Below the pieces are notes generated by a model. The model had not been told where the DNA came from and did not search any database. It was given only the letters and a program-made list of their open reading frames with translations. From contig JALMGJ010000003.1 in NCBI GenBank assembly GCA_023362775.1, forward strand, positions 51,934,416 through 51,998,415: a stretch of 64,000 nucleotides of DNA, read 5' to 3'. Both the position numbers and the translations under genes were made by a program. The DNA is from Charina bottae (Eukaryota; Chordata; Lepidosauria; Squamata; Charinaidae). Shown one piece after another: positions 1 to 64,000 of this stretch; positions within the stretch are counted from its first letter, which is position 1, and the number at the start of each line of letters is the position of its first letter.

Positions 1-530
1 TTATACATGATTTCCTCAGATGGTATTCCTGCTGTTTTTTTTAACAATTGCTCGTTGTTTGAACAGCCTTTTAAGTAGTTTGAAAGAATTTTGCATGGCC
101 AAAGACATTTTCCTGCTGCTAATCTGATTAGCAGTGGGGAAAAAATATGGGTTGGATCAGTAGCATGTCAGAGGAGAACTTCATTCACAGGAGGACTCTG
201 TTGGAAGAAAGGGGAAAGCTGGGCTTAGCCAATTTGCCAGCCCTCTATGCCCAGCTAAGGGATACTTAGCACTTAGTCATCCTTTAATAAATGTAATCAT
301 CAGCAGCTGAGCTAAACTCAAGGCCTTATCTATCACCCATAGGCCTCCAGTGCTCCCTTGAAAGATGTTCCATAGAATCAGGGGCCCACCAGAACCCTGT
401 AGAAGATGATACTGCAGGGGCAGGGGCAATCTGGAGGAAGGGGGGTCAAAAAAGTCAAGATGGCAGCCACAACCATGCAAATGAACTCCTGCCCCTTTTT
501 CACATGCATCTCCCTCATTTCTATTGAGGA
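1..530. other. No recognised feature
   Basis: This stretch holds only short shadow ORFs. I see no TE protein motif, SINE box or long simple repeat. It could be unique intergenic DNA or a decayed repeat. Confidence 0.4.
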
Positions 531-1018
531 ACTTTATTTATTTATTTATTTATTTACTTATACTTGTATTTATACCCCGCCCATTTTCTCCCTAACGGAG
601 GACTCGGGGCGGCTTACATACATCGTTTATACATTTCAATTCAATTATACAATGTTTTTCTAATCCACACGCAAGGGGAGGGGGTAAGGGAACTGACTCT
701 TCCTGGCTTCTGAACTACATGTCCCAGGGTGCCTTACGTCGGAGCCGGTTGCTGACGTCCTGTAGATGTTGTTGCTTCTGGGATCTGTCGTAACCGCCGC
801 CATTCGAAGAGATCTTCCGTCTGGTGGATACCGACCCCCGACAGGACGCCAGCATATTTTCCCACTTTTTAAAGGTGGTACCCAATTTATCTACTCGCTA
901 GCTTTCGAACTGTTTGGGTCGACAGGAGCTGGGACTAGCAACGAGAGCTCACCTCGTTGCGCGGGGATTCAAACTGCCGACCTTCCGACCGGCAGCCCTA
1001 CAGCTTCAGCGGTTTAAC
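531..1018 (-). repeat. tRNA-derived SINE with L2/CR1-like 3' tail
   Basis: Read on the minus strand, the element starts near 1018 with a tRNA-like head. A B-box-like stretch (AGTTTGAATCC) lies near 965-980. The body includes a GTCGACCC segment and a GGTACCACC segment. It ends in a LINE-type 3' end: 'cgccca', a CTC-rich stretch and GGGCGGGGTATAAAT near 570-610, then a TAAA-rich tail seen as TTTATTTA repeats at 531-556. A tRNA head joined to an L2/CR1-like tail is the usual build of a SINE that uses L2/CR1 machinery. Its body differs from the Sauria SINEs elsewhere in the window. I found no clear target-site duplication. The middle part (about 666-790) is unassigned and could be an extra insertion. 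Confidence 0.6.
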
Positions 1019-1726
1019 CCTTGGCTCCTTCTCTTTTTCTATTCCATATTATGAAATTACCCAAATGTTCATATTTTTAAAAAAAATTATTCCGATTTTT
1101 AAAAGAGAAAAAATGCATACAAAAATATATATACAAAAACAGATTAACAGAAAAATATGCAACGAATTAGTTATAAATATGTAATACCAAAACAAACAAA
1201 AATTAAACAGAAAAACTAAAAAAATGTACAAAATGAATATAAATCAGCTTAATATATCACATATTCATTCAATTATATAGTAGAAATATATGAAATTGTG
1301 CATAGAAATTTGTCTGTTCTTGTAACACGTTATGAAATTGATGCAAAAAGGAAATGTATTATGTCATTGTTTGATTAGTTTAAAAAAACAGCTTTTTAAA
1401 AATGGATAAATTATACATTTCTTGAATCTTTGATATCCAGGGTTCCAATCTCTCGATATAATTCTCTTGGCTATTCCTATGCCCTCCTGAAAAAATGTCA
1501 AATTCTGTACTTTTACAATATAATTTAAAATAACATTGAGATTGTTAACTTGAAAACGTTAATCCAGGCATGATCAAATCACAGGTTTATATAAAATATG
1601 ATCTAGAGTGAGATGAGGCTGTTATACATGTCCTCAGTAAGACATGACAGGAGGTGGTAAGTGCCTCTGAAAACAGGATCCTGAGATCTAAACGAATTGG
1701 CAATAGAGTTCACATATGGTTCATTC
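1019..1726. other. AT-rich stretch, nothing recognised
   Basis: Very AT-rich sequence with many A runs and TATA-like steps. No coding motif or bounded repeat is visible. The A-rich block at 1080-1215 could be the decayed 3' end of a LINE, but no protein motif supports that. Confidence 0.35.
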
Positions 1727-1734
1727 CTCTAATC

Positions 1735-1968
1735 CAGAGCTTTCCAAACTTTTCATGTTGGTGACACACTTTTTAGGCATGCATCATTTCGCGACACACT
1801 CTTACAGCAGAGCATCATTTCACGACACACTCTTACAGCAGGGCACAAGGCAGGCACTAGGACCTGCATGGAATCCTGGCAGGGTTCAAAGGCAGCAGCA
1901 GCTGTGACACACCCAGACACTTCAGCCGACACACTAATGTGTCCCGACACACAGTTTGGAAAGCTCTG
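1735..1968. mobile_element. hAT-type non-autonomous element (MITE), copy 1
   Basis: The ends are inverted repeats: CAGAGCTTTCCAAACT at 1735 and its reverse complement ending at 1968. The element is flanked by an exact 8-bp target duplication, ctctaatc, at 1727-1734 and 1969-1976. An 8-bp TSD with CAG...CTG ends is the signature of hAT transposons. The core carries repeated GACACAC motifs and a short internal duplication around 'cttacagcag'. There is no transposase ORF, so it must have moved with a transposase supplied in trans. A closely related copy lies at 35343-35632. Confidence 0.88.
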
Positions 1969-2123
1969 CTCTAATCTTTTCCTATTAACAGTGCTTACTC
2001 AGGACAAAAGGAATAGTTTTCCTTTCTTTTTCCCTAGTACAGTTGGGATAGAACTAAATTGAGAGATATGTAGATAAATCTCACAATTAGCCAATTTTTC
2101 CAACTTGAGTAATGAGTATTGTA

Positions 2124-2460
2124 ATGAGTAAAGGGCATGGTGGCTCAGCGGGTAAGACACCAGGTTTGTCGATTGGAAGATCACAAGTTCGGAGGTTTGA
2201 ATCCCTAGCCCCACGTGACGGAGTGAGCTCTAGCCCCAGCTCTTGCCAACCTAGCAATTCAAAAGCATGCAAATGCAAGTAGATTCATAGGTACCACTTT
2301 GGTGGGAAGGTAACAGCGTTCCGGGCGCGTCATGCCAGCCACATGACCATGGAAGCGTCTTCGGACAACACTGGTTCTTCGGCTAACAAACGGAGATGAA
2401 CACTGGCCCCTAGAGTCGGACACGACTGCACAAATGTGCGGGGGGAACCTTTACCTTTTT
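2124..2460 (+). repeat. Sauria-type tRNA SINE, full length
   Basis: The head has a tRNA A box (TGGCTCAGCGG) near 2140 and a B-box-like GTTTGAATCC near 2196. The body has the motif block AGCTCTTGCCAACC, then GCATGCAAATGCAAGTAG, then GGTACCAC. The tail carries AGTCGGACACGACT followed by CTTTACC; the same AGTCGGACACGACT string occurs at the 3' ends of BovB copies in this window. A 13-bp duplication, aatgagtattgta, lies at 2111-2123 and 2461-2473. About 8 extra bases separate the left duplication from the usual SINE start. Mobilisation by BovB is known for this family and fits the shared tail. Confidence 0.88.
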
Positions 2461-2689
2461 AATGAGTATTGTAGCTCAATACACTGAAAGGCACAGAACC
2501 AGGAGTGCTTTAATCTATGGAATATTTGATTACTGTTCTAAACAGACTATTTGTGACATACTTGATTCCTAGAAGTGTTATATGTCAATGCTGGAGAAGG
2601 GATATAGCTCAGTGATATATGCTTTGCAATTTGGGGCACCTCCAGGTAAGGCTGGAAAAACTCTGACCTGAAACTCTGGATTGATTAGA

Positions 2690-3570
2690 ATTTCTACATG
2701 AAACCGCTTGGGTTGGTGGGTGTCCACATGTTGATGACATCCTGATCTATTGCTCCCTACCTTCTTTAACTTCACAAAAGCAACCAATGCCCTTGAGTGG
2801 TGCTTAATCTTGATGATGGCCTGGATGAAGGAGAACAGGCTGAAATTTAATCTGGGTAAGATTGAGGCAGTATTGGTAAGGATAAACCAGAACTCCCCAA
2901 GAAAGATGGTTTGGTAAGTGGTCCTTCATCCCCAGCTGTTACCAGATTTGCAAATTTGTTTATTTATTTATATTGACATATGCACCAACTGTGACCCTTC
3001 CTGAGTCAATCATTCTTAACAACTGCTATCCATGCCTTGCATACAACCTGCTTTGACCCTGCAATGAGCTTTACATGGGGCCACTTTTGAAAAATGTCTA
3101 GGATTTGAAATGGCTGCAAAATACTGCTGCCAGGATGTTGACCATAGCAAGATACAGAAATCATAGATGGTTGTACTAAATATCTACATGGGTTACCAAC
3201 TGTCTACCCAGAGCAATTTAAGGAGCTAGTGCTAATTTTTAAAGCCCTAAACAACTTAGGGCCTGATGATATGATGGAACCCTCTCCCACTATAAACATG
3301 CACAGTTACTCAGAGGAGCAGGAGACGCCCTCCTTGACAGAAGTTCTACTATCAAGCAAGAGCTGTTGGTGTGACTCCCAGACCATGGAGCATTCTCCCT
3401 AAGGAAGTGCATCTAGTTCCCAGTCATTAGGAAAACCATGACATTGTCTTTTTCATCAAGCTTTTCATTGTTAATTATTTTAACAATGGTTTTTATTTTG
3501 ATTGTATGAATTTTGTTAGGTTTTATACTGTTTTTTTTTAATTTAATTGTTGTAAAATGCTTTAAACAGA
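2690..3570 (+). pseudogene. L2-group LINE fragment, RT to 3' end, badly decayed
   Basis: Near 2730 the translation gives HVDDILIYC, a decayed form of the RT catalytic YADD block. It is followed by ALEWC...WMKENRLKFN(L)GK, typical of the L2 RT thumb region. Further on, around 3113-3250, come LQNTAARML and a trace of LHWLPVYPRAQF, in shifting frames. The end (3430-3560) is T-rich 3' UTR. Several frameshifts and stops break it. It is a remnant with no coding capacity. Confidence 0.65.
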
Positions 3571-4997
3571 AAGCTGGACATAAAGGAAGGAAGGAAAGGC
3601 TAGGTTGATCACAGTTTGACTCACTATAAAGCAGCTGCCTTGTTTCTCCCATAGAGCTCTTTCAGAACCCCTGGAGACAAGAAAAGTCAAGCCCTACGCC
3701 ACTGGTCTTCATAGATCAGCAGGAGTTTGACACAGACTCAACTCATGCCCCAAATAAAGGCAGGTTGATGAAAGAAGCCCAACTGCACCAAATACAGAAG
3801 GCTAATGGACATCCATGGTTCTTTGTAGTTATCCCTGGAACTCGTTAAGACCACCCCTGGATATTTTTGTTTGCATGTCTGAAAGAAATGTGATCTCAAC
3901 ATGGAACAGGTTTCTCCATTTTCTTAAGACCATAAAAAGAAAAATAAATTGTCAAGAAACTTAAGATGCAAAGTGTAATAAGCTAACTAAGCATAAGGTT
4001 ACCTTTCAGGTTGTGTTACTCTGTAATGGGAAGACTAAAAATCAGAAGGCTTATGTTAAACTAAATAAATAAAGGGATCTAGGGAAAGGAGGGCATTAAA
4101 TGTTATCCCACCCACCATTCAAACCATTCCCCCCATGTCTTAGCAGTAAGCTGAGAAAATAGTAAATAGAAAGTGAGAGAATTAGATGTGGGCTATGAAC
4201 ACCTTCATTTAATTTCATATATGGCTTTCTGGAGATTGGCCTCTGATAAGGAGAGGAGCCAGTGTGGAACGATCTGTGTATTTTCTTTTGGGAAAAAGAG
4301 TTATACAAGGTAAAGAAGAAGAGATGACAACTTATGTGGGATACCTTGATATAATACTACAGCAATCATGGATATTTGTGTACAACAGGAATCATGGAAA
4401 TTTGTGGTGGAAAACAAATAGTACACAAAGAAATTGAAGATTTATTAAAAGAAATGGAATGGATTGCACCATATTACAACTCAAAAACTTATTATTAACA
4501 ACAACATGAATCTGAGTTCTTTCCAAATCAAGAATGCGGCTTCAGTATAATTCTACTATCATGTTTCATTTTGTCCATCTGAATGTTTGCTATTAGGTAT
4601 ATCAAGTCTATAGTCCTATTCTTGTGGCATGCTATAATTATGAGCTATTATTATTTGTCTTTCGATAAAAAAAATGTGCCTACAACTTATATGGGACAAT
4701 AAATGGAAATTAAGGATTTAAATAATAATAATTTAATAATTTAAATAATAAAGAGGACCTGCAATGAGCAGCAACTCTACATGTTTTTCTTAACTATGTG
4801 GGATTCATGTGAATTTAACAGACAGAGTAGAATGTTTTCTTCCTAACTTGGCAATATCATCCTGGCTTTAAATCAACTAGTCTATTAGCTCATCTGTGCC
4901 TTTGCAGCCCACTTGCCTTAAAAAGAGTGCATGGTCCTACTTCATCCTATCTAGACAGTGATCCTCCAATGGACTGAAATCATCATGACCCAGCACC
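3571..4997. other. No recognised feature
   Basis: Mostly AT-rich sequence without TE motifs that I can name. A small GGAA run occurs near 3585. A run of TAATAATAATTTAA steps occurs at 4720-4750. Confidence 0.35.
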
Positions 4998-4999
4998 AA

Positions 5000-5040
<41 letters not shown>
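5000..5040. repeat. (GAT)n microsatellite at an L2 3' end
   Basis: About 13 units of GAT/ATG directly abut the 3' end of the minus-strand L2 at 5041. On the L2 strand the repeat reads ATC, so it is probably the expanded tail of that LINE. Confidence 0.85.
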
Positions 5041-5106
5041 GTATGCCACCTGACTCCCAGCAACTCTGGGCAGTTTACAAATTGTTAAAAACATTTTAAA
5101 ACAAAT
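5041..5106 (-). repeat. L2 LINE 3' terminus (part of the split L2 at 5041-6700)
   Basis: On the minus strand this reads TTGTAAACTGCCCAGAGT, then a CTGGGAGTCAGG-type L2 terminus. It was separated from the rest of the L2 (from 5709 onward) by the BovB insertion at 5107-5708. Its last 12 bases on the BovB side (5095-5106, tttaaaacaaat) are repeated on the other side of the BovB. Confidence 0.75.
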
Positions 5107-5708
5107 TTTTTGTTGTTGTTCAGTCTTTTAGTTATGTCCGACTCTTCGTGACCTCATGGACCATAGCACACCAGGCCTTCCTGTCCTCCACTGTCTCCTG
5201 GAGTTTACTCAAATTCATGTTTGTTACATCGGTGATGCTATCTAACCATCTCATCCTCTGCCGTCCCCTTCTCCTTTTGCCTTCAGTCTTTCCCAGCATC
5301 AGGGTCTTTTCCAGTGAGTCCTCTCTTCGCATTAGGTGGCCAAAGTATTTGAGCTTCAGCTTCAGTATCTGTCCTTCCAATGAGCAGTAAGGGTTGATTT
5401 CCTTTAGGTTTGACTGATTTGACCTCCTTGCAGTCCAAGGGACTCTCAAGAGTCTTCTCCAGCACCACAGCTCAAAAGCATCAATTTTTTGGCGCTCAGC
5501 CTTCCTTATGGTCCAACTCTCACAGCCATACATTACTACTGGGAAAACCATAGCTTTAACTATGCGGACCTTTGTCGGCAAGGTGATGTCTCTGCTTTTT
5601 AATATGCTGTCTAGGTTTGCCATAGCTTTCCTCCCAAGGAGCAAGCGTCTTTTAATTTCATGGCTGCAGTCACCGTCTGCGGTGATCTTGGAGCCGAAGA
5701 AAATAAAA
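5107..5708 (-). pseudogene. BovB (RTE) LINE 3' fragment, nested in an L2
   Basis: This is a 5'-truncated BovB whose minus-strand translation gives the ORF2 C-terminus: ITADGDCSHEIKRRLLLG, then MYGCESWTIRKAER, KYFGHLMRRED and MRWLDSITDV. The 3' end is GACTGAACAACAACAAAAAA. An exact 12-bp duplication, tttaaaacaaat, lies at 5095-5106 and 5709-5720, so both insertion edges are fixed. The host sequence on each side is the same minus-strand L2. The fragment belongs to the NMNLSKL...VEDRKAW variant of BovB (subfamily B in this window). It has no promoter and no RT core. Confidence 0.93.
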
Positions 5709-5720
5709 TTTAAAACAAAT

Positions 5721-6700
5721 AACAATACAAAAAACACAAAAACAACACCAAACAAAGGAAAAGAGATGACAGAGAAAACAAACCTGGGTGGGAACAGGGA
5801 AAAGGAAGAAAAGGGGCATATCGTCCTCACCAAAGGCCTGGGCAAAGAGCCACATCTTCAGGGCCCTTCGAAACACTGGTAGGGTGGGGGTCTTTTGAAT
5901 CTCAGGGGGAACCTCATTCCAGAGGGCAGGCAATGCTACAGAGAAGGTGCACTTTTGGGGTCCTGATAGATGGCATTGTTTAATCAATGGAACCCGGAGC
6001 ATGCCAACCCTGTCAGATGGAACCAGCCAGGCAGATACTATGGGAGACAGGTGGTCCCTCAAGTAACTAGACCTTATGCCATGTAGAGATTTACAGGTAG
6101 CAACCAGGATCTTGAATCTTACCTGGAAGCAAATTGGCAACAGTGCAGCTTGCAAAGCAGAGGTATTACATGGGCATACCATGGCATGCCCATCACTGCC
6201 ACACCACTGCATTCTGGATCAGCTGAAGCTTCTGGGTTGGTCTTCATGGTCAGCCCCATGTACAGCACATTGTTTTAATGTTATTATATTTTATTGTATT
6301 TTATTGCATTCTTATGTTATGACCTGTGGTTACAACAATAAACTTCACTACTACTACACATTGCAGTAGTCAAGGCATGAGGTGACCAGGGCATGAATGA
6401 CTGTCTGAAGGGCCCTCTGATCTAGGAAAGGGTGCAACTGGTACACCAGATGAAGTTGGAAAAAAGCCTTCTTGGCCACAGCTGTCCCCTGCTTATCAAG
6501 TAGGAGCTGTGAGTCCAGGAAGACCCAAATTGCACACCACCCTTGAATGGGGGACTGCCATCCCATCCAAGGTCAAAGTTGGAATATCTCCAGATCCAAA
6601 ATCTGGATCAGCCCAAATACCCACAGCCACTCGGTCTTGGTAGGATTGAGTCTGTAATGGAATGTGAGAATGACCTTGGAAGATGGGGGTGGGGTGGGGG
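5721..6700 (-). pseudogene. L2 LINE, C-terminal half of ORF2 and 3' region
   Basis: Minus-strand translation shows, in order, a stretch ending FGSGDIPTLTLDG (near 6600), LGLPGL and VFLDSQLLLDK (near 6520), ALVTSCLDYCNV (near 6360), then SYLRDHLSPIV and ALWNEVPPEIQKTPTLPVF (6070-5890). These are the conserved C-terminal blocks of L2-type ORF2. Frames shift between blocks, so it is a pseudogene. Its own 3' terminus lies beyond the nested BovB, at 5041. Confidence 0.8.
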
Positions 6701-6949
6701 GTGAAGAGATGCTGCCTAGGGAACAATTTTATAAAAGAGGGAGGAGTCCACAACTAAGTAATGGGCAGAGAAAGAAACTTAGAAAGGAAAGCTGAATGAT
6801 GAGAGGTATGCTAGATAATAAACTACTTAAAGCCAAGCCTAAAGCCTGTCATGCCCTTTGCTCTTAAAGAGGGTTGTTTGTTTTAATTGTCAGATAGTTG
6901 CACCAGGAAATGCATGAAGCAGATCAAAACTAAAGCAGAACTTTGACCA

Positions 6950-7800
6950 TTGCTGGACCAAAAAAACCCAGAGAACTGTCATCTAGTCTCCAATCTTCCC
7001 TTTTTAGGGAAGGTTGTTGAGATGGTGGTCAGACAGCTATTATAGTGGGTCCTGGAAGAAGAGGACTATTTAGACTCATTTCAGTCAGGTTTCAGGCTGG
7101 GATATAGTATAAAGATAACATTGGTCAAGTTTGTTGATTACCTTTGGTGGAGCACTCCTTGATCTCTCAGCAGCTTTCAATACCATTGATCACCGTATTC
7201 TTCTGGACCACCTGCAGGGTTTGGGGTGGGTGGCACATTTCACAGTGGTTCTTCTTTCTCTGTGGTTGGTTCCAGGCAGTGTTGATGAGGAGGGAGAGAT
7301 TGTGCCTTTGGCCCCTCATGTGGAGTGCCTCAAGGCTCGATGCTCTGACCCCTTTTGTTTGACATCTACATGAAATATTGAGTGAGGTTATCTGTCAGTT
7401 TGGAATCCAGGATCATCAGTATGCTGATGATACCCAGTTATACATCTCAATCTTGGGCTGTCCAAGTATTGCTGTCAATGTCTTGTGCCTGTGTCTAGAA
7501 GGTAGGTGGGCTGGATGGGGCCAAACAGGCTCAGGATCAGACTCAGTCCTGATATTTGGGACCCCTGGTACTGGGGACTCTCCATGTTTATTCTTGGAGG
7601 GGCTGCACTTCCCCATTCAAGACAGTTGTGCAACCTGGAGGTTGTCTTGAACTCAAAGTTCCTGTTCAAGGTGCAGGTGGCAGCTGTGGCCAAGAGGGTC
7701 TTTGCACAGATCCATCTAGTGTGACAGTTTCACCTAATCCTAGATTGTGAGGCCCTTCAGATGGTGACTCGAGCCACCTTACATTTGGACTATTGCATTG
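6950..7800 (+). pseudogene. L2 LINE reverse transcriptase fragment
   Basis: Plus-strand translation in drifting frames gives VSNLPFLGKVVE (near 6990), the FQSGFRLGY block (near 7085), LDLSAAFNTIDHRILLDHL (near 7155) with the first RT aspartate, a GVPQGS-like block (near 7325) and YADDTQLYISI (near 7417), the RT catalytic core. It lies head to head with the minus-strand L2 at 5721-6700 and must be a separate insertion. Stops and frameshifts destroy the frame. Confidence 0.78.
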
Positions 7801-8209
7801 CTCTCTATATGGGGCACTTATAACTGGTTCACTTCTCTTGCAAGCAGGTTTCTTCTTATTAACACCAAACTTATTTGGCTGCAAAGAGATGAGAAAGTAA
7901 ACTTGTAAGAGCACAATCCTGGCTGGCATGAAGAATGAAGAATAGGGGAAGGATCTCTCTTTTTAATTTTCAGTTATTTACTCTTTTTCTTTTTTGCTTT
8001 TAAATGTAGGGTGTGGGCAAACAGAAAAGGGGAGCAAGGAAGATGAGAAGGGGAAGATATTTCTTCAAACATTTACCATATTCAGTGAACTGGTTGGTCA
8101 CTCTCAGTCTCTTGGACTTTTAAAAGACCCTGTGCGTGGTCATGGTAGCAATAGGCACAGTTCCTAGGTTACCCAAATTACTCAAAATGGTCAGGTGATC
8201 ATTCTATTT
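7801..8209. other. No recognised feature
   Basis: No SINE boxes, TIRs or protein motifs found. It may include remnants of the preceding L2. Confidence 0.3.
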
Positions 8210-8302
8210 TAATTATTAAATGCTCTTCATATCAGTTTTAATTTGTTCTATACTTGTCAGCTAGAACAGGCAGGTATAAATCAAATAAATAAATAAAACA
8301 AG
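8210..8302 (+). repeat. Possible L2/CR1-group LINE 3' end
   Basis: A segment ending GGTATAAATCAAATAAATAAATAAAA looks like the AT-rich 3' end of an L2/CR1 LINE with a TAAA tail. There is no coding part. Confidence 0.45.
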
Positions 8303-8403
8303 CACTGCATGGTCCCCAAACTTTCCAAGACATTCTGCAAAGAAAAGGAAACTGTGTGCAGATCCAGCCTTCACACATAGCTTTCCTTTTCTGCAAGATT
8401 ATT

Positions 8404-8506
8404 TCCTGAACTATTTCCTGATTTTTTTTAATGATTTCTTTGAATTAACCTGCAGACTTTCTCCCCTGAAGGAACATTCAAAGAAATCGTTCAGGAAATC
8501 GTTCAG
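8404..8506. repeat. Imperfect inverted repeat around 8400-8510
   Basis: The arm GATTTCTTTGAAT (near 8433) is matched by ATTCAAAGAAATC (near 8475). The similarity extends outward through CTGAAC.ATTTCCTGA on the left and TCAGGAAATCGTTCAG on the right. The arms are separated by about 30 bp. It could be a MITE remnant; no target duplication was identified. Confidence 0.5.
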
Positions 8507-8779
8507 CATTTGGCACGGCACTAGTATGCTTACTGAGGTTTAAGATGTAAAGTAAACATTCAAAAATAATATGCAGAAGAATAAATTATTAAATGCATTT
8601 TCACAGTCACAATATATATGTTTGTTTGTTTTAACTTGGTCTTGGACTGTAAATAAATAAATAGGTTTTGTATCACTGAGTATATCTAAAGCAACATTTT
8701 TTTCTCAGTTGATGTCACCAACTTTTTTCTTTCATTTTTATGCCTTGTTGTATTGTTTTCATGTTTTTATCTTTTGTAC

Positions 8780-8782
<3 letters not shown>

Positions 8783-8854
<72 letters not shown>

Positions 8855-8923
8855 ACACACACACACACACATACTGTATATATGCAGTATATATATACAT
8901 ACATACATACATACATACATACG
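8783..8923. repeat. Compound (TA)n-(CA)n-(CATA)n microsatellite
   Basis: About 40 bp of alternating TA is followed by about 48 bp of CA with one TA break. A small TATATGCAGTATATATA palindrome and CATA units follow. The ORFs reported here on both strands are artefacts of low complexity. Confidence 0.95.
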
Positions 8924-8949
8924 CCGCCAAGAGTTATTCTGAGTGATAT

Positions 8950-9270
8950 ATTGATTGATTTAGAAAATGTATATACCCACCCATCTTAAATACATAACTC
9001 TGGGTGACAAACAACCCATACAAACACAATATGTAAAAAATAACCAATTAAAATAATCCAACGCAAGAAAAGTTAGCCAAGACATTACATAACAATTCCA
9101 TAAAAACAAACCTAAGTATATTGGGCTCCATGACATACTGGCTCTAATGCTTGGGGGAAATCCAGCCTTTTGGAAGGCACAGAGAGTCAGAGACATCCAA
9201 ACCTCAGGGGGGAGGTTGTTCTATATGGCAGGCACTGTGACAGAGAAGGCATGCCTCCTCAGGCCTGCAA
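8950..9270 (-). pseudogene. L2-group LINE 3' fragment
   Basis: Minus-strand translation around 9255-9130 gives a decayed NNLPPEVWMSLTLCAFQKA, matching the ALWN.LPPEI...FR block near the L2 C-terminus. The AT-rich 3' UTR follows toward 8950. It is broken and non-coding. Confidence 0.6.
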
Positions 9271-9792
9271 GTTGGAAATGATTATTAATAACATTAATAA
9301 TCCTAATGTGGAAGTAGGCCAATTGTTTGCTTAGTATTCATGAGAGATCTCTCACTCCCATTCTTTTCCCTTCCATCAAAAAACCCCCACTTGTTACATG
9401 TTCAATTCCAACCTAGAGTTCTAATAAATCTCACAAAACTTATGCCTCACCACCATTGTGGAGAATTCACTGTACTGAATGAAAGAACTGTATGTACTAA
9501 AGTAGTTTAGTATTTTCTAACTAGGATTCTTCAAAGGTGTTGGGTGACACCCCATCGTTTCCAGCTAGTATGGCCACTGCCCCACCTGGAGGGCACCAGA
9601 TTGGAGAAGGGTGAAGATTTGTAACAAGGGGCACAGTAACTATTATTTTAATTAAAAATGAAAAGTCCTGCCAATAAATGTGTCACCCCCCACTAACCAA
9701 CATGTAGCATTCATCTTTCCCTTCTAAAGCAAGCATCTATGAATGAAAATAAACATTTTGAAGATGGAAGAATTTAGGACTGGGTTATAAAA
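9271..9792. other. Mostly unassigned; faint MITE trace at 9535-9608
   Basis: The sequence CTGGAGGGCACCAGATTGG near 9578 resembles half of a common hAT-like MITE (compare 48490 and 61490), but no paired end is visible. The rest is unassigned. Confidence 0.3.
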
Positions 9793-9800
9793 TATTAGAC

Positions 9801-10162
9801 CAGAGCTTTCCAAACTGTGTGTCGCGACACAAAAGTGTGTCGCCACACACAGTCTGGTGTGTCGCCACACAACCCGGAAGCGCTGATCATCATCAGCGCT
9901 TCCGGGTTTTCCCGCGGCGACACACCAACGGCGGCGCGCGAAAATCCGAAAGCGCCGCAGTCACGGCGGCGCTTCCGGGTTTTCCCGCGGTGACACACGA
10001 AAATCCAAAAGCGCTGCAGCCACGGCGGCGTGCAAAAACCAAAAGCGGCAGCAGCGCTTCCGGGTTTTTGCGCGCTGCCGCAACGGCGGCACTTCCAGGT
10101 TTTCCTGTGGCAACACCAACGGCGGTTGATGTGTCGCCATGGGAAAACTTTGGAAAGCCCTG
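9801..10162. mobile_element. GC-rich hAT-type non-autonomous element
   Basis: It starts with CAGAGCTTTCCAAACTGTGT and ends with ACTTTGGAAAGCCCTG. An exact 8-bp duplication, tattagac, flanks it at 9793-9800 and 10163-10170. Its ends match those of the MITEs at 1735 and 35343, so it probably used the same transposase. The core is very different: GC-rich, with repeated blocks of CGCTTCCGGGTTTT, AACGGCGGCG and GCGACACACC in both orientations, rich in CpG. There is no transposase ORF; the long ORFs on both strands come from the repeated core. Confidence 0.88.
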
Positions 10163-10170
10163 TATTAGAC

Positions 10171-10754
10171 CTTTGAAAGCAGTTCAGTAAAGAGTTTTGC
10201 ACCATGGAGATAAGATGTTTCACTCCATCTAAGCACTCTGTGTGGTCTTGAAGTTTCTCCCGATCTCTTGCCAAAGCAGGAACAGTTTCTATGCAAGAAC
10301 TACAGTATGCCTGATCTGGAACATCTGCTTTTAGCAAGGGCCTGCCTGAGCAAATGGTGTATTCTCTGGCACCACCACCCAAATGCATCTGGGATGCATA
10401 CTGAGTGGCACTAGAGGAGGTAAGGGGTGCATTCCTTAGCTAGTGCTGCCTTGGCAAGAAATGTCAGGAAACTGTGGTGAGGAGAAGCTACAAAGCAGAT
10501 CAAAGTGAAACAGTACAGTAGTTCTGCTCTGCTTTGCTCTGAGAAGCAAGGAGATTGTGTTGCTTCGTGAAGCATCTTTGAGGGAGTGTTTCAAACCTGC
10601 ATCAAAGCAAAGCACCTCTTCAAAGAGTTGCATAGCCCTATAAAATATATCAGTGACAAGTGTGAACAGACCACACATATTAATGCCTGATTTAGGATAT
10701 AAGCACATTTTCCATTTACAATGTAGTATGCCCTTGCCATCAATGACAATTTGT
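10171..10754. other. No recognised feature
   Basis: Moderately complex sequence with no TE motif I can identify. Confidence 0.35.
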
Positions 10755-10830
10755 CTTCCTTCCTTCCTTCCTTCCTTCCTTCCTTCCTTCCTTCCTTCCT
10801 TCCTTCCTTCCTTCCTTCCTTCCTTCCTTC

Positions 10831-10884
<54 letters not shown>
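10755..10884. repeat. (TTCC)n-(TTTC)n polypyrimidine tract
   Basis: About 75 bp of CTTC units run directly into about 55 bp of CTTT units. The tract is an uninterrupted pyrimidine strand of about 130 bp. The KERKEGR and LPSFLPSF proteins predicted here are artefacts. Confidence 0.97.
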
Positions 10885-12715
10885 CATTTCTGCTCACCTG
10901 GACAGAGGTGGGGCAGGGCAGGAGAGAATTGGAAATGAAGGGTGGAAATGAAAGGTTTAAACCCTTTGTTCCATGTGTAGGATCCTCCACATTAATAACC
11001 CCCCACCCCCAGTCTGTGCACAGCACATCTATTCTACATCTAACAAAAAGTCACCTACCCCAAAATTGCAAAAAAGTTGAAAATATGGCCCCATCTTCTA
11101 TGTTAAAGTTAGCGTGTCATTGCCAGCCCTTGGTTACTGAAAGGATTCCTTGAAAATGAAGAGCAGTCACTATCTGCCAAAAGATTGCCTGCCCCTGCTT
11201 TACGAAGACTCCATGGTGCTGCCTTCCTATCATTATAGACTGGAAACAATACATTTATTCAATAAGCCATGATTGAAAGCATGCTCATGGGTGATGGATG
11301 AGGCTCAAAAACCAAGAAGTGCCTGAAACCTCCTTGGATTCAAGTCTTTCAGGATAATATAAATTTCAGAAAACAAAAAGTAGATACAGAGCAGATGACA
11401 TCATCCATGCCCTCTGGGTTCCCACTAAACTAATCTCATATCCAGCTGTAAAGGAGGCTAAAAAACATATGAGAGTCACTTATGTGTGGTTGAAACGCTG
11501 GCTTCTCTGAGGCAAAGAAATAAGTGGTAATTAGAACTGGTCAACCAATCTTGCCCTACTCAATAAACACAAATATGTCTCCTGGTCTGGTGGCTTCTAC
11601 CACCATCCCCTCCCAAAAAACTGTAGAACTTCTGGCACAAGTATAAAGCATTAAGTGAACGTGTGCAACCTGCCAAACTATTCTATGATGGTACCCAGAA
11701 CTGAGTTCCTTTCAACAGAAAGGTTTTGCCACAAAATTAAATCATGCTTACATATTGGAGGATTGATTAACACTTCATCATTTTCTGTACAACTTTTTTA
11801 CTTCATAAAAGCTAATGGCTCTAGAAATCAGAAGGAAAACCGAGAAGGGGATTCCTTATTCCTATCCTTCCAAGGTTTGTAGGGACTATATCTAACATCC
11901 AGAACAACATGGATCATCTAGATTTAGTTTACTGTTCAAAGCTGGTCAAAATCTGAATTTAAGCAATTTATAGAGCAGAGCTCAGTACTTAATGAGATGA
12001 TGTGCTTAATAACCTTGGTAAAGCAATGTGGCTGTGCACATGTATTACTAAGAAATGGGCAGGGGAACTAGGAAGAATTACAATTCTGTGAAAATTATTT
12101 GCCTCCTTTTGGATCTTTTGAAGTTTGGCATTCTTTTGCTACTGAGCTTCATATGGGTTGTGCTGATATATAAAAGGAATTCTGAGTGAACAAATAATAC
12201 CAAAGTGTGGTGCTTGTTACATTTATTTCATACAACATTCTTAAAACACTCAGGGGCAAAGATAGGGGAAATTTCAGAGTATCCCAAAGGGGCAAATACT
12301 TTTTCACAGATCAGTAGTCTCATCTGGCTATTTACAGCAGCATCAGGGAAATTCTGTCTCCCTCTGCAGGCCTCCAGTCTGGTAAATCCCACTTGGAGAT
12401 TCAGTGGTTTGTGGTGGGCGCTGAGAATGTGTTGAAGCTACTGCTTGCGCACTACCCATGAAATAAGTTCCTACGTGAGATCCTAGCGGTGATCTTAACT
12501 TTAGTGTTGAATAAGGCTGTGCATTGATTCAAAAGAAGTGTTTTGGAATTGGTGCGAGTACAGCACCATCCTGCTCCTTATTTATACTGAAAAAGAGACA
12601 TGGCTGCTTTAATAAAGAGAAGAGATTTGTTGCTGTAGGTATTAAATTCAGGAGCTGCAACTACTGCCCCCCCAGTGCCTGTCAGTCATTAATCAGGTAT
12701 TTTTAGTATCAGGGT
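10885..12715. other. No recognised feature
   Basis: No protein motif, SINE box or paired terminal repeat was found over this 1.8 kb. Only short shadow ORFs are present. It is candidate unique intergenic DNA. Confidence 0.4.
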
Positions 12716-12724
12716 TTTTTTAAA

Positions 12725-12955
12725 AAATCCATTCAATCATGTCTGATTCTCAGAGACTGCCTGGACAAGTCCCTGCAGTTTTCTTGGCAAGGTTTTTCGG
12801 AAATGGTTTGCCATTGCCTCCTCCTTCCTAGGGCTGGGAGAAAGTGACTGGCCCAAGGAAACCCAGCTGGCTTCGTGCCTAAGGCGGGACTAGAACTCAC
12901 AATCTCCAGTTTCTAGCCTAGTACCTTAACCATTACACCAAACTGGCTCTCTTAG
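12725..12955 (-). repeat. tRNA-derived SINE (second family), copy 1
   Basis: On the minus strand it begins with a tRNA-like head: A box TGTAATGGTTAAGG and B box GAGTTCTAGTCCCGCC. The body has GAAGCCAGCTGGGT and a GGCAATGGCAAACCA motif. The end, near 12740, reads CTGAGAATCAGACATGATTG. A second copy lies at 43412-43642 on the plus strand. The tail motif CAGTC...GACT faintly recalls the Sauria SINE and BovB end. No target duplication was identified. Confidence 0.75.
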
Positions 12956-14850
12956 TATCAGGTTATAAGTAATCTAATTAATCTATAATCAGGTTATAAT
13001 AATAAATATCAGGTTATAGTTAATGTATTAATGAATTAGTATCAGGTTATCATTAATCTACTATTATTAATCTTGGTCTGATCATGGTCAAAACCTAGTT
13101 TCATCTGATATGGCTCTTGGTGGCTGTGGTTGAAACTATTTCCTCCAAGATCTTTTTTCCAGGCTCCTAATCAAAATTGTAACCTATACAATTACCACTT
13201 ACATACTTCCCTCCCTCAACTTTTCTCTAAGAGCTATTCTTGCAAGAATTTGAGTTTCCTGGAAGAAAACAGTATCAGTTCCCAATTTTTAAATTTATTT
13301 CCAATGCAACAGAATTTTGGGAAGAACTTGTGTGAAGGGGCTTGGGACTTCCAGATAATTCTCTGAAAACTGAACAAAGGAATCAGATTTGGTATGATGG
13401 GAAATAAAGTTTGAGTTCTATAGAAAAACACATTCCAAGAAAAATCTCCCCAATGCTTTTCTCTAGAAGTTGGTGACTCCTCCAATTTAAGCCCCTTCCT
13501 TCCTCCTTCCTGGTCACGTGATGCAGAGCAAAGCATAAACAGCTTTCTGTGTGTTTCCCAGTACACACAGATTCAACATAAGAACAGAAACACACAAACA
13601 CATATTACTTTGTTACACAGAAGAAAAAACAGATACCTCCAATGGCCACTCCTGCTAAATTTGCTGAAAAGAATTCAAGAAGCCATATACACACTTACTT
13701 TAATTTAAGCTTTCATAATACTCAACTATACGTAGAAGGTGAACTCACCCCTTAACAGTCCATGTTACCAAAAAAATGCCATTAAAATTAATATGAGAAG
13801 CAAGAAAAAAGGCTATTTCCATGCCTATCTTTAGCATAGACAAACTCTAATAGAAACATATCAGATTGCTCTCCCCAGTGGAAAAACTGAAAAAGAGAAA
13901 TGAAGTTTGCACTCCTGCTCTGCAATATTCAGAATTATTGCAGAGCATACTGTAGTCTGATACTCCCACTATATCTTAATCAACTAATTTTTTTATGAAC
14001 TAACATGGAGGAGGGGAGAAACTCCAATTCTGCTATTTGACCTGTTAAATAATGTGGCCCCTCAATGAATCTACATGAGAGGAGGAATAACAAGAGGGTG
14101 AAGGGGAGGGCGGGTAGAAGACGAAAAGGGAAAGGAAGCTAAGTAGCAGTAGCAAAAGGGACTACACTTTGTCATCCAACACTCTCTGTCATCTGTATAG
14201 AACAAACAAAAGCCTAATTAGAAGCAGAAGATAAACAGTCTGGCCCCCTGAACTTGATAGTAGGCACAATCCTCCAAAACCATTCAGTGGGAACTTAAGT
14301 AAGAAGTTTTTTAGCTTGTTTCTACAGAACTGTGAAAGAATCTCTGGAGTTCATCCCATAGATCTAAGAACAAAAAATTGCTGGATACTTAATAAACTAT
14401 TGAACATTCCTCTCCTGTGCCAGATTTTCACTGTACCAAATGCCTTTCTACATTGTTGAACCTCCTTAATATGAAGTGGGAATAGACTTCTTCTTTCCTC
14501 ATTCAGTGATGCCCGTAAATCAAGCTTTCTTTAAGACTTCATCCTTCACTGAAATTCTGAGAAACTTCCCAGTAAATAACAGGCTTCCCGGCTGCGTGAA
14601 AAGGAAAGGCTGGATTACAAAAAGCCCTATCAGTAACCTGCTAAAAATGTTTTGGCAGGATGAAGACTTCAGGTATTGGTGCTTCCATAATTCCTTCTTC
14701 TCTTCTGGAATTCGCATCACATGTCAGCTGAGACACCTTGGTTTGGGGTGTGTCCTGACTTGGAGTGAAGGAACATGCTGAGACTTGGTGCAAAAGCTCT
14801 AGTGTGTTATTGATCTACTCTGCTAGACAGAATCCAGCTAAACTGAAATG
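12956..14850. other. Mostly unassigned, with an ATCAGGTTAT reiteration at 12958-13045
   Basis: The phrase ATCAGGTTATA(A/G)T recurs at least four times between 12958 and 13045, interspersed with TAATCTA steps. It is a short degenerate tandem repeat next to the SINE. The remaining 1.8 kb shows no TE motif. Confidence 0.4.
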
Positions 14851-14925
14851 AATTTATTTATTTATTATTTAAATTTGTATCACCGCCCATCTCCTCCACA
14901 CCTGGGGACTCTGGGCGGTTAGTGA
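14851..14925 (-). repeat. L2/CR1-group LINE 3' end
   Basis: The sequence TTTATTTATTATTT followed by CACCGCCCAT and GGGACTCTGGGCGG is the reverse complement of the conserved terminus (CCGCCCAGAGTCCC...GGGCGGT) of these LINEs. Only the tail is identifiable. Confidence 0.65.
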
Positions 14926-15177
14926 TGCTCAGACAAAAGGCCCAAGAAACTAGGGCGGGGCCTTCTTTAGCCTCTTGGGAGGAAAGCAAAGCGATTCAGT
15001 ACTGCACATGCGTTTATCCCCCTGGAGGGAGCCCCCTCCTTCTTCACCAGTTATCTCCCTGACACGGTGGGGTTTATGGAACTAAAACTTTCTTGTGTGC
15101 TATCCAAGTAGTCAACAAACAGATTTCTCCAAGAACAAAACAGAAGAAAATCACCTGATTCTGGTCGCAGCAGTAGT

Positions 15178-15262
15178 AATTAAACCACCCAGAGTTCCCT
15201 TGTGGGGAGATGGAGCGGTATATAAATTGAAACATAAATAAATAAATAAAAATAAATAAAAC
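15178..15262 (+). repeat. L2/CR1-group LINE 3' end
   Basis: AAACCACCCAGAGTTCCC, GGGGAGATGGAGCGGTATA and a TAAA-rich tail form the typical terminus on the plus strand. The upstream part is not recognisable. Confidence 0.65.
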
Positions 15263-15486
15263 AGTGATCAGAATAATAAAACTGCATGGAGTTCTGCCCT
15301 GCATTGCCCACCTGACTACAATGCCATTTTGACCACAGATCTATCTGTGCCCAAAAAGCTGTAAATGGACCAAGAGATAGAGAAGTTCCACATTCTGCAA
15401 GAGGAGCCATAATTATAATTAGGTTATAACATGCATTTTGTATAAGTATATTCTCAAAATGCAACATAGCTGACTTCTAGAATTGC

Positions 15487-15714
15487 TCTTCACCCCAGCT
15501 CTTGCCAACCTAGCAATTTGAAAGCATGCAAATGCAAGTAGATAAATAGGTACCACTTTGGTGGGTAGGTAACAGCGTTCCGCGTGCGTCATGCCGGCCA
15601 CATGACCGGAGAAGCGTTTTCGGACAACGCTGGCTCTTCAGATAACAAACGGAGATGAGCACCAGCCCCTAGAGTCAGACACGACTGTGCAAGGGAACCT
15701 TTACCTTTACCTTC
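15487..15714 (+). repeat. Sauria-type SINE, 5'-truncated
   Basis: The copy starts at CCAGCTCTTGCCAACC, so the tRNA head is missing. It keeps the GCATGCAAATGCAAGTAG block, GGTACCAC, the GCGTTCCGCG block and the BovB-like end AGTCAGACACGACT followed by CTTTACCTTTACC. It lacks Pol III boxes. I saw no clear target duplication. Confidence 0.85.
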
Positions 15715-17461
15715 CAGTAGAAAGTATGTTTGAAATAGGGTATTTGATTTTATACGTTAGCATTTCAAAGAATGATGCAATGGAATCTAAAACCATTCTG
15801 ATTTTCTTAATGTGTAAAAAAAACCAGACCAAATACAGAAGTGTTCCAAAAATCCAAGTTGGTAATAATTGTTAATGGCTTCCCACTTCTTATAGGCAAA
15901 ATATATTGTGGCCTATATTATCCCTTTGTGTGTATTTTATTTTTATTTTTACTGCAGTTAATAGTTTTGTAGCATTGCCCTTCATACTTTGAGGTTTCCA
16001 TCATTGCAAGGAATCTAAATCATAATGTATGGTTTCTATATTCTTTTTAAACTGATAAAAACCAGGCAGGCTCCAAACAGCATGGCCATATAATGGAGAT
16101 AGTTGCTTTCCTCTCACACCCTTCCAGTTTAGATTGACTCTACCCTGAGTCAGAGAAATTGTCCTCTTGGGAGAGGAGATGATGATATATCCTCCACGTT
16201 AGTCATGGTCATTTGTGGTTATCTTATAATGTAGTCTACAATACACTGGGGACCCAGCAAATACATACAGAAAGAAATCACAGTTCACATAGAAGTAAAT
16301 GCTCCATGATTAACATTGATGAAGCTGGCTGGGTCAGAGACTTACATTTCATTCTGTCTTTTATGAACTCAGAGGCTTAGCAAAAACATCTTGCTTTGCC
16401 AATTCATTGCAAAATGCATTTGCATCATAAAGGCTGTTGTCCTCAAGAGGGTAAGTCCAAGCCAATGAGAGTTATTCTTCTTCAAAAGCTGCATTTATCT
16501 CTGAAAAAGATTCAAAAACTAAGACTTGATAGAACCTCATAATGACTTTGCCATTAGAGCCTGTTGTGAGATACCCAATATTGTTGGGGTTTGGGGGAAG
16601 GAAGGGAAGTCTGGGTGTGCAGACATTAGTGTGTAGGATTCTCATTGCTGTTAATAGTAGTGTTTCATTTTCATAGCTAAAAGTAGTGATCCAATGTTAT
16701 TAAGTCTGGGAACATGCCTATTGTCAATAATTGGCCATTTAAATTGAAGATAAAAGACAATCAGCACCTATTAATTCCTTTGAGTGTTTGTACTCAACTA
16801 TGAAAAATCAGTATTTGAAAGCAGAAATACATGGATTAAAATCTCCTAAAATCTGAGGTGTAATTTAACAGTCAGAAGAAACCATTTTAAACATGGATTT
16901 AAGTTGACAGCTCTTTCTGATGGGGCTTTGATGCATTTAATAAATGTATTACAAAGAGCATTATTGAATGAAGCTTTAGTATGATGAAAATAAAAAGAGG
17001 GTAGAACACAGAGATGTCACCAAATGTAATTTCCTGATTCAAAGTATCCAGTTCCAGTTATTTGTAATTCAGAATAAAATACTTTTCTTGGAACTAGAAT
17101 CTAGCAAGCTGAGCATTTTTTTTTAAAAAAAAATGTCGATCCAGTTTTCATTTAAAACTTTACATTTGAATTTAGGAATGTATTTCACTCTAGAAAGTTG
17201 CAATTAATTTTTAAGAATAATTTGAGTTTATAAAGTATTTACTGTAATTTGGGAGCAAAAATTCATCTTTCTTTTTTATTGCTAAGCATAATTTATTTTA
17301 TAACTGGCTGAAAGGAAAGGCTCAGTAATATTAGTTTCATTTCTCTTAATTGAAAGAATTTTAATTTAAGTGAAATTAAAATCTTTCTCCAGACAAAATT
17401 CATCCTGACAGATAGATCTCCTCCCCAGTCTAATATTCTTAAAGTTACATAAACAGCTTGT
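15715..17461. other. No recognised feature
   Basis: AT-rich, apparently single-copy sequence without TE landmarks. An A/T run at 17120-17132 is the only simple sequence of note. Confidence 0.4.
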
Positions 17462-17681
17462 GTTCATTTTATTTATTTATTTTCCAATATTTCTATCCTG
17501 CCCCAGTCCTATCCTACCCAGTTGTTCGGTGGGTAACAACAAGATAAAGTGTACAATACAAAAACCAAAGAAAAAAGTTAAATGCATGACAACACTCCAA
17601 GAAACAAGTGAGGGTCAACAGCAGCCTTGAAGATGGTTTTAACTTGCTTGTGAAATCCCATCCATATTTCTTGGGGTAGGG
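17462..17681 (-). repeat. L2 LINE 3' end (split by a SINE)
   Basis: The 3' terminus lies at 17462 with a TTTATTTATTTATTTT run, then the reverse complement of the GGGT(A)GG tail. The rest of the same L2 continues at 18043 beyond the SINE insertion. Confidence 0.65.
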
Positions 17682-17698
17682 TATTCCTAACAGTGGGG

Positions 17699-18025
17699 GG
17701 CGCAATGGCTCAGCGGTTAAGACGCCAGGCTTGTCAATCGGAAGGTTGCAAGTTCGGTGGTTCGAGACCCGAGTGCTGCGTGATGGAGTGAGCTCCCGCA
17801 CTTGCCCCAGCTCTTGCCAACCTAGCAATTTGAAAGCATGCAAATGCAAGTAGATGAATAGGTACCACTTCAGTGGGATGGTAACAGCGTTCCGCGCATG
17901 TCATGCCAGCACATGACCACGGAAGCATCTTCGGACAATGCTGGCTCTTCGGCTAAGAAACGGAGATGAGCACCGGCCCCTAGAGTTGGACACGATTGTG
18001 CAGGGGAATCTTTACCTTTTACTTT
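17699..18025 (+). repeat. Sauria-type tRNA SINE inserted in an L2
   Basis: A full-length copy with A box TGGCTCAGCGGTTAAG, B-box-like GGTTCGAGACC, the CCAGCTCTTGCCAACC body and the tail AGTTGGACACGATT followed by CTTTACC. A perfect 17-bp duplication, tattcctaacagtgggg, lies at 17682-17698 and 18026-18042. The SINE is inserted in a minus-strand L2. Confidence 0.93.
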
Positions 18026-18042
18026 TATTCCTAACAGTGGGG

Positions 18043-18430
18043 TCACCCCTGAGAAGGCCTGTTGCCTGGTCCACACCCCATGAACCTTCCAAGAAGGGAG
18101 AGCCTCAACAGGCCCTCTATAAATATCTAGACCAGATGGGCAGGTTCTTCTTCTCAGATATTTCCCAGTCTTGCCCTATAGAGTTTTAAAATATTGTAAT
18201 AACCAGCACTTTGAACTGGGGCCAGATCCATACCAGTAACCAATGCAGCAACTTAAGAATTGGTGTTATACTATGATGGTGGGCTATTCCTGCCAGTAAT
18301 CTAGCTGCCACTATCTGCACCAGTGGGAACTTTGGATCATTTCCAAGGGAGTGCCATGTTGAGCACGCTACAGTACTCCAGCCAAGAGGCAATCAAGACA
18401 TGAGTGACCGTCACCAGGGCATATTGGGCT
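18043..18430 (-). pseudogene. L2 LINE ORF2 C-terminal fragment
   Basis: Minus-strand translation gives ALVTVTHVLIASWLEYCSVL (near 18415), a relative of the L2 LDYCNALYLGLP block. It is followed by VAARLLAGIAHHHSITPILK and LLHWLLVW...FKVLVIT (near 18310-18190). Frames shift between blocks. It is the upstream half of the L2 whose 3' end is at 17462. Confidence 0.75.
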
Positions 18431-18799
18431 AATTTATATATATATTTTTTAAATTCTAGGGTGAATTCACATAAAATAAAGCCACAAAAATATATATTTA
18501 AAAATAGGTTTGGATGGATTGTATGTATGTATGTGTGTATAATTTGTCCCCCCAAATTTTGGGAAGGCTAGCCAAACACTGCTCTGTTGCCAAGAGTTTT
18601 TTCTGGCTTTTGCTATAGTCTTGCAATCTGAACTATATCTATATAAATAATATGTGTCATATGATATTGTATACTTATTGCAGTTCATTGTTCAAGTTTT
18701 TGCATGTTCTCTGTGCTTCCCCACTATTTTGCTTATAATTGCATTCAGTTTGTTAAGTATGTTTAGTCTCTGACAATCTAATCTAATTAATCTAATCTA

Positions 18800-19380
18800 T
18801 ATAAAGTGAATTTATTCATTATTTACTGCATTTCCATGTCGCCAACTCCACAATGGCTGCCAGTGGTTTACAAAAGAAGCTGAATATGAAATCCATGAAA
18901 ACCATAAAACATAACCCCACTCCAGAACCCAACATCCAGTATGCAATTTCCTTTTGTTCTTCCTCAATTACAAGTTCTACAGAGGAGCTCCACTTCAGTC
19001 CATTCTGAAAAACCATTACTGAGTGTGCTATTTGGATTCCTCGAGGCAAGATGTTCCAGAGTGCCAGGGCATATTCCAAAAGAAATGTGTTATATCCCCC
19101 ATCTCACATGCAGGGGGTAGGGTGACACTCTTAGCATCTCCATTTGTGACAAATGAAGCTGATGGTAGACGATTCTGCAAAAACCTAAACATCAAGCCAT
19201 GAAAAGCTTTATACATTAAAACACTACTCTGAATTTTATGATGTCTCTGATTCTGGTTAATCAGATATTCCAAACACTTCCCCTTGCATTTAGAGTCCAA
19301 AATAACTCCCACTTCTTCCCCTTTCACCAGAATAGAGGGAGGTTGAACTGTTTTAGATTCTAATACTTCCAATAGTTATA
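18800..19380 (-). pseudogene. LINE 3' fragment, probably L2/CR1 group
   Basis: On the minus strand near 19060-18985, ALWNILPRGIQIAHSVMVFQ resembles the ALWN.LP.EI...FR block near the ORF2 end of L2/CR1 LINEs. The upstream part (19375-19080) also looks like ORF2 remnant, with no clean frame. The 3' part is AT-rich. Confidence 0.5.
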
Positions 19381-19451
19381 TATTTGGGGAAAGAAGTGAA
19401 TGAAGGAACATCTGCACAGTGTATGGGCTATACCCCCCCAAGTCCAGATGA

Positions 19452-19905
19452 GAGATTCCACAGAAGGTCGTGGAGAATGACAGGGCTAAGATCCTGTGGG
19501 ATTTCCAGATCCAGACAGACAGGCAGGTACTGGCCAGTCAACCAGACATCGTGGTAGTAAACAAGGACCAGAAGACAGTGGTGGTGATAGATGTAGCAGT
19601 GTCAAATGACGTCAACATCAGGAAGAAGAAGTATGAGAAGCTGGAGAAGTACCAGGACCTGAAGGAAGAACTAGAGGGGATCTGGAAAGTGAAGGCCAAA
19701 GTGGTCCCAGTGGTGGTAGGAGCACTAGGGACTGTGACTCCTAAGCTGGGAGAGTGGCTCCAGCAGATCCCAGGAACAACATCAGAGCTCTCTGTCCAGA
19801 AGAGTGCAGTGCTAGGAACAGCTAAAATACTACATAGAACCCCAAACTCCCAGGCCTCTGGTAGAGGATCTGAGGTTGAGGAAGACACATATCACCCATA
19901 GGGGT
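19452..19905 (+). pseudogene. LINE ORF C-terminus with restriction-like endonuclease, R4-like
   Basis: The open frame runs from after a TGA at 19449 to the stop near 19901. It encodes KILWDFQIQTDRQV, then QPDIVVVNKDQKTVVVIDVA, KYEKLEKYQDLKEELE and VVPVVVGALGTVTPKLGEWL. The PD...(D)V pattern (PDIVVV then VVIDVA, about residues 27-47 from 19470) fits the restriction-like endonuclease that ends the ORF of R2/R4/NeSL-type LINEs. R4-clade LINEs are known in lizards; the exact clade is my inference. The RT part is missing, so it is 5'-truncated. About 15 bp after the stop the sequence enters a TGTA microsatellite. This C-terminal frame has no internal stop. Confidence 0.72.
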
Positions 19906-19916
19906 GAGAAGGGAGA

Positions 19917-19972
19917 TGTATGTACTGTATGTATGTATGTATGTATGTATGTATGTATGTATGTATGTATCA
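19917..19972. repeat. (TGTA)n microsatellite between two opposed LINE tails
   Basis: About 13 units of TGTA/GTAT. On the left it follows the R4-like LINE end on the plus strand. On the right it abuts the 3' end of a minus-strand LINE. It may be the 3' tail repeat of either or both. Confidence 0.93.
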
Positions 19973-20370
19973 TTGGCGATCACTCGTAGCCGAGTAAGAT
20001 TGTCTTCCAAAGGTAAAATTTTAACAGTGGATCCGTAAGTGGCTATAAAGGCCAATTCTGGATCCGCACAACCTCCCACAATGAGGGCATAGGTTTCCAG
20101 GTGGGAGACGGTCATGATGAGGGTTTGCCTGACGTGCCTTCCTTTTAGCTCTTTTCTCCCTTTCGCCCTGTACTCGTGCTTCTTCAAAGTCCATAGCGCC
20201 ATTAATAAAGGCTGACCTCCATTTGAAAAGCTCATGAGTTAGGGCTTCCCAGGTCTCAATGCTGATATTACATTTTTTTAAATTAGCTTTGAGAGTATCT
20301 TTGAATCTCTTTTGCTGTCCACCAATATTCCGTTTTCCATTCTTAAGTTGGGAGTAAAGTAGCTGCTGTA
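19973..20370 (-). pseudogene. LINE ORF C-terminus with a C2H2 zinc finger
   Basis: The minus-strand frame from 20368 to a TAA at 20021-20023 is open for 115 codons, though it has no start near its 5' edge. It encodes QLLYSQLKNGKRNIGGQQKR, then KDTLKANLKKCNI, WEALTHELFKWRSAF and, at the C-terminus, CPHCGRLCGSRIGLYSHLRI followed by HC. The CxxC-x12-HxxxH spacing is a complete C2H2 zinc finger. This composition (GGQ.KR.KDTLK, WR.., terminal finger) is known from the ends of vertebrate LINE polyproteins; I cannot name the clade. The 3' UTR is only about 50 bp and ends at CATAC repeats. The 5' edge also lies in a TGTA run (20369-20388). Confidence 0.75.
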
Positions 20371-20388
20371 TGTATGTATGTATGAATG

Positions 20389-21720
20389 AATGATACTGGA
20401 CTAGAACAGTGCCCTATTCACAGAGACCATAAAACAGACCAGATTTATACTGATTAAAACAGTCCCACTGACCTCACCAACTTATTCATTCTACATGGGA
20501 TCTGTTGTATCATGGAGACATGTTCTATGCCAGCTCTAGCTTCTGATATGAATATATAGCACAAACTTGGAGCTAAAGTATCTCCTCAGGATTAAGAAGT
20601 GCATCATAGTGACTAATTGGAAGACTAATATTATATGTTGCTTCAACCTCAGACTTCCTTGGTTGAACTTTAGAAATGAGGTTGTCTATTCAGGTTCTGC
20701 ATATTCTTTTCTGGAACTGAATACAAGTCAGGAAGAAAAATGGGTCCCTTACTCCCTGAACTACATTTCCCCCGGCCTCATGATGTCCTTGACCAAATGC
20801 AGAAGGCTGAAGTAAGACTACACTTGAAGTGCTACCACTAGGTACCACATGAAAAAAATAAATTTTTGTTTCATGAACTGAGAGTCAGAAGTCCTAAATG
20901 TTTATTCTTAGATGTGCCTAACTGAAATCTACTTGGGTGCAGTGATCCCTCCTGTTTCCTGCTTGTTTCAGAATCTGCTCACAGTAAATAAACAGGACCA
21001 TTTGAAACATACTACAAGTGTATACATTGTTTTGCCAGGGCATGTTTGCTTGAGAAGAAACATAATCCTGTTCTACTGTAGGTACACATGCTTCTCACAA
21101 TCACTCTTTACATTTGAAATACATCACTGATTTTCTTTCTTAAGTTACAAGAAAGCCACTTCCATTTAGGGACAGATTCAGAGATTTATCAAGGTAGGAC
21201 AATATAGCAGCTGTGATGTGAAGCTAACCTTTAAACTCAATGTAGCTGATGTTAATTAATCCCCTTTGGTGAGATAATAACTACAGATTCTTGATGCCTA
21301 TGGTTATAAATATTATGTCTGAAAGACAAAACAATGTAATGTAACTATGGTAAAAATACAAAAAGGGTAGTTTTACGACTTTAGAGGGGAGCACTGGTTA
21401 CAATATTTCCAGGCTTTTCATACTTCACACCAGGTTTCAACACCACCTGGGTTGTTTTCAGAAATGGTTGCCCCTGATGGTGGAGCAAGAATGAATGATA
21501 CCACCAAATTCTTCCATCTCTTTCTTGTGATGACAGGGCTGCCTGTCAATTAGACATATTAATGGCAACTTGGAGAAAAGCTTTATCTTTCCTTACGACA
21601 GGTTAAGATTGCCCTTACATATTTCTCCTGTTGCAATATTTTCTCACAATAATGTCAGAGTTTGCCTCTTTTTCCCTCCCCAACATCCTTCAGGCATTAA
21701 AGGGATACATCTATTTTCAT
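20389..21720. other. No recognised feature
   Basis: No TE motif or bounded repeat is evident over this 1.3 kb. The longest ORFs have no recognisable domain. Confidence 0.4.
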
Positions 21721-22039
21721 TATATATTAATAAAGATCAATATGGGCAGGTAGATCTTACACCTGAGCACTGTACCAGTTTTGCACAACCCTTACAAAGA
21801 TGCTTGGATTCACCAGTGGGCAGTGTCCAAGGTGGTGCCTGGGGTAATGGCTAATGATGTTACCTGGGCTTTTGTTTGGAGTATGGATTCTAATGAAGTG
21901 GATAGGGTATCTTGCATGCCCTCTGGCACCTATGGGATGGATCTATGCCCCATATGGCTCTGTCGAGGGAGTGGGTATAGATGGGAATGTGAGTGGCTGC
22001 ATTAGGAAAATGGCCAATGCCTTATTGCTGGAGAAGATG

Positions 22040-22250
22040 ATGCCTGAAGCCTTGCAAGAAGCTGTAGTGTGTCCCTTCTTAAGAAGCCTTTTCTAGATCC
22101 ATCTAATCTCTGGGGAAGGTTGTTGAGAATGTGGTGGGGAAGCAACTACAGATCACCCTGGAAGAAGTGGATTACCTGGCTCAGGTTCAAAGAATCAAGA
22201 ATCTGGTGGTACCTTTTCCAACTAACAAATTTTATCAAAAGGTATAAGCC
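22040..22250 (+). pseudogene. L2 LINE RT fragment, heavily decayed
   Basis: The translation PLLKKPFLDPSNLWGRLLRM (from about 22072) and PWKKWITWL resemble the L2 block LLKKPSLDP...NFRPVSNLP..GKVVE and the following E(V)DYL segment. The segment from 21720 to 22040 may be upstream L2, but I cannot confirm it. Confidence 0.55.
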
Positions 22251-22502
22251 TCCATGAGCTGCAGCTTCATGGAATTCATCAGATGCATAGAGTAGCTAGG
22301 CTGATGTAGGGTTCAAGTTGGGTGAGGGGGAGGAAAGATGGGGGTTAAAGGGAGGGGAAGATAGGTTGGTAATGCAGGTTGCATGTGAGACAGACTGCCT
22401 ACCTGCCTGGTTGATGGTCAAAATGAGGGAGGTACTGATTGATTGTGAAAGGAGTTTCACTTATTGTTTTGAGCTGACTATGGTGGATTTTACCATAAAC
22501 AT

Positions 22503-22759
22503 TTTTTTGTTTATTCATTCAGTCGCTTCAGACTCTTTGTGACTTCATGGCCCAGCCCACGCCAGAGCTTCCTGTCGGCCGTCGCCATCCCCAGCTCCCC
22601 CACGGTTGAGTCCGTTACCTCCAGAATATCATCCATCCATCTTGCCCTTGGTTGGCCCCTCTTCCTTTTGCCTTCCACTTCCCTAGCATCAGCTAGGCAT
22701 CTTCTCATTATGTGGCCAAAGTACTTCAGTTTTGCCTTTAATATCATTCCCTCAAGTGA
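22503..22759 (-). pseudogene. BovB LINE 3' end, subfamily A
   Basis: Minus-strand translation gives MILKAKLKYFGHIMRR, then VEGKRKRGQPRARWMDDILE and STVGELGMATADR. The 3' end is CGACTGAATGAATAAACAAAA. Relative to the 42.5-kb copy, a short segment after HIMRR (the TLEKKLMLG part) is replaced by a different short stretch. An 8-bp direct repeat, ataaacat, at 22495-22502 and 22760-22767 is a probable TSD. Confidence 0.88.
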
Positions 22760-22767
22760 ATAAACAT

Positions 22768-24395
22768 ACTATGCATTATTTTAATATTTGTTGTTGACTG
22801 TGTATTTTAATGTATGTTGCTGCTAATGGTGTTTTATTTTGAGTGTAAGCAATTATGAGTCCATCAAGATTTAGCAGCATAAAAACTTAAAGTCACAAAT
22901 ATGGGCTTCAGACATTGAAATGAAAATATTTATAGAGATTTCAGCTGATCATAAAAAAGTTTGGTCTCAGATCATCACTGTTGCAATCAGCACAGTAAAA
23001 GTGTGGGTTACAGACTGCAAAGGGTTGGGTTACTTCCCTGCTTTTACTATTTCTCTAGCAAATATTTTGGTGAAGGGGGGAGGAAATCTGAGTAATTCAA
23101 TACAGTGAGTATAACACAGATTGTTAATTTTAAGTGTAGTGAAATCACAGCAGGCTTTGATTGAGAGGAGCCAAAATAAACATGTGAAATCTTTGCCTTT
23201 TTGAAAAGGATAGACCACATCCTTCATTTGGTAGCCAAATGGTTCCAAGATTTCATCACAAAATGCCATCAAAGGAGCCCTTTCTTGAGGTATACAGTTG
23301 CTGAAAGGTGAGGCAACAGGGCACATTTCTGATATGTGCTGCCGTTTGTGGCTTGATTGTTTGCATGTTGTACATTTACCTCAAATTCAGCAGACCAGGG
23401 AAACAAGGGTCAGGATGTCAAAAGGTATCTATGATTAATCTGGACTTGACTGGATGATGAATAGCCTCCCAAAAGCTGACAGTGTAAGAGCACCTCTGCC
23501 AACATGCATAAACATATAAACAATATTTTTGAAATAATATAAAGACAAATTACAGTTCAAAGTGAGTCCTATCTGAATGTCAGTTTTAATGATAGAAACA
23601 AAGCCTTCCACTGGGAGATAGAAACCAGACCTTCTAAGAGACTTCACAAATGTCTGAAGCCTTGATGACTAAAAGGAACATATATTCTTACTTTCTCATT
23701 ATTATTTTTTCTGTGATCATCCACTCAATCGCTATTTGTAGCAACAAATTGCATTTTTTTTTAAATTGCATTTTTTTAAAAAAGGAGAAAAAATAAACTT
23801 TCTCTTATTTTGAAGCTGTTTATAACATTTAATCCCAATTTACTGCATTGCAAAGGTGTCCTTGCCATTCTTTATGAGACTATAGGCTGTTTTTCTGAGG
23901 TTACCTCAGTTTGCCCTTTATTATTATGGATTATTTTTTTCTGCTCTGTATGTTCAAAGATGTTCATCTGTGTATTATTGTTTGGATCTTTCTCACAACC
24001 ATTTCCCTCCAATTCACGTACTTGACCATGACTCAATTTGCCTTTCATGAGCAATGGGTTCCTGCTTTGAAGTAGACAGTAGTCAGGAGGCTAATTTTGT
24101 GCGATATGAGGATCCAACAAACTTCCTGTAAACTGACTTTTTGGCTTTGAAGTGGGTTTCTGTTTCATAGCACAAATAATACTATTACATAAACTCCTCT
24201 AATATTGTAATAATACACTGATTACCCAAGTAATGATAAATTTAAAAACTGAAAACTAAAAGCTATTATATAAAGTGAATATCCCCTGACAGCTTTTTAA
24301 TTAAGAAATATCAATCCAAAAATGATATTGTAGGTAAATGTGGGGATTTTACCTACTTTACCTACCTAGCCAGAAAAGCCACTTTGTACTGCTTA
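22768..24395. other. No recognised feature
   Basis: No TE motif was found in this 1.6 kb. It contains A/T homopolymer runs at 23753-23790. Possibly unique intergenic sequence. Confidence 0.4.
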
Positions 24396-24407
24396 CTTAC
24401 ACCTTTA

Positions 24408-24734
24408 AAAAGGTAAAGGTTCCCCCCGCACATTTGTACAGTCGTGTCCGACTCTAGGGGCCGGTGCTCATCTCCGTTTGTTAGCTGAAGAGCCAGCGTT
24501 GTCCGAAGACGCTTCCACGGTCATGTGGCCGGCGTACGCGGAACGCTGTTACCTACCCACCGAAGGGGTACCTATTAATCTACTTGCATTTGCATGCTTT
24601 CGAATTGCTAGGTTGGCAAGAGCTGGAGCTAGTGCGGGAGCTCACTCCGCACGCAGGGCTAGGGATTCGAACCTCCGAACTTGTGACCTTCCGATCGACA
24701 AGCCTCGTGTCTTACCCGCTGAGCCACCACGCCC
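24408..24734 (-). repeat. Sauria-type tRNA SINE, full length
   Basis: Read on the minus strand it has A box TGGCTCAGCGGGTAAG, B box GGTTCGAATCCC, the CCAGCTCTTGCCAACC body and the end AGTCGGACACGACTG followed by CCTTTACC. A 12-bp duplication, cttacaccttta, lies at 24396-24407 and 24735-24746. It is well preserved, including both Pol III boxes. Confidence 0.93.
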
Positions 24735-24746
24735 CTTACACCTTTA

Positions 24747-25471
24747 CACTTATACCTTTAGTTGCCTATTATTTTATCCCAAATGAGGAGATATTGTTAG
24801 AACCCATGAAAAATAGAATGCAGACTAGCCTTCATGTATGTGAGTAAGTGAATGAGTGTGCATTCTTGGTAGTAGTGGGAATTTCTGCTAGGACTTTTTT
24901 TGCCATATTGTACATTTCATCCAGAAATAAACTCTAGTTTATTCAGCTCATGTACACAGATGGGAATTTCACAGTGCTGATGATTTCAGTATTTGGAACA
25001 CCTTTCTCTCTTTTATTTGTTCCAAACAGCCTTTTCAGGACTGATTTTGTCTGACATTATTTTGCAAAGCCCTGGGTTCAAACATCTACAAGCAAGATGC
25101 CTAAATAGAAGAGTGATGTGGCAATACAAGATGAGAAGAACCACTTATTTTTCTCGATTCTGACAGAACATAATCTTTCTGAACAGTATTCTCCCATCTC
25201 CTTGGATGCTAAATGCTACACGGTACTGCTTTGATGTCTTAGAGTGTTTGCAAGAAAGGAAGACAGGTATCTTTAAAATCCAATTGCCTCCACCTATGGT
25301 TTGAGATATATCTGTTTGCACAGGGCTTTTCGATTCTCCTATCTGGTTTTCCATCACCTGCCATAATTATTTATTAATTAAATGCTGTTAAATGCTATTT
25401 TTCAATGTCTCATTTTATTGTGTTTATTATAACTTTTTATATAAGCTGTTTATATAAATTCCACCATAAAT
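24747..25471. other. No recognised feature
   Basis: AT-rich sequence up to the LTR. No TE motif identified. Confidence 0.35.
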
Positions 25472-25837
25472 TGTAAGGCACTCCATCCGATATCTATAAT
25501 CTCCCTGCTCTAGAGTAACTCACAGACACATGAGTTCTTAGAAGCAGAAGAGTTTATTATAGCATACAGAAGCTAGCACGAACAAAGACTTGAATGGCTG
25601 AAACCAGTAAAGCATGCACATTTAAATCTTCCCCCCTACCAAGGTTCTTTGGTGGTGACACCTGTAGCTCGTGTCTTTCCTGCTCAGATATCCGCTCCCA
25701 GAGATGTGTATTCGGGATCGTCAGCTAGGTGTGAACCGGTCTACTTCAAAGCCGGTGTCTCTTTCGTGTCAGTTGCAGCCTCCTGAAATGTGCATATCAG
25801 TCTAGCGTCTTTGGTAGAGGTCTGCCGATCTCTGACA
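25472..25837 (-). mobile_element. Long terminal repeat of a Ty3/gypsy element
   Basis: The interval is bounded by TG on the left and CA on the right (TGTAAGGC...CTCTGACA), as expected for an LTR read on either strand. On the minus strand it contains an AATAAA signal near 25555. The internal side (25838-25870) carries a G-rich purine stretch on the minus strand, GGGGGTGGGGGGGAGC, consistent with a polypurine tract. It lies downstream of the pol frame ending at 25981. There is only one LTR, because the 5' half of the element is missing, so the boundaries cannot be checked against a partner. Confidence 0.65.
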
Positions 25838-25980
25838 TGCTCCCGGCCCAAGATGCTCCCCCCCACCCCCTTAGCTGCGTGTGTTATTAACCCAACAAAT
25901 TAATTACACAGTTCCAGACCTTTCCTGTGAGGAGAGAGCACAAAAGTATTTTAGCATATTGCATTGTTCAGCCGCCTGTT

Positions 25981-28119
25981 TCAATGTGGTTTGTCCGGGA
26001 ACTCTCTGTGAAAGGTTTTTACTAATTTGGGAGCGCGTGTGTGTTTCGCCATAACCCACTCCCTGTCTCCAATCGGTAGATGTTGCCACTTCACTAGATA
26101 CTGCAACTGCCCCTTGTGCCATCTGGAATCCAGGATCCTATCAATTTCAAAGTATGGTTCTCCCTCAACCAATAATGGGGTGGGTTCCTCTGGTTCTGGA
26201 TGCCATTGCTGTGAACTGTGGTGTTGTTTTAACAAACTAATGTGAAAAACTGGGTGTACCTTTCTTAGTGCCTTTGGCAATAGCAATTTTGCCGTTACTG
26301 GATTGATGACCTCAATGATTGGAAATGGACATATGAATTTTTGAGCCAGTTTCCGTGACGGCTATGTTGCCCTCAGATTTTTTGTTGACAGATACACCTT
26401 GTCCCCTACTTTCAACTCCCATTCTTCTGCCCGTTTTCGATCTGCGTGCTTTTTGTATCTTGCCTTGGCTTCCCGCAATGTTTCTACCATGACTGGCCAA
26501 TTACTGGTTATCTTCGCTATCCAGGCATCCGCTTTCAAAGGTTGCTCTAGTTCTGTGGTGTTGGACATGGCCAGTTCGGGGATGGGGACAAATTCCTGCC
26601 CTGTAGCTACTTTGAATGGCGAAAACCCCGTGCTTTGGTGAAGCGCGTTATTGTAAGCAACCTTTGCGAACGGCAACAGTTCAGCCCAATCATTCTGTTG
26701 GTAATTAATGTAGCATCTAAGGTACTGCTGCAATGTGGCATTAATGCGTTCACTTGCTTCGTCTGTGCACGGATGGAATGCACTACTGAGCCCCTGTTCC
26801 GATGCAATTAGCTTTAAAAACGCCCGCCAGAACTTGCAAGTGAAAGTGCTGCCGCGATCACTGATTATGCGTTCCGGCGTTCCATGAGCTCTATAAATGT
26901 GCTGAATGAACATCCTAGCTAGTTTTGGAGCATTTGGTATTCCCTTGCAAGCAATGAAATGTGCCTGTTTAGAAAATAAGTCTGTGACCACCCAAATGGC
27001 TGTGTTCTTTCTGCTCATCGGTAAGTCAACTATAAAATCCATAGCAATTTGCTTCCATGGCTGTGTGGGGTTTGCAACCTCTTGTAATTTCCCTGTGGGT
27101 TTTCCCATTTTCCGTTTGGCGGTTGCACACACTGGGCATGAGCGCACATAGGCTTTAACGACTGTGCGCAGTGATGGCCACCAAAATTTGCGCCGGATTA
27201 AATGTAGAGTTTTCACAAATCCGAAGTGCTCTGCCGTTTTGTGATCGTGATGTAGGTTCAAGACCTTTTGCCTTAAAGGCTCAGGGACATAGGCTTTGTT
27301 GTCTTTCCACCCCACTCCATCTTTCTCCACTAGGGTGTGTTTGTGTTCCCCCCACCATGCGTCTGTCACTGTTGCCGCCCGCAGTTCGTCTGTCAATTGG
27401 TCGCTCTCTGCCGCACGCTTCGCGCTGCTGCGGGTGATCGCCATGTTGCCCTCCCCCCTCTCTTCCTTTGCCGCTTGGCTCTGAGCCGCCGCTGGCAGCG
27501 AAGGGATGAGTGGCTCTATAACTTCCTCCATCCTGCTTTCATGTTGCGGCAGTCGTGACAACGCGTCTGCCAGGTAGTTTTTTCCCCCAGGGAAGTACTT
27601 CAGTGTGAAATTAAATCTACTGAGGAACTCTGCCCACCGTAGGTGTTTTGGATTTAGTTTTCTGGGGGACTTGAGAGCTTCCAAGTTTTTGCGGTCAGTC
27701 CACACTTGGAACGTTTCTGCTGCCCCTTCCAAGAGGTGTCGCCATGTGCTCAGGGCATGTTTAACAGCAAACGCCTCTTTCTCCCAAATATGCCATCGTC
27801 TCTCCGTTGGATTAAATTTCCGGGAAATGTAAGCACATGGTTTTACTTTCCCACTGTCATCTGCCTGCAGTAGTATGGCTCCAACTGCGCTAAAAGATGC
27901 GTCCGTATGTATGATGAATGGTTTGTCTACCTCTGGGTGTTTGAGGATGGGCTCATTGGTGAATTTTACTTTTAACTTGTCAAAGGCTTCCTGACATTCT
28001 TGGGTCCACACGAGTTTCATGCTCGGTGGCGGGGCTTTTGCTTTCGCCCCCTTGCCTTTTGTTTTTAGTAAGTCAGTCAGGGGCTTCTTGTCCATTTGGC
28101 CAGAATGGAAAATTTGCAA
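25981..28119 (-). pseudogene. Ty3/gypsy chromovirus pol, RNase H to chromodomain
   Basis: One minus-strand frame with a single internal TAG at 26362-26364. From the N-terminal side it encodes the RT/RNase H junction (PLTDLLKTKG), RNase H (HTDASFSAVGAIL, KHALSTWRHLLEGA), the H2C2 zinc finger (HHDHKTAEHFGF...CPVCATAK), the integrase core (AMDFIVDLP, IISDRGSTFT, SERINATLQQYL), then after the TAG a C-terminal part with KVHPVFHISLLK and a chromodomain (EIDRILDSRW, YLVKWQHLP). This order defines a chromovirus-type Metaviridae element. The RT palm, protease and gag are absent: upstream of 28119 the frame meets a stop and TE homology fades. Apart from the one stop the frame is open, suggesting a fairly young but 5'-deleted copy. 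Confidence 0.93.
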
Positions 28120-31110
28120 GACTGATCAGTTCCACTCCAGTGAAACAATGCTGTGAGGGAGAGACAGTTAATGGCTGCTAGCAATCAGCAGCATTCAGAG
28201 GTAGAGTAGGCACAATGGTGTTAGAGCAGACAAAATGGAATTATCTCCCTCCCATAGTAATAACAACTTATTTTTTTACAAACACGTCTATTGGTCTTTT
28301 GACATTTATTTAACAACAGGTCTAGTCATCCTCCAACCAACATACCAGTGAATATAAGGAGCCTGTATAATGTCTGAATGGCACTTTGTGAATCACAGGT
28401 CAGGCATTACAAGGGCAGATGCCCACGCAGAAGTAACTAGGATTCTGGTTTCTCCTGCAGCCAGAACCAAAATGGCCACAGAGGTAGTGCCCAGTGACTG
28501 AAGAAGAGGGACCAGGCGCACAGTAGCCTCAACCCCTCAACAGAAGCTTGAGATATGCCAGCTACTAACCAAAGCATCACCAATATTGTGAATGAAGCAT
28601 CTTAGATCATTTGTACACCAAGATTTGTATCAGGAGAAGATGAAAAATGCTACTTTAAAATTGGAAAGAGCTAGGGAAAATTTTAGGCTGCCTCCACAAT
28701 GGACTGGGGATAAGAAAAAGATTGTTTCATGAGAATCTGTCCTTTAGAAACAACTAGTTGTCATCATCATGCTTGCAGTTAGCAAGTATGAGGATGAGCC
28801 CTCTGTTTTAGGCAAGGCAAGTATTTGGTGATTACCAAAAACAGCCTCTGCTAGACTAACAGAATATCCAAAACTCTGCTGTCAATTCAAATGGTTCATA
28901 TGTTGACATTGTACTGAAGTGCACACTTTAATACAAATACCCAGCATGCTTTATGCTAAATGCACTTGGTTTCCATGATTCTGTGTTACAAACAAACAAC
29001 ATTTTGAAGCTAAACTCTCAGTCTACATTCATATTGCAGCATGGACTATTTTCTAGTTACTGATTTCACAACTCCAGCTGGGCTTTGTTTGGCAAAATAT
29101 TGGATTTTTATGAGAGGAGAAAGCTATAAATCAATTGTCACCAGAGGACACCATATACTATGTGGCATATTCATGACATCACCAGCATGTATTGCTTTAA
29201 AGAGAGCTATTTGCCTATAAAACTGCCAACAAAATATGAACTCTGGAGCAGCAGACATCACTTGGAGAGATCTTCCTCTCCCTGCTGTCTCACAACTCTG
29301 TAAAATTTTGAAAGCCCAAGAACATTGTTCATAAAGAAGATTCAAATTCAAACATGTATCCAAATAGTTTGACCAGCTCCTGGAGAGAATCTGCCATCAT
29401 TCAGAAAGTTAATAAATATGAGACTAACATTGTATCAACCTCTTACACCCATTCCTGTAGATAAACATAAAGTTCAGACAATGTCCTCTGTGTGACTGCA
29501 AAGAAAATACTTATATTTGAAAACGGGGGCCAAACTAGATTTTGTTTTATGTGCTTATGAGCCATAGCTGGGTGTAATTAATTAATACTAAATTTATTAA
29601 TGCTGAACGGTTCTCATTGGGACAATAGCGAATAAGGAGGGAAATATTCCCTTCTCCTGTGTTTTCCTGACAACTCAACAGCAGGTTTGTAATTAACTTT
29701 ATGAAAAAGTTTCCAATTGCGCCAATGAGCGGGTTTCTTTTTCTCTAGAGTTTAAACTTCATTTGTTTTATTTATTTACTTCTAAGTTTTACTAATCACC
29801 CTGTAGCTAGCATCTCTCTGTGTGACATTTAACAAAAGCATAACTAGAATTCATGTAAATCAGATTAAAAACAGAGACCTGGTTTAATTGTTGCATGGGA
29901 GACAGTTTTTGCTAGCCTGCTGCTGAGAGGGAACAGTTTTAACTCCTTTCATATGATCTGTGGTCACAGGGAGAATCATTTCCTTGCACTAAATAGCATT
30001 TTTTCTTTTTGAAAAAAATCCAAAAAGAAGGTTGTTATTGCTAATCAAACTATTATATAGCAGCAGATTTGGTTGTCACGTACTACTGTGAAAAGTTTAC
30101 TTACAGTTTTAAAATAGATTCAAAATAAGGGATAACAGTATCCATCAGTGATGTTAGTATTGGAATTAGGTCTTTCCCCTATGGACCTTTTAACCTTGAT
30201 TGTACATTAATTTTATGTGCATGGATACTATTTCTATTTTTACGTGAGCATTTGCAAGCTAAGAAGCTCTAAGTGGCTTCTTACTTACAGTAGAGCAAAT
30301 TTCCCTAAATTCCATCTGTCAAATCCCACACAACCAAAACAGATACAATATGACTGAAATAATCTGATTTCAGTCCTTTCAGCTGCCTCTGACCGCCCAG
30401 GCAGTGAATCTTTTAGCTCTTTTTTCTGAGGCTTACTTTGAAGCTTCCTGAAACTTCTAGAGCTTTCTGGGTTTTGCTGCCTGCCAGGAGCTTCACCATC
30501 ACCTTGTAGTGCAGCTTCCGGCCTATCAACCATTAGCAATGGCCTATAGATGATTGGGGCAATTGGTTCTCTCAGTGTAGAAGGCTTTCTTTTCCTCCAA
30601 TGCTGTGTTCTTCTCAGCCACAGAACAATTCACCAACTACACATTTGAAACTCCTGGCCAACAGCACCCATGGGGGAAGAGTTATAGACAAAGCAGGGAA
30701 GGAAGATGGCAGACACAGTGCTGCAATCCAAGCTCCATCCATTTATGGATGTGTGCAATGGCAACGCCCATACAAAAGTGCAGCACTTAGATTACAATAC
30801 TGCATCTGCCATCTTTTAATCAATCCCCTGTGGATTCCCCTGCTCTTAGCTATAATTTCATGTTCCTTACAGACTTTCTAGCGACCCATTCAAATTTGCA
30901 GACATCTTGACCAATCCAAATTGTTATTTCACTTTTTTCCCGGTTCCTAAAATAACCATAGACAGTCGTATGCCCACTGGCTTACTCAATTAAATTACAC
31001 AGTTTCCCCAAATATCACAACAACCAAATATAAATGCAATGGCTTTATTCCCTGAAGGAGCCTGCTGATGTCATTGGGAGAGGGGTAGTGAGTTTTGGGG
31101 ACACCAGAAA
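28120..31110. other. Large unassigned stretch
   Basis: About 3 kb without clear TE signatures. A segment at 29550-29800 has several TAATTA steps and looks less repeat-like than its surroundings, but I cannot judge conservation without comparison. Confidence 0.4.
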
Positions 31111-31119
31111 TAGTTCATT

Positions 31120-31200
31120 TGGCCCAGTTAGTTAATCCCGTTGGGGGAGATGGGTGGTGATATAAATGTAAATAATAAATATAAATAAATAAATAAATAA
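31120..31200 (+). repeat. L2/CR1-group LINE 3' end
   Basis: TTAATCCCGTTGGGGGAG followed by GATGGGTGGTGATATAAAT and an (AAAT)n tail matches the common terminus of these LINEs. There is no coding part. Confidence 0.6.
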
Positions 31201-31816
31201 TCCCAAAGTGGTCAGATTTAGCCTGAAGGAGACCCACTCTTCCAAGGATTAAACTAACTCTACCCAATATACCATATCATGTTAACATCAAAACCCGGTC
31301 AATTGTTAATTTTTTCCTATATAATACTTCAAGAAAAAGAGCAGTAGAAGCAGACCTCTTCATTACAAAATTAGCTGGCAACACAAAGCACAGCTCCAAA
31401 CCCTCCTTAGTTGCAGCATCACACCACTCATTCCCTGCCTGGCCAGGCGGAAGGGGCTTATGGTGTATTCTCCTGGTGCAACACAGTTCTTGAGACAAAA
31501 GGAGGAACTCCGTGTTCCCCAAATGTGACTTAGGAGGAAATAAAACTCAGTCTTGGAGTAATAAACAACTAGCTGGAATACAAAATATTGTAGTTCAAAT
31601 TGTTGGCCTTTCTGGAGAAATTATAAATGTCTGTTTCCCCTCTCTCCTTCTGCAGCTGGCTGGTGGAATGGGCCTGCCAGATGACAGTTGGAAGAAGGAG
31701 GAACCTAATCAAGCTGACTTCTCCACTCAGCTGAAAACAGTCCTGCTGCAACCATCTCCATGAACCCTTTCCCCTATCCATTCAAGGTATGGTGAAAGTG
31801 AATTGGTGCGGAATCT

Positions 31817-32048
31817 TTGCATATATACTTGCATATAAGCCCATCTGCGGATAAGCCAACCCACATTTTTCATGGTATTTTGAAAATTTGAGGGTCTGTT
31901 TATTCATGGATGGGCTTATCCACAAGTATATACGGGAAATACGGGTACTTAAAAAATATATTACAGTACCGCGGATAAGCTGAACCCAATTTCTTGAGTG
32001 TATTTTGGCACCTGAAATTCTCGGCTTATCCACAAGTGTATATGGTAA
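31817..32048. repeat. Inverted-repeat element with repeated ATAAGCC motifs
   Basis: ATATACTTGCATATAAGCCC (near 31822) is matched in inverse form by GGGCTTATCCACAAGTATAT (near 31912) and again by CGGCTTATCCACAAGTGTAT (near 32022). A GCGGATAAGC motif occurs at 31848 and 31972. The layout looks like two tandem copies, or one copy with a duplicated end, of a small DNA transposon. I cannot name the superfamily and found no target duplication. Confidence 0.55.
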
Positions 32049-33424
32049 ACTGTCAGCTGCTGTGGAACTTTGAGTTCATGTGGGTTAGTCTGAAAATAAA
32101 CTGGCTGGTACCTTTGTTTCTACTTTCTCATACCCTGATTTCCTTAAATTTCCTTATTTTTCTTTTTTTAATATAATTGTTATTAAAACGTTTAAAAGAG
32201 AAGATAAAAACTAATACTAACTAATATAAAGTAAGGAAGAAAAAAGGAAAAGAAAGAAGTCAAAGAGAAAGAAAAAAGTGCAAGAAAAGAAAAAAAAAGT
32301 TAAAGAAAAATAAATTTGCTTATCCTTAAATTCACTTATTGAGGAAGGAGAGCCAGCCTTTAACTGGGATAAAGCTTTTACGCACTGCAGTTCCTCTTCC
32401 GAATTAACAGATCTATGGTAGCAAACAACCAAATATCATCAGAAATTTATACTAAAGTATTCTCTTTCTGTCCTCCTTCCCTTTCCCTGGCCTTTTTATT
32501 ACCCTCTCTGTGCATTTCCCTAGCAATTAGAGAGGAAATCAGGAAGGCAGCTCCAAACACTAAAACTGTAGCCCCCAGTTGATCAAGACCACAGAAGCCT
32601 GCTAACATGAACTGTAAAAAAATTAAACCAAAATAGAAGAAGTCTCTTTGGGGTTGAAAGTTCCACGAGGCAGAGAGATTTTGAATGAACCTATGAATAC
32701 CTGCAGACGGAATTCTGATTGTAGACATCAGTCTTGTGCCAAAAAGCCTCTTTGCGAAGAGGTTTTAAATTATGATTCAAGTAAGGCTGAGAGGTTCACG
32801 GAAAGGTTATGTTTCTTCTGCCTCTTTTAAACTGAAATACTATCTTTCTTCCCACAACGTTAATTAGATAGCGGATAATTAATTTCTTCTTTTAAATAGG
32901 AAAGAAAGTGTGCTTATTTTTTTACTTCCTTTTAATTGATGCCTGTTAGAGTGGTGATAATAAGAAAGGAAGCAAAGGTAAAGCCCTGTAAACAGAATAA
33001 TCAGAGGAGTAATATAACAAAGACAACAAAGGCATAAGTAGAGCGATGGAAGTAATAAAGGTTCAGAAAGTTTTTTTAAAAAATCACCAGAGTTCATCTA
33101 TCACCTCCACGCATACACATCTAACATTCAGTCAGATTCACCACAGCCAGTTCACTATGTATTGCTCCGAGGACCTCCATGCTGTCCTGTACAAGGCGGC
33201 TGGCTACAGTGGCTAGCCACCCTGAAAGACTACCCAGCCTGGACACAATGAAGCAACTCCTGTAGATGGGAAGGTGGGAGAGCAGCAAGTGGCCTTGGGC
33301 CTAATTCATTGCCCATCCCAGTCTAGTGCCCAAGGAGAGTGCTTCTTTGTGTCTAATGGTAGAACTATCCTTGATCTTGAGTCAGGTGCTTTAAGAACAG
33401 TCATCAAGAACAATCGTGTGGCCT
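32049..33424. other. Unassigned; purine-rich block at 32215-32310
   Basis: A run of A and G rich sequence (AAGGAAGAAAAAAGGAAAAG and onward) covers about 95 bp. The rest shows no TE motif. Confidence 0.4.
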
Positions 33425-33435
33425 AAGAACATCTA

Positions 33436-33891
33436 AGAACCCTGACTGCTCATTGGAAGGACAGATACTGAAGCTGAAGCTCAAATACTTTGGCCACCTA
33501 ATGCGAAGAGAGGAGTCACTGGAAAAGACCCTGATGCTGGGAAAGACTGAAGGCAAAAGGAGAAGGGGACGGCAGAGGATGAGATGGTTAGATAGTATCA
33601 CCGATGTAATGAACATGAATTTGAGTAAACTCCGGGAGACAGTGGAGGACAGGAAGGCCTGGCGTGCTATGGTCCATGGGCTCACGAAGAGTCGGACACG
33701 ACTTAACAACTGAACAACAACAACAAACCAACCTGTACTGTAAGCAACCACTCAATGTTGGTTTTTTGCTCAGAGAAATCTGTTTCAGACTTACAGTTGC
33801 ATCTCTGTCTGTCTGTCTATTTTATATGGCTGCCTACTTGCAAAGCAACTTGACTAAACAACACGACTAAACGACTGAACAACAAAAACAA
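33436..33891 (+). mobile_element. BovB 3' fragment plus about 124 bp of extra 3' sequence, one insertion
   Basis: Part 1 (33438-33727) is the subfamily B BovB C-terminus (EGQILKLKLKYFGHLMRREE, GRQRMRWLDSITDVMNMNL) ending in CGACTTAACAACTGAACAAC. Part 2 (33728-33851) is not BovB and matches 54467-54590 in inverse orientation with about three differences. Part 3 (33852-33891) is a second BovB-like end, ACACGACTAAACGACTGAAC followed by AACAAAAAC. An 11-bp duplication, aagaacatcta, sits at 33425-33435 and 33892-33902, outside all three parts. That makes the whole a single retrotransposition product. Confidence 0.88.
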
Positions 33892-33902
33892 AAGAACATC
33901 TA

Positions 33903-35334
33903 CTCTGGAATAGGCCACTGCTGTGCAAATCTTGAAGGGCACTTGCCTTTGAGGAGAGTTCAAATCAAGCACCCCAGAAACTGCTTTGTGAAGCAAGGGA
34001 CCTTCTTCATTTCTAATAATGGATCAGCCACATTGCTTTGTTGTGCCTTTTGTGATACCTCCTCTGGGAGTTCCAGTAGCTGGAAGAAGATTGTGTTGCA
34101 CATGTAAGTGCCAGTGAAGGCTCTGATTTGGCCTAATCAAGCCAAATCGCACAATCTCTTTGTCTCAATGAGAACGGTGATGCTCCACGGTATGAAGTGC
34201 CTCATCAGGACAAATCCAAGCCATCTTACCCAGGACAAGTAGGCCATCTTACGCCTTCCAAATGCTTTGAACTTCGTTTTGGCTGCAGTAAGTATATCTA
34301 AAAGCCAGCAATTATGGTTAGTTGTAGTTGGAGAAAACCCGATACACTGTACTATCTAGTGCACTAGCTGACATTCAGTGGTACATTTCAGGACTCGCTT
34401 ACTGATTATTTTAAATGGAGGTGCTAGGCCTTGAAAGCTACCAGTGAATAAGAAAAGCTACCGGTGAGTAAGCCAGAGAATAAGGCTCAGACAATAGAGA
34501 GAAAAAGTACTCTTAAAGGATATTTTAGTTTATAGTTAGACACAGACGCTTGCATTTTTTTTTTTTTTGCATTTCCGTTGCAGTTACAAGTAAATGTGGA
34601 ATTTCATGTGGAGGTGACTAACAGCATCTCAATGTTTTTGTGAACATTATTTTGGTTACACACATATAAGTTGGTGAGGCATCGTGGGTGTTCTGTGTGA
34701 GTATAATTGTGCACATAAAATCCAAGAAATGCTTGAATAATTCTGAATGAGCTGGCACAACCTGTCATGTTTCATTTTCTCATCACTTTGCCCTGCCCTG
34801 TAAGTGTTTCTCTTGGTTTTTCTGATTTCTATTCTCTATGAGTAACTCTAGCGTTTGAGGATTTTTTGGAAAGTAATTTTGGATCAAGAACAAGAAAATA
34901 CTTGTGCTTGTGTATATAGCATATGATCCAAGTGTATTGGAGATGTGTTAGGTAGGCCTGCAAGGTTACCATAAGTTTTTATTTTTTGATATCTCAACCA
35001 AGCCATGGAATAATGCTTACACTGCAATGTTCCACTTCAGATTTGGTTCAAAACGTAAAACTGCTTCAAGTGAAAGGAAACATCTGAGAGATTTTTGATA
35101 AACAGCTGCAGTGTCTTTGGCTGGTATGGTATCAACCATACCAGCCAAATAGCCCCAAAGACCACACAATGGTGTAGAATTCATTGGGCTCAAAAGAATG
35201 TTGCAGGGCTAAAGAGCCAAAATTCATATCTAAACTTGTTCATCCAATCATACACTTTAAGCAATTGCACAGATTTCCAAATCTGTGTCTATTCATTTCC
35301 ATCACATGGTTCTCAGGTCCCAAGTGACTAAAGT
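33903..35334. other. Unassigned, with a short perfect hairpin at 35116-35149
   Basis: No TE motif was found. TTTGGCTGGTATGGT at 35116-35130 is followed after four bases by its exact reverse complement at 35135-35149. A T run sits at 34555-34570. Confidence 0.4.
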
Positions 35335-35342
35335 CACTAATC

Positions 35343-35632
35343 CAGAGCTTTCCAAACTTTTCATGTTGGTGACACACTTTTTAGACATGCATCATTTCGC
35401 GACACACTCTTACAGCAGGGCATCATTTCGCGACACACTCTTACAGCAGGGCACAAGGCAGGCACTAGGACCTGTGCAGAATCACAGCAGGTTTGGAGGC
35501 AGCAAGGCACAAGGCAGGCACTAGGACCTGCATGGAATCCTGGCAGGGTTCAGAGGCAGCAGCATCCCTGACACACCCAGACACTGCAGCCGACACACTA
35601 ACGTTTCCCGACACACAGTTTGGAAAGCTCTG
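35343..35632. mobile_element. hAT-type non-autonomous element (MITE), copy 2
   Basis: The ends are CAGAGCTTTCCAAACT and its reverse complement, with an exact 8-bp TSD, cactaatc, at 35335-35342 and 35633-35640. It is closely related to the copy at 1735-1968. It is longer because the segment GGCACAAGGCAGGCACTAGG occurs twice inside it. It carries no transposase. Confidence 0.92.
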
Positions 35633-35640
35633 CACTAATC

Positions 35641-37764
35641 AGTGCTTCACTTCAGGACCGGATATAGAAAAAGGATTCAGTCTCCAAAGCTGTTCTGCAT
35701 AGTGTCACTGAAGTGAACATATGTTACATGGAACATCAGATCTTTGGTGGCTGAAAGAGTGAAATGGAACCCTTTCCAGTTGGCAGAGCTACTATGGATC
35801 TTGCAAATCTGCCAACTGTGGAGGGGTCTATTTCAAAGAAGAGGAAGAAGAAAATATGCTGCTTGAAGTACAGCCCTTCATCTGTCTGCCACCCCACCAC
35901 AGAAGCCCTGCAGCTGAACTAGCCAGAAAACAAAACCATCCGGCAGCTCTACTTATAAGAATTCTGCTGCTGCTTTTTACAGTTATAAACTTAACCTCCA
36001 AGGAATATAAGGTTCTCCTTTCTTTAATGGTTGCTCAGAAGAGGGAAATTCAGCCTATGTCATTTTTCTCAACTCTGTATGACAAACTGCACCTGCCATT
36101 GAAGAGTCAGCAACCAATCTCTCAAAGCTTAGTCATCCTGCAAGCAGAGCAATTGAGTAATTGGAGTGCCTACAATTCTTCCCAGAGTGGGGGACACAAA
36201 AGGAACTGGGCTGATTCAAATATCTACTAATTCCTAGCAACTGGGGACAGGTCTGCATAACTTTCTTTGTATGCCAGTCAATGGATATCAGCTTAGCTGG
36301 ACCAAGAAACCTTTTGGGACTCATAGACAGGTAGCTAGGAATTGTGGGAGTTCTAATATTGCCACATTTGGAGGATGCTAAGTTGCAGTAGGTAATAAAC
36401 TACAGAGGTAATAGATGGGTGTATTGCGTGATAGGCTGATAATAGATGGACCTATTATCTGAGCATAGGCAGCTTTCTATGACTTGAGTCTGAGAAACCC
36501 CAAGACTCTATCACTCTCTGCAAAAACCTTAAGCTTTTCCAGGTGGGAGAAAATATATTGGAGCTAGGCCTACACATACACATACAGACACACACTAAGG
36601 CTACAAGATTTAGCCTGCAAAAATGTGGACAACCATTAAAAGGTAACATTCAGAAGACGCCCTTTGCCGCTACTTCGGGGCTGATGTCTGGCAGCCCTCA
36701 CGTGCATATCAACCATGGCATTTTCAAAGTTTCCTTTTCTGCTTTTGCTATCTCTGAGGAAATCAAACATCAGTATAATATATATTACTTTTTAAAGAAA
36801 ATTAATTTAATATTCTAACATTTTCATTTAATTTTAGCTTGCTATTAGAAGTTTTTAATGTTCACAATTAAGTATGTGCTTGGGGGGGGAAAAAGACCCT
36901 TGGCAAGCATTATTAACCCTTATAGTTTATTAACAGTGCTGAAAAGTCACTTGTCAGTGTTCTGCTAACAGACATAAAAAGCACTGAAATCAGTTTCTTT
37001 GAGCACTAGCTGACCGAGTCAAATCATCCATATATGTGCTCAGCAGATCATAACTTAGCTAAATGGATATAGCTTTAATGAGGGCCAGAAGAACACACTT
37101 CTCTGGCCTTACTACTCAAGTCCCTGCCAAATTTCAAAGTCTTTCTGTAATTGAGAAAGGTGCTGAGCCCTTCAAATGAAAGGCCCAGCGCTTACCCCTC
37201 TCCCTTGGTAGTAATCCAAAGTACTTCACAGCATGGCATGCTCTTGTATTTTCCCCTTGTCACAAACACACTTGCTTTCATTAAAGCCTGTTTCTAAAGA
37301 GCCTTCTGCACTGTCTCCACTCAAAGGGATATTTAGAGTTCAGCAGCACTCTGCCACCAGCTTTACTTAGAAGCAAATCACTCTGGGAATCTGTGTCCCT
37401 GATAAGTTGAAGTGGGTATTGGGTAGAGGATCTAACTAGCGTGTCATGGGGACCTCCAAACACAGCTAATTGAGAATATTTGTAGCTCAGGGTTATCATG
37501 GTATCAGCCATGATATATAAACAGAGAGCAAGTCCCACTCCCTTTTCGCACTGAAGATGTTGCCTAGCCTGGCAATGAAACGTCTGCAAGAAAACAACAA
37601 GGCTCAGAGAGCACCAAGGTTTTGTTGTTGTTCAGTAGCCCCAAGGACTCCACAGCTAATTGACCGAGCCAATGAGCACAAAAAGGGTTAGGCTTAACTC
37701 CAAAGAGATCTGGCCTTGTTTGGACTTAAATAACTCTGCCCAGCCAACTAATAACTAACTAATA
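35641..37764. other. No recognised feature
   Basis: No TE motif or long simple repeat was identified over 2.1 kb. It is candidate unique sequence. Confidence 0.4.
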
Positions 37765-37868
37765 AGTAACTAACCGCCCAGAGTCTACCATGGTAGAGAT
37801 GGGCGGTGATAAATCCAAATAATAATAAATAAATAAAATAAATAATCCCACACACACACACACACACC
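37765..37868 (+). repeat. L2/CR1-group LINE 3' end with AT-rich tail and (CA)n
   Basis: AACCGCCCAGAGTCTACC, GAGATGGGCGGTGATAAAT and a run of AAT/AAAT units form the standard terminus. A short CACACA repeat follows at 37850-37867. Confidence 0.65.
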
Positions 37869-38685
37869 CTGCCCTGCAAATGACTCATCTAGGGTTAACT
37901 CACTCATCCAACTCCATAGCAGAGATGAAGTACAAGACATATATGTGAAAATGGGGCCCGTCTAGTGCTCTGACTCTAGCTGTTTTGGTTTTCACTCCCT
38001 GCAACTACATAGAGAGGTGAGGAAAAAAAGGCAGGAATGAGTGAGGGATTTCCTATGACCCCCTGATTCTGTCTGCAACAGCAGGAACAGGGGAGGGAAA
38101 CAACAGCCTTCCAGACTCCTTGGCAACAGCTGGGAGGACTAAGACCATGATAACTGGCTGTCTGACCCTGCCATCCCAACTCATGCCCTGCCGCAACATG
38201 AAAGTGAGTGAACTGACTTAAGGGGGGGGGGTTATTGGGTCAGATGTGTCATGGAAGCAGGACGCGAGTGTAATATGACTTAGTCCATGGCCTTTTTCTC
38301 TCAGTTGTAACTTATGTGAGGAATAAAATATCTTCAGTTCTGAAAAAACAAATGAGAGAGGAGTGACAGAATTTAATAACATCAATGCCATATTTATTTA
38401 TTTATTTATTTATTTATTATTTCAATTTATTCCATATGCAAGATAATACCTCACCATTGCTGTGCGGAGTTAGCATTCTGTGATCTCTCAGCACGCTCTG
38501 ATCTCATGGAGCTGCTTTTGATATTCCTCTTCTTGGTGCATGAGTGGGCAATCCATTGTCCATGGGGCACATGCAGCCCCTGACCATTGTTTAGTTCTCC
38601 CACTTAAATTGTATGGCAGTTTCCATACCAAAAACCAGAGGTGCAAATTCCCAACAATTTTTGTCAGGAACAAAAGCCAATAAGT
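37869..38685. other. Mostly unassigned; TTTA repeat at 38393-38425
   Basis: A G run sits at 38223-38231. The TTTATTTATT tract at 38393-38425 could be the tail of a decayed minus-strand LINE. No coding motif was found. Confidence 0.35.
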
Positions 38686-38689
38686 GTGT

Positions 38690-39300
38690 AGCCTTTGGAA
38701 AGGCTCACAGTCTCTCATGCCCTAGTCATCTCCCAGCTGGACTACTGTAATGTGCTCAGCGTGGGGCTGCCCTTGAAGAGTATCCGGAAGCTTCAGCTGG
38801 TACAGAATGCAGTGGCGCAGGCATTTAAGTGTGTTTCTAGACAAACATACATTACACCTTTGATCCATGAACTGCATTGGTTACCAGTTTGTTTCCGGGT
38901 CCCACCAGATTCAGCAGAGAGAGCATGCTGCAGATCCCGTTGACTAGGGAACTGCACTTGGCAGGTCCTAGGTGACGGGCCTTTTCTGCTGTGGTGCCCA
39001 GTTTATGGAATATTCTCCCTGCTAAAATGAGGCTGGATTCATCCCTTCTGTCTTTCCGGAAGTCCTTCAAGACCTGGTGTGCTATCAAGCCTGGGGACCA
39101 CAGGGGACTGGTGAAATATTGAGGTGGCTCCACTGTTATTAATACCTGCTCTTTGCCCAATATTTTCTCTTTTTTAATTTAGTTTTTATGCTTTTATAAT
39201 TCTAAAGTTTTTAATAATAATAATAATATTAACAATTGTTTTGTATATATAATTTGTTTTTTAGTTTTGTCTTTAGCTTTGTTTTTTAGCTTTGTTGTAT
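38690..39300 (+). pseudogene. L2 LINE ORF2 C-terminus and 3' UTR
   Basis: The translation shows HALVISQLDYCNVLSVGLPL, KLQLVQNAVAQAFK and ITPLIHELHWLPVCFRV. After frame changes come AFSAVVPSLWNILPAKMR and LLSFRKSFKTW. These are the last conserved blocks of L2 ORF2. The 3' terminus continues without a break into 39301-39355 (GCCACCCAGAGTCACTTG...GATGGGTGGCCATATAAA). That terminus also occurs in the duplicated copy at 42801. Confidence 0.82.
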
Positions 39301-39581
39301 GCCACCCAGAGTCACTTGTTTGTGAGATGGGTGGCCATATAAATTTGATGAATAAATAAGCATCTCATAAACAGGGCAAAATCACCTCCTATCTCACCCT
39401 TCATTATTCTAGATGTTGTCACTCCTTATTTCATCCAGGGTAGAGCTTGGCCAATGGAATTGGTCTGAATACTAAAATAAGAAACACTAGAAATTCTAAT
39501 TCAGAAAAACAAATACAGTATGACTTGATAATTACCAAAGAAATCTGGTAGGATAAAAATCATGATTAGAACATAGAAACT
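39301..39581. repeat. Left copy of the 281-bp direct repeat flanking BovB
   Basis: It begins at GCCACCCAGAGTCACTTG inside the L2 3' end and ends at ACATAGAAACT, directly before the BovB 5' end. It matches 42801-43081 base for base except at two positions (TTTGATG versus TTCGATG, and ACAGGGC versus AGAGGGC). It is continuous with the L2 on its left, so this side carries the original upstream neighbour. Confidence 0.95.
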
Positions 39582-42500
39582 CCAGCAAAGGAGATCGTTA
39601 CCTTGTCATGGTGCTGGAGCTTGAGCACCTCAATGAAATCATGAGCTAAACCGTGAAGGGACACCCAAGACGGGAAAGTCGTGGCAGAGAGGTCAGACTA
39701 AATACGATCCCTGGGGAAGGTAATGGCAACCCACCCCAGTATTCTTGCCATGAAAACTAAATGGATCAGTACAACCAGAGATATGTCGGTATACCATTGG
39801 AAGATGGGACTCCCAGGTCGGAAGATGGTCAAAATGCTACTGGGGAGGAACAGAGGATAAGTTCAACTAGCCCCAGATGTGATGACGCAGCTAGCTCAAA
39901 GCCGAAAGGACGGCTAGCGGCCGACGGTGCTGGTGGTGAATGACGAATCCGATGTTCTAAAGATCAACACACCATAGGAACCTGGAATGTAAGATCTATG
40001 AGCCAGGGCAAATTGGATGTGGTTATTGGTGAGATGTCAAGATTAAATATAGACATTTTAGGTGTCAGTGAACTGAAATGGACTGGAATGGGCCACTTCA
40101 CATCAGATGACCACCAGATCTACTACTGTGGACAAGAGGACCACAGAAGAAATGGAGTAGCCTTCATAATTAATAATAAAGTGGCTAAAGCAGTGCTTGG
40201 ATATAATTCAAAAAACGATAGAATGATCTCAATTCGAATTCAGGGTAAGCCATTTAACATCACAGTGATCCAAATATATGCCCCAACCACAGATGCTGAA
40301 GAAGCAGAAGTAGATCAGTTCTATGAGGATCTGCAGCACCTAGTGGATAATACACCAAAAAGAGATGTTATTTTCATTACAGGAGACTGGAATGCTAAGG
40401 TGGGTAGTCAAACGACACCTGGAATTACAGGCAAGCATGGTCTGGGAGAACAAAATGAAGCAGGACATAGGCTGATAGAATTTTGCCAAGACAACTCACT
40501 GTGCATAACAAACACTCTCTTCCAACAACCTAAAAGACGACTTTATACATGGACTTCACCAGATGGTCGACACCAAAATCAGATTGACTACATCCTTTGC
40601 AGCCAAAGGTGGCAGACATCTATACAGTCAGTAAAAACAAGACCTGGAGCTGACTGTAGTTCAGATCACGAACTTCTTATTGCAAAATTTAGAATCAGAC
40701 TAAAGAGAATAGGGAAGACCCACAGATCAGTTAGATATGAGCTCACTAATATTCCTAAGGAATATGCAGTGGAGGTGAAGAATAGATTTAAGGGACTAGA
40801 TTTAGTAGATAGGGTCCCAGAAGAACTATGGACAGAAGTTCGCAACATTGTTCAGGAGGCGGCAACAAAAAACGTCCCAAAGAAAAAGAAAACCAAGAAG
40901 GCAAGATGGCTGTCTGCTGAAACACTGGAAGTAGCCCAAGAAAGAAGGAAAGCAAAAGGCAATAGTGATAGGGGGAGATATGCCCAATTAAATGCAAAAT
41001 TCCAGAGGTTAGCCAGAAGACATAAGGAATTATTTTTAAACAAGCAATGTGCGGAAGTGGAAGAAGACAATAGAATAGGAAGGACAAGAGACCTCTTCCA
41101 GAAAATTAGAAACATCGGAGGTAAATTCCAGGCAAAAATGGGTATGATCAAAAACAAAGATGGTAAGGACCTAACAGAAGCAGAAGAGATCAAGAAAAGG
41201 TGGCAAGAATATACGGAAGATCTGTATAGGAAGGATAATAATATCAGGGATAGCTTTGACGGTGTGGTCAGTGAGTTAGAGCCAGACATCCTGAAGAGGG
41301 AGGTTGAATGGGCCTTAAGAAGCATTGCTAATAACAAGGCAGCAGGAGACGATGGTATCCCAGCTGAACTGTTTAAAATCTTGCAAGATGATGCTGTCAA
41401 GGTGATGCATGCCATATGCCAGCAAATTTGGAAAACACAAGAATGGCCATCAGATTGGAAGAAATCAACTTATATCCCCATACCAAAAAAGGGAAGCACT
41501 AAAGAATGTTCAAACTATCGAACAGTGGCACTTATTTCACATGCCAGTAAGGTAATGCTCAAGATCTTGCAAGGTAGACTCCAGCAATTCATGGAGCAAG
41601 AATTGCCAGATGTACAAGCTGGGTTTAGAAAAGGCAGAGGAACTAGAGACCAAATTGCCAATATCCACTTGATAATGGAGAAAGCCAGGGAATTTCAGAA
41701 AAACATCTATTTCTGTTGTATTGACTATTCTAAAGCCTTTGACTGTGTGGATCATAACAAATTGTGGCAAGTTCTTGGTGGTATGGGGATACCAAGTCAT
41801 CTTGTCTGCCTCCTGAGGAATCTGTATAATGACCAAGTAGCAACGGTAAGAACTGAGCACGGAACAACGGACTGGTTTAAGATTGGGAAAGGAGTACGGC
41901 AGGGTTGTATACTCTCACCCTACCTATTCAACCTGTACGCAGAACACATCATGCGACGTGCTGGGCTTGAGGAATCCAAGGCTGGAGTTAAAATTGCTGG
42001 AAGAAACATTAACAATCTCAGATATGCAGATGATACCACTTTGATGGCTGAAAGCGAGGAGGAGTTGAGGAGCCTTATGACGAAGGTGAAAGAAGAAAGT
42101 GCTAAAGCTGGGTTGCAGTTAAACCTCAAAAAAACCAAGATTATGGCAACGAGCTTGATTGATGACTGGCAAATAGAGGGAGAAAAAGTGGAGGCAGTGA
42201 CAGACTTTGTATTTCTAGGCGCAAAGATTACTGCGGACGCTGACTGCAGCCAGGAAATCAGAAGACGTCTACTTCTTGGGAGGAGAGCAATGGCAAATCT
42301 TGATAAAATAGTTAAGAGCAGAGACATCACACTGACAACAAAGGTCCGCATAGTTAAAGCAATGGTATTCCCTGTAGTAACCTATGGCTGCGAGAGCTGA
42401 ACCATAAGGAAGGCTGAGCGAAGGAAGATAGATGCTTTTGAACTGTGGTGTTGGAGGAAAATTCTGAGAGTGCCTCGGACTGCATGAAGATCAAACCAGT

Positions 42501-42800
42501 CCATACTCCAGGAAATAAAGCCAGACTTCTCACTTGAGGGAATGATATTAAAGGCAAAACTGAAGTACTTTGGCCACATAATGAGAAGACAGGATACCCT
42601 GGAGAAGAAGCTGATGCTAGGGAAAGTGGAAGGCAAAAGGAAGAGGGGCCGACCAAGGGCAAGATGGATGGATGGTATTCTGGAGGTGATGGACTCAACC
42701 ATGGGGGAGCTGGGGATGGTGACGGCCGACAGGAATCTCTGGCGTGGGCTGGTCCATGAAGTCACAAAGAGTCGGAAACGACTGAACTAATAAACAACAC
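39582..42800 (+). mobile_element. Full-length BovB (RTE) LINE, subfamily A
   Basis: A 3.2-kb insertion. The 5' region (39582-39950) has GGAGATCGTTACCTTGTCAT and CCCAGTATTCTTGCCATGAA, which have counterparts at the 5' end of the 45-kb copy, so both look full length. The coding frame follows, then the 3' end AGTCGGAAACGACTGAAC with AATAAACAACAC. It is flanked by 281-bp direct repeats instead of the short TSDs seen at other BovB copies here. Confidence 0.93.
39944..42790 (+). pseudogene. BovB ORF2: AP endonuclease and reverse transcriptase, two stops
   Basis: The frame opens after a TGA at 39941 and encodes IGTWNVRSM, the first endonuclease strand, before the ATG at 39998, so that ATG is internal. 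Numbered from 39998: catalytic SELKW (E25), QIYAPTTDA, GDWNAKVG (about 129), SDHELL (about 222). The RT has YRTVALISHASKVMLKIL, IDYSKAFDCVDH, GVRQGCILSPYLF (about 632) and YADDTTLMAES (about 676). The frame is open to a TGA at 42398-42400 inside CES(W)T; a second TGA lies at 42485-42487. Beyond these the same frame gives KYFGHIMRRQDTLEKKLMLG and DSTMGELGM to the natural end near 42790. Both stops fall after the RT catalytic core. Confidence 0.95.
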
Positions 42801-43081
42801 GCCACCCAGAGTCACTTGTTTGTGAGATGGGTGGCCATATAAATTCGATGAATAAATAAGCATCTCATAAAGAGGGCAAAATCACCTCCTATCTCACCCT
42901 TCATTATTCTAGATGTTGTCACTCCTTATTTCATCCAGGGTAGAGCTTGGCCAATGGAATTGGTCTGAATACTAAAATAAGAAACACTAGAAATTCTAAT
43001 TCAGAAAAACAAATACAGTATGACTTGATAATTACCAAAGAAATCTGGTAGGATAAAAATCATGATTAGAACATAGAAACT
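42801..43081. repeat. Right copy of the 281-bp direct repeat flanking BovB
   Basis: Same sequence as 39301-39581 with two substitutions. It starts directly after the BovB tail and runs on into new sequence (GGCAGATATTGG) at 43082. The L2 coding region does not precede it. Confidence 0.95.
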
Positions 43082-43189
43082 GGCAGATATTGGCGAGGGA
43101 GAGTGAGACCCCTCACTTCATTGTATTTGCCATCTTTTATCTTTATCTTTTATGTTTAATTGATTTTATTGTGATTTCTTTGTTTGATT

Positions 43190-43283
43190 GTTGTGAGCCT
43201 CCCAGGGTTATTGAGAGTCAGGCAGCATACAAGTTTGATAAATAATAATAATAATAATTATTATTATTATTATTATTATTTGT
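43190..43283 (+). repeat. L2/CR1-like 3' end with (TAA)n/(TTA)n tail
   Basis: TGTGAGCCTCCCAGGGTTAT, GAGTCAGGCAGCATACAAGT, then TTTGATAAATAATAATAATA and a run of TTA. The switch from TAA to TTA units makes a small palindrome. Confidence 0.6.
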
Positions 43284-43411
43284 TCAAAACAAGTAGACCC
43301 AAGGAAGTGACTTTTTATGTAAAGAAGTCATACTCTGAAGATATGCATGTCCCTTATGAATGGAAGTCCTGTTGAAAGCATACAGATAATATTAAAAGGA
43401 GTAATAAACAA

Positions 43412-43642
43412 AAAGAGTTTAGTGTAATGGTTAAGGCAACGGGCTAGAAACCAGGAGACTGAGAGTTCTAGTCCCACCTTAGGCATGAAGCCAGCTGGGT
43501 GACCTTGAGCCAGTCCCCCTCTCTCAGCCGTAAGAAGAAGGCAATGGAAAACCACTCCGAATCCTGCCAAGAAAACTGCAGGGACTAGTCCAGGCAGTTG
43601 CCAGGAGTCAACAATGACTCGAAGGCACCAAAAAATAAAAAT
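43412..43642 (+). repeat. tRNA-derived SINE (second family), copy 2
   Basis: Head TTTAGTGTAATGGTTAAGGC (A box) and GAGTTCTAGTCCCACC (B box). The body has GAAGCCAGCTGGGTGACC and AAGGCAATGGAAAACCAC. The end is GTCAACAATGACTCGAAGG, then an A-rich tail. It is the same family as 12725-12955. No TSD was identified. Confidence 0.78.
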
Positions 43643-44179
43643 ACAAAAAAAAACAAAAAGGATACAATTGTGGTGGCTTACTTCAGACCACCTGCCCAGG
43701 TAGAGGATGTAGATGGTGCTTTCTAAACCAACTCACCAAATTCTAGGTGGTAAGGATAATGAAATACATCAATTTGCCTAATATCTCCTGAATGCTAACT
43801 TCCTCTGTAAAGAAAAAGAAAAATATATGTTAAAGCAGAGCTGATTTTGAAAATAACATGCACCTGATTAAAAAAAAGTATCCTCCATAATTACACCTAT
43901 GCAAAAGAAAAAGAAAATCTGGACGATTGAAGCTCTGATGTAAGCTGAAAAACCTACAGTACATTAGCCAGGTCCAAAAGCTATGTGATTTGATTCCTTC
44001 AGTCCTTAAACTGATGTTGAACCCAAATATCTCCCCATGACAGCCTTTAGCTGTCTTTTCAAAACCTACCTGTTCTTCCTACCATGTGGATACATTTCTC
44101 ATGTAGCAAAAACAATGCAGTTACAAAATGCCATTAACATTTTTTTCATCAAATACTTGACTAAGCATCAGACAACATT

Positions 44180-44225
<46 letters not shown>

Positions 44226-44423
44226 TATATGCCTATGACATTTTTTAAAATATTATATAACTGGGTTAAATGACATGTTAAGCTACCCCCCAAAAGTACC
44301 TGACAGTTCTATGTGACTTATGAACCAGGTCTATGTGTGAACCTACTTCATGGAACCTACTTCCTTTTTGGAAGGGTCCAAATGGCAAAGCCATATATGC
44401 AAGCATTCTAGAACACCTGAATG
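43643..44423. other. Unassigned, with a (CA)n microsatellite at 44180-44223
   Basis: About 20 CA units lie at 44180-44223. No other feature was identified. Confidence 0.5.
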
Positions 44424-44431
44424 GTCTATGC

Positions 44432-44555
44432 CAGTGTTTCTCAATCTTGGTAACTTTAAGATCTGTGGATTTCAAGTCCTAGAATTCCCCAGCCAAGTAG
44501 AATTCTGGGAATTGAAGTCCACACATCTTAAAGTTGCCAAGGTTGAGAAACACTG
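44432..44555. mobile_element. Palindromic hAT MITE
   Basis: The inverted ends are CAGTGTTTCTCAATCTTGG and CCAAGGTTGAGAAACACTG. An exact 8-bp TSD, gtctatgc, lies at 44424-44431 and 44556-44563. Most of the 124 bp is self-complementary, with GGATTTCAAGTCCTAGAATT facing AATTCTGGGAATTGAAGTCC. The TIR CAGTG-TTCTCAA is typical of a large hAT family. It carries no coding capacity. Confidence 0.93.
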
Positions 44556-44563
44556 GTCTATGC

Positions 44564-45020
44564 TAATGATTGTCAATCATAATTGGTAGAAAACTGTTGA
44601 ATACTAGAAGCTTGGAATTACCATGGGGATTTTTTTTAAGCATCTATTCAATTGTGTGATGGGGAATAAGAGGCAGGGATGTCATTTCTTTGTGCCTTCA
44701 AGAAATGGGAAAAGCAGTTTAAAGTGAATATAGCCCCTTCACATTCATCTGAAGAGAATAACATATGGCAAAAGTCAGCTACTGTCCGTAATACACTATC
44801 CTCCCATGAGACACTATTCTAGAAGAAATAGTAAAAACAATAATCCAAGTTTTTACTGTATACCAGAGAATGACTTCACATTAGGTAAAATGACTTCATT
44901 ATAAGCCAGCTAGGAAGCTTTTCCACACTTTAAAAGGCTAAAGTGTGCATATCCCAAGTGAACCAATGCACATTCTGCACACAAATGAAGATTTAAGTGT
45001 GGTTCTCTAGTCTAATTTAC
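44564..45020. other. No recognised feature
   Basis: AT-rich sequence with no motif identified. Confidence 0.35.
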
Positions 45021-45061
45021 ATTATTATTATTATTATTGTTGTTGTTGTTGTTGTTGTTGT
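45021..45061. repeat. (ATT)n-(GTT)n microsatellite at a BovB 3' end
   Basis: About six ATT units followed by about eight GTT units. On the minus strand it reads (AAC)n(AAT)n directly after the BovB 3' end, so it is probably the expanded BovB tail. Confidence 0.9.
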
Positions 45062-48000
45062 TTAGTCATTTAGTCGTGTCCGACTCTTCGTGACCTCATG
45101 GACCATAGCATGCCAGGCCTTCCTGTCCTCCACTGTCACCCGGAGTTTACTGAAATTCATGTTCATTACATTGGTGATGCTATCTAACCATCTCATCCTC
45201 TGCCGTCCCCTTCTCCTTTTGCCCTCAGTCTTTCCCAGCATCAGGGTCTTTTCCAGTGAGTCCTCTCTTCGCATTAGGTGGCCAAAGTATTTGAGCTTCA
45301 GCTTCAGTATCTGTCCTTCCAATGAGCAGTCAGGGTTGATTTCCTTTAGGATTGACTGATTTGACCTCCTTGCAGTCCAAGGGACTCTTAAGAGTCTTCT
45401 CCAGCACCACAGTTTGAAAGCATCAATTCTTCGGCGCTCAGCCTTCCTTATGGTCCAACTCTCACAGCCATACATTACTACTGGGAAAACCATAGCTTTA
45501 ACTATACGGACGTTTGTTGGCAAGGTGATGTCTCTGCTTTTTAATATGCTGTCTAGGTTTGCCATAGCTTTCCTTCCAAGGAGCAAGCGTCTTTTAATTT
45601 CATGGCTGCAGTCACCGTCTGCGGTGATCTTGGAGCCCAAGAAAATAAAATCTGTCACTGCTTCCATTTCTTCCCCTTCTATTTGCCAGGAAGTGATGGG
45701 ACCAGATGCTATGACCTGAGTTTTTTTAATGTTGAGTTTCAAGCCAGCTTTTGCACTCTCCTCTTTCACCCTCATCAAGAGGCTCTTTAGTTCCTCTTCA
45801 CTTTCTGCCATTAGGGTGGTATCGTCTGCATATCTGAGGTTGTTGATATTTCTCCCGGCAATCTTAACTCCGGCTTGTGATTCATCCAGCCCAGCATTTC
45901 TCATGATGTACTCTGCATATAAGTTAAATAAGCAGGGTGATAATATACAGCCTTGTCGTACTCCTTTCCCAATTTTGAACCAGTCGGTTGTTCCATGTCC
46001 GGTTCTAACTGTTGCTTCTTGACCCGCATACAGGTTTCTCAGGAGACAAGTAAGGTGGTCTGGTACTCCCATCTCTTTAAGAATTTGCCACAGTTTGTTG
46101 TGATCCACACAATCAAAGGCTTTAGCATAGTCAATGAAGCAGAAGTAGATGTTTTTCTGGAACTCTCTTGCTTTTTCCATGATCCAGCGAATGTTGGCAA
46201 TCTGATCTCTAGTTCCTCTGCCTCTTCGAAACCCAGCTTGCACTTCTGGTAGTTCTCATTTCACATACTGCTGAAGCCTAGCTTGTAGGATTTTGAGCAT
46301 AACCTTGCTAGCATGTGAAATGAGCGCAATTGTACGGTAGTTTGAACATTCTTTGGCATTGCCTTTCTTTGGAATTGGAACGTAAACTGACCTTTTCCAA
46401 TCCTGTGGCCACTGTTGAGTTTTCCAAATTTGTTGGCATATTGAGTGCAGCACTTTAACAGCATCATCTTTTAGGATTTTAAATAGCTCAGCTGGGATAC
46501 TGTCTTCTCCACTAGCTTTGTTGTTAGTAATGCTTCCTAAGGCCCACTTGACTTCACTCTCTAGGATGTCCGGCTCAAGGTCAGTGACCACACCATCGTA
46601 TTTATCAGGGATATTAAGATCTTTCTTGTATAGTTCTTCTGTGTATTCTTGCCACCTCTTCTTAATCTCTTCTGCTTCTGTTAGGTCCCTGCCTTTTTTG
46701 TCCTTTATCATGCCCATCTTTGCACAAAACGTTCCCTTGATATCTCCAATTTTCTTGAAGAGATCTCTAGTCTTCCCCATTCTATTGTTTTCCTCGATTT
46801 CTTTGCATTGTTCATTTAAGAAGGCCTTCTTATCTCTCCTTGCTATTCTCTGGAATTCTGCATTCAGTTGGTTATATCTTTCCCTTTCTCCCTTGCCTTT
46901 TGCTTCCCTTCTTTCCTCAGCTATTTGTAAAGCCTCATCAGTCAGCCACTTTGCTTTCTTGCATTTCTTTTTCTTTGGGATGGTTTTAGTTGCTGCCTCC
47001 TGTACAATGTTACGAACCTCCATCCATAGTTCTTCAGGCACTCTGTCTACCAGATCTAATCCTTTAAATCTATTCCTCACCTCCACTGTATATTCATAAG
47101 GGATATGATTTAGGTCATACCTGAGTGGTCTAGTGGTTTTCTCTACGTTCTTCAATTTAAGCCTAAATTTTGCGATAAGAAGCTCATGATCTGAGCCACA
47201 GTCAGCTCCAGGTCTTGTTTTTGCTGATTGTATAGAGCTTCTCCATCTTTGGCTGCAAAGTATATAATCAATCTGATTTCGGTATTGACCATCTGGTGAT
47301 GTCCATGTGTAGAGTCGTCTCTTGTGTTGTTGGAAAAGAGTGTTTGCTATGACCAGCGTGTTCTCTTGACAAAACTCTATTAGCCTTTGCCCTGCTTCAT
47401 TTTGTACTCCAAGGCCGAACTTGCCTGTTATTCCGGTTATTTTTTGACTTCCTACTTTAGCATTCCAGTCGCCTATGATGAAAAGGACATCTTTTTTTGG
47501 TGTTAGTTGTAGGTGTTGTAGGTCTTCATAGAACCGGTCAACTTCAGCTTCTTCGGCATCAGTGGTTGGGGCATAGACTTGGATCACTGTGATGTTGAAT
47601 GGTTTGCCTTGGATTCGAACTGAAAGCATTCTGTCGTTTTTGAGGTTGTACCCCAGTACTGCCTTTCCCACTCTTTTATTGACTATGAGAGCTACTCCAT
47701 TTCTTCTAAGGGATTCTTGCCCACAGTAGTATATATAATGGTCTCCTGAATTAAATTCGCCCATTCCTGTCCATTTTAGTTCGCTGATTCCCAATATGTC
47801 GATGTTCAATCTTGTCATCTCATGTTTGACCACATCCAGCTTACCTTGATTCATTGATCTTACATTCCAGGTTCCTATGCAATATTGTTCTTTACAGCAT
47901 CGGACTTTCCTTCCACTTCCAGACACATCCACAACTGAGCGTCCTTTCAGCTTTGGCCCAGCCGCTTCACTCTTTCTGGAGCTACTCAGAATTGCCCTCC

Positions 48001-48241
48001 GCTCTTCCCCAGTAGCATATTGTACCCCTTCTTACCTGAGGGGCTCATCTTCCGGCGTCATATCTTTTAGCCTTTTTGTACTGTCCATGGGTTTTCTTGG
48101 CAAGGATACTGGAGTGGTTTGCCATTCCCTCCTCCAGTGGACCACGTTTTGTCAGAACTCTCCGTCATGACCTGTCCGTCTTGACCTGACTTCATTGAGT
48201 TACACAAGCCCCTTCACCATGACAAGTCAGTGATCCATGAA
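45050..48241 (-). mobile_element. Near-complete BovB (RTE) LINE, subfamily B
   Basis: It is about 3.2 kb. The 5' end, near 48241 on the minus strand, has CTTGTCATGGTGAAGGGGCT and CCACTCCAGTATCCTTGCC, counterparts of the 39.6-kb copy's 5' region. It abuts a GAT microsatellite at 48242, which is the tail of a minus-strand L2. The 3' end is AGTCGGACACGACTAAATGA followed by AAC repeats. Simple repeats on both sides prevent a TSD call. Confidence 0.93.
45062..47932 (-). pseudogene. BovB ORF2, endonuclease-RT, single internal stop
   Basis: One continuous minus-strand frame of about 957 codons from the ATG at 47930-47932, with a single TGA at 46256-46258 between YVK and ELPEVQAGF. The upstream part has GTWNVRSMNQGKLD, ISELKWTGMG (endonuclease Glu), QVYAPTTDAEE, IGDWNAKVG and SDHELLIAKF, so all endonuclease blocks are present. 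The RT blocks are YRTIALISHASKVMLKIL before the stop, and IDYAKAFDCVDH, GVRQGCILSPCLFNLYAE and YADDTTLMAES after it. The C-terminal zone ends SFMRRED-like: GHLMRREDSLEKTLMLGK and NMNFSKLRVTVEDRKAW. It is the most intact LINE coding region in the window. Confidence 0.95.
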
Positions 48242-48245
48242 GGTG

Positions 48246-48277
<32 letters not shown>

Positions 48278-48292
48278 GATGATGATGATGAT
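48242..48292. repeat. (GAT)n microsatellite
   Basis: About 16 GAT/ATG units with one GGT interruption, lying between the BovB 5' end and an L2 3' end. On the minus strand it is (ATC)n downstream of the L2 terminus, as also seen at 5000-5040. Confidence 0.93.
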
Positions 48293-48360
48293 TATAGAAA
48301 TTTATACAGTCCCCCAACTCACTCACAGTGACTCTGGGTGGCTTACAGAAATCATTTAGT
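48293..48360 (-). repeat. L2 LINE 3' terminus
   Basis: On the minus strand: TGTAAGCCACCCAGAGTCAC, then GTGAGTTGGGGGACTGTATA and AATTTCTATA, running into (ATC)n. It is the same kind of terminus as at 5041-5094. No coding part is visible. Confidence 0.72.
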
Positions 48361-50994
48361 AGCAAAGATTACAAAACACAGAACCTCCCTCAGACAACCA
48401 TGTATAATAATGGAAGGTTAGAGCTGACATGTTGGCCTGCAATAAATGGGCCTGAGGGTTATTGGAGTTTTAGACCAACACATCTGGAGGGCACCTGGAT
48501 GGGGAAGGCTGTTTTAAAGTACTGTTCTCAGCATGATTCTATAGAAGCATTCCAGAAGATATATTTTTCTAAAATTTTAGGAGATTCGCTATCCATGAAA
48601 CCCCTCCATAAAGAGCATATGAGAGGTCAACATTTTTTCCATGGTTTGCCCTGATTTTTTAAAAATAAAATAAATACCCAATGTAGGGGAAGGAACAAGC
48701 TGGAGAAAGACTATATGGTTGGAAGATTGCTTTAACCTTTGCCCCTGCTGTGATGCAAATCTGAGCAAGATGCCAGTGACTTCTTATTTGCCTTGATGCC
48801 AATAGGAGCTTTTCTCTCATTCAAAATGTCACATCCTCTTCCCCACAAGATCAGCCTCATGACTTTTTAAGAAAATATTAGGGGAAATGTCTGAAATATT
48901 CTTTACAACAAATAGATGCTTAGCCCTGACATAAATTGAAGGATGCACAATGCTCTTCTCCACATACAATGTACGTGTAGCTGGGTGACCCCTAGATAAA
49001 CAAATGTAGAGTTTTAAAGGAAAGAAAAATCTTTACCTATAGCAGTATGAACTTGTTGCAAACCAACCAGTTATTATTTTAATTTGTTCTTGATTTTTAT
49101 GTTTGACTACTCCCTGTGCAAAGCCTTCAATGAACCATTTTATTCTCTCTTATCCTAGAATAAATATGATCAGTTTGGGTATCCAGTAACACATCTAGAT
49201 AAATATGTCTTAGCTGCACTTGACCATATTTAAATTACCCAGGATTTGCATCCTGGGATGAAATACACTTCAAACCATTAAGAAAGATTATTGCTGCTTT
49301 GCAGCTTAACTGATTTACTACACTTTGAGGGACAACCCCCATTTCTTTGGCCTTTTGCAATTCTGCCAAGGTTCTCTTTCTTGCATTTTCAGACTTGGCA
49401 GCTCTTTCAACATATTGCAGATCTGTTATATTACTTGTGTTACAAAGAATTCTAAAGTGGGATGAGATTTACAGCTAAGTGCACACAAGAAAACATCAAT
49501 ACTGCAGACATTTATGGGTAAGGAAAGGAATACCGCACACAACTCAAAAAGGTTCTTCTTTCCACATGTACTCCGCCTGATACAAGGGGGGGTGAGAAAG
49601 CAACCTATTGTAAACTGCTGAATAGGACTTTCTTCATTCATTTCATGCAGAATAAACCATACTGAAAAAAATATCCCTGGAATAAGTGCTTTCCCTTTAA
49701 ACCCAGTTAATAAATATCAAGTACAAAAGAGGTCCAAATCTTCAAACCCAGCCAATATATTATAGCAGGAATGGCAAATCTGTAGAACTCCAGATGTTTC
49801 TGAATAACAGTGACCAGAATCTGGTTATGCAGGTCCTCAATCTATCAAGTGCGTAAAAGGGATATATCAGCCAGTCTTATACAATGGCAGTTCATGGTCT
49901 AGCATGCCCAATGGTGTCTACAATTCTTTCGGACAGCCTTTTCCAATTGGTCGCCTGTAGCTTTGGCTATACTGGCTAGAAGTAGTGGGAATTATGGTCG
50001 GTCCCAACATATATGGAGAGAGTGTGCCCTGTTCCCAGGCTCACAAAATATATATAAGAGAATCAGAGGGAAAGGGAGATCAGTATTTCAAGAACAGAAC
50101 AAAACAGGGAATCAAAAGCTAGGATTCACATGCAGTCAGGGCCAACCCTTAAGCATAATGGAACAATTGTTTTGTATGGCAGATAAGGATAGGTAGTACA
50201 TTGGAGCCAAGTTCTTACTCATTGCCCTCCTGATCCACTGTCCAGAGTATTTTCTGCAGAGACAACCTTCTTTGAGGATTCACAGATTTGATATGAGATG
50301 GTTATGACATCTACCTGGACAGGCAACTCCCAAAAGCATTTCATAGAATGCCAATGTAAGGAGTCTTCTAGTGTGGCTGGCCAGAGGATAACTGGCCACT
50401 AAGGATGAGTTGCCACCTGGAAGGGGTTCCTGGGAAGTAGTATATGGAGAAGCAGTGAATTTTCCTCCTGACTCTGAGAATAGATCTTTCTCCCACTTCA
50501 GATACTGTGTTCCCTTGGTGTATTCCAGTATGGAGTTCACATCGAGCAGGTCTTCCCTTTTAATGTTCGTGAATAGCAGATGGGTTCTGCATAAAGCCAG
50601 AAGCTTTCTGGTCTCTGAACAACTGCTCATAGTTGTGTTCTCTGTGGCAGGCAGAATGAAGTCAGCTGTCTTTGGCTGTCCTTCTCTGGCCAATTGAAGG
50701 GGCCAGGTTGATCCTCCTTTGCTGTTATGTTGATCATGAAGGACAAGAATAGAGCCTCCATTTGGTCCTATGCAGTCTTGCTGATGGATGAGGTCCCAAT
50801 CACATTATAGTGTCATCATTTTTTAAGTCCTGTAAAATACAAGAGAAGTCATGACTCTTTTCCCTTCTCTGTGCTGTTAGTGACAATGGAAGCTGTTCTT
50901 CCCATTTAACTTTTACGTGGGAATGGTGATATGAGGAAAGTGACTGGGATCTGAAGAATCTCTCATCCCGTTATATACTAGTCTGAATCAAGAT
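48361..50994. other. Mostly unassigned; MITE-like trace at 48460-48512
   Basis: TTTTAGACCAACACATCTGG and GGGCACCTGGATGGGGAAGG resemble one half of a hAT-like MITE (also near 9580 and 61490). The remaining 2.4 kb shows no TE motif. Confidence 0.4.
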
Positions 50995-51072
50995 CATCTT
51001 TCTATTTAAGACTAAAAGCAAGAAGCTGCACACCATCTTTCTATTTAAGACTAAAAGCAAGAAGCTGCACAC
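50995..51072. repeat. Perfect 39-bp tandem duplication
   Basis: Two identical 39-bp units lie at 50995-51033 and 51034-51072, starting CATCTTTCTATTTAAG and ending AGAAGCTGCACAC. No third unit is present. Confidence 0.97.
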
Positions 51073-51099
51073 TGTCAATTAATGACTTGAGATAAGGCA

Positions 51100-51394
51100 G
51101 CAGAAGAGCAGGAATTAATCAGGTAAGCATTTAACATTTGCTTCCAGTTTATAGTACCAGTTATAGCTTTCTTATAGAGTTCTAGCCAATCTTTCTTGCA
51201 ATACTGTGCTAGGGCCCTCAATGTTCTTTTAAGTCCAATAGGGGTTCTTGAAAGTATTGCTGCATCAACTTTATAGAGTAGAACATAAATGTGTCTTCCA
51301 GCAAGTTTGGGGGAGTGAAACTGCTGTGGAGATGGAGTTAATATGGAGATGGCTAGCACCTTAGATTATCCCTGGATAATCTTCTTTTTACTTA
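51100..51394 (-). pseudogene. LINE RT fragment, downstream half
   Basis: Minus-strand translation gives VDAAILSRTPIGLKRTLRAL followed by AQYCKKDWLEL. This is the RT catalytic region (a decayed YADDAAILS) and following helix of a LINE found in reptiles. It continues the fragment at 51617-52290 and is separated from it by an inserted L2-type 3' end. Confidence 0.68.
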
Positions 51395-51560
51395 AGAAGA
51401 ACTTAGAAGATCCCGTCATTGGATTTTATTATATTTTTTACATTTTAAATTGTTATTTAATTTGTATTTTATTCTATTTATAATTGTACATTGTTGATTA
51501 TATTTTGTTGTAAACCACCCAGAGTCCCCCTTGGGGGAGTTGGGCAGTGATAAACTTGAT

Positions 51561-51616
<56 letters not shown>
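51395..51616 (+). repeat. L2/CR1-group 3' end with (GATA)n, inserted in a LINE
   Basis: T-rich 3' UTR, then AAACCACCCAGAGTCCCC, TTGGGGGAGTTGGGCAGTGA and TAAACTTGATTA, followed by about 14 GATA units to 51616. It splits the minus-strand LINE RT. No TSD could be fixed. Confidence 0.8.
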
Positions 51617-51617
<1 letters not shown>

Positions 51618-52290
51618 GTTGAATAAGATAAGAGTGGGGCTAATATGCAGCCTTGTTTGATGCCTTTCTCAGTTTCAATAGCATTGGTGAGATGGCACAG
51701 GGGGCTACATTTTATTTTGAGTGATGTGCCTTCATGTACAGTATGTATTAAATGAAGTAGACAGTGATCAGTCAAGGAGGCCCCCCACTTCTTCCACCAT
51801 TGTGCTGAGGATATGGAGTCAAGCACTGGTTTGAAATCTATGAAAGCAACGAAGATGGAGGCTATGTTGCAGGAGGAATATTTTTCAATGAGATGCTGGA
51901 GTACAAAGCACTGACTGATGGTGGACCGGCCTCCTCTAAAGCCAGCCTGCTCCTCTGCAAGCAGGTTCTCTTGTTCCAGCCAGTCCTTGAATTTCCATTG
52001 TAGCCATCTTACATAGAGTTTGCTAATAGTTTCGAGGAGGCTGATAGGTCTATAATTATCAGGATTATCCTTTTATATCCATTTTATATATAGTGACAAT
52101 GATCACAAGCCCCTCAAACCTTGGGGACTCAGCCAAAGGTGTCAATGTAGGGAAAGAACGAGGCCAGAGGAGATTGTTTTTAATGGTCTCCAGAGTGGTT
52201 AGGCCTTCCCCTGAAAGATTAGAGTTTAGATATGTTGCAACTACTGTAGAATGGGACAGCTTTACATTTTCTATACCATTGAACATTGTA
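51617..52290 (-). pseudogene. LINE RT fragment, upstream half, clade uncertain
   Basis: In shifting minus-strand frames it encodes VTIYKMDIKG, then NYRPISLLETISKLYVRWL, LLAEEQAGFRGGRSTISQ, FVAFIDFKPVLDSIS (an RT block with its aspartate), WGASLTDHCLLHLIHTVHEG and GIKQGCILAPLL (the GVKQGC block). It differs from L2, BovB and L1. It is related to a LINE common in reptile genomes whose clade I cannot name from memory. Confidence 0.7.
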
Positions 52291-53744
52291 ACATGAACTT
52301 ATGATATGTAGTATGTACTGTATAATAGATACGTCGTTTTGCTTTGCTTTTCTCTTGTAATTCACACACAGCACATAGATGTCCTCCACTAGTTGTAATA
52401 TCCTTCAGCATAATTAAATTAAACCATATGTTTTCAATGCCATTGACAGTTTAACTCATCTCCTGACTTAAAGATGGGTAATATCCAAGTCTTATAAACT
52501 GTTATACTTTTCTGCCATATGTTATCTTTGTTCATTTCCTTTCCTTTATTGCAGTTCTTTATATTTAATGGTCGTATTGGGCTAATTGTTTAACACTGTG
52601 ATTAAGATACTGTACTCTATCATTCCACTAATCTCTACTGATAAGTTATATTTTAATGGGTAAGCAAATTCATACTGCAGTCTTTAACCACTTAACTGGA
52701 CATTAAACCTGGGAAGTCCATGAGAATTACTTCTGAATAAACACACAGCCAATATATGTATTCCTTATTTTTCACATTATTCTCTAACTGGGGTGTGTCT
52801 GTCTGTGTGTGTGTGTGTATGAATGATGAGGAAATGCCACTTTTGGTGGTAAACTCTAGTATTGTAATTACTTATCTGGATTTGACTTAAACAAGTATCA
52901 GCTTAGTTTCACAATTACTCAGCAATATTATCATCTTATTACTATTCCCACCTTCATAGAATCTTCACATTTTGTTTCTTTTCTTATCCCCCCCCCCATC
53001 ATTATCAAATGGAACCATTTTTCAGTCATCCATTAAAAGTAGAATTTCCTGCATGATTTCTATAATTTCTATATTTCCATTGGCTTTAAAAGATTAATCA
53101 TATTCTAGCTTACTGATAAAGTGATGCATTCCTCCCTGCTAACAACATGTAGAGTTGAGGTTCCTTTTTATTTAGTAAGACAGCTCTGATTCTTATTAAA
53201 AGATCAGAGAAGACAGATTTCATTTTAGGATAATTGAGTACAGTAGATTCAGAAAATGTTTCATTAAGTGGGACAATTATTTTTGCTGGCCTGCTTGAAA
53301 ATTTTGCATGCACTGCAGATATGTATCAGTGTTAAATTGGTCAAAGCAAGACAGTTTACATCCTAAGCAATGGGAAAGAAATATTGGAGAAGCCAGTCAT
53401 ACATCCTAGAAGAAATAACCGCTGCTGAAAGATACTCATAGATCATTTCTGTTGTGACCTACTATAGACCTTGCAGACAATCTACTGCCCTTATTCCATA
53501 GTGTAATCATGTGTATCTTTTAATAATGATTTTTTTAATGTGTAAATGAGTGGAGTTGCAGATTTCTTCAGCTTTTCATGAAGCTCACTTTTCCTGGTGA
53601 AAGTTGCTATATCAGTCAAACAATTTTCATGAGAATCCTATTTCTGGCTATACTTTAAATTTCCTCCATCTTCTTACTTATTTTTGTATGTGCTTAATCT
53701 ATTTTTTGTTAGCTCCACAGTACAAAAAAGACAAGGGTTCTAGT
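52291..53744. other. No recognised feature
   Basis: AT-rich; short GT repeat at 52801-52820 and a C run at 52989-52997. No TE motif. Confidence 0.4.
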
Positions 53745-54085
53745 TTTCTTTCAACCATGGAAGTTCACTGGGTGACTTTGGGTCGGCCGCTCAAAGCCAA
53801 CCTACTGTACCTCACAGAGTTGTGCAGAAAAATAGGAGGAGGAAACACTACACACTGTATGCTACTTTGAGGTCTTCTATGAAAAGTGGGATATAAATCT
53901 AACCAAAAAATAAATATCCACCAATAAATAAAATAAATGAAATCTCTCTCAGCCCAACTCACCTCACAGGGTTGTTGTTGTGGGGGGAAAAAGAGGAGGA
54001 AGGAGTATGAGGTATGTTTGCCGCCTTGAGTTATTTATAAAAATAATAAAGGCGGGATATAAAATAAATAAATAAATAAACCCAA
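53745..54085 (+). repeat. tRNA-SINE-like bodies with LINE-like tails (two in tandem)
   Basis: The first part (53765-53932) has CTGGGTGACTTTGGGTC, then CTCACAGAGTTGTGCAG and GGGATATAAATCTAACC with an AAT-rich end. The second (53945-54085) has AACTCACCTCACAGGGTTG, CCGCCTTGAGTTATTTATAA, GGCGGGATATAAAATAAAT and a long TAAA tail. Both resemble the body and tail of vertebrate tRNA-SINEs paired with CR1/L2-type LINEs. Heads are missing or decayed. Confidence 0.55.
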
Positions 54086-54339
54086 GCAGCCGCATCAAAA
54101 GAGAGAGTGAATATGTCATAAGACAATGAGCTATTTACATTTTAAAGCCCCTGATCTATCCCCAAGCGTGGGCCAATCTGCTTTGTTTCAGCAAGCAGCT
54201 CCTAAAAAAAAGGTATGTTTCTCATCTGGGCAGCTTTTTTGGGGGAAAACATGAATTATGAAATTGAAAATATATCAGTAAGATTTTAAGAGCTGCCGTG
54301 CTTATCCAAATGACAGTTTCCTGAATGGGCTATACAATG

Positions 54340-54516
54340 GCTGATCTTGGCTATTCTGCTTCTGTTGATTTCATTATTCTATTATTTGGTTCATTGATTC
54401 TGGAAGTTTTTGTCTTTGTTTTTCCTCCTTTTGTTTTCATGCTTGTATACAGTTGTAAGCCAACCAAAGTTGCTTTGCAAGTAGTCAGCCATATAAAATA
54501 GACAGACAAACAGAGA
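54340..54516 (+). repeat. L2-group LINE 3' end
   Basis: T-rich 3' UTR followed by TTGTAAGCCAACCAAAGTTG, CAAGTAGTCAGCCATATAAA and a GACAGACAAACA tail. This matches the layout of the L2 terminus at 39301 (GCCACCCAGAGTCACTTG...GTGGCCATATAAA). Part of this terminus (from 54467) also occurs in inverse orientation in the insertion at 33.4 kb. Confidence 0.65.
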
Positions 54517-54590
54517 TGCAACTGTAAGTCTGAAACAGATTTCTCTGAGCAAAAAACCAACATTGAGTGGTTGCTTACAGTACAGGTTGC
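54467..54590. repeat. BovB 3' flank shared with 33728-33851
   Basis: 124 bp lying directly 3' of the minus-strand BovB. It matches 33728-33851 in inverse orientation with about three substitutions. It covers the end of the L2 3' terminus and about 75 bp of other sequence. Here it is continuous with a longer L2 3' end on its left, so this locus looks like the original context. Confidence 0.93.
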
Positions 54591-55116
54591 TTTGTTGTTG
54601 TTGTTCAGTTGTTAAGTCGTGTCCGACTCTTCGTGAGCCCATGGACCATAGCATGCCAGGCCTTCCTGTCCTCCACTGTCTCCCGGAGTTTACTCAAAGT
54701 CATGTTTGTTACATCGGTGATACTATCTAACCATCTCATCCTCTGCCGTCCCCTTCTCCTTTTGCCCTCAGTCTTTCCCAGCATCAGGGTCTTTTCCAGT
54801 GAGTCCTCTCTTCGCATTAGGTGGCCAAAGTATTTGAGCTTCAGCTTCAGTATCTGTCCTTCCAATGAGCAGTCAGGGTTGATTTCCTTTAGGATTGACT
54901 GATTTGACCTCCTTGCAGTCCAAGGGACTCTTAAGAGTCTTCTCCAGCACCACAGTTTGAAAGCATCAATTCTTCGGCGCTCAGCCTTCCTTATGGTCCA
55001 ACTCTCACAGCCATACACTACTACTGGGAAAACCATAGCTTTAATTATACGGACCTTTGTTGGCAAGGTGATGTCTCTGCTTTTTACTATGCTGTCTAGG
55101 TTTGCCATAGCTTTCC
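54591..55116 (-). pseudogene. BovB 3' fragment, subfamily B
   Basis: Minus-strand translation gives KAMANLDSIVKSRDITLPTK, VVVYGCESWTIRKAERRRID, EGQILKLKLKYFGHLMRRED and SITDVTNMTLSKLRETVED. The frame is open over 175 codons. It ends in CGACTTAACAACTGAACAAC. The 5' truncation falls at GCTTTCC (55116). It shares with the 33.4-kb copy the variants GATAGTATCACC and CATGGGCTCACG, where the 5-kb and 45-kb copies differ. I could not find a TSD. Confidence 0.93.
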
Positions 55117-55400
55117 GAGACCCCAAATTCATCCTATAAAGTGCTTCTATACACGGTTCTTTTCATATCTTATTTCTACATTGCCATGGCATCTGTATTT
55201 CTGTCATCCAATTCCCATGTCCTCTTCCAGCCACAATAAACCATTTGGGAAAGGACTGAGGATGAATTCATTTTTTTTGCTACTTAATACAAAATTTATA
55301 CTTGAATTAAAATGCAAATGAAACATTGTCATTCTTTGAAATTCATACCTCTCCAATTTATTCTGTGTCATTCTGAATTCCTATTTTAGTGAAAATAACG
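55117..55400. other. No recognised feature
   Basis: AT-rich sequence between BovB and the L1 tail. Confidence 0.35.
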
Positions 55401-56126
55401 TAAAATGCAGTTGTGTAAATTTATTTATTTATTTATTTATTATAATTCCAAGAACAAAGAAGGAAGGAAAAGGAACAAAATTGATACAAATAGACATTTA
55501 AAAGACTATAGAGAATAAAGGAAGGAACAAAATAGAAGCAATAGAAGCAATAGAATATGGGTAGATAGCCAACAAACCATGAATAACCAGCAGTTCAAAA
55601 ATATCACATGACTAATATATTCTAATACACCATTAACAACCTAGAGTACCATAAGACATTTCACACCCAATTTCTAGTCAAGAGATGTCTCAACTGAACT
55701 GTATAAATATTTGGTTAAGACAATTGCATTCAAAGAAGAAAAAGAAAAGCTATAAATAGTAAGCAATATATTAAAATAATACTGTAAAGAATGTGTAGGC
55801 TATATGCCCAATTAAAATGTAAACTCTAGAACCCAGATATGGAGTGAGGCACAGTTTCATGTATAGAATTGTAGTCCAGAAATGGTTTCCAAAAAGATTA
55901 AACTGTACATCAGATTTACTTTTTCAATATGAAGTTTTTCTAGACATCGAAGCAAATTCCCAGAGTTTAATTCACCATTCTGCCATAGACAGGATCAGAA
56001 ATCTTTTCCAATAAAAAGTATATAAAATCCGTTCAGCTGTTATCATATATAATGGCAGTTTCGTATATTTTGAAGGAAAGTGTAGATTGGTGAAGCTTAG
56101 TAAAATATCTAAGGTTGAAATGGAAT
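55401..56126 (-). pseudogene. L1 LINE ORF2 end and 3' UTR (split by a MITE)
   Basis: It is the minus-strand continuation of the L1 at 56488-56880. Traces of the L1 C-terminal end such as VQFNLFWKPFLDY-like sequence occur near 55890 in shifting frames. The element ends in an AAATAAATAAAT tail (TTTATTTATT at 55419-55441). It is heavily decayed. Confidence 0.55.
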
Positions 56127-56128
56127 TA

Positions 56129-56485
56129 CAGGCAGTCCTCGCTTACCAACTGCCTCGTGTATTCAAAGTTACGACAGTGTAAAAAAACAGTTTTGTGACC
56201 AATCCTTGCATTTACAACCATCACAGTGTCCCACGAGCACATGATCCCCATTTGTGTGCTTCCCAACCAGCTTGCAACAAATAGAGTTAATGGAGAACAT
56301 GGAAGAAAAACCATAAGTCACAGTCACATGATGTTTTGCTTAACAACCATGGTGACTCGCTTAATGACTGAATGGGAAGTGACGTCACAAGTCCATCATG
56401 GTCATGTGATTTTCCACTTTGCAACCGTGGCACTTAGCGATGAAGTTGCTGGTTCCAATTGTGACCGCTAAGTGAGGACTACCTG
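56129..56485. mobile_element. TA-target MITE, copy 1 (inside L1)
   Basis: The ends are CAGGCAGTCCTCGCTTA and TAAGTGAGGACTACCTG, inverted with few mismatches. TA dinucleotides flank both sides (56127-56128 and 56486-56487). The core repeats phrases such as CTTACCAACTG, GCTTAACAACCATGG and CACTTAGCGATG, so it is full of sub-repeats. A TA target suggests a Tc1/mariner-type transposase in trans. It splits an L1. Confidence 0.87.
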
Positions 56486-56487
56486 TA

Positions 56488-56880
56488 TGACATTCAGAAT
56501 TTGTTCCAATCTACAATTAATTAATTTCCAATATTCTTCAGCTTTGCAACTTTGCCACCACATATGGATGAAATATCCAATCTGTTCATTGCATTTCTGG
56601 CATTTTGGGGAAAAGGAGCCGCTCATTCTAGCAATCATAACTGGAATGCTGTACCAGGGATAAAACATCTAATACAGTTCTCTCCAAGTATAATGTTTGA
56701 GGTGAACTTAATATTCTTTTTCCATTGAAATTCCCACTATTCTGTCTCTATAACTGTATTCAAATTTTGCATCCACTTAATTATACAATCTTTGACTTGT
56801 TCGGGTTGTGAACTGTGTATCACTAATAGATTATAAATTATGTCAGCAAATGTTCAGTATTATGGGATGTAAGATTTTCA
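56488..56880 (-). pseudogene. L1 LINE ORF2 C-terminal fragment
   Basis: Minus-strand translation around 56665-56500 gives MFYPWYSIPVMIARMSGSFS, then PKCQKCNEQIGYFIHMWWQS. This is the C-terminal CxxC...H-MWW block of L1 ORF2. Upstream, FTTRTSQRLYN and KFEYSYRDR are weaker L1-like traces, and stops are present. The element continues beyond the MITE at 56126. Confidence 0.72.
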
Positions 56881-59197
56881 AATTCAGTCAAATTCCTCAA
56901 TATTCCCCCTTTTTTCCATAATTCTCTTCTTGCTATGCTGCTTATTTGAGAGTACTGGAACCAACTGAGTGTGGACAAATTCAAATTCTTGATTCATTGG
57001 TTGACCTAATTCTATAAAAGGTGTGTGTGCACATACTGTATAGTTCACTGAATTGCCAAACCTGTTTGAAAGTATCCGATCCAATTCAATGCATTGAATC
57101 AACTTAGAAATTGCAGGATATGATTCAATCATCTTCAAATTAGCATTCACATAGCCCTAGTATAATACAATTTAGGAACTATGCATACCCACTTTTGCAC
57201 TAATTAAAAAAAAAAACAATCTGATGCAGAAACCACATTTCAGAATGGAAAGATGAAAAGCTAAAGCAAACTGAAATTGACAGTTCTATCCATCCCCACT
57301 TGTTATATTCCAAAAATGCATAGAATAGAAAGGTAGATCATGTTCACTTCTGCAATCCCACCTGCATATTCATTCATAAACTGCCCCGTGCATGTGCTTT
57401 TATCTTCAGCTGAACATAGGAAAAGGGTGTAGCTGAATCTGTATTCATAACCCTGCTTCCTTCTTCCATAAAATAACCAAATAAAGGGAAAGTCTAATAT
57501 TATCTGATTCCTCAGTGATGGTAAATACCGTACATTCTAGGGCTGGGCCTGTACTGCAGCTGCAGCTTGGGATGAAACCAAAACATGGGGCAAGTCACAG
57601 CAATTCAGGACAACCTTTTACCCACTAAAAGTGGGACATAAGTTTCCAGCCTACTTTTTACCTATTTAAAAACTTTGGAAAGTCCCAAAGCCTCTTTATT
57701 GAGTCTGGAGGAGCCAGGCAGCCATGCCAAAAGAGAAAGAAAATATGTTTTTAAAAACATTTTGCTACTCAGTGGGGAGAAGTAGATATGAAACTAGATA
57801 TGAAGACTGAGAGGCCTTTTTTTAAATTAGAGTGACTCTTACAATCAGATCACCAAGGAATGGAGAGATCTTGGAGATAGATTCATAGTTTTATCATTTG
57901 TCCTACCTCATCCTTAGTTCACAATTTTTTGCCATACAACTGCTCTCTTAGCTAACTGATGGACTTTCACAACTGTTTTATTTTATAGAAAAGTCCAGAG
58001 AAATCACTTGTGCTCAGACTCCAAAAATCAGCCCTACCACATTCAGGAAGGAGCATTGTCCCTTACCATAATCCTTCCTTTTATGATAAAGCCTCTTAAC
58101 CTATCTGAAATTTGCCATGAAGATTCTTCATGACAGGAATAATTTTCCCTGCCGGTTGCATCACATTCTGTCTCAAAACAAAAGGCATTTTAAAACATCA
58201 TTTGTTAATCGGTGACTCTTTAAAAACTCCAGCACTGATTTCTATCAGAATTCAAGGTCTTCATTTTTCTCATAATGCTTGATGTTTGGGACAAATATTA
58301 GTTTAAAAAAGCAAGTAAGTTAGAGATGATGTTACTCATATGCCTTTTTTAAAGCTAATTAATGGAAGGACAAAATTCTGATTTTCTCAAATCATGCTCC
58401 AGAACTTGGAATAAATTAACACAAGTTACTCCCATGTAACAAGGGCAGGATTGATTAGTTCTAGATTATCAGATCTATCCTTCAGAGAGGTAAGACAATC
58501 AGCACATAGCCCTGTATCATGCAGCTACATACAGATAATACATACATAAATTAAAGCAATGCTCCAGTTCCCTTCAGATGTTCTTCCCAGGTTTTCTCTG
58601 TGTGAATGTTTTCAGTGAATATTTTTGCTTTTGATTTCCCCACACATCTTCTCATGCATATGTTTTGATATTAAATTTTTAAATTTATTATAAACCTATT
58701 ATTGTATTTTAAGCATTTTAACGTTACGTGTATACCAATTCCTGATAATGACATCAGGAGGGCTATAAAAATATATTAATTCAAAAAATGTGTTCACCTG
58801 AGTAATAGGTAGAGTGATCATGCCACAACGTCTGTGAAGGAATGTACAGTAGATCTGATCTTGGCAACAATTTTTTAAGATAGATGTCAGCCCTTTGAAG
58901 TAGGCAAAATCAAGCAACAGGTATGACAGGAATTCTAGGAATGTTCTTTATTGTTTTGGATAGAATAACAGAATCCTGAAAGCCTATCCAACTGTCTTCC
59001 TACCCTATCTTATACTAAACAAAATCAAGGTGGGGTTATTTTGAGTTACTTTCTCACACTTTTCTCTTTCTCAGGAGTGAATAATCTTTTCTCAAAATTC
59101 CTTCTTAACAGCTCATTCATTCCCAAGGTAAGATCTACATTCCTTCACAACTTCTCTGGTCTTATCTCTATTATCTGCATGTTAGGCAAGGATCCTT
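56881..59197. other. No recognised feature
   Basis: About 2.3 kb, AT-rich, without a TE motif I can name. Confidence 0.4.
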
Positions 59198-59202
59198 GCA
59201 GA

Positions 59203-59372
59203 GAAAATATCTATATCTATATCTATATCTATATCTATATCTATATCTATATCTATATCTATATCTATATCTATATCTATATCTATATCTATATCATCTA
59301 TATCATCTATATCATCTATATCATCTATATCTACATCTATATCTACATCTACATCTACATCTATCTATATGT
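59203..59372. repeat. (TATATC)n hexanucleotide repeat with variant units
   Basis: About 15 near-perfect TATATC/CTATAT units are followed by units ATCATCTAT and ACATCTAT. The variants cluster at the 3' side, in ordered blocks (four TATATCATC, then CTACAT). Long 'YLYLYL' and 'IYIYIY' ORFs are artefacts. Confidence 0.97.
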
Positions 59373-60685
59373 AGGCTTTTGGAAAATATGAAACTTTTTG
59401 ATTGGCTATCAAAACTTCAGATGGCCTATGTACATAAAGATCTATATGCATAGCTTTCCTCTTGAAGACATCCTTGATTAACATAGATGCCAAATGCAAT
59501 GCCAAACGTTTAAGCTCAACGTGTCATGGGTACTCCTTTATGTTAGCAGTTCCAAAAGAGGATTCCAGTTCTTTCTGCCTTCAGTTTTACCCCTTCTCAC
59601 TTGTGGTGATAAAAGGTACCTTTCCCCCCTCCCCCAATACACAGAATCAGTCAGGAACCTGTGGCCCAGTAAACCAAATTGTTTATATTCATTGACCATA
59701 TGTCAGAGATAGTATAGCTAGCATGCTGACCTAGTAGGAGGGGATAAATGATAAGAAGGTCACATAGATGATTTATCAAAAATATATAGGCAAAATCAAT
59801 CCCATTTTGGCTAGATTGTGTGCTTGGTCATTATTTTAATTCTGGCGGTCAGCACATTCCCAATGCTAATGTGAACAAATAAAAGAAAGAAGTTCTTATC
59901 TCAGTAAGATAAATTCTAAGAACAGCCTCCACTACTCTGGGGAATGACCTATAGAGGGGAATGCAATTCTGTATGTCCTTCTGGATGGTCAGAAATCTTT
60001 CATATCACTGCCAATGGCATTTTTGCTGCCTTGTTTTTTGCTGCTTCAGTTGCTTTGAACGGTCCTTTGTTGTTGTTGTTGTCGCAGTCTGCTTTAAAGT
60101 TGAAAAACTTTTTTTTTTAAAAAAATGCATTTTATTTTGTCTTGGGGTATCTTTATTGTAGCTGCCTTAAGTTTAATGAGTGTTCTCTTTATTTCAGATT
60201 ATTTTTACTTGATGATAATTGATTATACTGTTTCACAATGTATTTATATGCTTTAATTGCATTGTTAGCTGCTTGGTAGAAGCAATTTACCTTGAAAAGC
60301 AAGCTATACATACCTAAAGAAATGCCCCCGCCCCCTGTCACGACTTGTGTTGTGTTGTGTTGTTCTGATCCCTTTCACAGACCTCCATGAGTTAACTGAC
60401 CCAAATGAACATCAGTCTCCCAAAACAGAGGAATAAGACACATCTGCTTTTTATTTTGAGTCAGAGAATTTCTACACATTGTAGATTAAATGTCTGCATT
60501 CTTTCTAAACAGAAAGAAGCTCCCATGGGCTAGTTCAGACAATGCTTTCCTCTCCTCCCCACTTCTCCTGATGAGCATTCTTAACCTACTTCAAGTGCAT
60601 ATTTGTGCAAGGACATGCAAGGTGTGAATTGGCAGATGAAGTCAGCCTCATCTTGGGAGTCCAGTTTTGCAGCTCCTGCAGTCAC
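59373..60685. other. No recognised feature
   Basis: No TE motif identified. A GTT run lies at 60067-60083 and a T/A run at 60109-60125. Confidence 0.4.
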
Positions 60686-60704
60686 AAAAATCTATGCTGA
60701 TTAT

Positions 60705-61242
60705 GAATTTTGGATGTACAAATAGAAAAACATTTTTTTAGAATAATACAATATATGATTACAGCAGCAAGACTTTTATATGCACAAAACTGGAAAAACC
60801 TAATTGTACCAACGATACAGGAATGGATGTTGAAATTATTGGATATGGCAGAAAATGACAAATTGACATGCTTATTAAAAGAAAATTCAAATCGTTATTT
60901 TCTTAAAGAGTGGAAGCCTTTGATGGACTATTTGCAAAAAGCAGGAGGAGCAAAGCTTGCATGGGGTTTTGATGATTAGATTATATATAAATAGAATATA
61001 TTAGACAAGAAATGTATATGAATGTTATATGAATAGCCAGCATGTAAGAACAAATTACTTTTCTTTACTCCTATGACCATAGATAGATCGGAAGTTATCC
61101 AATTTCTATGTTTGTTTTCTTTCTTTTCTTTTGCTTTACTACACTTTTCTTTTTCTATTTCTTTGATTTGTACTTCTATTTCTGTTTCATTTTCAACTTT
61201 TAACTTTGTATATTTAAAATCTTAATAAAATCTATATATATA
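60705..61242 (+). pseudogene. L1 LINE 3' end, 5'-truncated
   Basis: The 89-codon frame from 60710 gives FFRIIQYMITAARLLYAQNW, then PTIQEWMLKLLDMAENDKLT and KEWKPLMDYLQKA, the last conserved stretch of L1 ORF2, ending in a TAG. The 3' UTR follows to AATAAAATCTATATATATAA. A 19-bp exact duplication, aaaaatctatgctgattat, lies at 60686-60704 and 61243-61261. The A-rich start of the TSD fits the L1 endonuclease site. The insertion is recent enough for a perfect TSD. Confidence 0.95.
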
Positions 61243-61261
61243 AAAAATCTATGCTGATTAT

Positions 61262-61387
61262 ATAAGTCAGTTCCTGATTTACACATTATATATACAGTAA
61301 ATAATATATCCATATAAATACTATCTGAAGAAAGTCAAGCTTTCTCACTTCTCACATTAAAAAACACAAACTATCATTACTGTTCAC
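61262..61387. other. No recognised feature
   Basis: Short spacer, AT-rich. Confidence 0.3.
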
Positions 61388-61516
61388 CAGCCTTCTCCAA
61401 CTTGGGGCCTTCCAAATAGGTTGAACTAGACTCCCATCATTTTGTTTTAGTATGACCTGAGATTTCTGGGAGATAAAATCAAAAAAATTTGGAGGGGCCT
61501 AGTTTGGGGAACACTG
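61388..61516. mobile_element. Decayed hAT-like MITE
   Basis: The left end CAGCCTTCTCCAACTTGG and right end AGTTTGGGGAACACTG are imperfect inverted repeats. The inner pair GCCTTCCAAATAGGTTGAAC and AAATTTGGAGGGGCC also partly pair. The flanking 8 bp do not match (ctgttcac versus atttaggc), so the TSD has decayed or the ends are misjudged. Confidence 0.6.
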
Positions 61517-61646
61517 ATTTAGGCAATCACCATGTAAATATAGCATTTCTGATGAATTCTTCTCAATCCATTCCCTCTTCTACTGGATCTTTCATAAGCC
61601 CTGTTGATTCTAATTCCTCTCCCCCACACATTCCATTTTTTAATTA

Positions 61647-62410
61647 CAGGTAGTCCTTGGGTAGTGACGGTAATTTCCCTTGCTAAGTGATGCAGTCATA
61701 AAGCACAACATCACATGACCACATCACTTAGCAACAGCAATCCTGACAGTCCCCGTTACTGTCATTAACTGAATCCCACCAGTCATTAGGCGAGGACCCA
61801 CCCCAATCCAAGCCATTCCCAGCTTGGTCTCTCCCAGCCCCGAGCCTTTATAAGGTAAGGGACTGCCTCCTCTGCCTCCTCTTGAACTCCCCCCATCTCA
61901 CCCCCATCTCTGCCCTTTTGACTGCCTGCCTACCCACTGCTACCAGCTGCCCCCACCACCTGGCCCTGCCCACCTCCACCCATTGCAGCACGTATCTCTA
62001 TTGTACCAGCTGCAGCCTTCTTTTGTGCCATCTTCTTTTGTGCTGGTGCAGCTGGGGCTTCTCTTGTGCCCCGCCTGGGCAGGGTGCAAGAGAAGCCCCA
62101 GCTGCACCAGCACAAAAGAAGATGGCACAAAAGAAGGTTCCGGCGTGTACAGTAGTGTCACACAGTGCAGTGGGTGCGGCGGTGGGGGGCAAGGCCGGGC
62201 AGCGGGGGCAGCTGGCAGCGGTGGGTAGGCGGGTAGCCAAAAGGCGGTCATAAATGCGGCTTGGCCTGAGTGGGCCCAAATTTTGTTCATGTGACTGCGG
62301 GGGCACTGCAATGGCCAGAACTTCGAGAAGCAATCATAATTCCCTTTGTTCAGTGCCATCATACCTTCGAATGGTCGCTGAATGAATGGACGTTAAGCGA
62401 GGACTACCTG
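61647..62410. mobile_element. TA-target element, copy 2, with long inverted repeat core
   Basis: The ends CAGGTAGTCCTTGG and AGCGAGGACTACCTG form TIRs like those of the 56129 MITE. TA flanks both sides (61645-61646 and 62411-62412). Twice the length of the first copy, it holds an extra C-rich core of about 320 bp (61920-62240) that is largely one inverted repeat. There is no transposase ORF; the predicted proteins from both strands (SFVPSSFVLVQLGLLL and similar) are products of the palindrome. Confidence 0.87.
62016..62137. repeat. Perfect 51-bp inverted repeat with 20-bp loop
   Basis: The left arm 62016-62066 (CCTTCTTTTGTGCCATCTTC and onward) and right arm 62087-62137 are exact reverse complements. 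The outer sequence pairs imperfectly: CTGCCTGCCTACCCACTGCT near 61921 with the complement of AGCGGTGGGTAGGCGGGTAG near 62217. The total potential hairpin is about 320 bp. Confidence 0.95.
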
Positions 62411-62412
62411 TA

Positions 62413-63079
62413 TTTCTATTGTAATAGAAAAGTTCCCAAATACACGATAAATACATCCTTTCATAATTAGATTATATTTTAAGAATCCTTTTGTAGTCAG
62501 CATGTCTTAGAGCAAGCCACAGATATGAAGATCATCATCTTTTTACTCACACGACCCCCCATATTTAAACTTAAGCTGCAAGTGAGCCAGTATCGGTGGT
62601 GGAGTACCCCAAACTATCGTCTTTATGTTGCTTCCTTCTTCTTTTCACTTGACAAGCTTTGTTTCTATGAAGGCTTTCAAAACTGATATTACGCCATTTA
62701 TAGTGCAAAACAATAGCATCCATTTTTTGCCAGCCTAGGACATTTTGCGGCCTGACTTCTTCCAGCCATTTCACATGTAGAAACCAATGGGACTGCTATT
62801 TGCACCACCACAGTTGGCATCAGGTTAGTTTAAGGAGGAAAGGCCAATTGTGCGATGTACTGTACAGTCCATCCCGGCAAAGAGGAAAAGAGCTCAGGAG
62901 GAAAAAAAACAAAGGCAGTGTTAATCATTATAGTTCAGAAGTGTTGGAGATTGAAGTCTTCTGGTGTGGATCTCAGTGTTCCTGAAAGCAGGAATCTGAC
63001 TGAGTGAAGCAGGTTTGATAACTATAACAGGGAGGAGTGATCATGAACAGGGCCTCCCTTTTTTAAAAGGGGCATAATT
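62413..63079. other. No recognised feature
   Basis: No TE motif identified in this interval. Confidence 0.35.
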
Positions 63080-63352
63080 GGCATTCAGGACAGTGCTGTT
63101 CAAAGGTCCTCTTGGCCAAAGCTGAGACCTGCTGCTCTAGTCCAGTAGGACCCCGAACTGCAGCAAATCCTCCATTTCTGGGATGTTTGGAGGACTGTTT
63201 CTTTTCTCTGGGAATGCCGACATTGTGGAATACCTTCCCTCTGGAGATCAGGTGGGGCCTCTCTTTGTTGATTATTCAAAAACTTCTGAGCCACCTGCTT
63301 TGGTGTTGCCATCCTTTATTTTTAAGTTTTTAGGGTATTTTTATGGGTTTTG
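63080..63352 (+). pseudogene. L2 LINE ORF2 C-terminal fragment
   Basis: The translation LGMPTLWNTFPLEIRWGLSL followed by LIIQKLLSHLLW matches the last L2 block (ALWN.LP.EIR...L..FRK.LKTHL). A T-rich 3' UTR begins near 63310. It is split by a reverse LINE tail at 63353. Confidence 0.72.
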
Positions 63353-63431
63353 TTTAATTTATTTATTTATTTATTTAATTTATATTACCGCCCATCTTCC
63401 TCCAAGGGGGGAACTCTGGGCGGTTTACAGT
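63353..63431 (-). repeat. L2/CR1-group LINE 3' end inserted in an L2
   Basis: TTTAATTTATTTATTTATTT, then ACCGCCCATCTTCCTCC and GAACTCTGGGCGGTTTACAG is the inverse of the standard LINE terminus. It lies inside the plus-strand L2. Confidence 0.75.
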
Positions 63432-63595
63432 AAAATGCTGTTTATTGCTCCTATTTATGACTGTCAGATTTTTTTATTATACTGTGGGTGTTTTAATTGT
63501 ATATTTATTGTATGTAAGCTGCTGAGAGTCTTTTGGATTACAGTAGGATAGAAATATGTTTGAATAGTGTAAATACAAAAATAAATAGTCTATCA
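63432..63595 (+). repeat. L2 LINE 3' UTR and terminus
   Basis: T-rich 3' UTR continuing from 63352, then TAAGCTGCTGAGAGTCTTTT, ACAGTAGGATAGAAATATGT and an AATAAATAG end. It is the 3' end of the split plus-strand L2. Confidence 0.6.
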
Positions 63596-63599
63596 ACTC

Positions 63600-64000
63600 C
63601 AAGTGAGGAAGTGCAACCTCACTCAGAGCCAGGGGTGGAAGATCCCCAAAACTGGATCCCAGAGAGCTAAAACCCACAGCTGCTTGATCTTGCTTGGGCT
63701 AAGTCAGAGTCTGTTTTTCCCATCCAGACCCTCACAGCTCCAGACACTGAGACAGAACCAAGAAAGCACCACTTAATTGCCCCAAAACAGAGATGTATAA
63801 CTGTTTATTATCAGCATACTGATGAGACTTGACCCCATGCCAAAGGAGGACCTCACCGAGCAGCGTCATGTTAAAAATGGGGAGAGAATGGAGCCCTGAG
63901 ACACACTGTAAAGAAGAGCCTTCGGAAAGCTTCTGAGGTCTTCCGAAGTATTGCGGGAATGGGGGGCGCTATTTGGGGAATGGCCGGCACACCCCATTCC
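63600..64000 (-). pseudogene. L2 LINE RT fragment, running off the window
   Basis: Minus-strand translation around 63830-63770 gives SHQYADNKQLYISVLG, a decayed YADDTQLYISI RT core, with L2-like sequence on both sides (EL..LLFTVCLRALFSPHF near 63900 for the GVPQGS...LSPLLF block). The element continues beyond 64000. Confidence 0.72.

What the first reader, a model, noticed from the sequence alone, without database searches (positions are those of the whole stretch)
33436..33891. BovB insertion that carries DNA from another locus in the same window (54.5 kb)
The insertion at 33.4 kb holds a BovB 3' piece, then 124 bp matching the sequence 3' of the BovB at 54.5 kb, then a second BovB-like end. 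An 11-bp TSD encloses all of it. At 54.5 kb the shared 124 bp runs into a longer L2 3' end, while at 33.4 kb it stops abruptly, so 54.5 kb looks like the parental context. The two BovB pieces also share variants (GATAGTATCACC, CATGGGCTCACG) absent from the 5-kb and 45-kb copies. The simplest reading is 3' transduction by read-through, with the terminal BovB-like tail added by template jumping.
Basis: partly seen in the sequence, partly recalled or inferred. Interest (0 to 1): 0.8.

Follow-up and report, generated by a model that had tools for sequence, protein, structure and literature searches.

The report
BovB copy patched by neighbouring copy
A jumping-gene fragment in what looks like a lizard or snake genome carries a 125-base piece of DNA that belongs next to another copy of the same jumping gene about 21,000 bases away, most likely because a break in the first copy was repaired by copying the neighbour and a little too much was copied.

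Summary
Between 11-bp direct repeats, 33.4 kb carries a BovB 3' piece, 125 nt that also follow the 54.5-kb BovB, and a second BovB tail. A search of the 1.80-Gb genome found the 125 nt at high identity only at these two loci. 54.5 kb is the native context: an old L2-like repeat runs through the point where 33.4 stops in 8 of 8 other loci found.

The BovB part is a mosaic. From 33679 to the end of the flank it tracks 54.5, including C33681, seen in 0 of 57 other copies. Up to 33664 it does not: all six differences are alleles seen in other copies. The terminal tail is of another subtype than the tail beside the flank. The loci lie 20.6 kb apart, and the donor BovB is 5'-truncated today.

Best reading (0.55): an ordinary BovB insertion, later broken in its 3' end and repaired by copying the inverted neighbouring BovB past its end into the flank, then end-joined to the old tail. 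RNA template switching remains possible. The unbiased haplotype test could not be completed.

The parts
33425..33435 (+). left copy of the 11-bp target-site duplication AAGAACATCTA; preceded by T, begins with A
33436..33437 (+). two bases AG not assigned to BovB
33438..33664 (+). upstream part of the BovB piece; does not track the 54.5 copy (six differences, all at alleles seen in other copies)
33665..33678 (+). stretch identical between 33.4 and 54.5 in which the change from non-54.5 to 54.5 type must lie if there was one change
   Evidence: inference
33679..33726 (+). BovB 3' end of the 54.5 type, with C33681 shared only with 54.5 (0 of 57 others)
33727..33851 (+). captured flank, 125 nt, 3 differences from 54591-54467
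33852..33860 (+). nine bases GACTAAACA; eight of them repeat GACTAAAC of the neighbouring tail (filler, inferred)
33861..33891 (+). terminal BovB tail of another subtype than 33696-33726; read as the tail of the original insertion
33892..33902 (+). right copy of the target-site duplication
54467..54591 (-). donor flank in its native context
54592..55116 (-). donor BovB, 5'-truncated, inverted relative to 33.4

Best explanation
33.4 kb began as an ordinary 5'-truncated BovB insertion made by target-primed reverse transcription, with an 11-bp duplication and its own tail (33861-33891). Later a break near its 3' end was repaired from the inverted BovB 20.6 kb away at 54.5 kb: the upstream end invaded within BovB homology (33665-33678), DNA synthesis ran through the donor's BovB 3' end and 125 nt into its flank, and the new strand left the donor and was end-joined to the remaining old tail with a 9-nt filler that largely repeats its neighbour. 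This is gene conversion with homology on one side only. Shown: the anatomy, the native context, the mosaic, the different tail subtype, and that the segment was found at two loci only. Inferred: the break, the order of events, and DNA rather than RNA as template.
For: Mosaic: four sites that contradict the 33.4+54.5 pair all lie at or before 33664 and four that support it at or after 33679, using the two other close copies of the window, which were not picked by similarity; 0, 2 and 11 of 4000 simulated plain copies had as many conflicts and 0 of 4000 in each model had the left/right pattern. The six differences are alleles of other copies. The last tail has A and G at the sites matching 33704 and 33708 where the tail beside the flank has T and A; L027, one of three copies nearest to the upstream part, has a tail with one mismatch to it. 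The composite tail occurs once in the genome at up to two mismatches. The flank is native at 54.5. Donor and recipient are 20.6 kb apart and inverted. The donor is truncated, so a DNA template needs no transcript.
Against: T33596 is shared by 33.4 and 54.5 and rare (2 of 57) but lies left of the proposed change point. 33664 is in a CpG context and 33610/33611 may be one event, so the independent conflicts may be as few as two; neither was simulated. 33.4 is the closest scored copy to 54.5 over the whole 289 nt and the tree pairs them at 0.741. The copies used for allele counts were picked by similarity to 33.4 or 54.5. No relative without the captured segment was available.
Confidence: 0.55

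Rival explanations
1. RNA-level chimera with three template stretches: BovB reverse transcriptase was primed on the tail of one BovB RNA, jumped to a transcript that crosses the 54.5 BovB and its flank, then switched by homology back to a BovB RNA for the 5' part, all in one insertion.
For: One duplication encloses all parts and all are in one orientation. RTE-element/U6 chimeras by template switching are reported in Anolis (PMC4476161, passages). RTE is listed among clades with stringent 3'-tail recognition (PMC4176376, passages), which would explain why a BovB tail stands last. L054 in this genome is a duplication-bounded BovB insertion with an extra BovB piece at its 5' end.
Against: Needs two switches and a transcript across a truncated donor; does not explain a donor 20.6 kb away. 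0 of 38 close copies had a second tail within 900 nt downstream.
Confidence: 0.22
2. One reading: a single read-through RNA of the 54.5 BovB and its flank (3' transduction), with the last BovB tail added by a template jump.
For: Contiguous match of 414 nt across the BovB end, native flank at 54.5, C33681 private to the pair, 33.4 the closest scored copy to 54.5.
Against: The mosaic left of 33665; truncated source; nearness. It survives if 54.5 was itself partly converted by another BovB after the copying.
Confidence: 0.15
3. Two separate insertions at one place, or an assembly join.
For: Two BovB tails are present.
Against: No inner duplication: the longest word shared across the inner junctions in the two nested cases is 4 and 5 nt. 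An assembly join would not give an 11-bp duplication or 3 differences in 125 nt.
Confidence: 0.04

Closest known systems
Gene conversion between retrotransposon copies, and double-strand-break repair by strand invasion ending in end-joining (general knowledge; no paper consulted)
   Same: homologous nearby donor, one-way transfer, mosaic recipient, filler at the joint
   Different: here the tract leaves the homology and brings 125 nt of the donor's flank; the break and the repair were not observed
LINE 3' transduction (known from L1 and SVA, recalled; compare PMC13174262 on L1 chimeras, passages)
   Same: element 3' end followed by its source flank, enclosed by a duplication
   Different: the element part is not from the same copy throughout, a second element tail follows the flank, and the source is truncated
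LINE template-switch chimeras, including U6 with RTE elements in Anolis (PMC4476161, passages)
   Same: pieces from different templates in one orientation inside one duplication
   Different: the foreign piece is a genomic flank continuous with an element copy, not a small RNA
Squamate Bov-B insertion (PMC13295347, parts 1-3 of 7)
   Same: duplication begins with A after T; tail rich in CAA; 5' truncation
   Different: no TTT about ten bases upstream of the duplication at 33.4 kb

Membership tests
Bov-B (RTE-clade) insertion | sequence homology to Bov-B with endonuclease and reverse transcriptase in longer copies | tested here: met
   domains in the 45-48 kb copy; up to 87% protein identity over the whole query to Podarcis muralis; 33.4 and that copy 276 of 289 identical
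Bov-B (RTE-clade) insertion | target-site duplication | tested here: met
   11 of 11 identical
Bov-B (RTE-clade) insertion | duplication starts with A, preceded by T | tested here: met
   T|AAGAACATCTA
Bov-B (RTE-clade) insertion | three T about ten bases upstream of the duplication | tested here: not met
   none in the 25 bases upstream at 33.4 kb; present at the 5-kb copy. In the paper the pattern was found in 108 of 123 duplications of one species, so it is a tendency
LINE 3' transduction | flank matches the 3' flank of another copy in its native context | tested here: met
LINE 3' transduction | element part and flank come from the same source copy | tested here: not met
   mosaic up to 33664; 33679 onwards met
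LINE 3' transduction | source able to be transcribed from its own promoter | tested here: inconclusive
   54.5 BovB is about 525 nt today; an earlier longer state is not excluded
Gene conversion with one-sided homology | change point inside homology | tested here: met
   33665-33678 identical; conflicts left, support right
Gene conversion with one-sided homology | remaining recipient parts belong to one original element | tested here: inconclusive
   A at 33704 in 7 of 8 carriers of G33515 against 3 of 29 others among copies near 33.4 (counted by hand); picking by similarity can cause this
Gene conversion with one-sided homology | relatives with the unconverted insertion | not testable with these tools
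   no relatives of this genome held
Template-switch chimera | joined templates in one orientation inside one duplication | tested here: met
   this does not separate it from conversion

The most novel reading that the evidence does not exclude
A stringent-type LINE enzyme moved host flank by switching, within one insertion, from a BovB RNA to a transcript still held at a locus 20.6 kb away and back to a BovB RNA: a local, RNA-templated way of copying neighbouring sequence, protected by the element's own tail.
Probability: 0.15. Interest if true: 0.65.

Novelty: new member of a known kind. Interest (0 to 1): 0.38.

Why it matters
Segments shared between the 3' flanks of two LINE copies are commonly read as 3' transductions and used to trace source elements. 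If a neighbour's flank can be captured by repair copying, some such calls, above all between near copies, are false. A flank-tagged mosaic pair makes the two routes separable, because only repair predicts relatives that have the insertion without the captured segment.

Tried and rejected
Third source: an 11-of-12 repeat around 54.5 kb would have made 54.5 a transduced copy as well (scores of 9 or more in 11 of 200 random pairs); dropped because the old repeat runs through it. Splicing as the cause of the flank end: no GT follows GCAACTT at 54.5 kb. Nested insertions: no inner duplication (the repeat search had a minimum of 12 nt and could not settle this). RNA families: 0 matches in the window at gathering scores. 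A 27-mer of the flank in viral contigs: 0. Absence of a duplication at 54.5 kb is no evidence: exact ones of 9 or more were found for 10 of 31 close copies whose 5' end lay in the stretch, one of the ten implausible. The 54.5 5' flank gave no empty site: 55117-55409 has no other match in the genome, the rest is an old repeat (40 of 168 candidates scored). An unpicked sample from loci already held gave only 54.5 itself (98 loci). The naive probability of 1.3e-8 for the six alleles is not used, because the sample is biased. Folds of BovB 3' ends differ between tail types; not pursued.

Full report
What is there. At 33.4 kb an 11-bp direct repeat, AAGAACATCTA, stands at 33425-33435 and 33892-33902 and nowhere else in the window on either strand. 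Between the copies lie, in order: two bases AG; a BovB piece (33438-33726); 125 nt that also follow the BovB at 54.5 kb (33727-33851 against 54591-54467 on the minus strand, 3 differences); nine bases GACTAAACA; and a second BovB tail (33861-33891). The copies at 5 kb and 45 kb match only to the end of BovB. The repeat is not chance: 58 of 200,000 random pairs of 17-nt stretches share an 11-mer. Inner junctions show no duplication longer than 5 nt in the two nested cases.

Setting. The window lies in a genome of 1.80 Gb in 278 contigs. That it is a squamate is an inference from BovB proteins up to 87% identical to those of Podarcis muralis over the whole query and from repeats that I recognise from memory as Sauria SINEs. 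The 45-48 kb BovB has endonuclease and reverse-transcriptase domains.

Which locus is native. A genome search with the 54.5 flank had 10 candidates, all scored: 54.5 itself, 33.4, and copies of an old repeat. The latter are 8 loci (9 match rows, two of them one locus), 66-76% identical, and all 8 cross the point where 33.4 stops. So the sequence at 54.5 kb is old and continuous, and 33.4 holds a cut-out of it. This also removes a possible duplication around 54.5 kb that would have made it a transduced copy too. The tool warns that it skips very common words and that counts are lower bounds. A separate search with the 125 nt alone did not complete. No transducing family was seen.

Is the BovB part also from 54.5? 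Queried with the 33.4 insert, the genome gave 38 other BovB copies at 96-98% (40 of 1915 candidates scored). Queried with 289 nt of the 54.5 BovB, the best other copy is 33.4 itself (495 bits, next 490; 40 of 2259 scored). I compared the 38 copies and 28 of the 38 others (10 were not cut out), together 57 distinct rows after identical ones were dropped. C33681 is in 33.4 and 54.5 and in 0 of 57; T33596 in 2 of 57; A33708 in 12 of 57. A tree puts 33.4 and 54.5 together with support 0.741 among 61 tips.

The mosaic. The six BovB differences between 33.4 and 54.5 all lie at or before 33664, and each is an allele seen in other copies: the 54.5 states at 33551, 33610, 33611, 33619 and 33664 in 2, 25, 16, 3 and 8 of 57, the 33.4 state G33515 in 8 of 57. 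In 33438-33664, 45 of 59 compared copies are closer to 33.4 than 54.5 is; in 33665-33726 none of the 59 is as close. These copies, except the window's own two, were picked by similarity, so frequencies are biased. The conflict does not rest on them alone: with the 5-kb and 45-kb copies of the window, four sites (33551, 33610, 33611, 33664) contradict the pair and all lie left of 33665, while 33679, 33681, 33704 and 33708 support it, and one site on the left, 33596, supports it too. Simulated plain copies had four or more conflicts in 0, 2 and 11 of 4000 runs with even, moderately uneven and very uneven rates, and never the left/right pattern. Branch lengths were set by hand near the observed distances; CpG hot spots were not modelled, and 33664 is one, while 33610/33611 may be a single event.

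The last tail. At the sites that correspond to 33704, 33707 and 33708 it has A, C and G; the tail beside the flank has T, C and A. It is therefore not a plain repeat of the neighbouring tail. L027, one of the three copies nearest to the upstream part of 33.4, shares T33596 and has a tail with one mismatch to it. Among 37 distinct copies near 33.4, A at 33704 is in 7 of 8 carriers of G33515 and 3 of 29 others (counted by hand), as if the upstream part and the last tail were one original element; picking by similarity could produce the same correlation, so it is a lead only. The composite junction is found once in the genome at up to two mismatches.

How it most likely arose. The pieces fit an ordinary BovB insertion that was broken in its 3' end and repaired from the inverted neighbour 20.6 kb away, with synthesis running past the end of homology and end-joining to the old tail. 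This accounts at once for the mosaic, the odd last tail, the filler, the nearness and a donor with no evident promoter. T33596, shared left of the change point, speaks against a single change point or needs chance. RNA template switching explains the single duplication, and the mosaic if the enzyme switched twice. It has precedent in RTE elements of Anolis (PMC4476161, passages), and stringent 3'-end recognition (PMC4176376, passages) would explain why a BovB tail stands last. One duplication-bounded insertion here, L054, carries an extra BovB piece at its 5' end, so such joins do occur; but 0 of 38 close copies had a second tail within 900 nt. Plain 3' transduction is the least likely of these three.

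Limits. Genome searches were answered six times. No relatives of this genome are held. Paper searches listed no paper whose title or shown abstract describes 3' transduction or flank capture by BovB; only the top rows of each were seen, and most subscription papers are not held. Papers seen: PMC13295347 parts 1-3 of 7; PMC13174262, PMC4476161, PMC4176376 and PMC3747384 as passages; PMC2887409 gave no passage for the terms asked.

Verdict. A real, clean and unusual structure, of a kind that known processes can make. It is interesting as a test case for telling repair copying from transduction, not as a new system.

Noticed in passing
L054 (G000:C46:24846100-24848600), about 805-880 in BovB orientation: A BovB insertion with duplication CAATATCTAA that encloses a 33-nt BovB piece from elsewhere in the element at its 5' end, a second join of BovB pieces in one insertion.
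   Followed up: partly
L047 (G000:C1:192309300-192311800): BovB with its middle missing: reference 54-505 joined directly to 2366-3252, with no GT-AG at the ends, so not splicing.
   Followed up: partly
L056 (G000:C1:147371900-147374400), after 1539 in BovB orientation: 121 nt of internal BovB sequence begin 19 nt after a BovB 3' end, same orientation.
   Followed up: no
window 39998-42799, + strand: A more distant relative of BovB (74% at the 3' part) with an 800-aa open frame holding endonuclease and reverse-transcriptase domains.
   Followed up: no
window 45049-47932, - strand: Long BovB copy whose coding region is split into two frames of 558 and 393 aa near 46243-46256.
   Followed up: no
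window 5095-5106 and 5709-5720: The 5-kb BovB copy has the duplication ATTTGTTTTAAA with the T-run and TA signature described for squamate Bov-B (PMC13295347).
   Followed up: partly
window 55410-55700: Old repeat; several of its best genome matches have equal scores and cluster on contig C110 at 173-179 Mb, which suggests a local amplification there.
   Followed up: no
window 26362-28119, - strand: Open frame with RNase H and integrase domains of an LTR retrotransposon.
   Followed up: no
protein hits P0014, P0017, P0032: BovB proteins filed under Mycoplasmopsis arginini, Babesia ovata and Mycolicibacterium malmesburyense, most likely host contamination of those records (inference).
   Followed up: no
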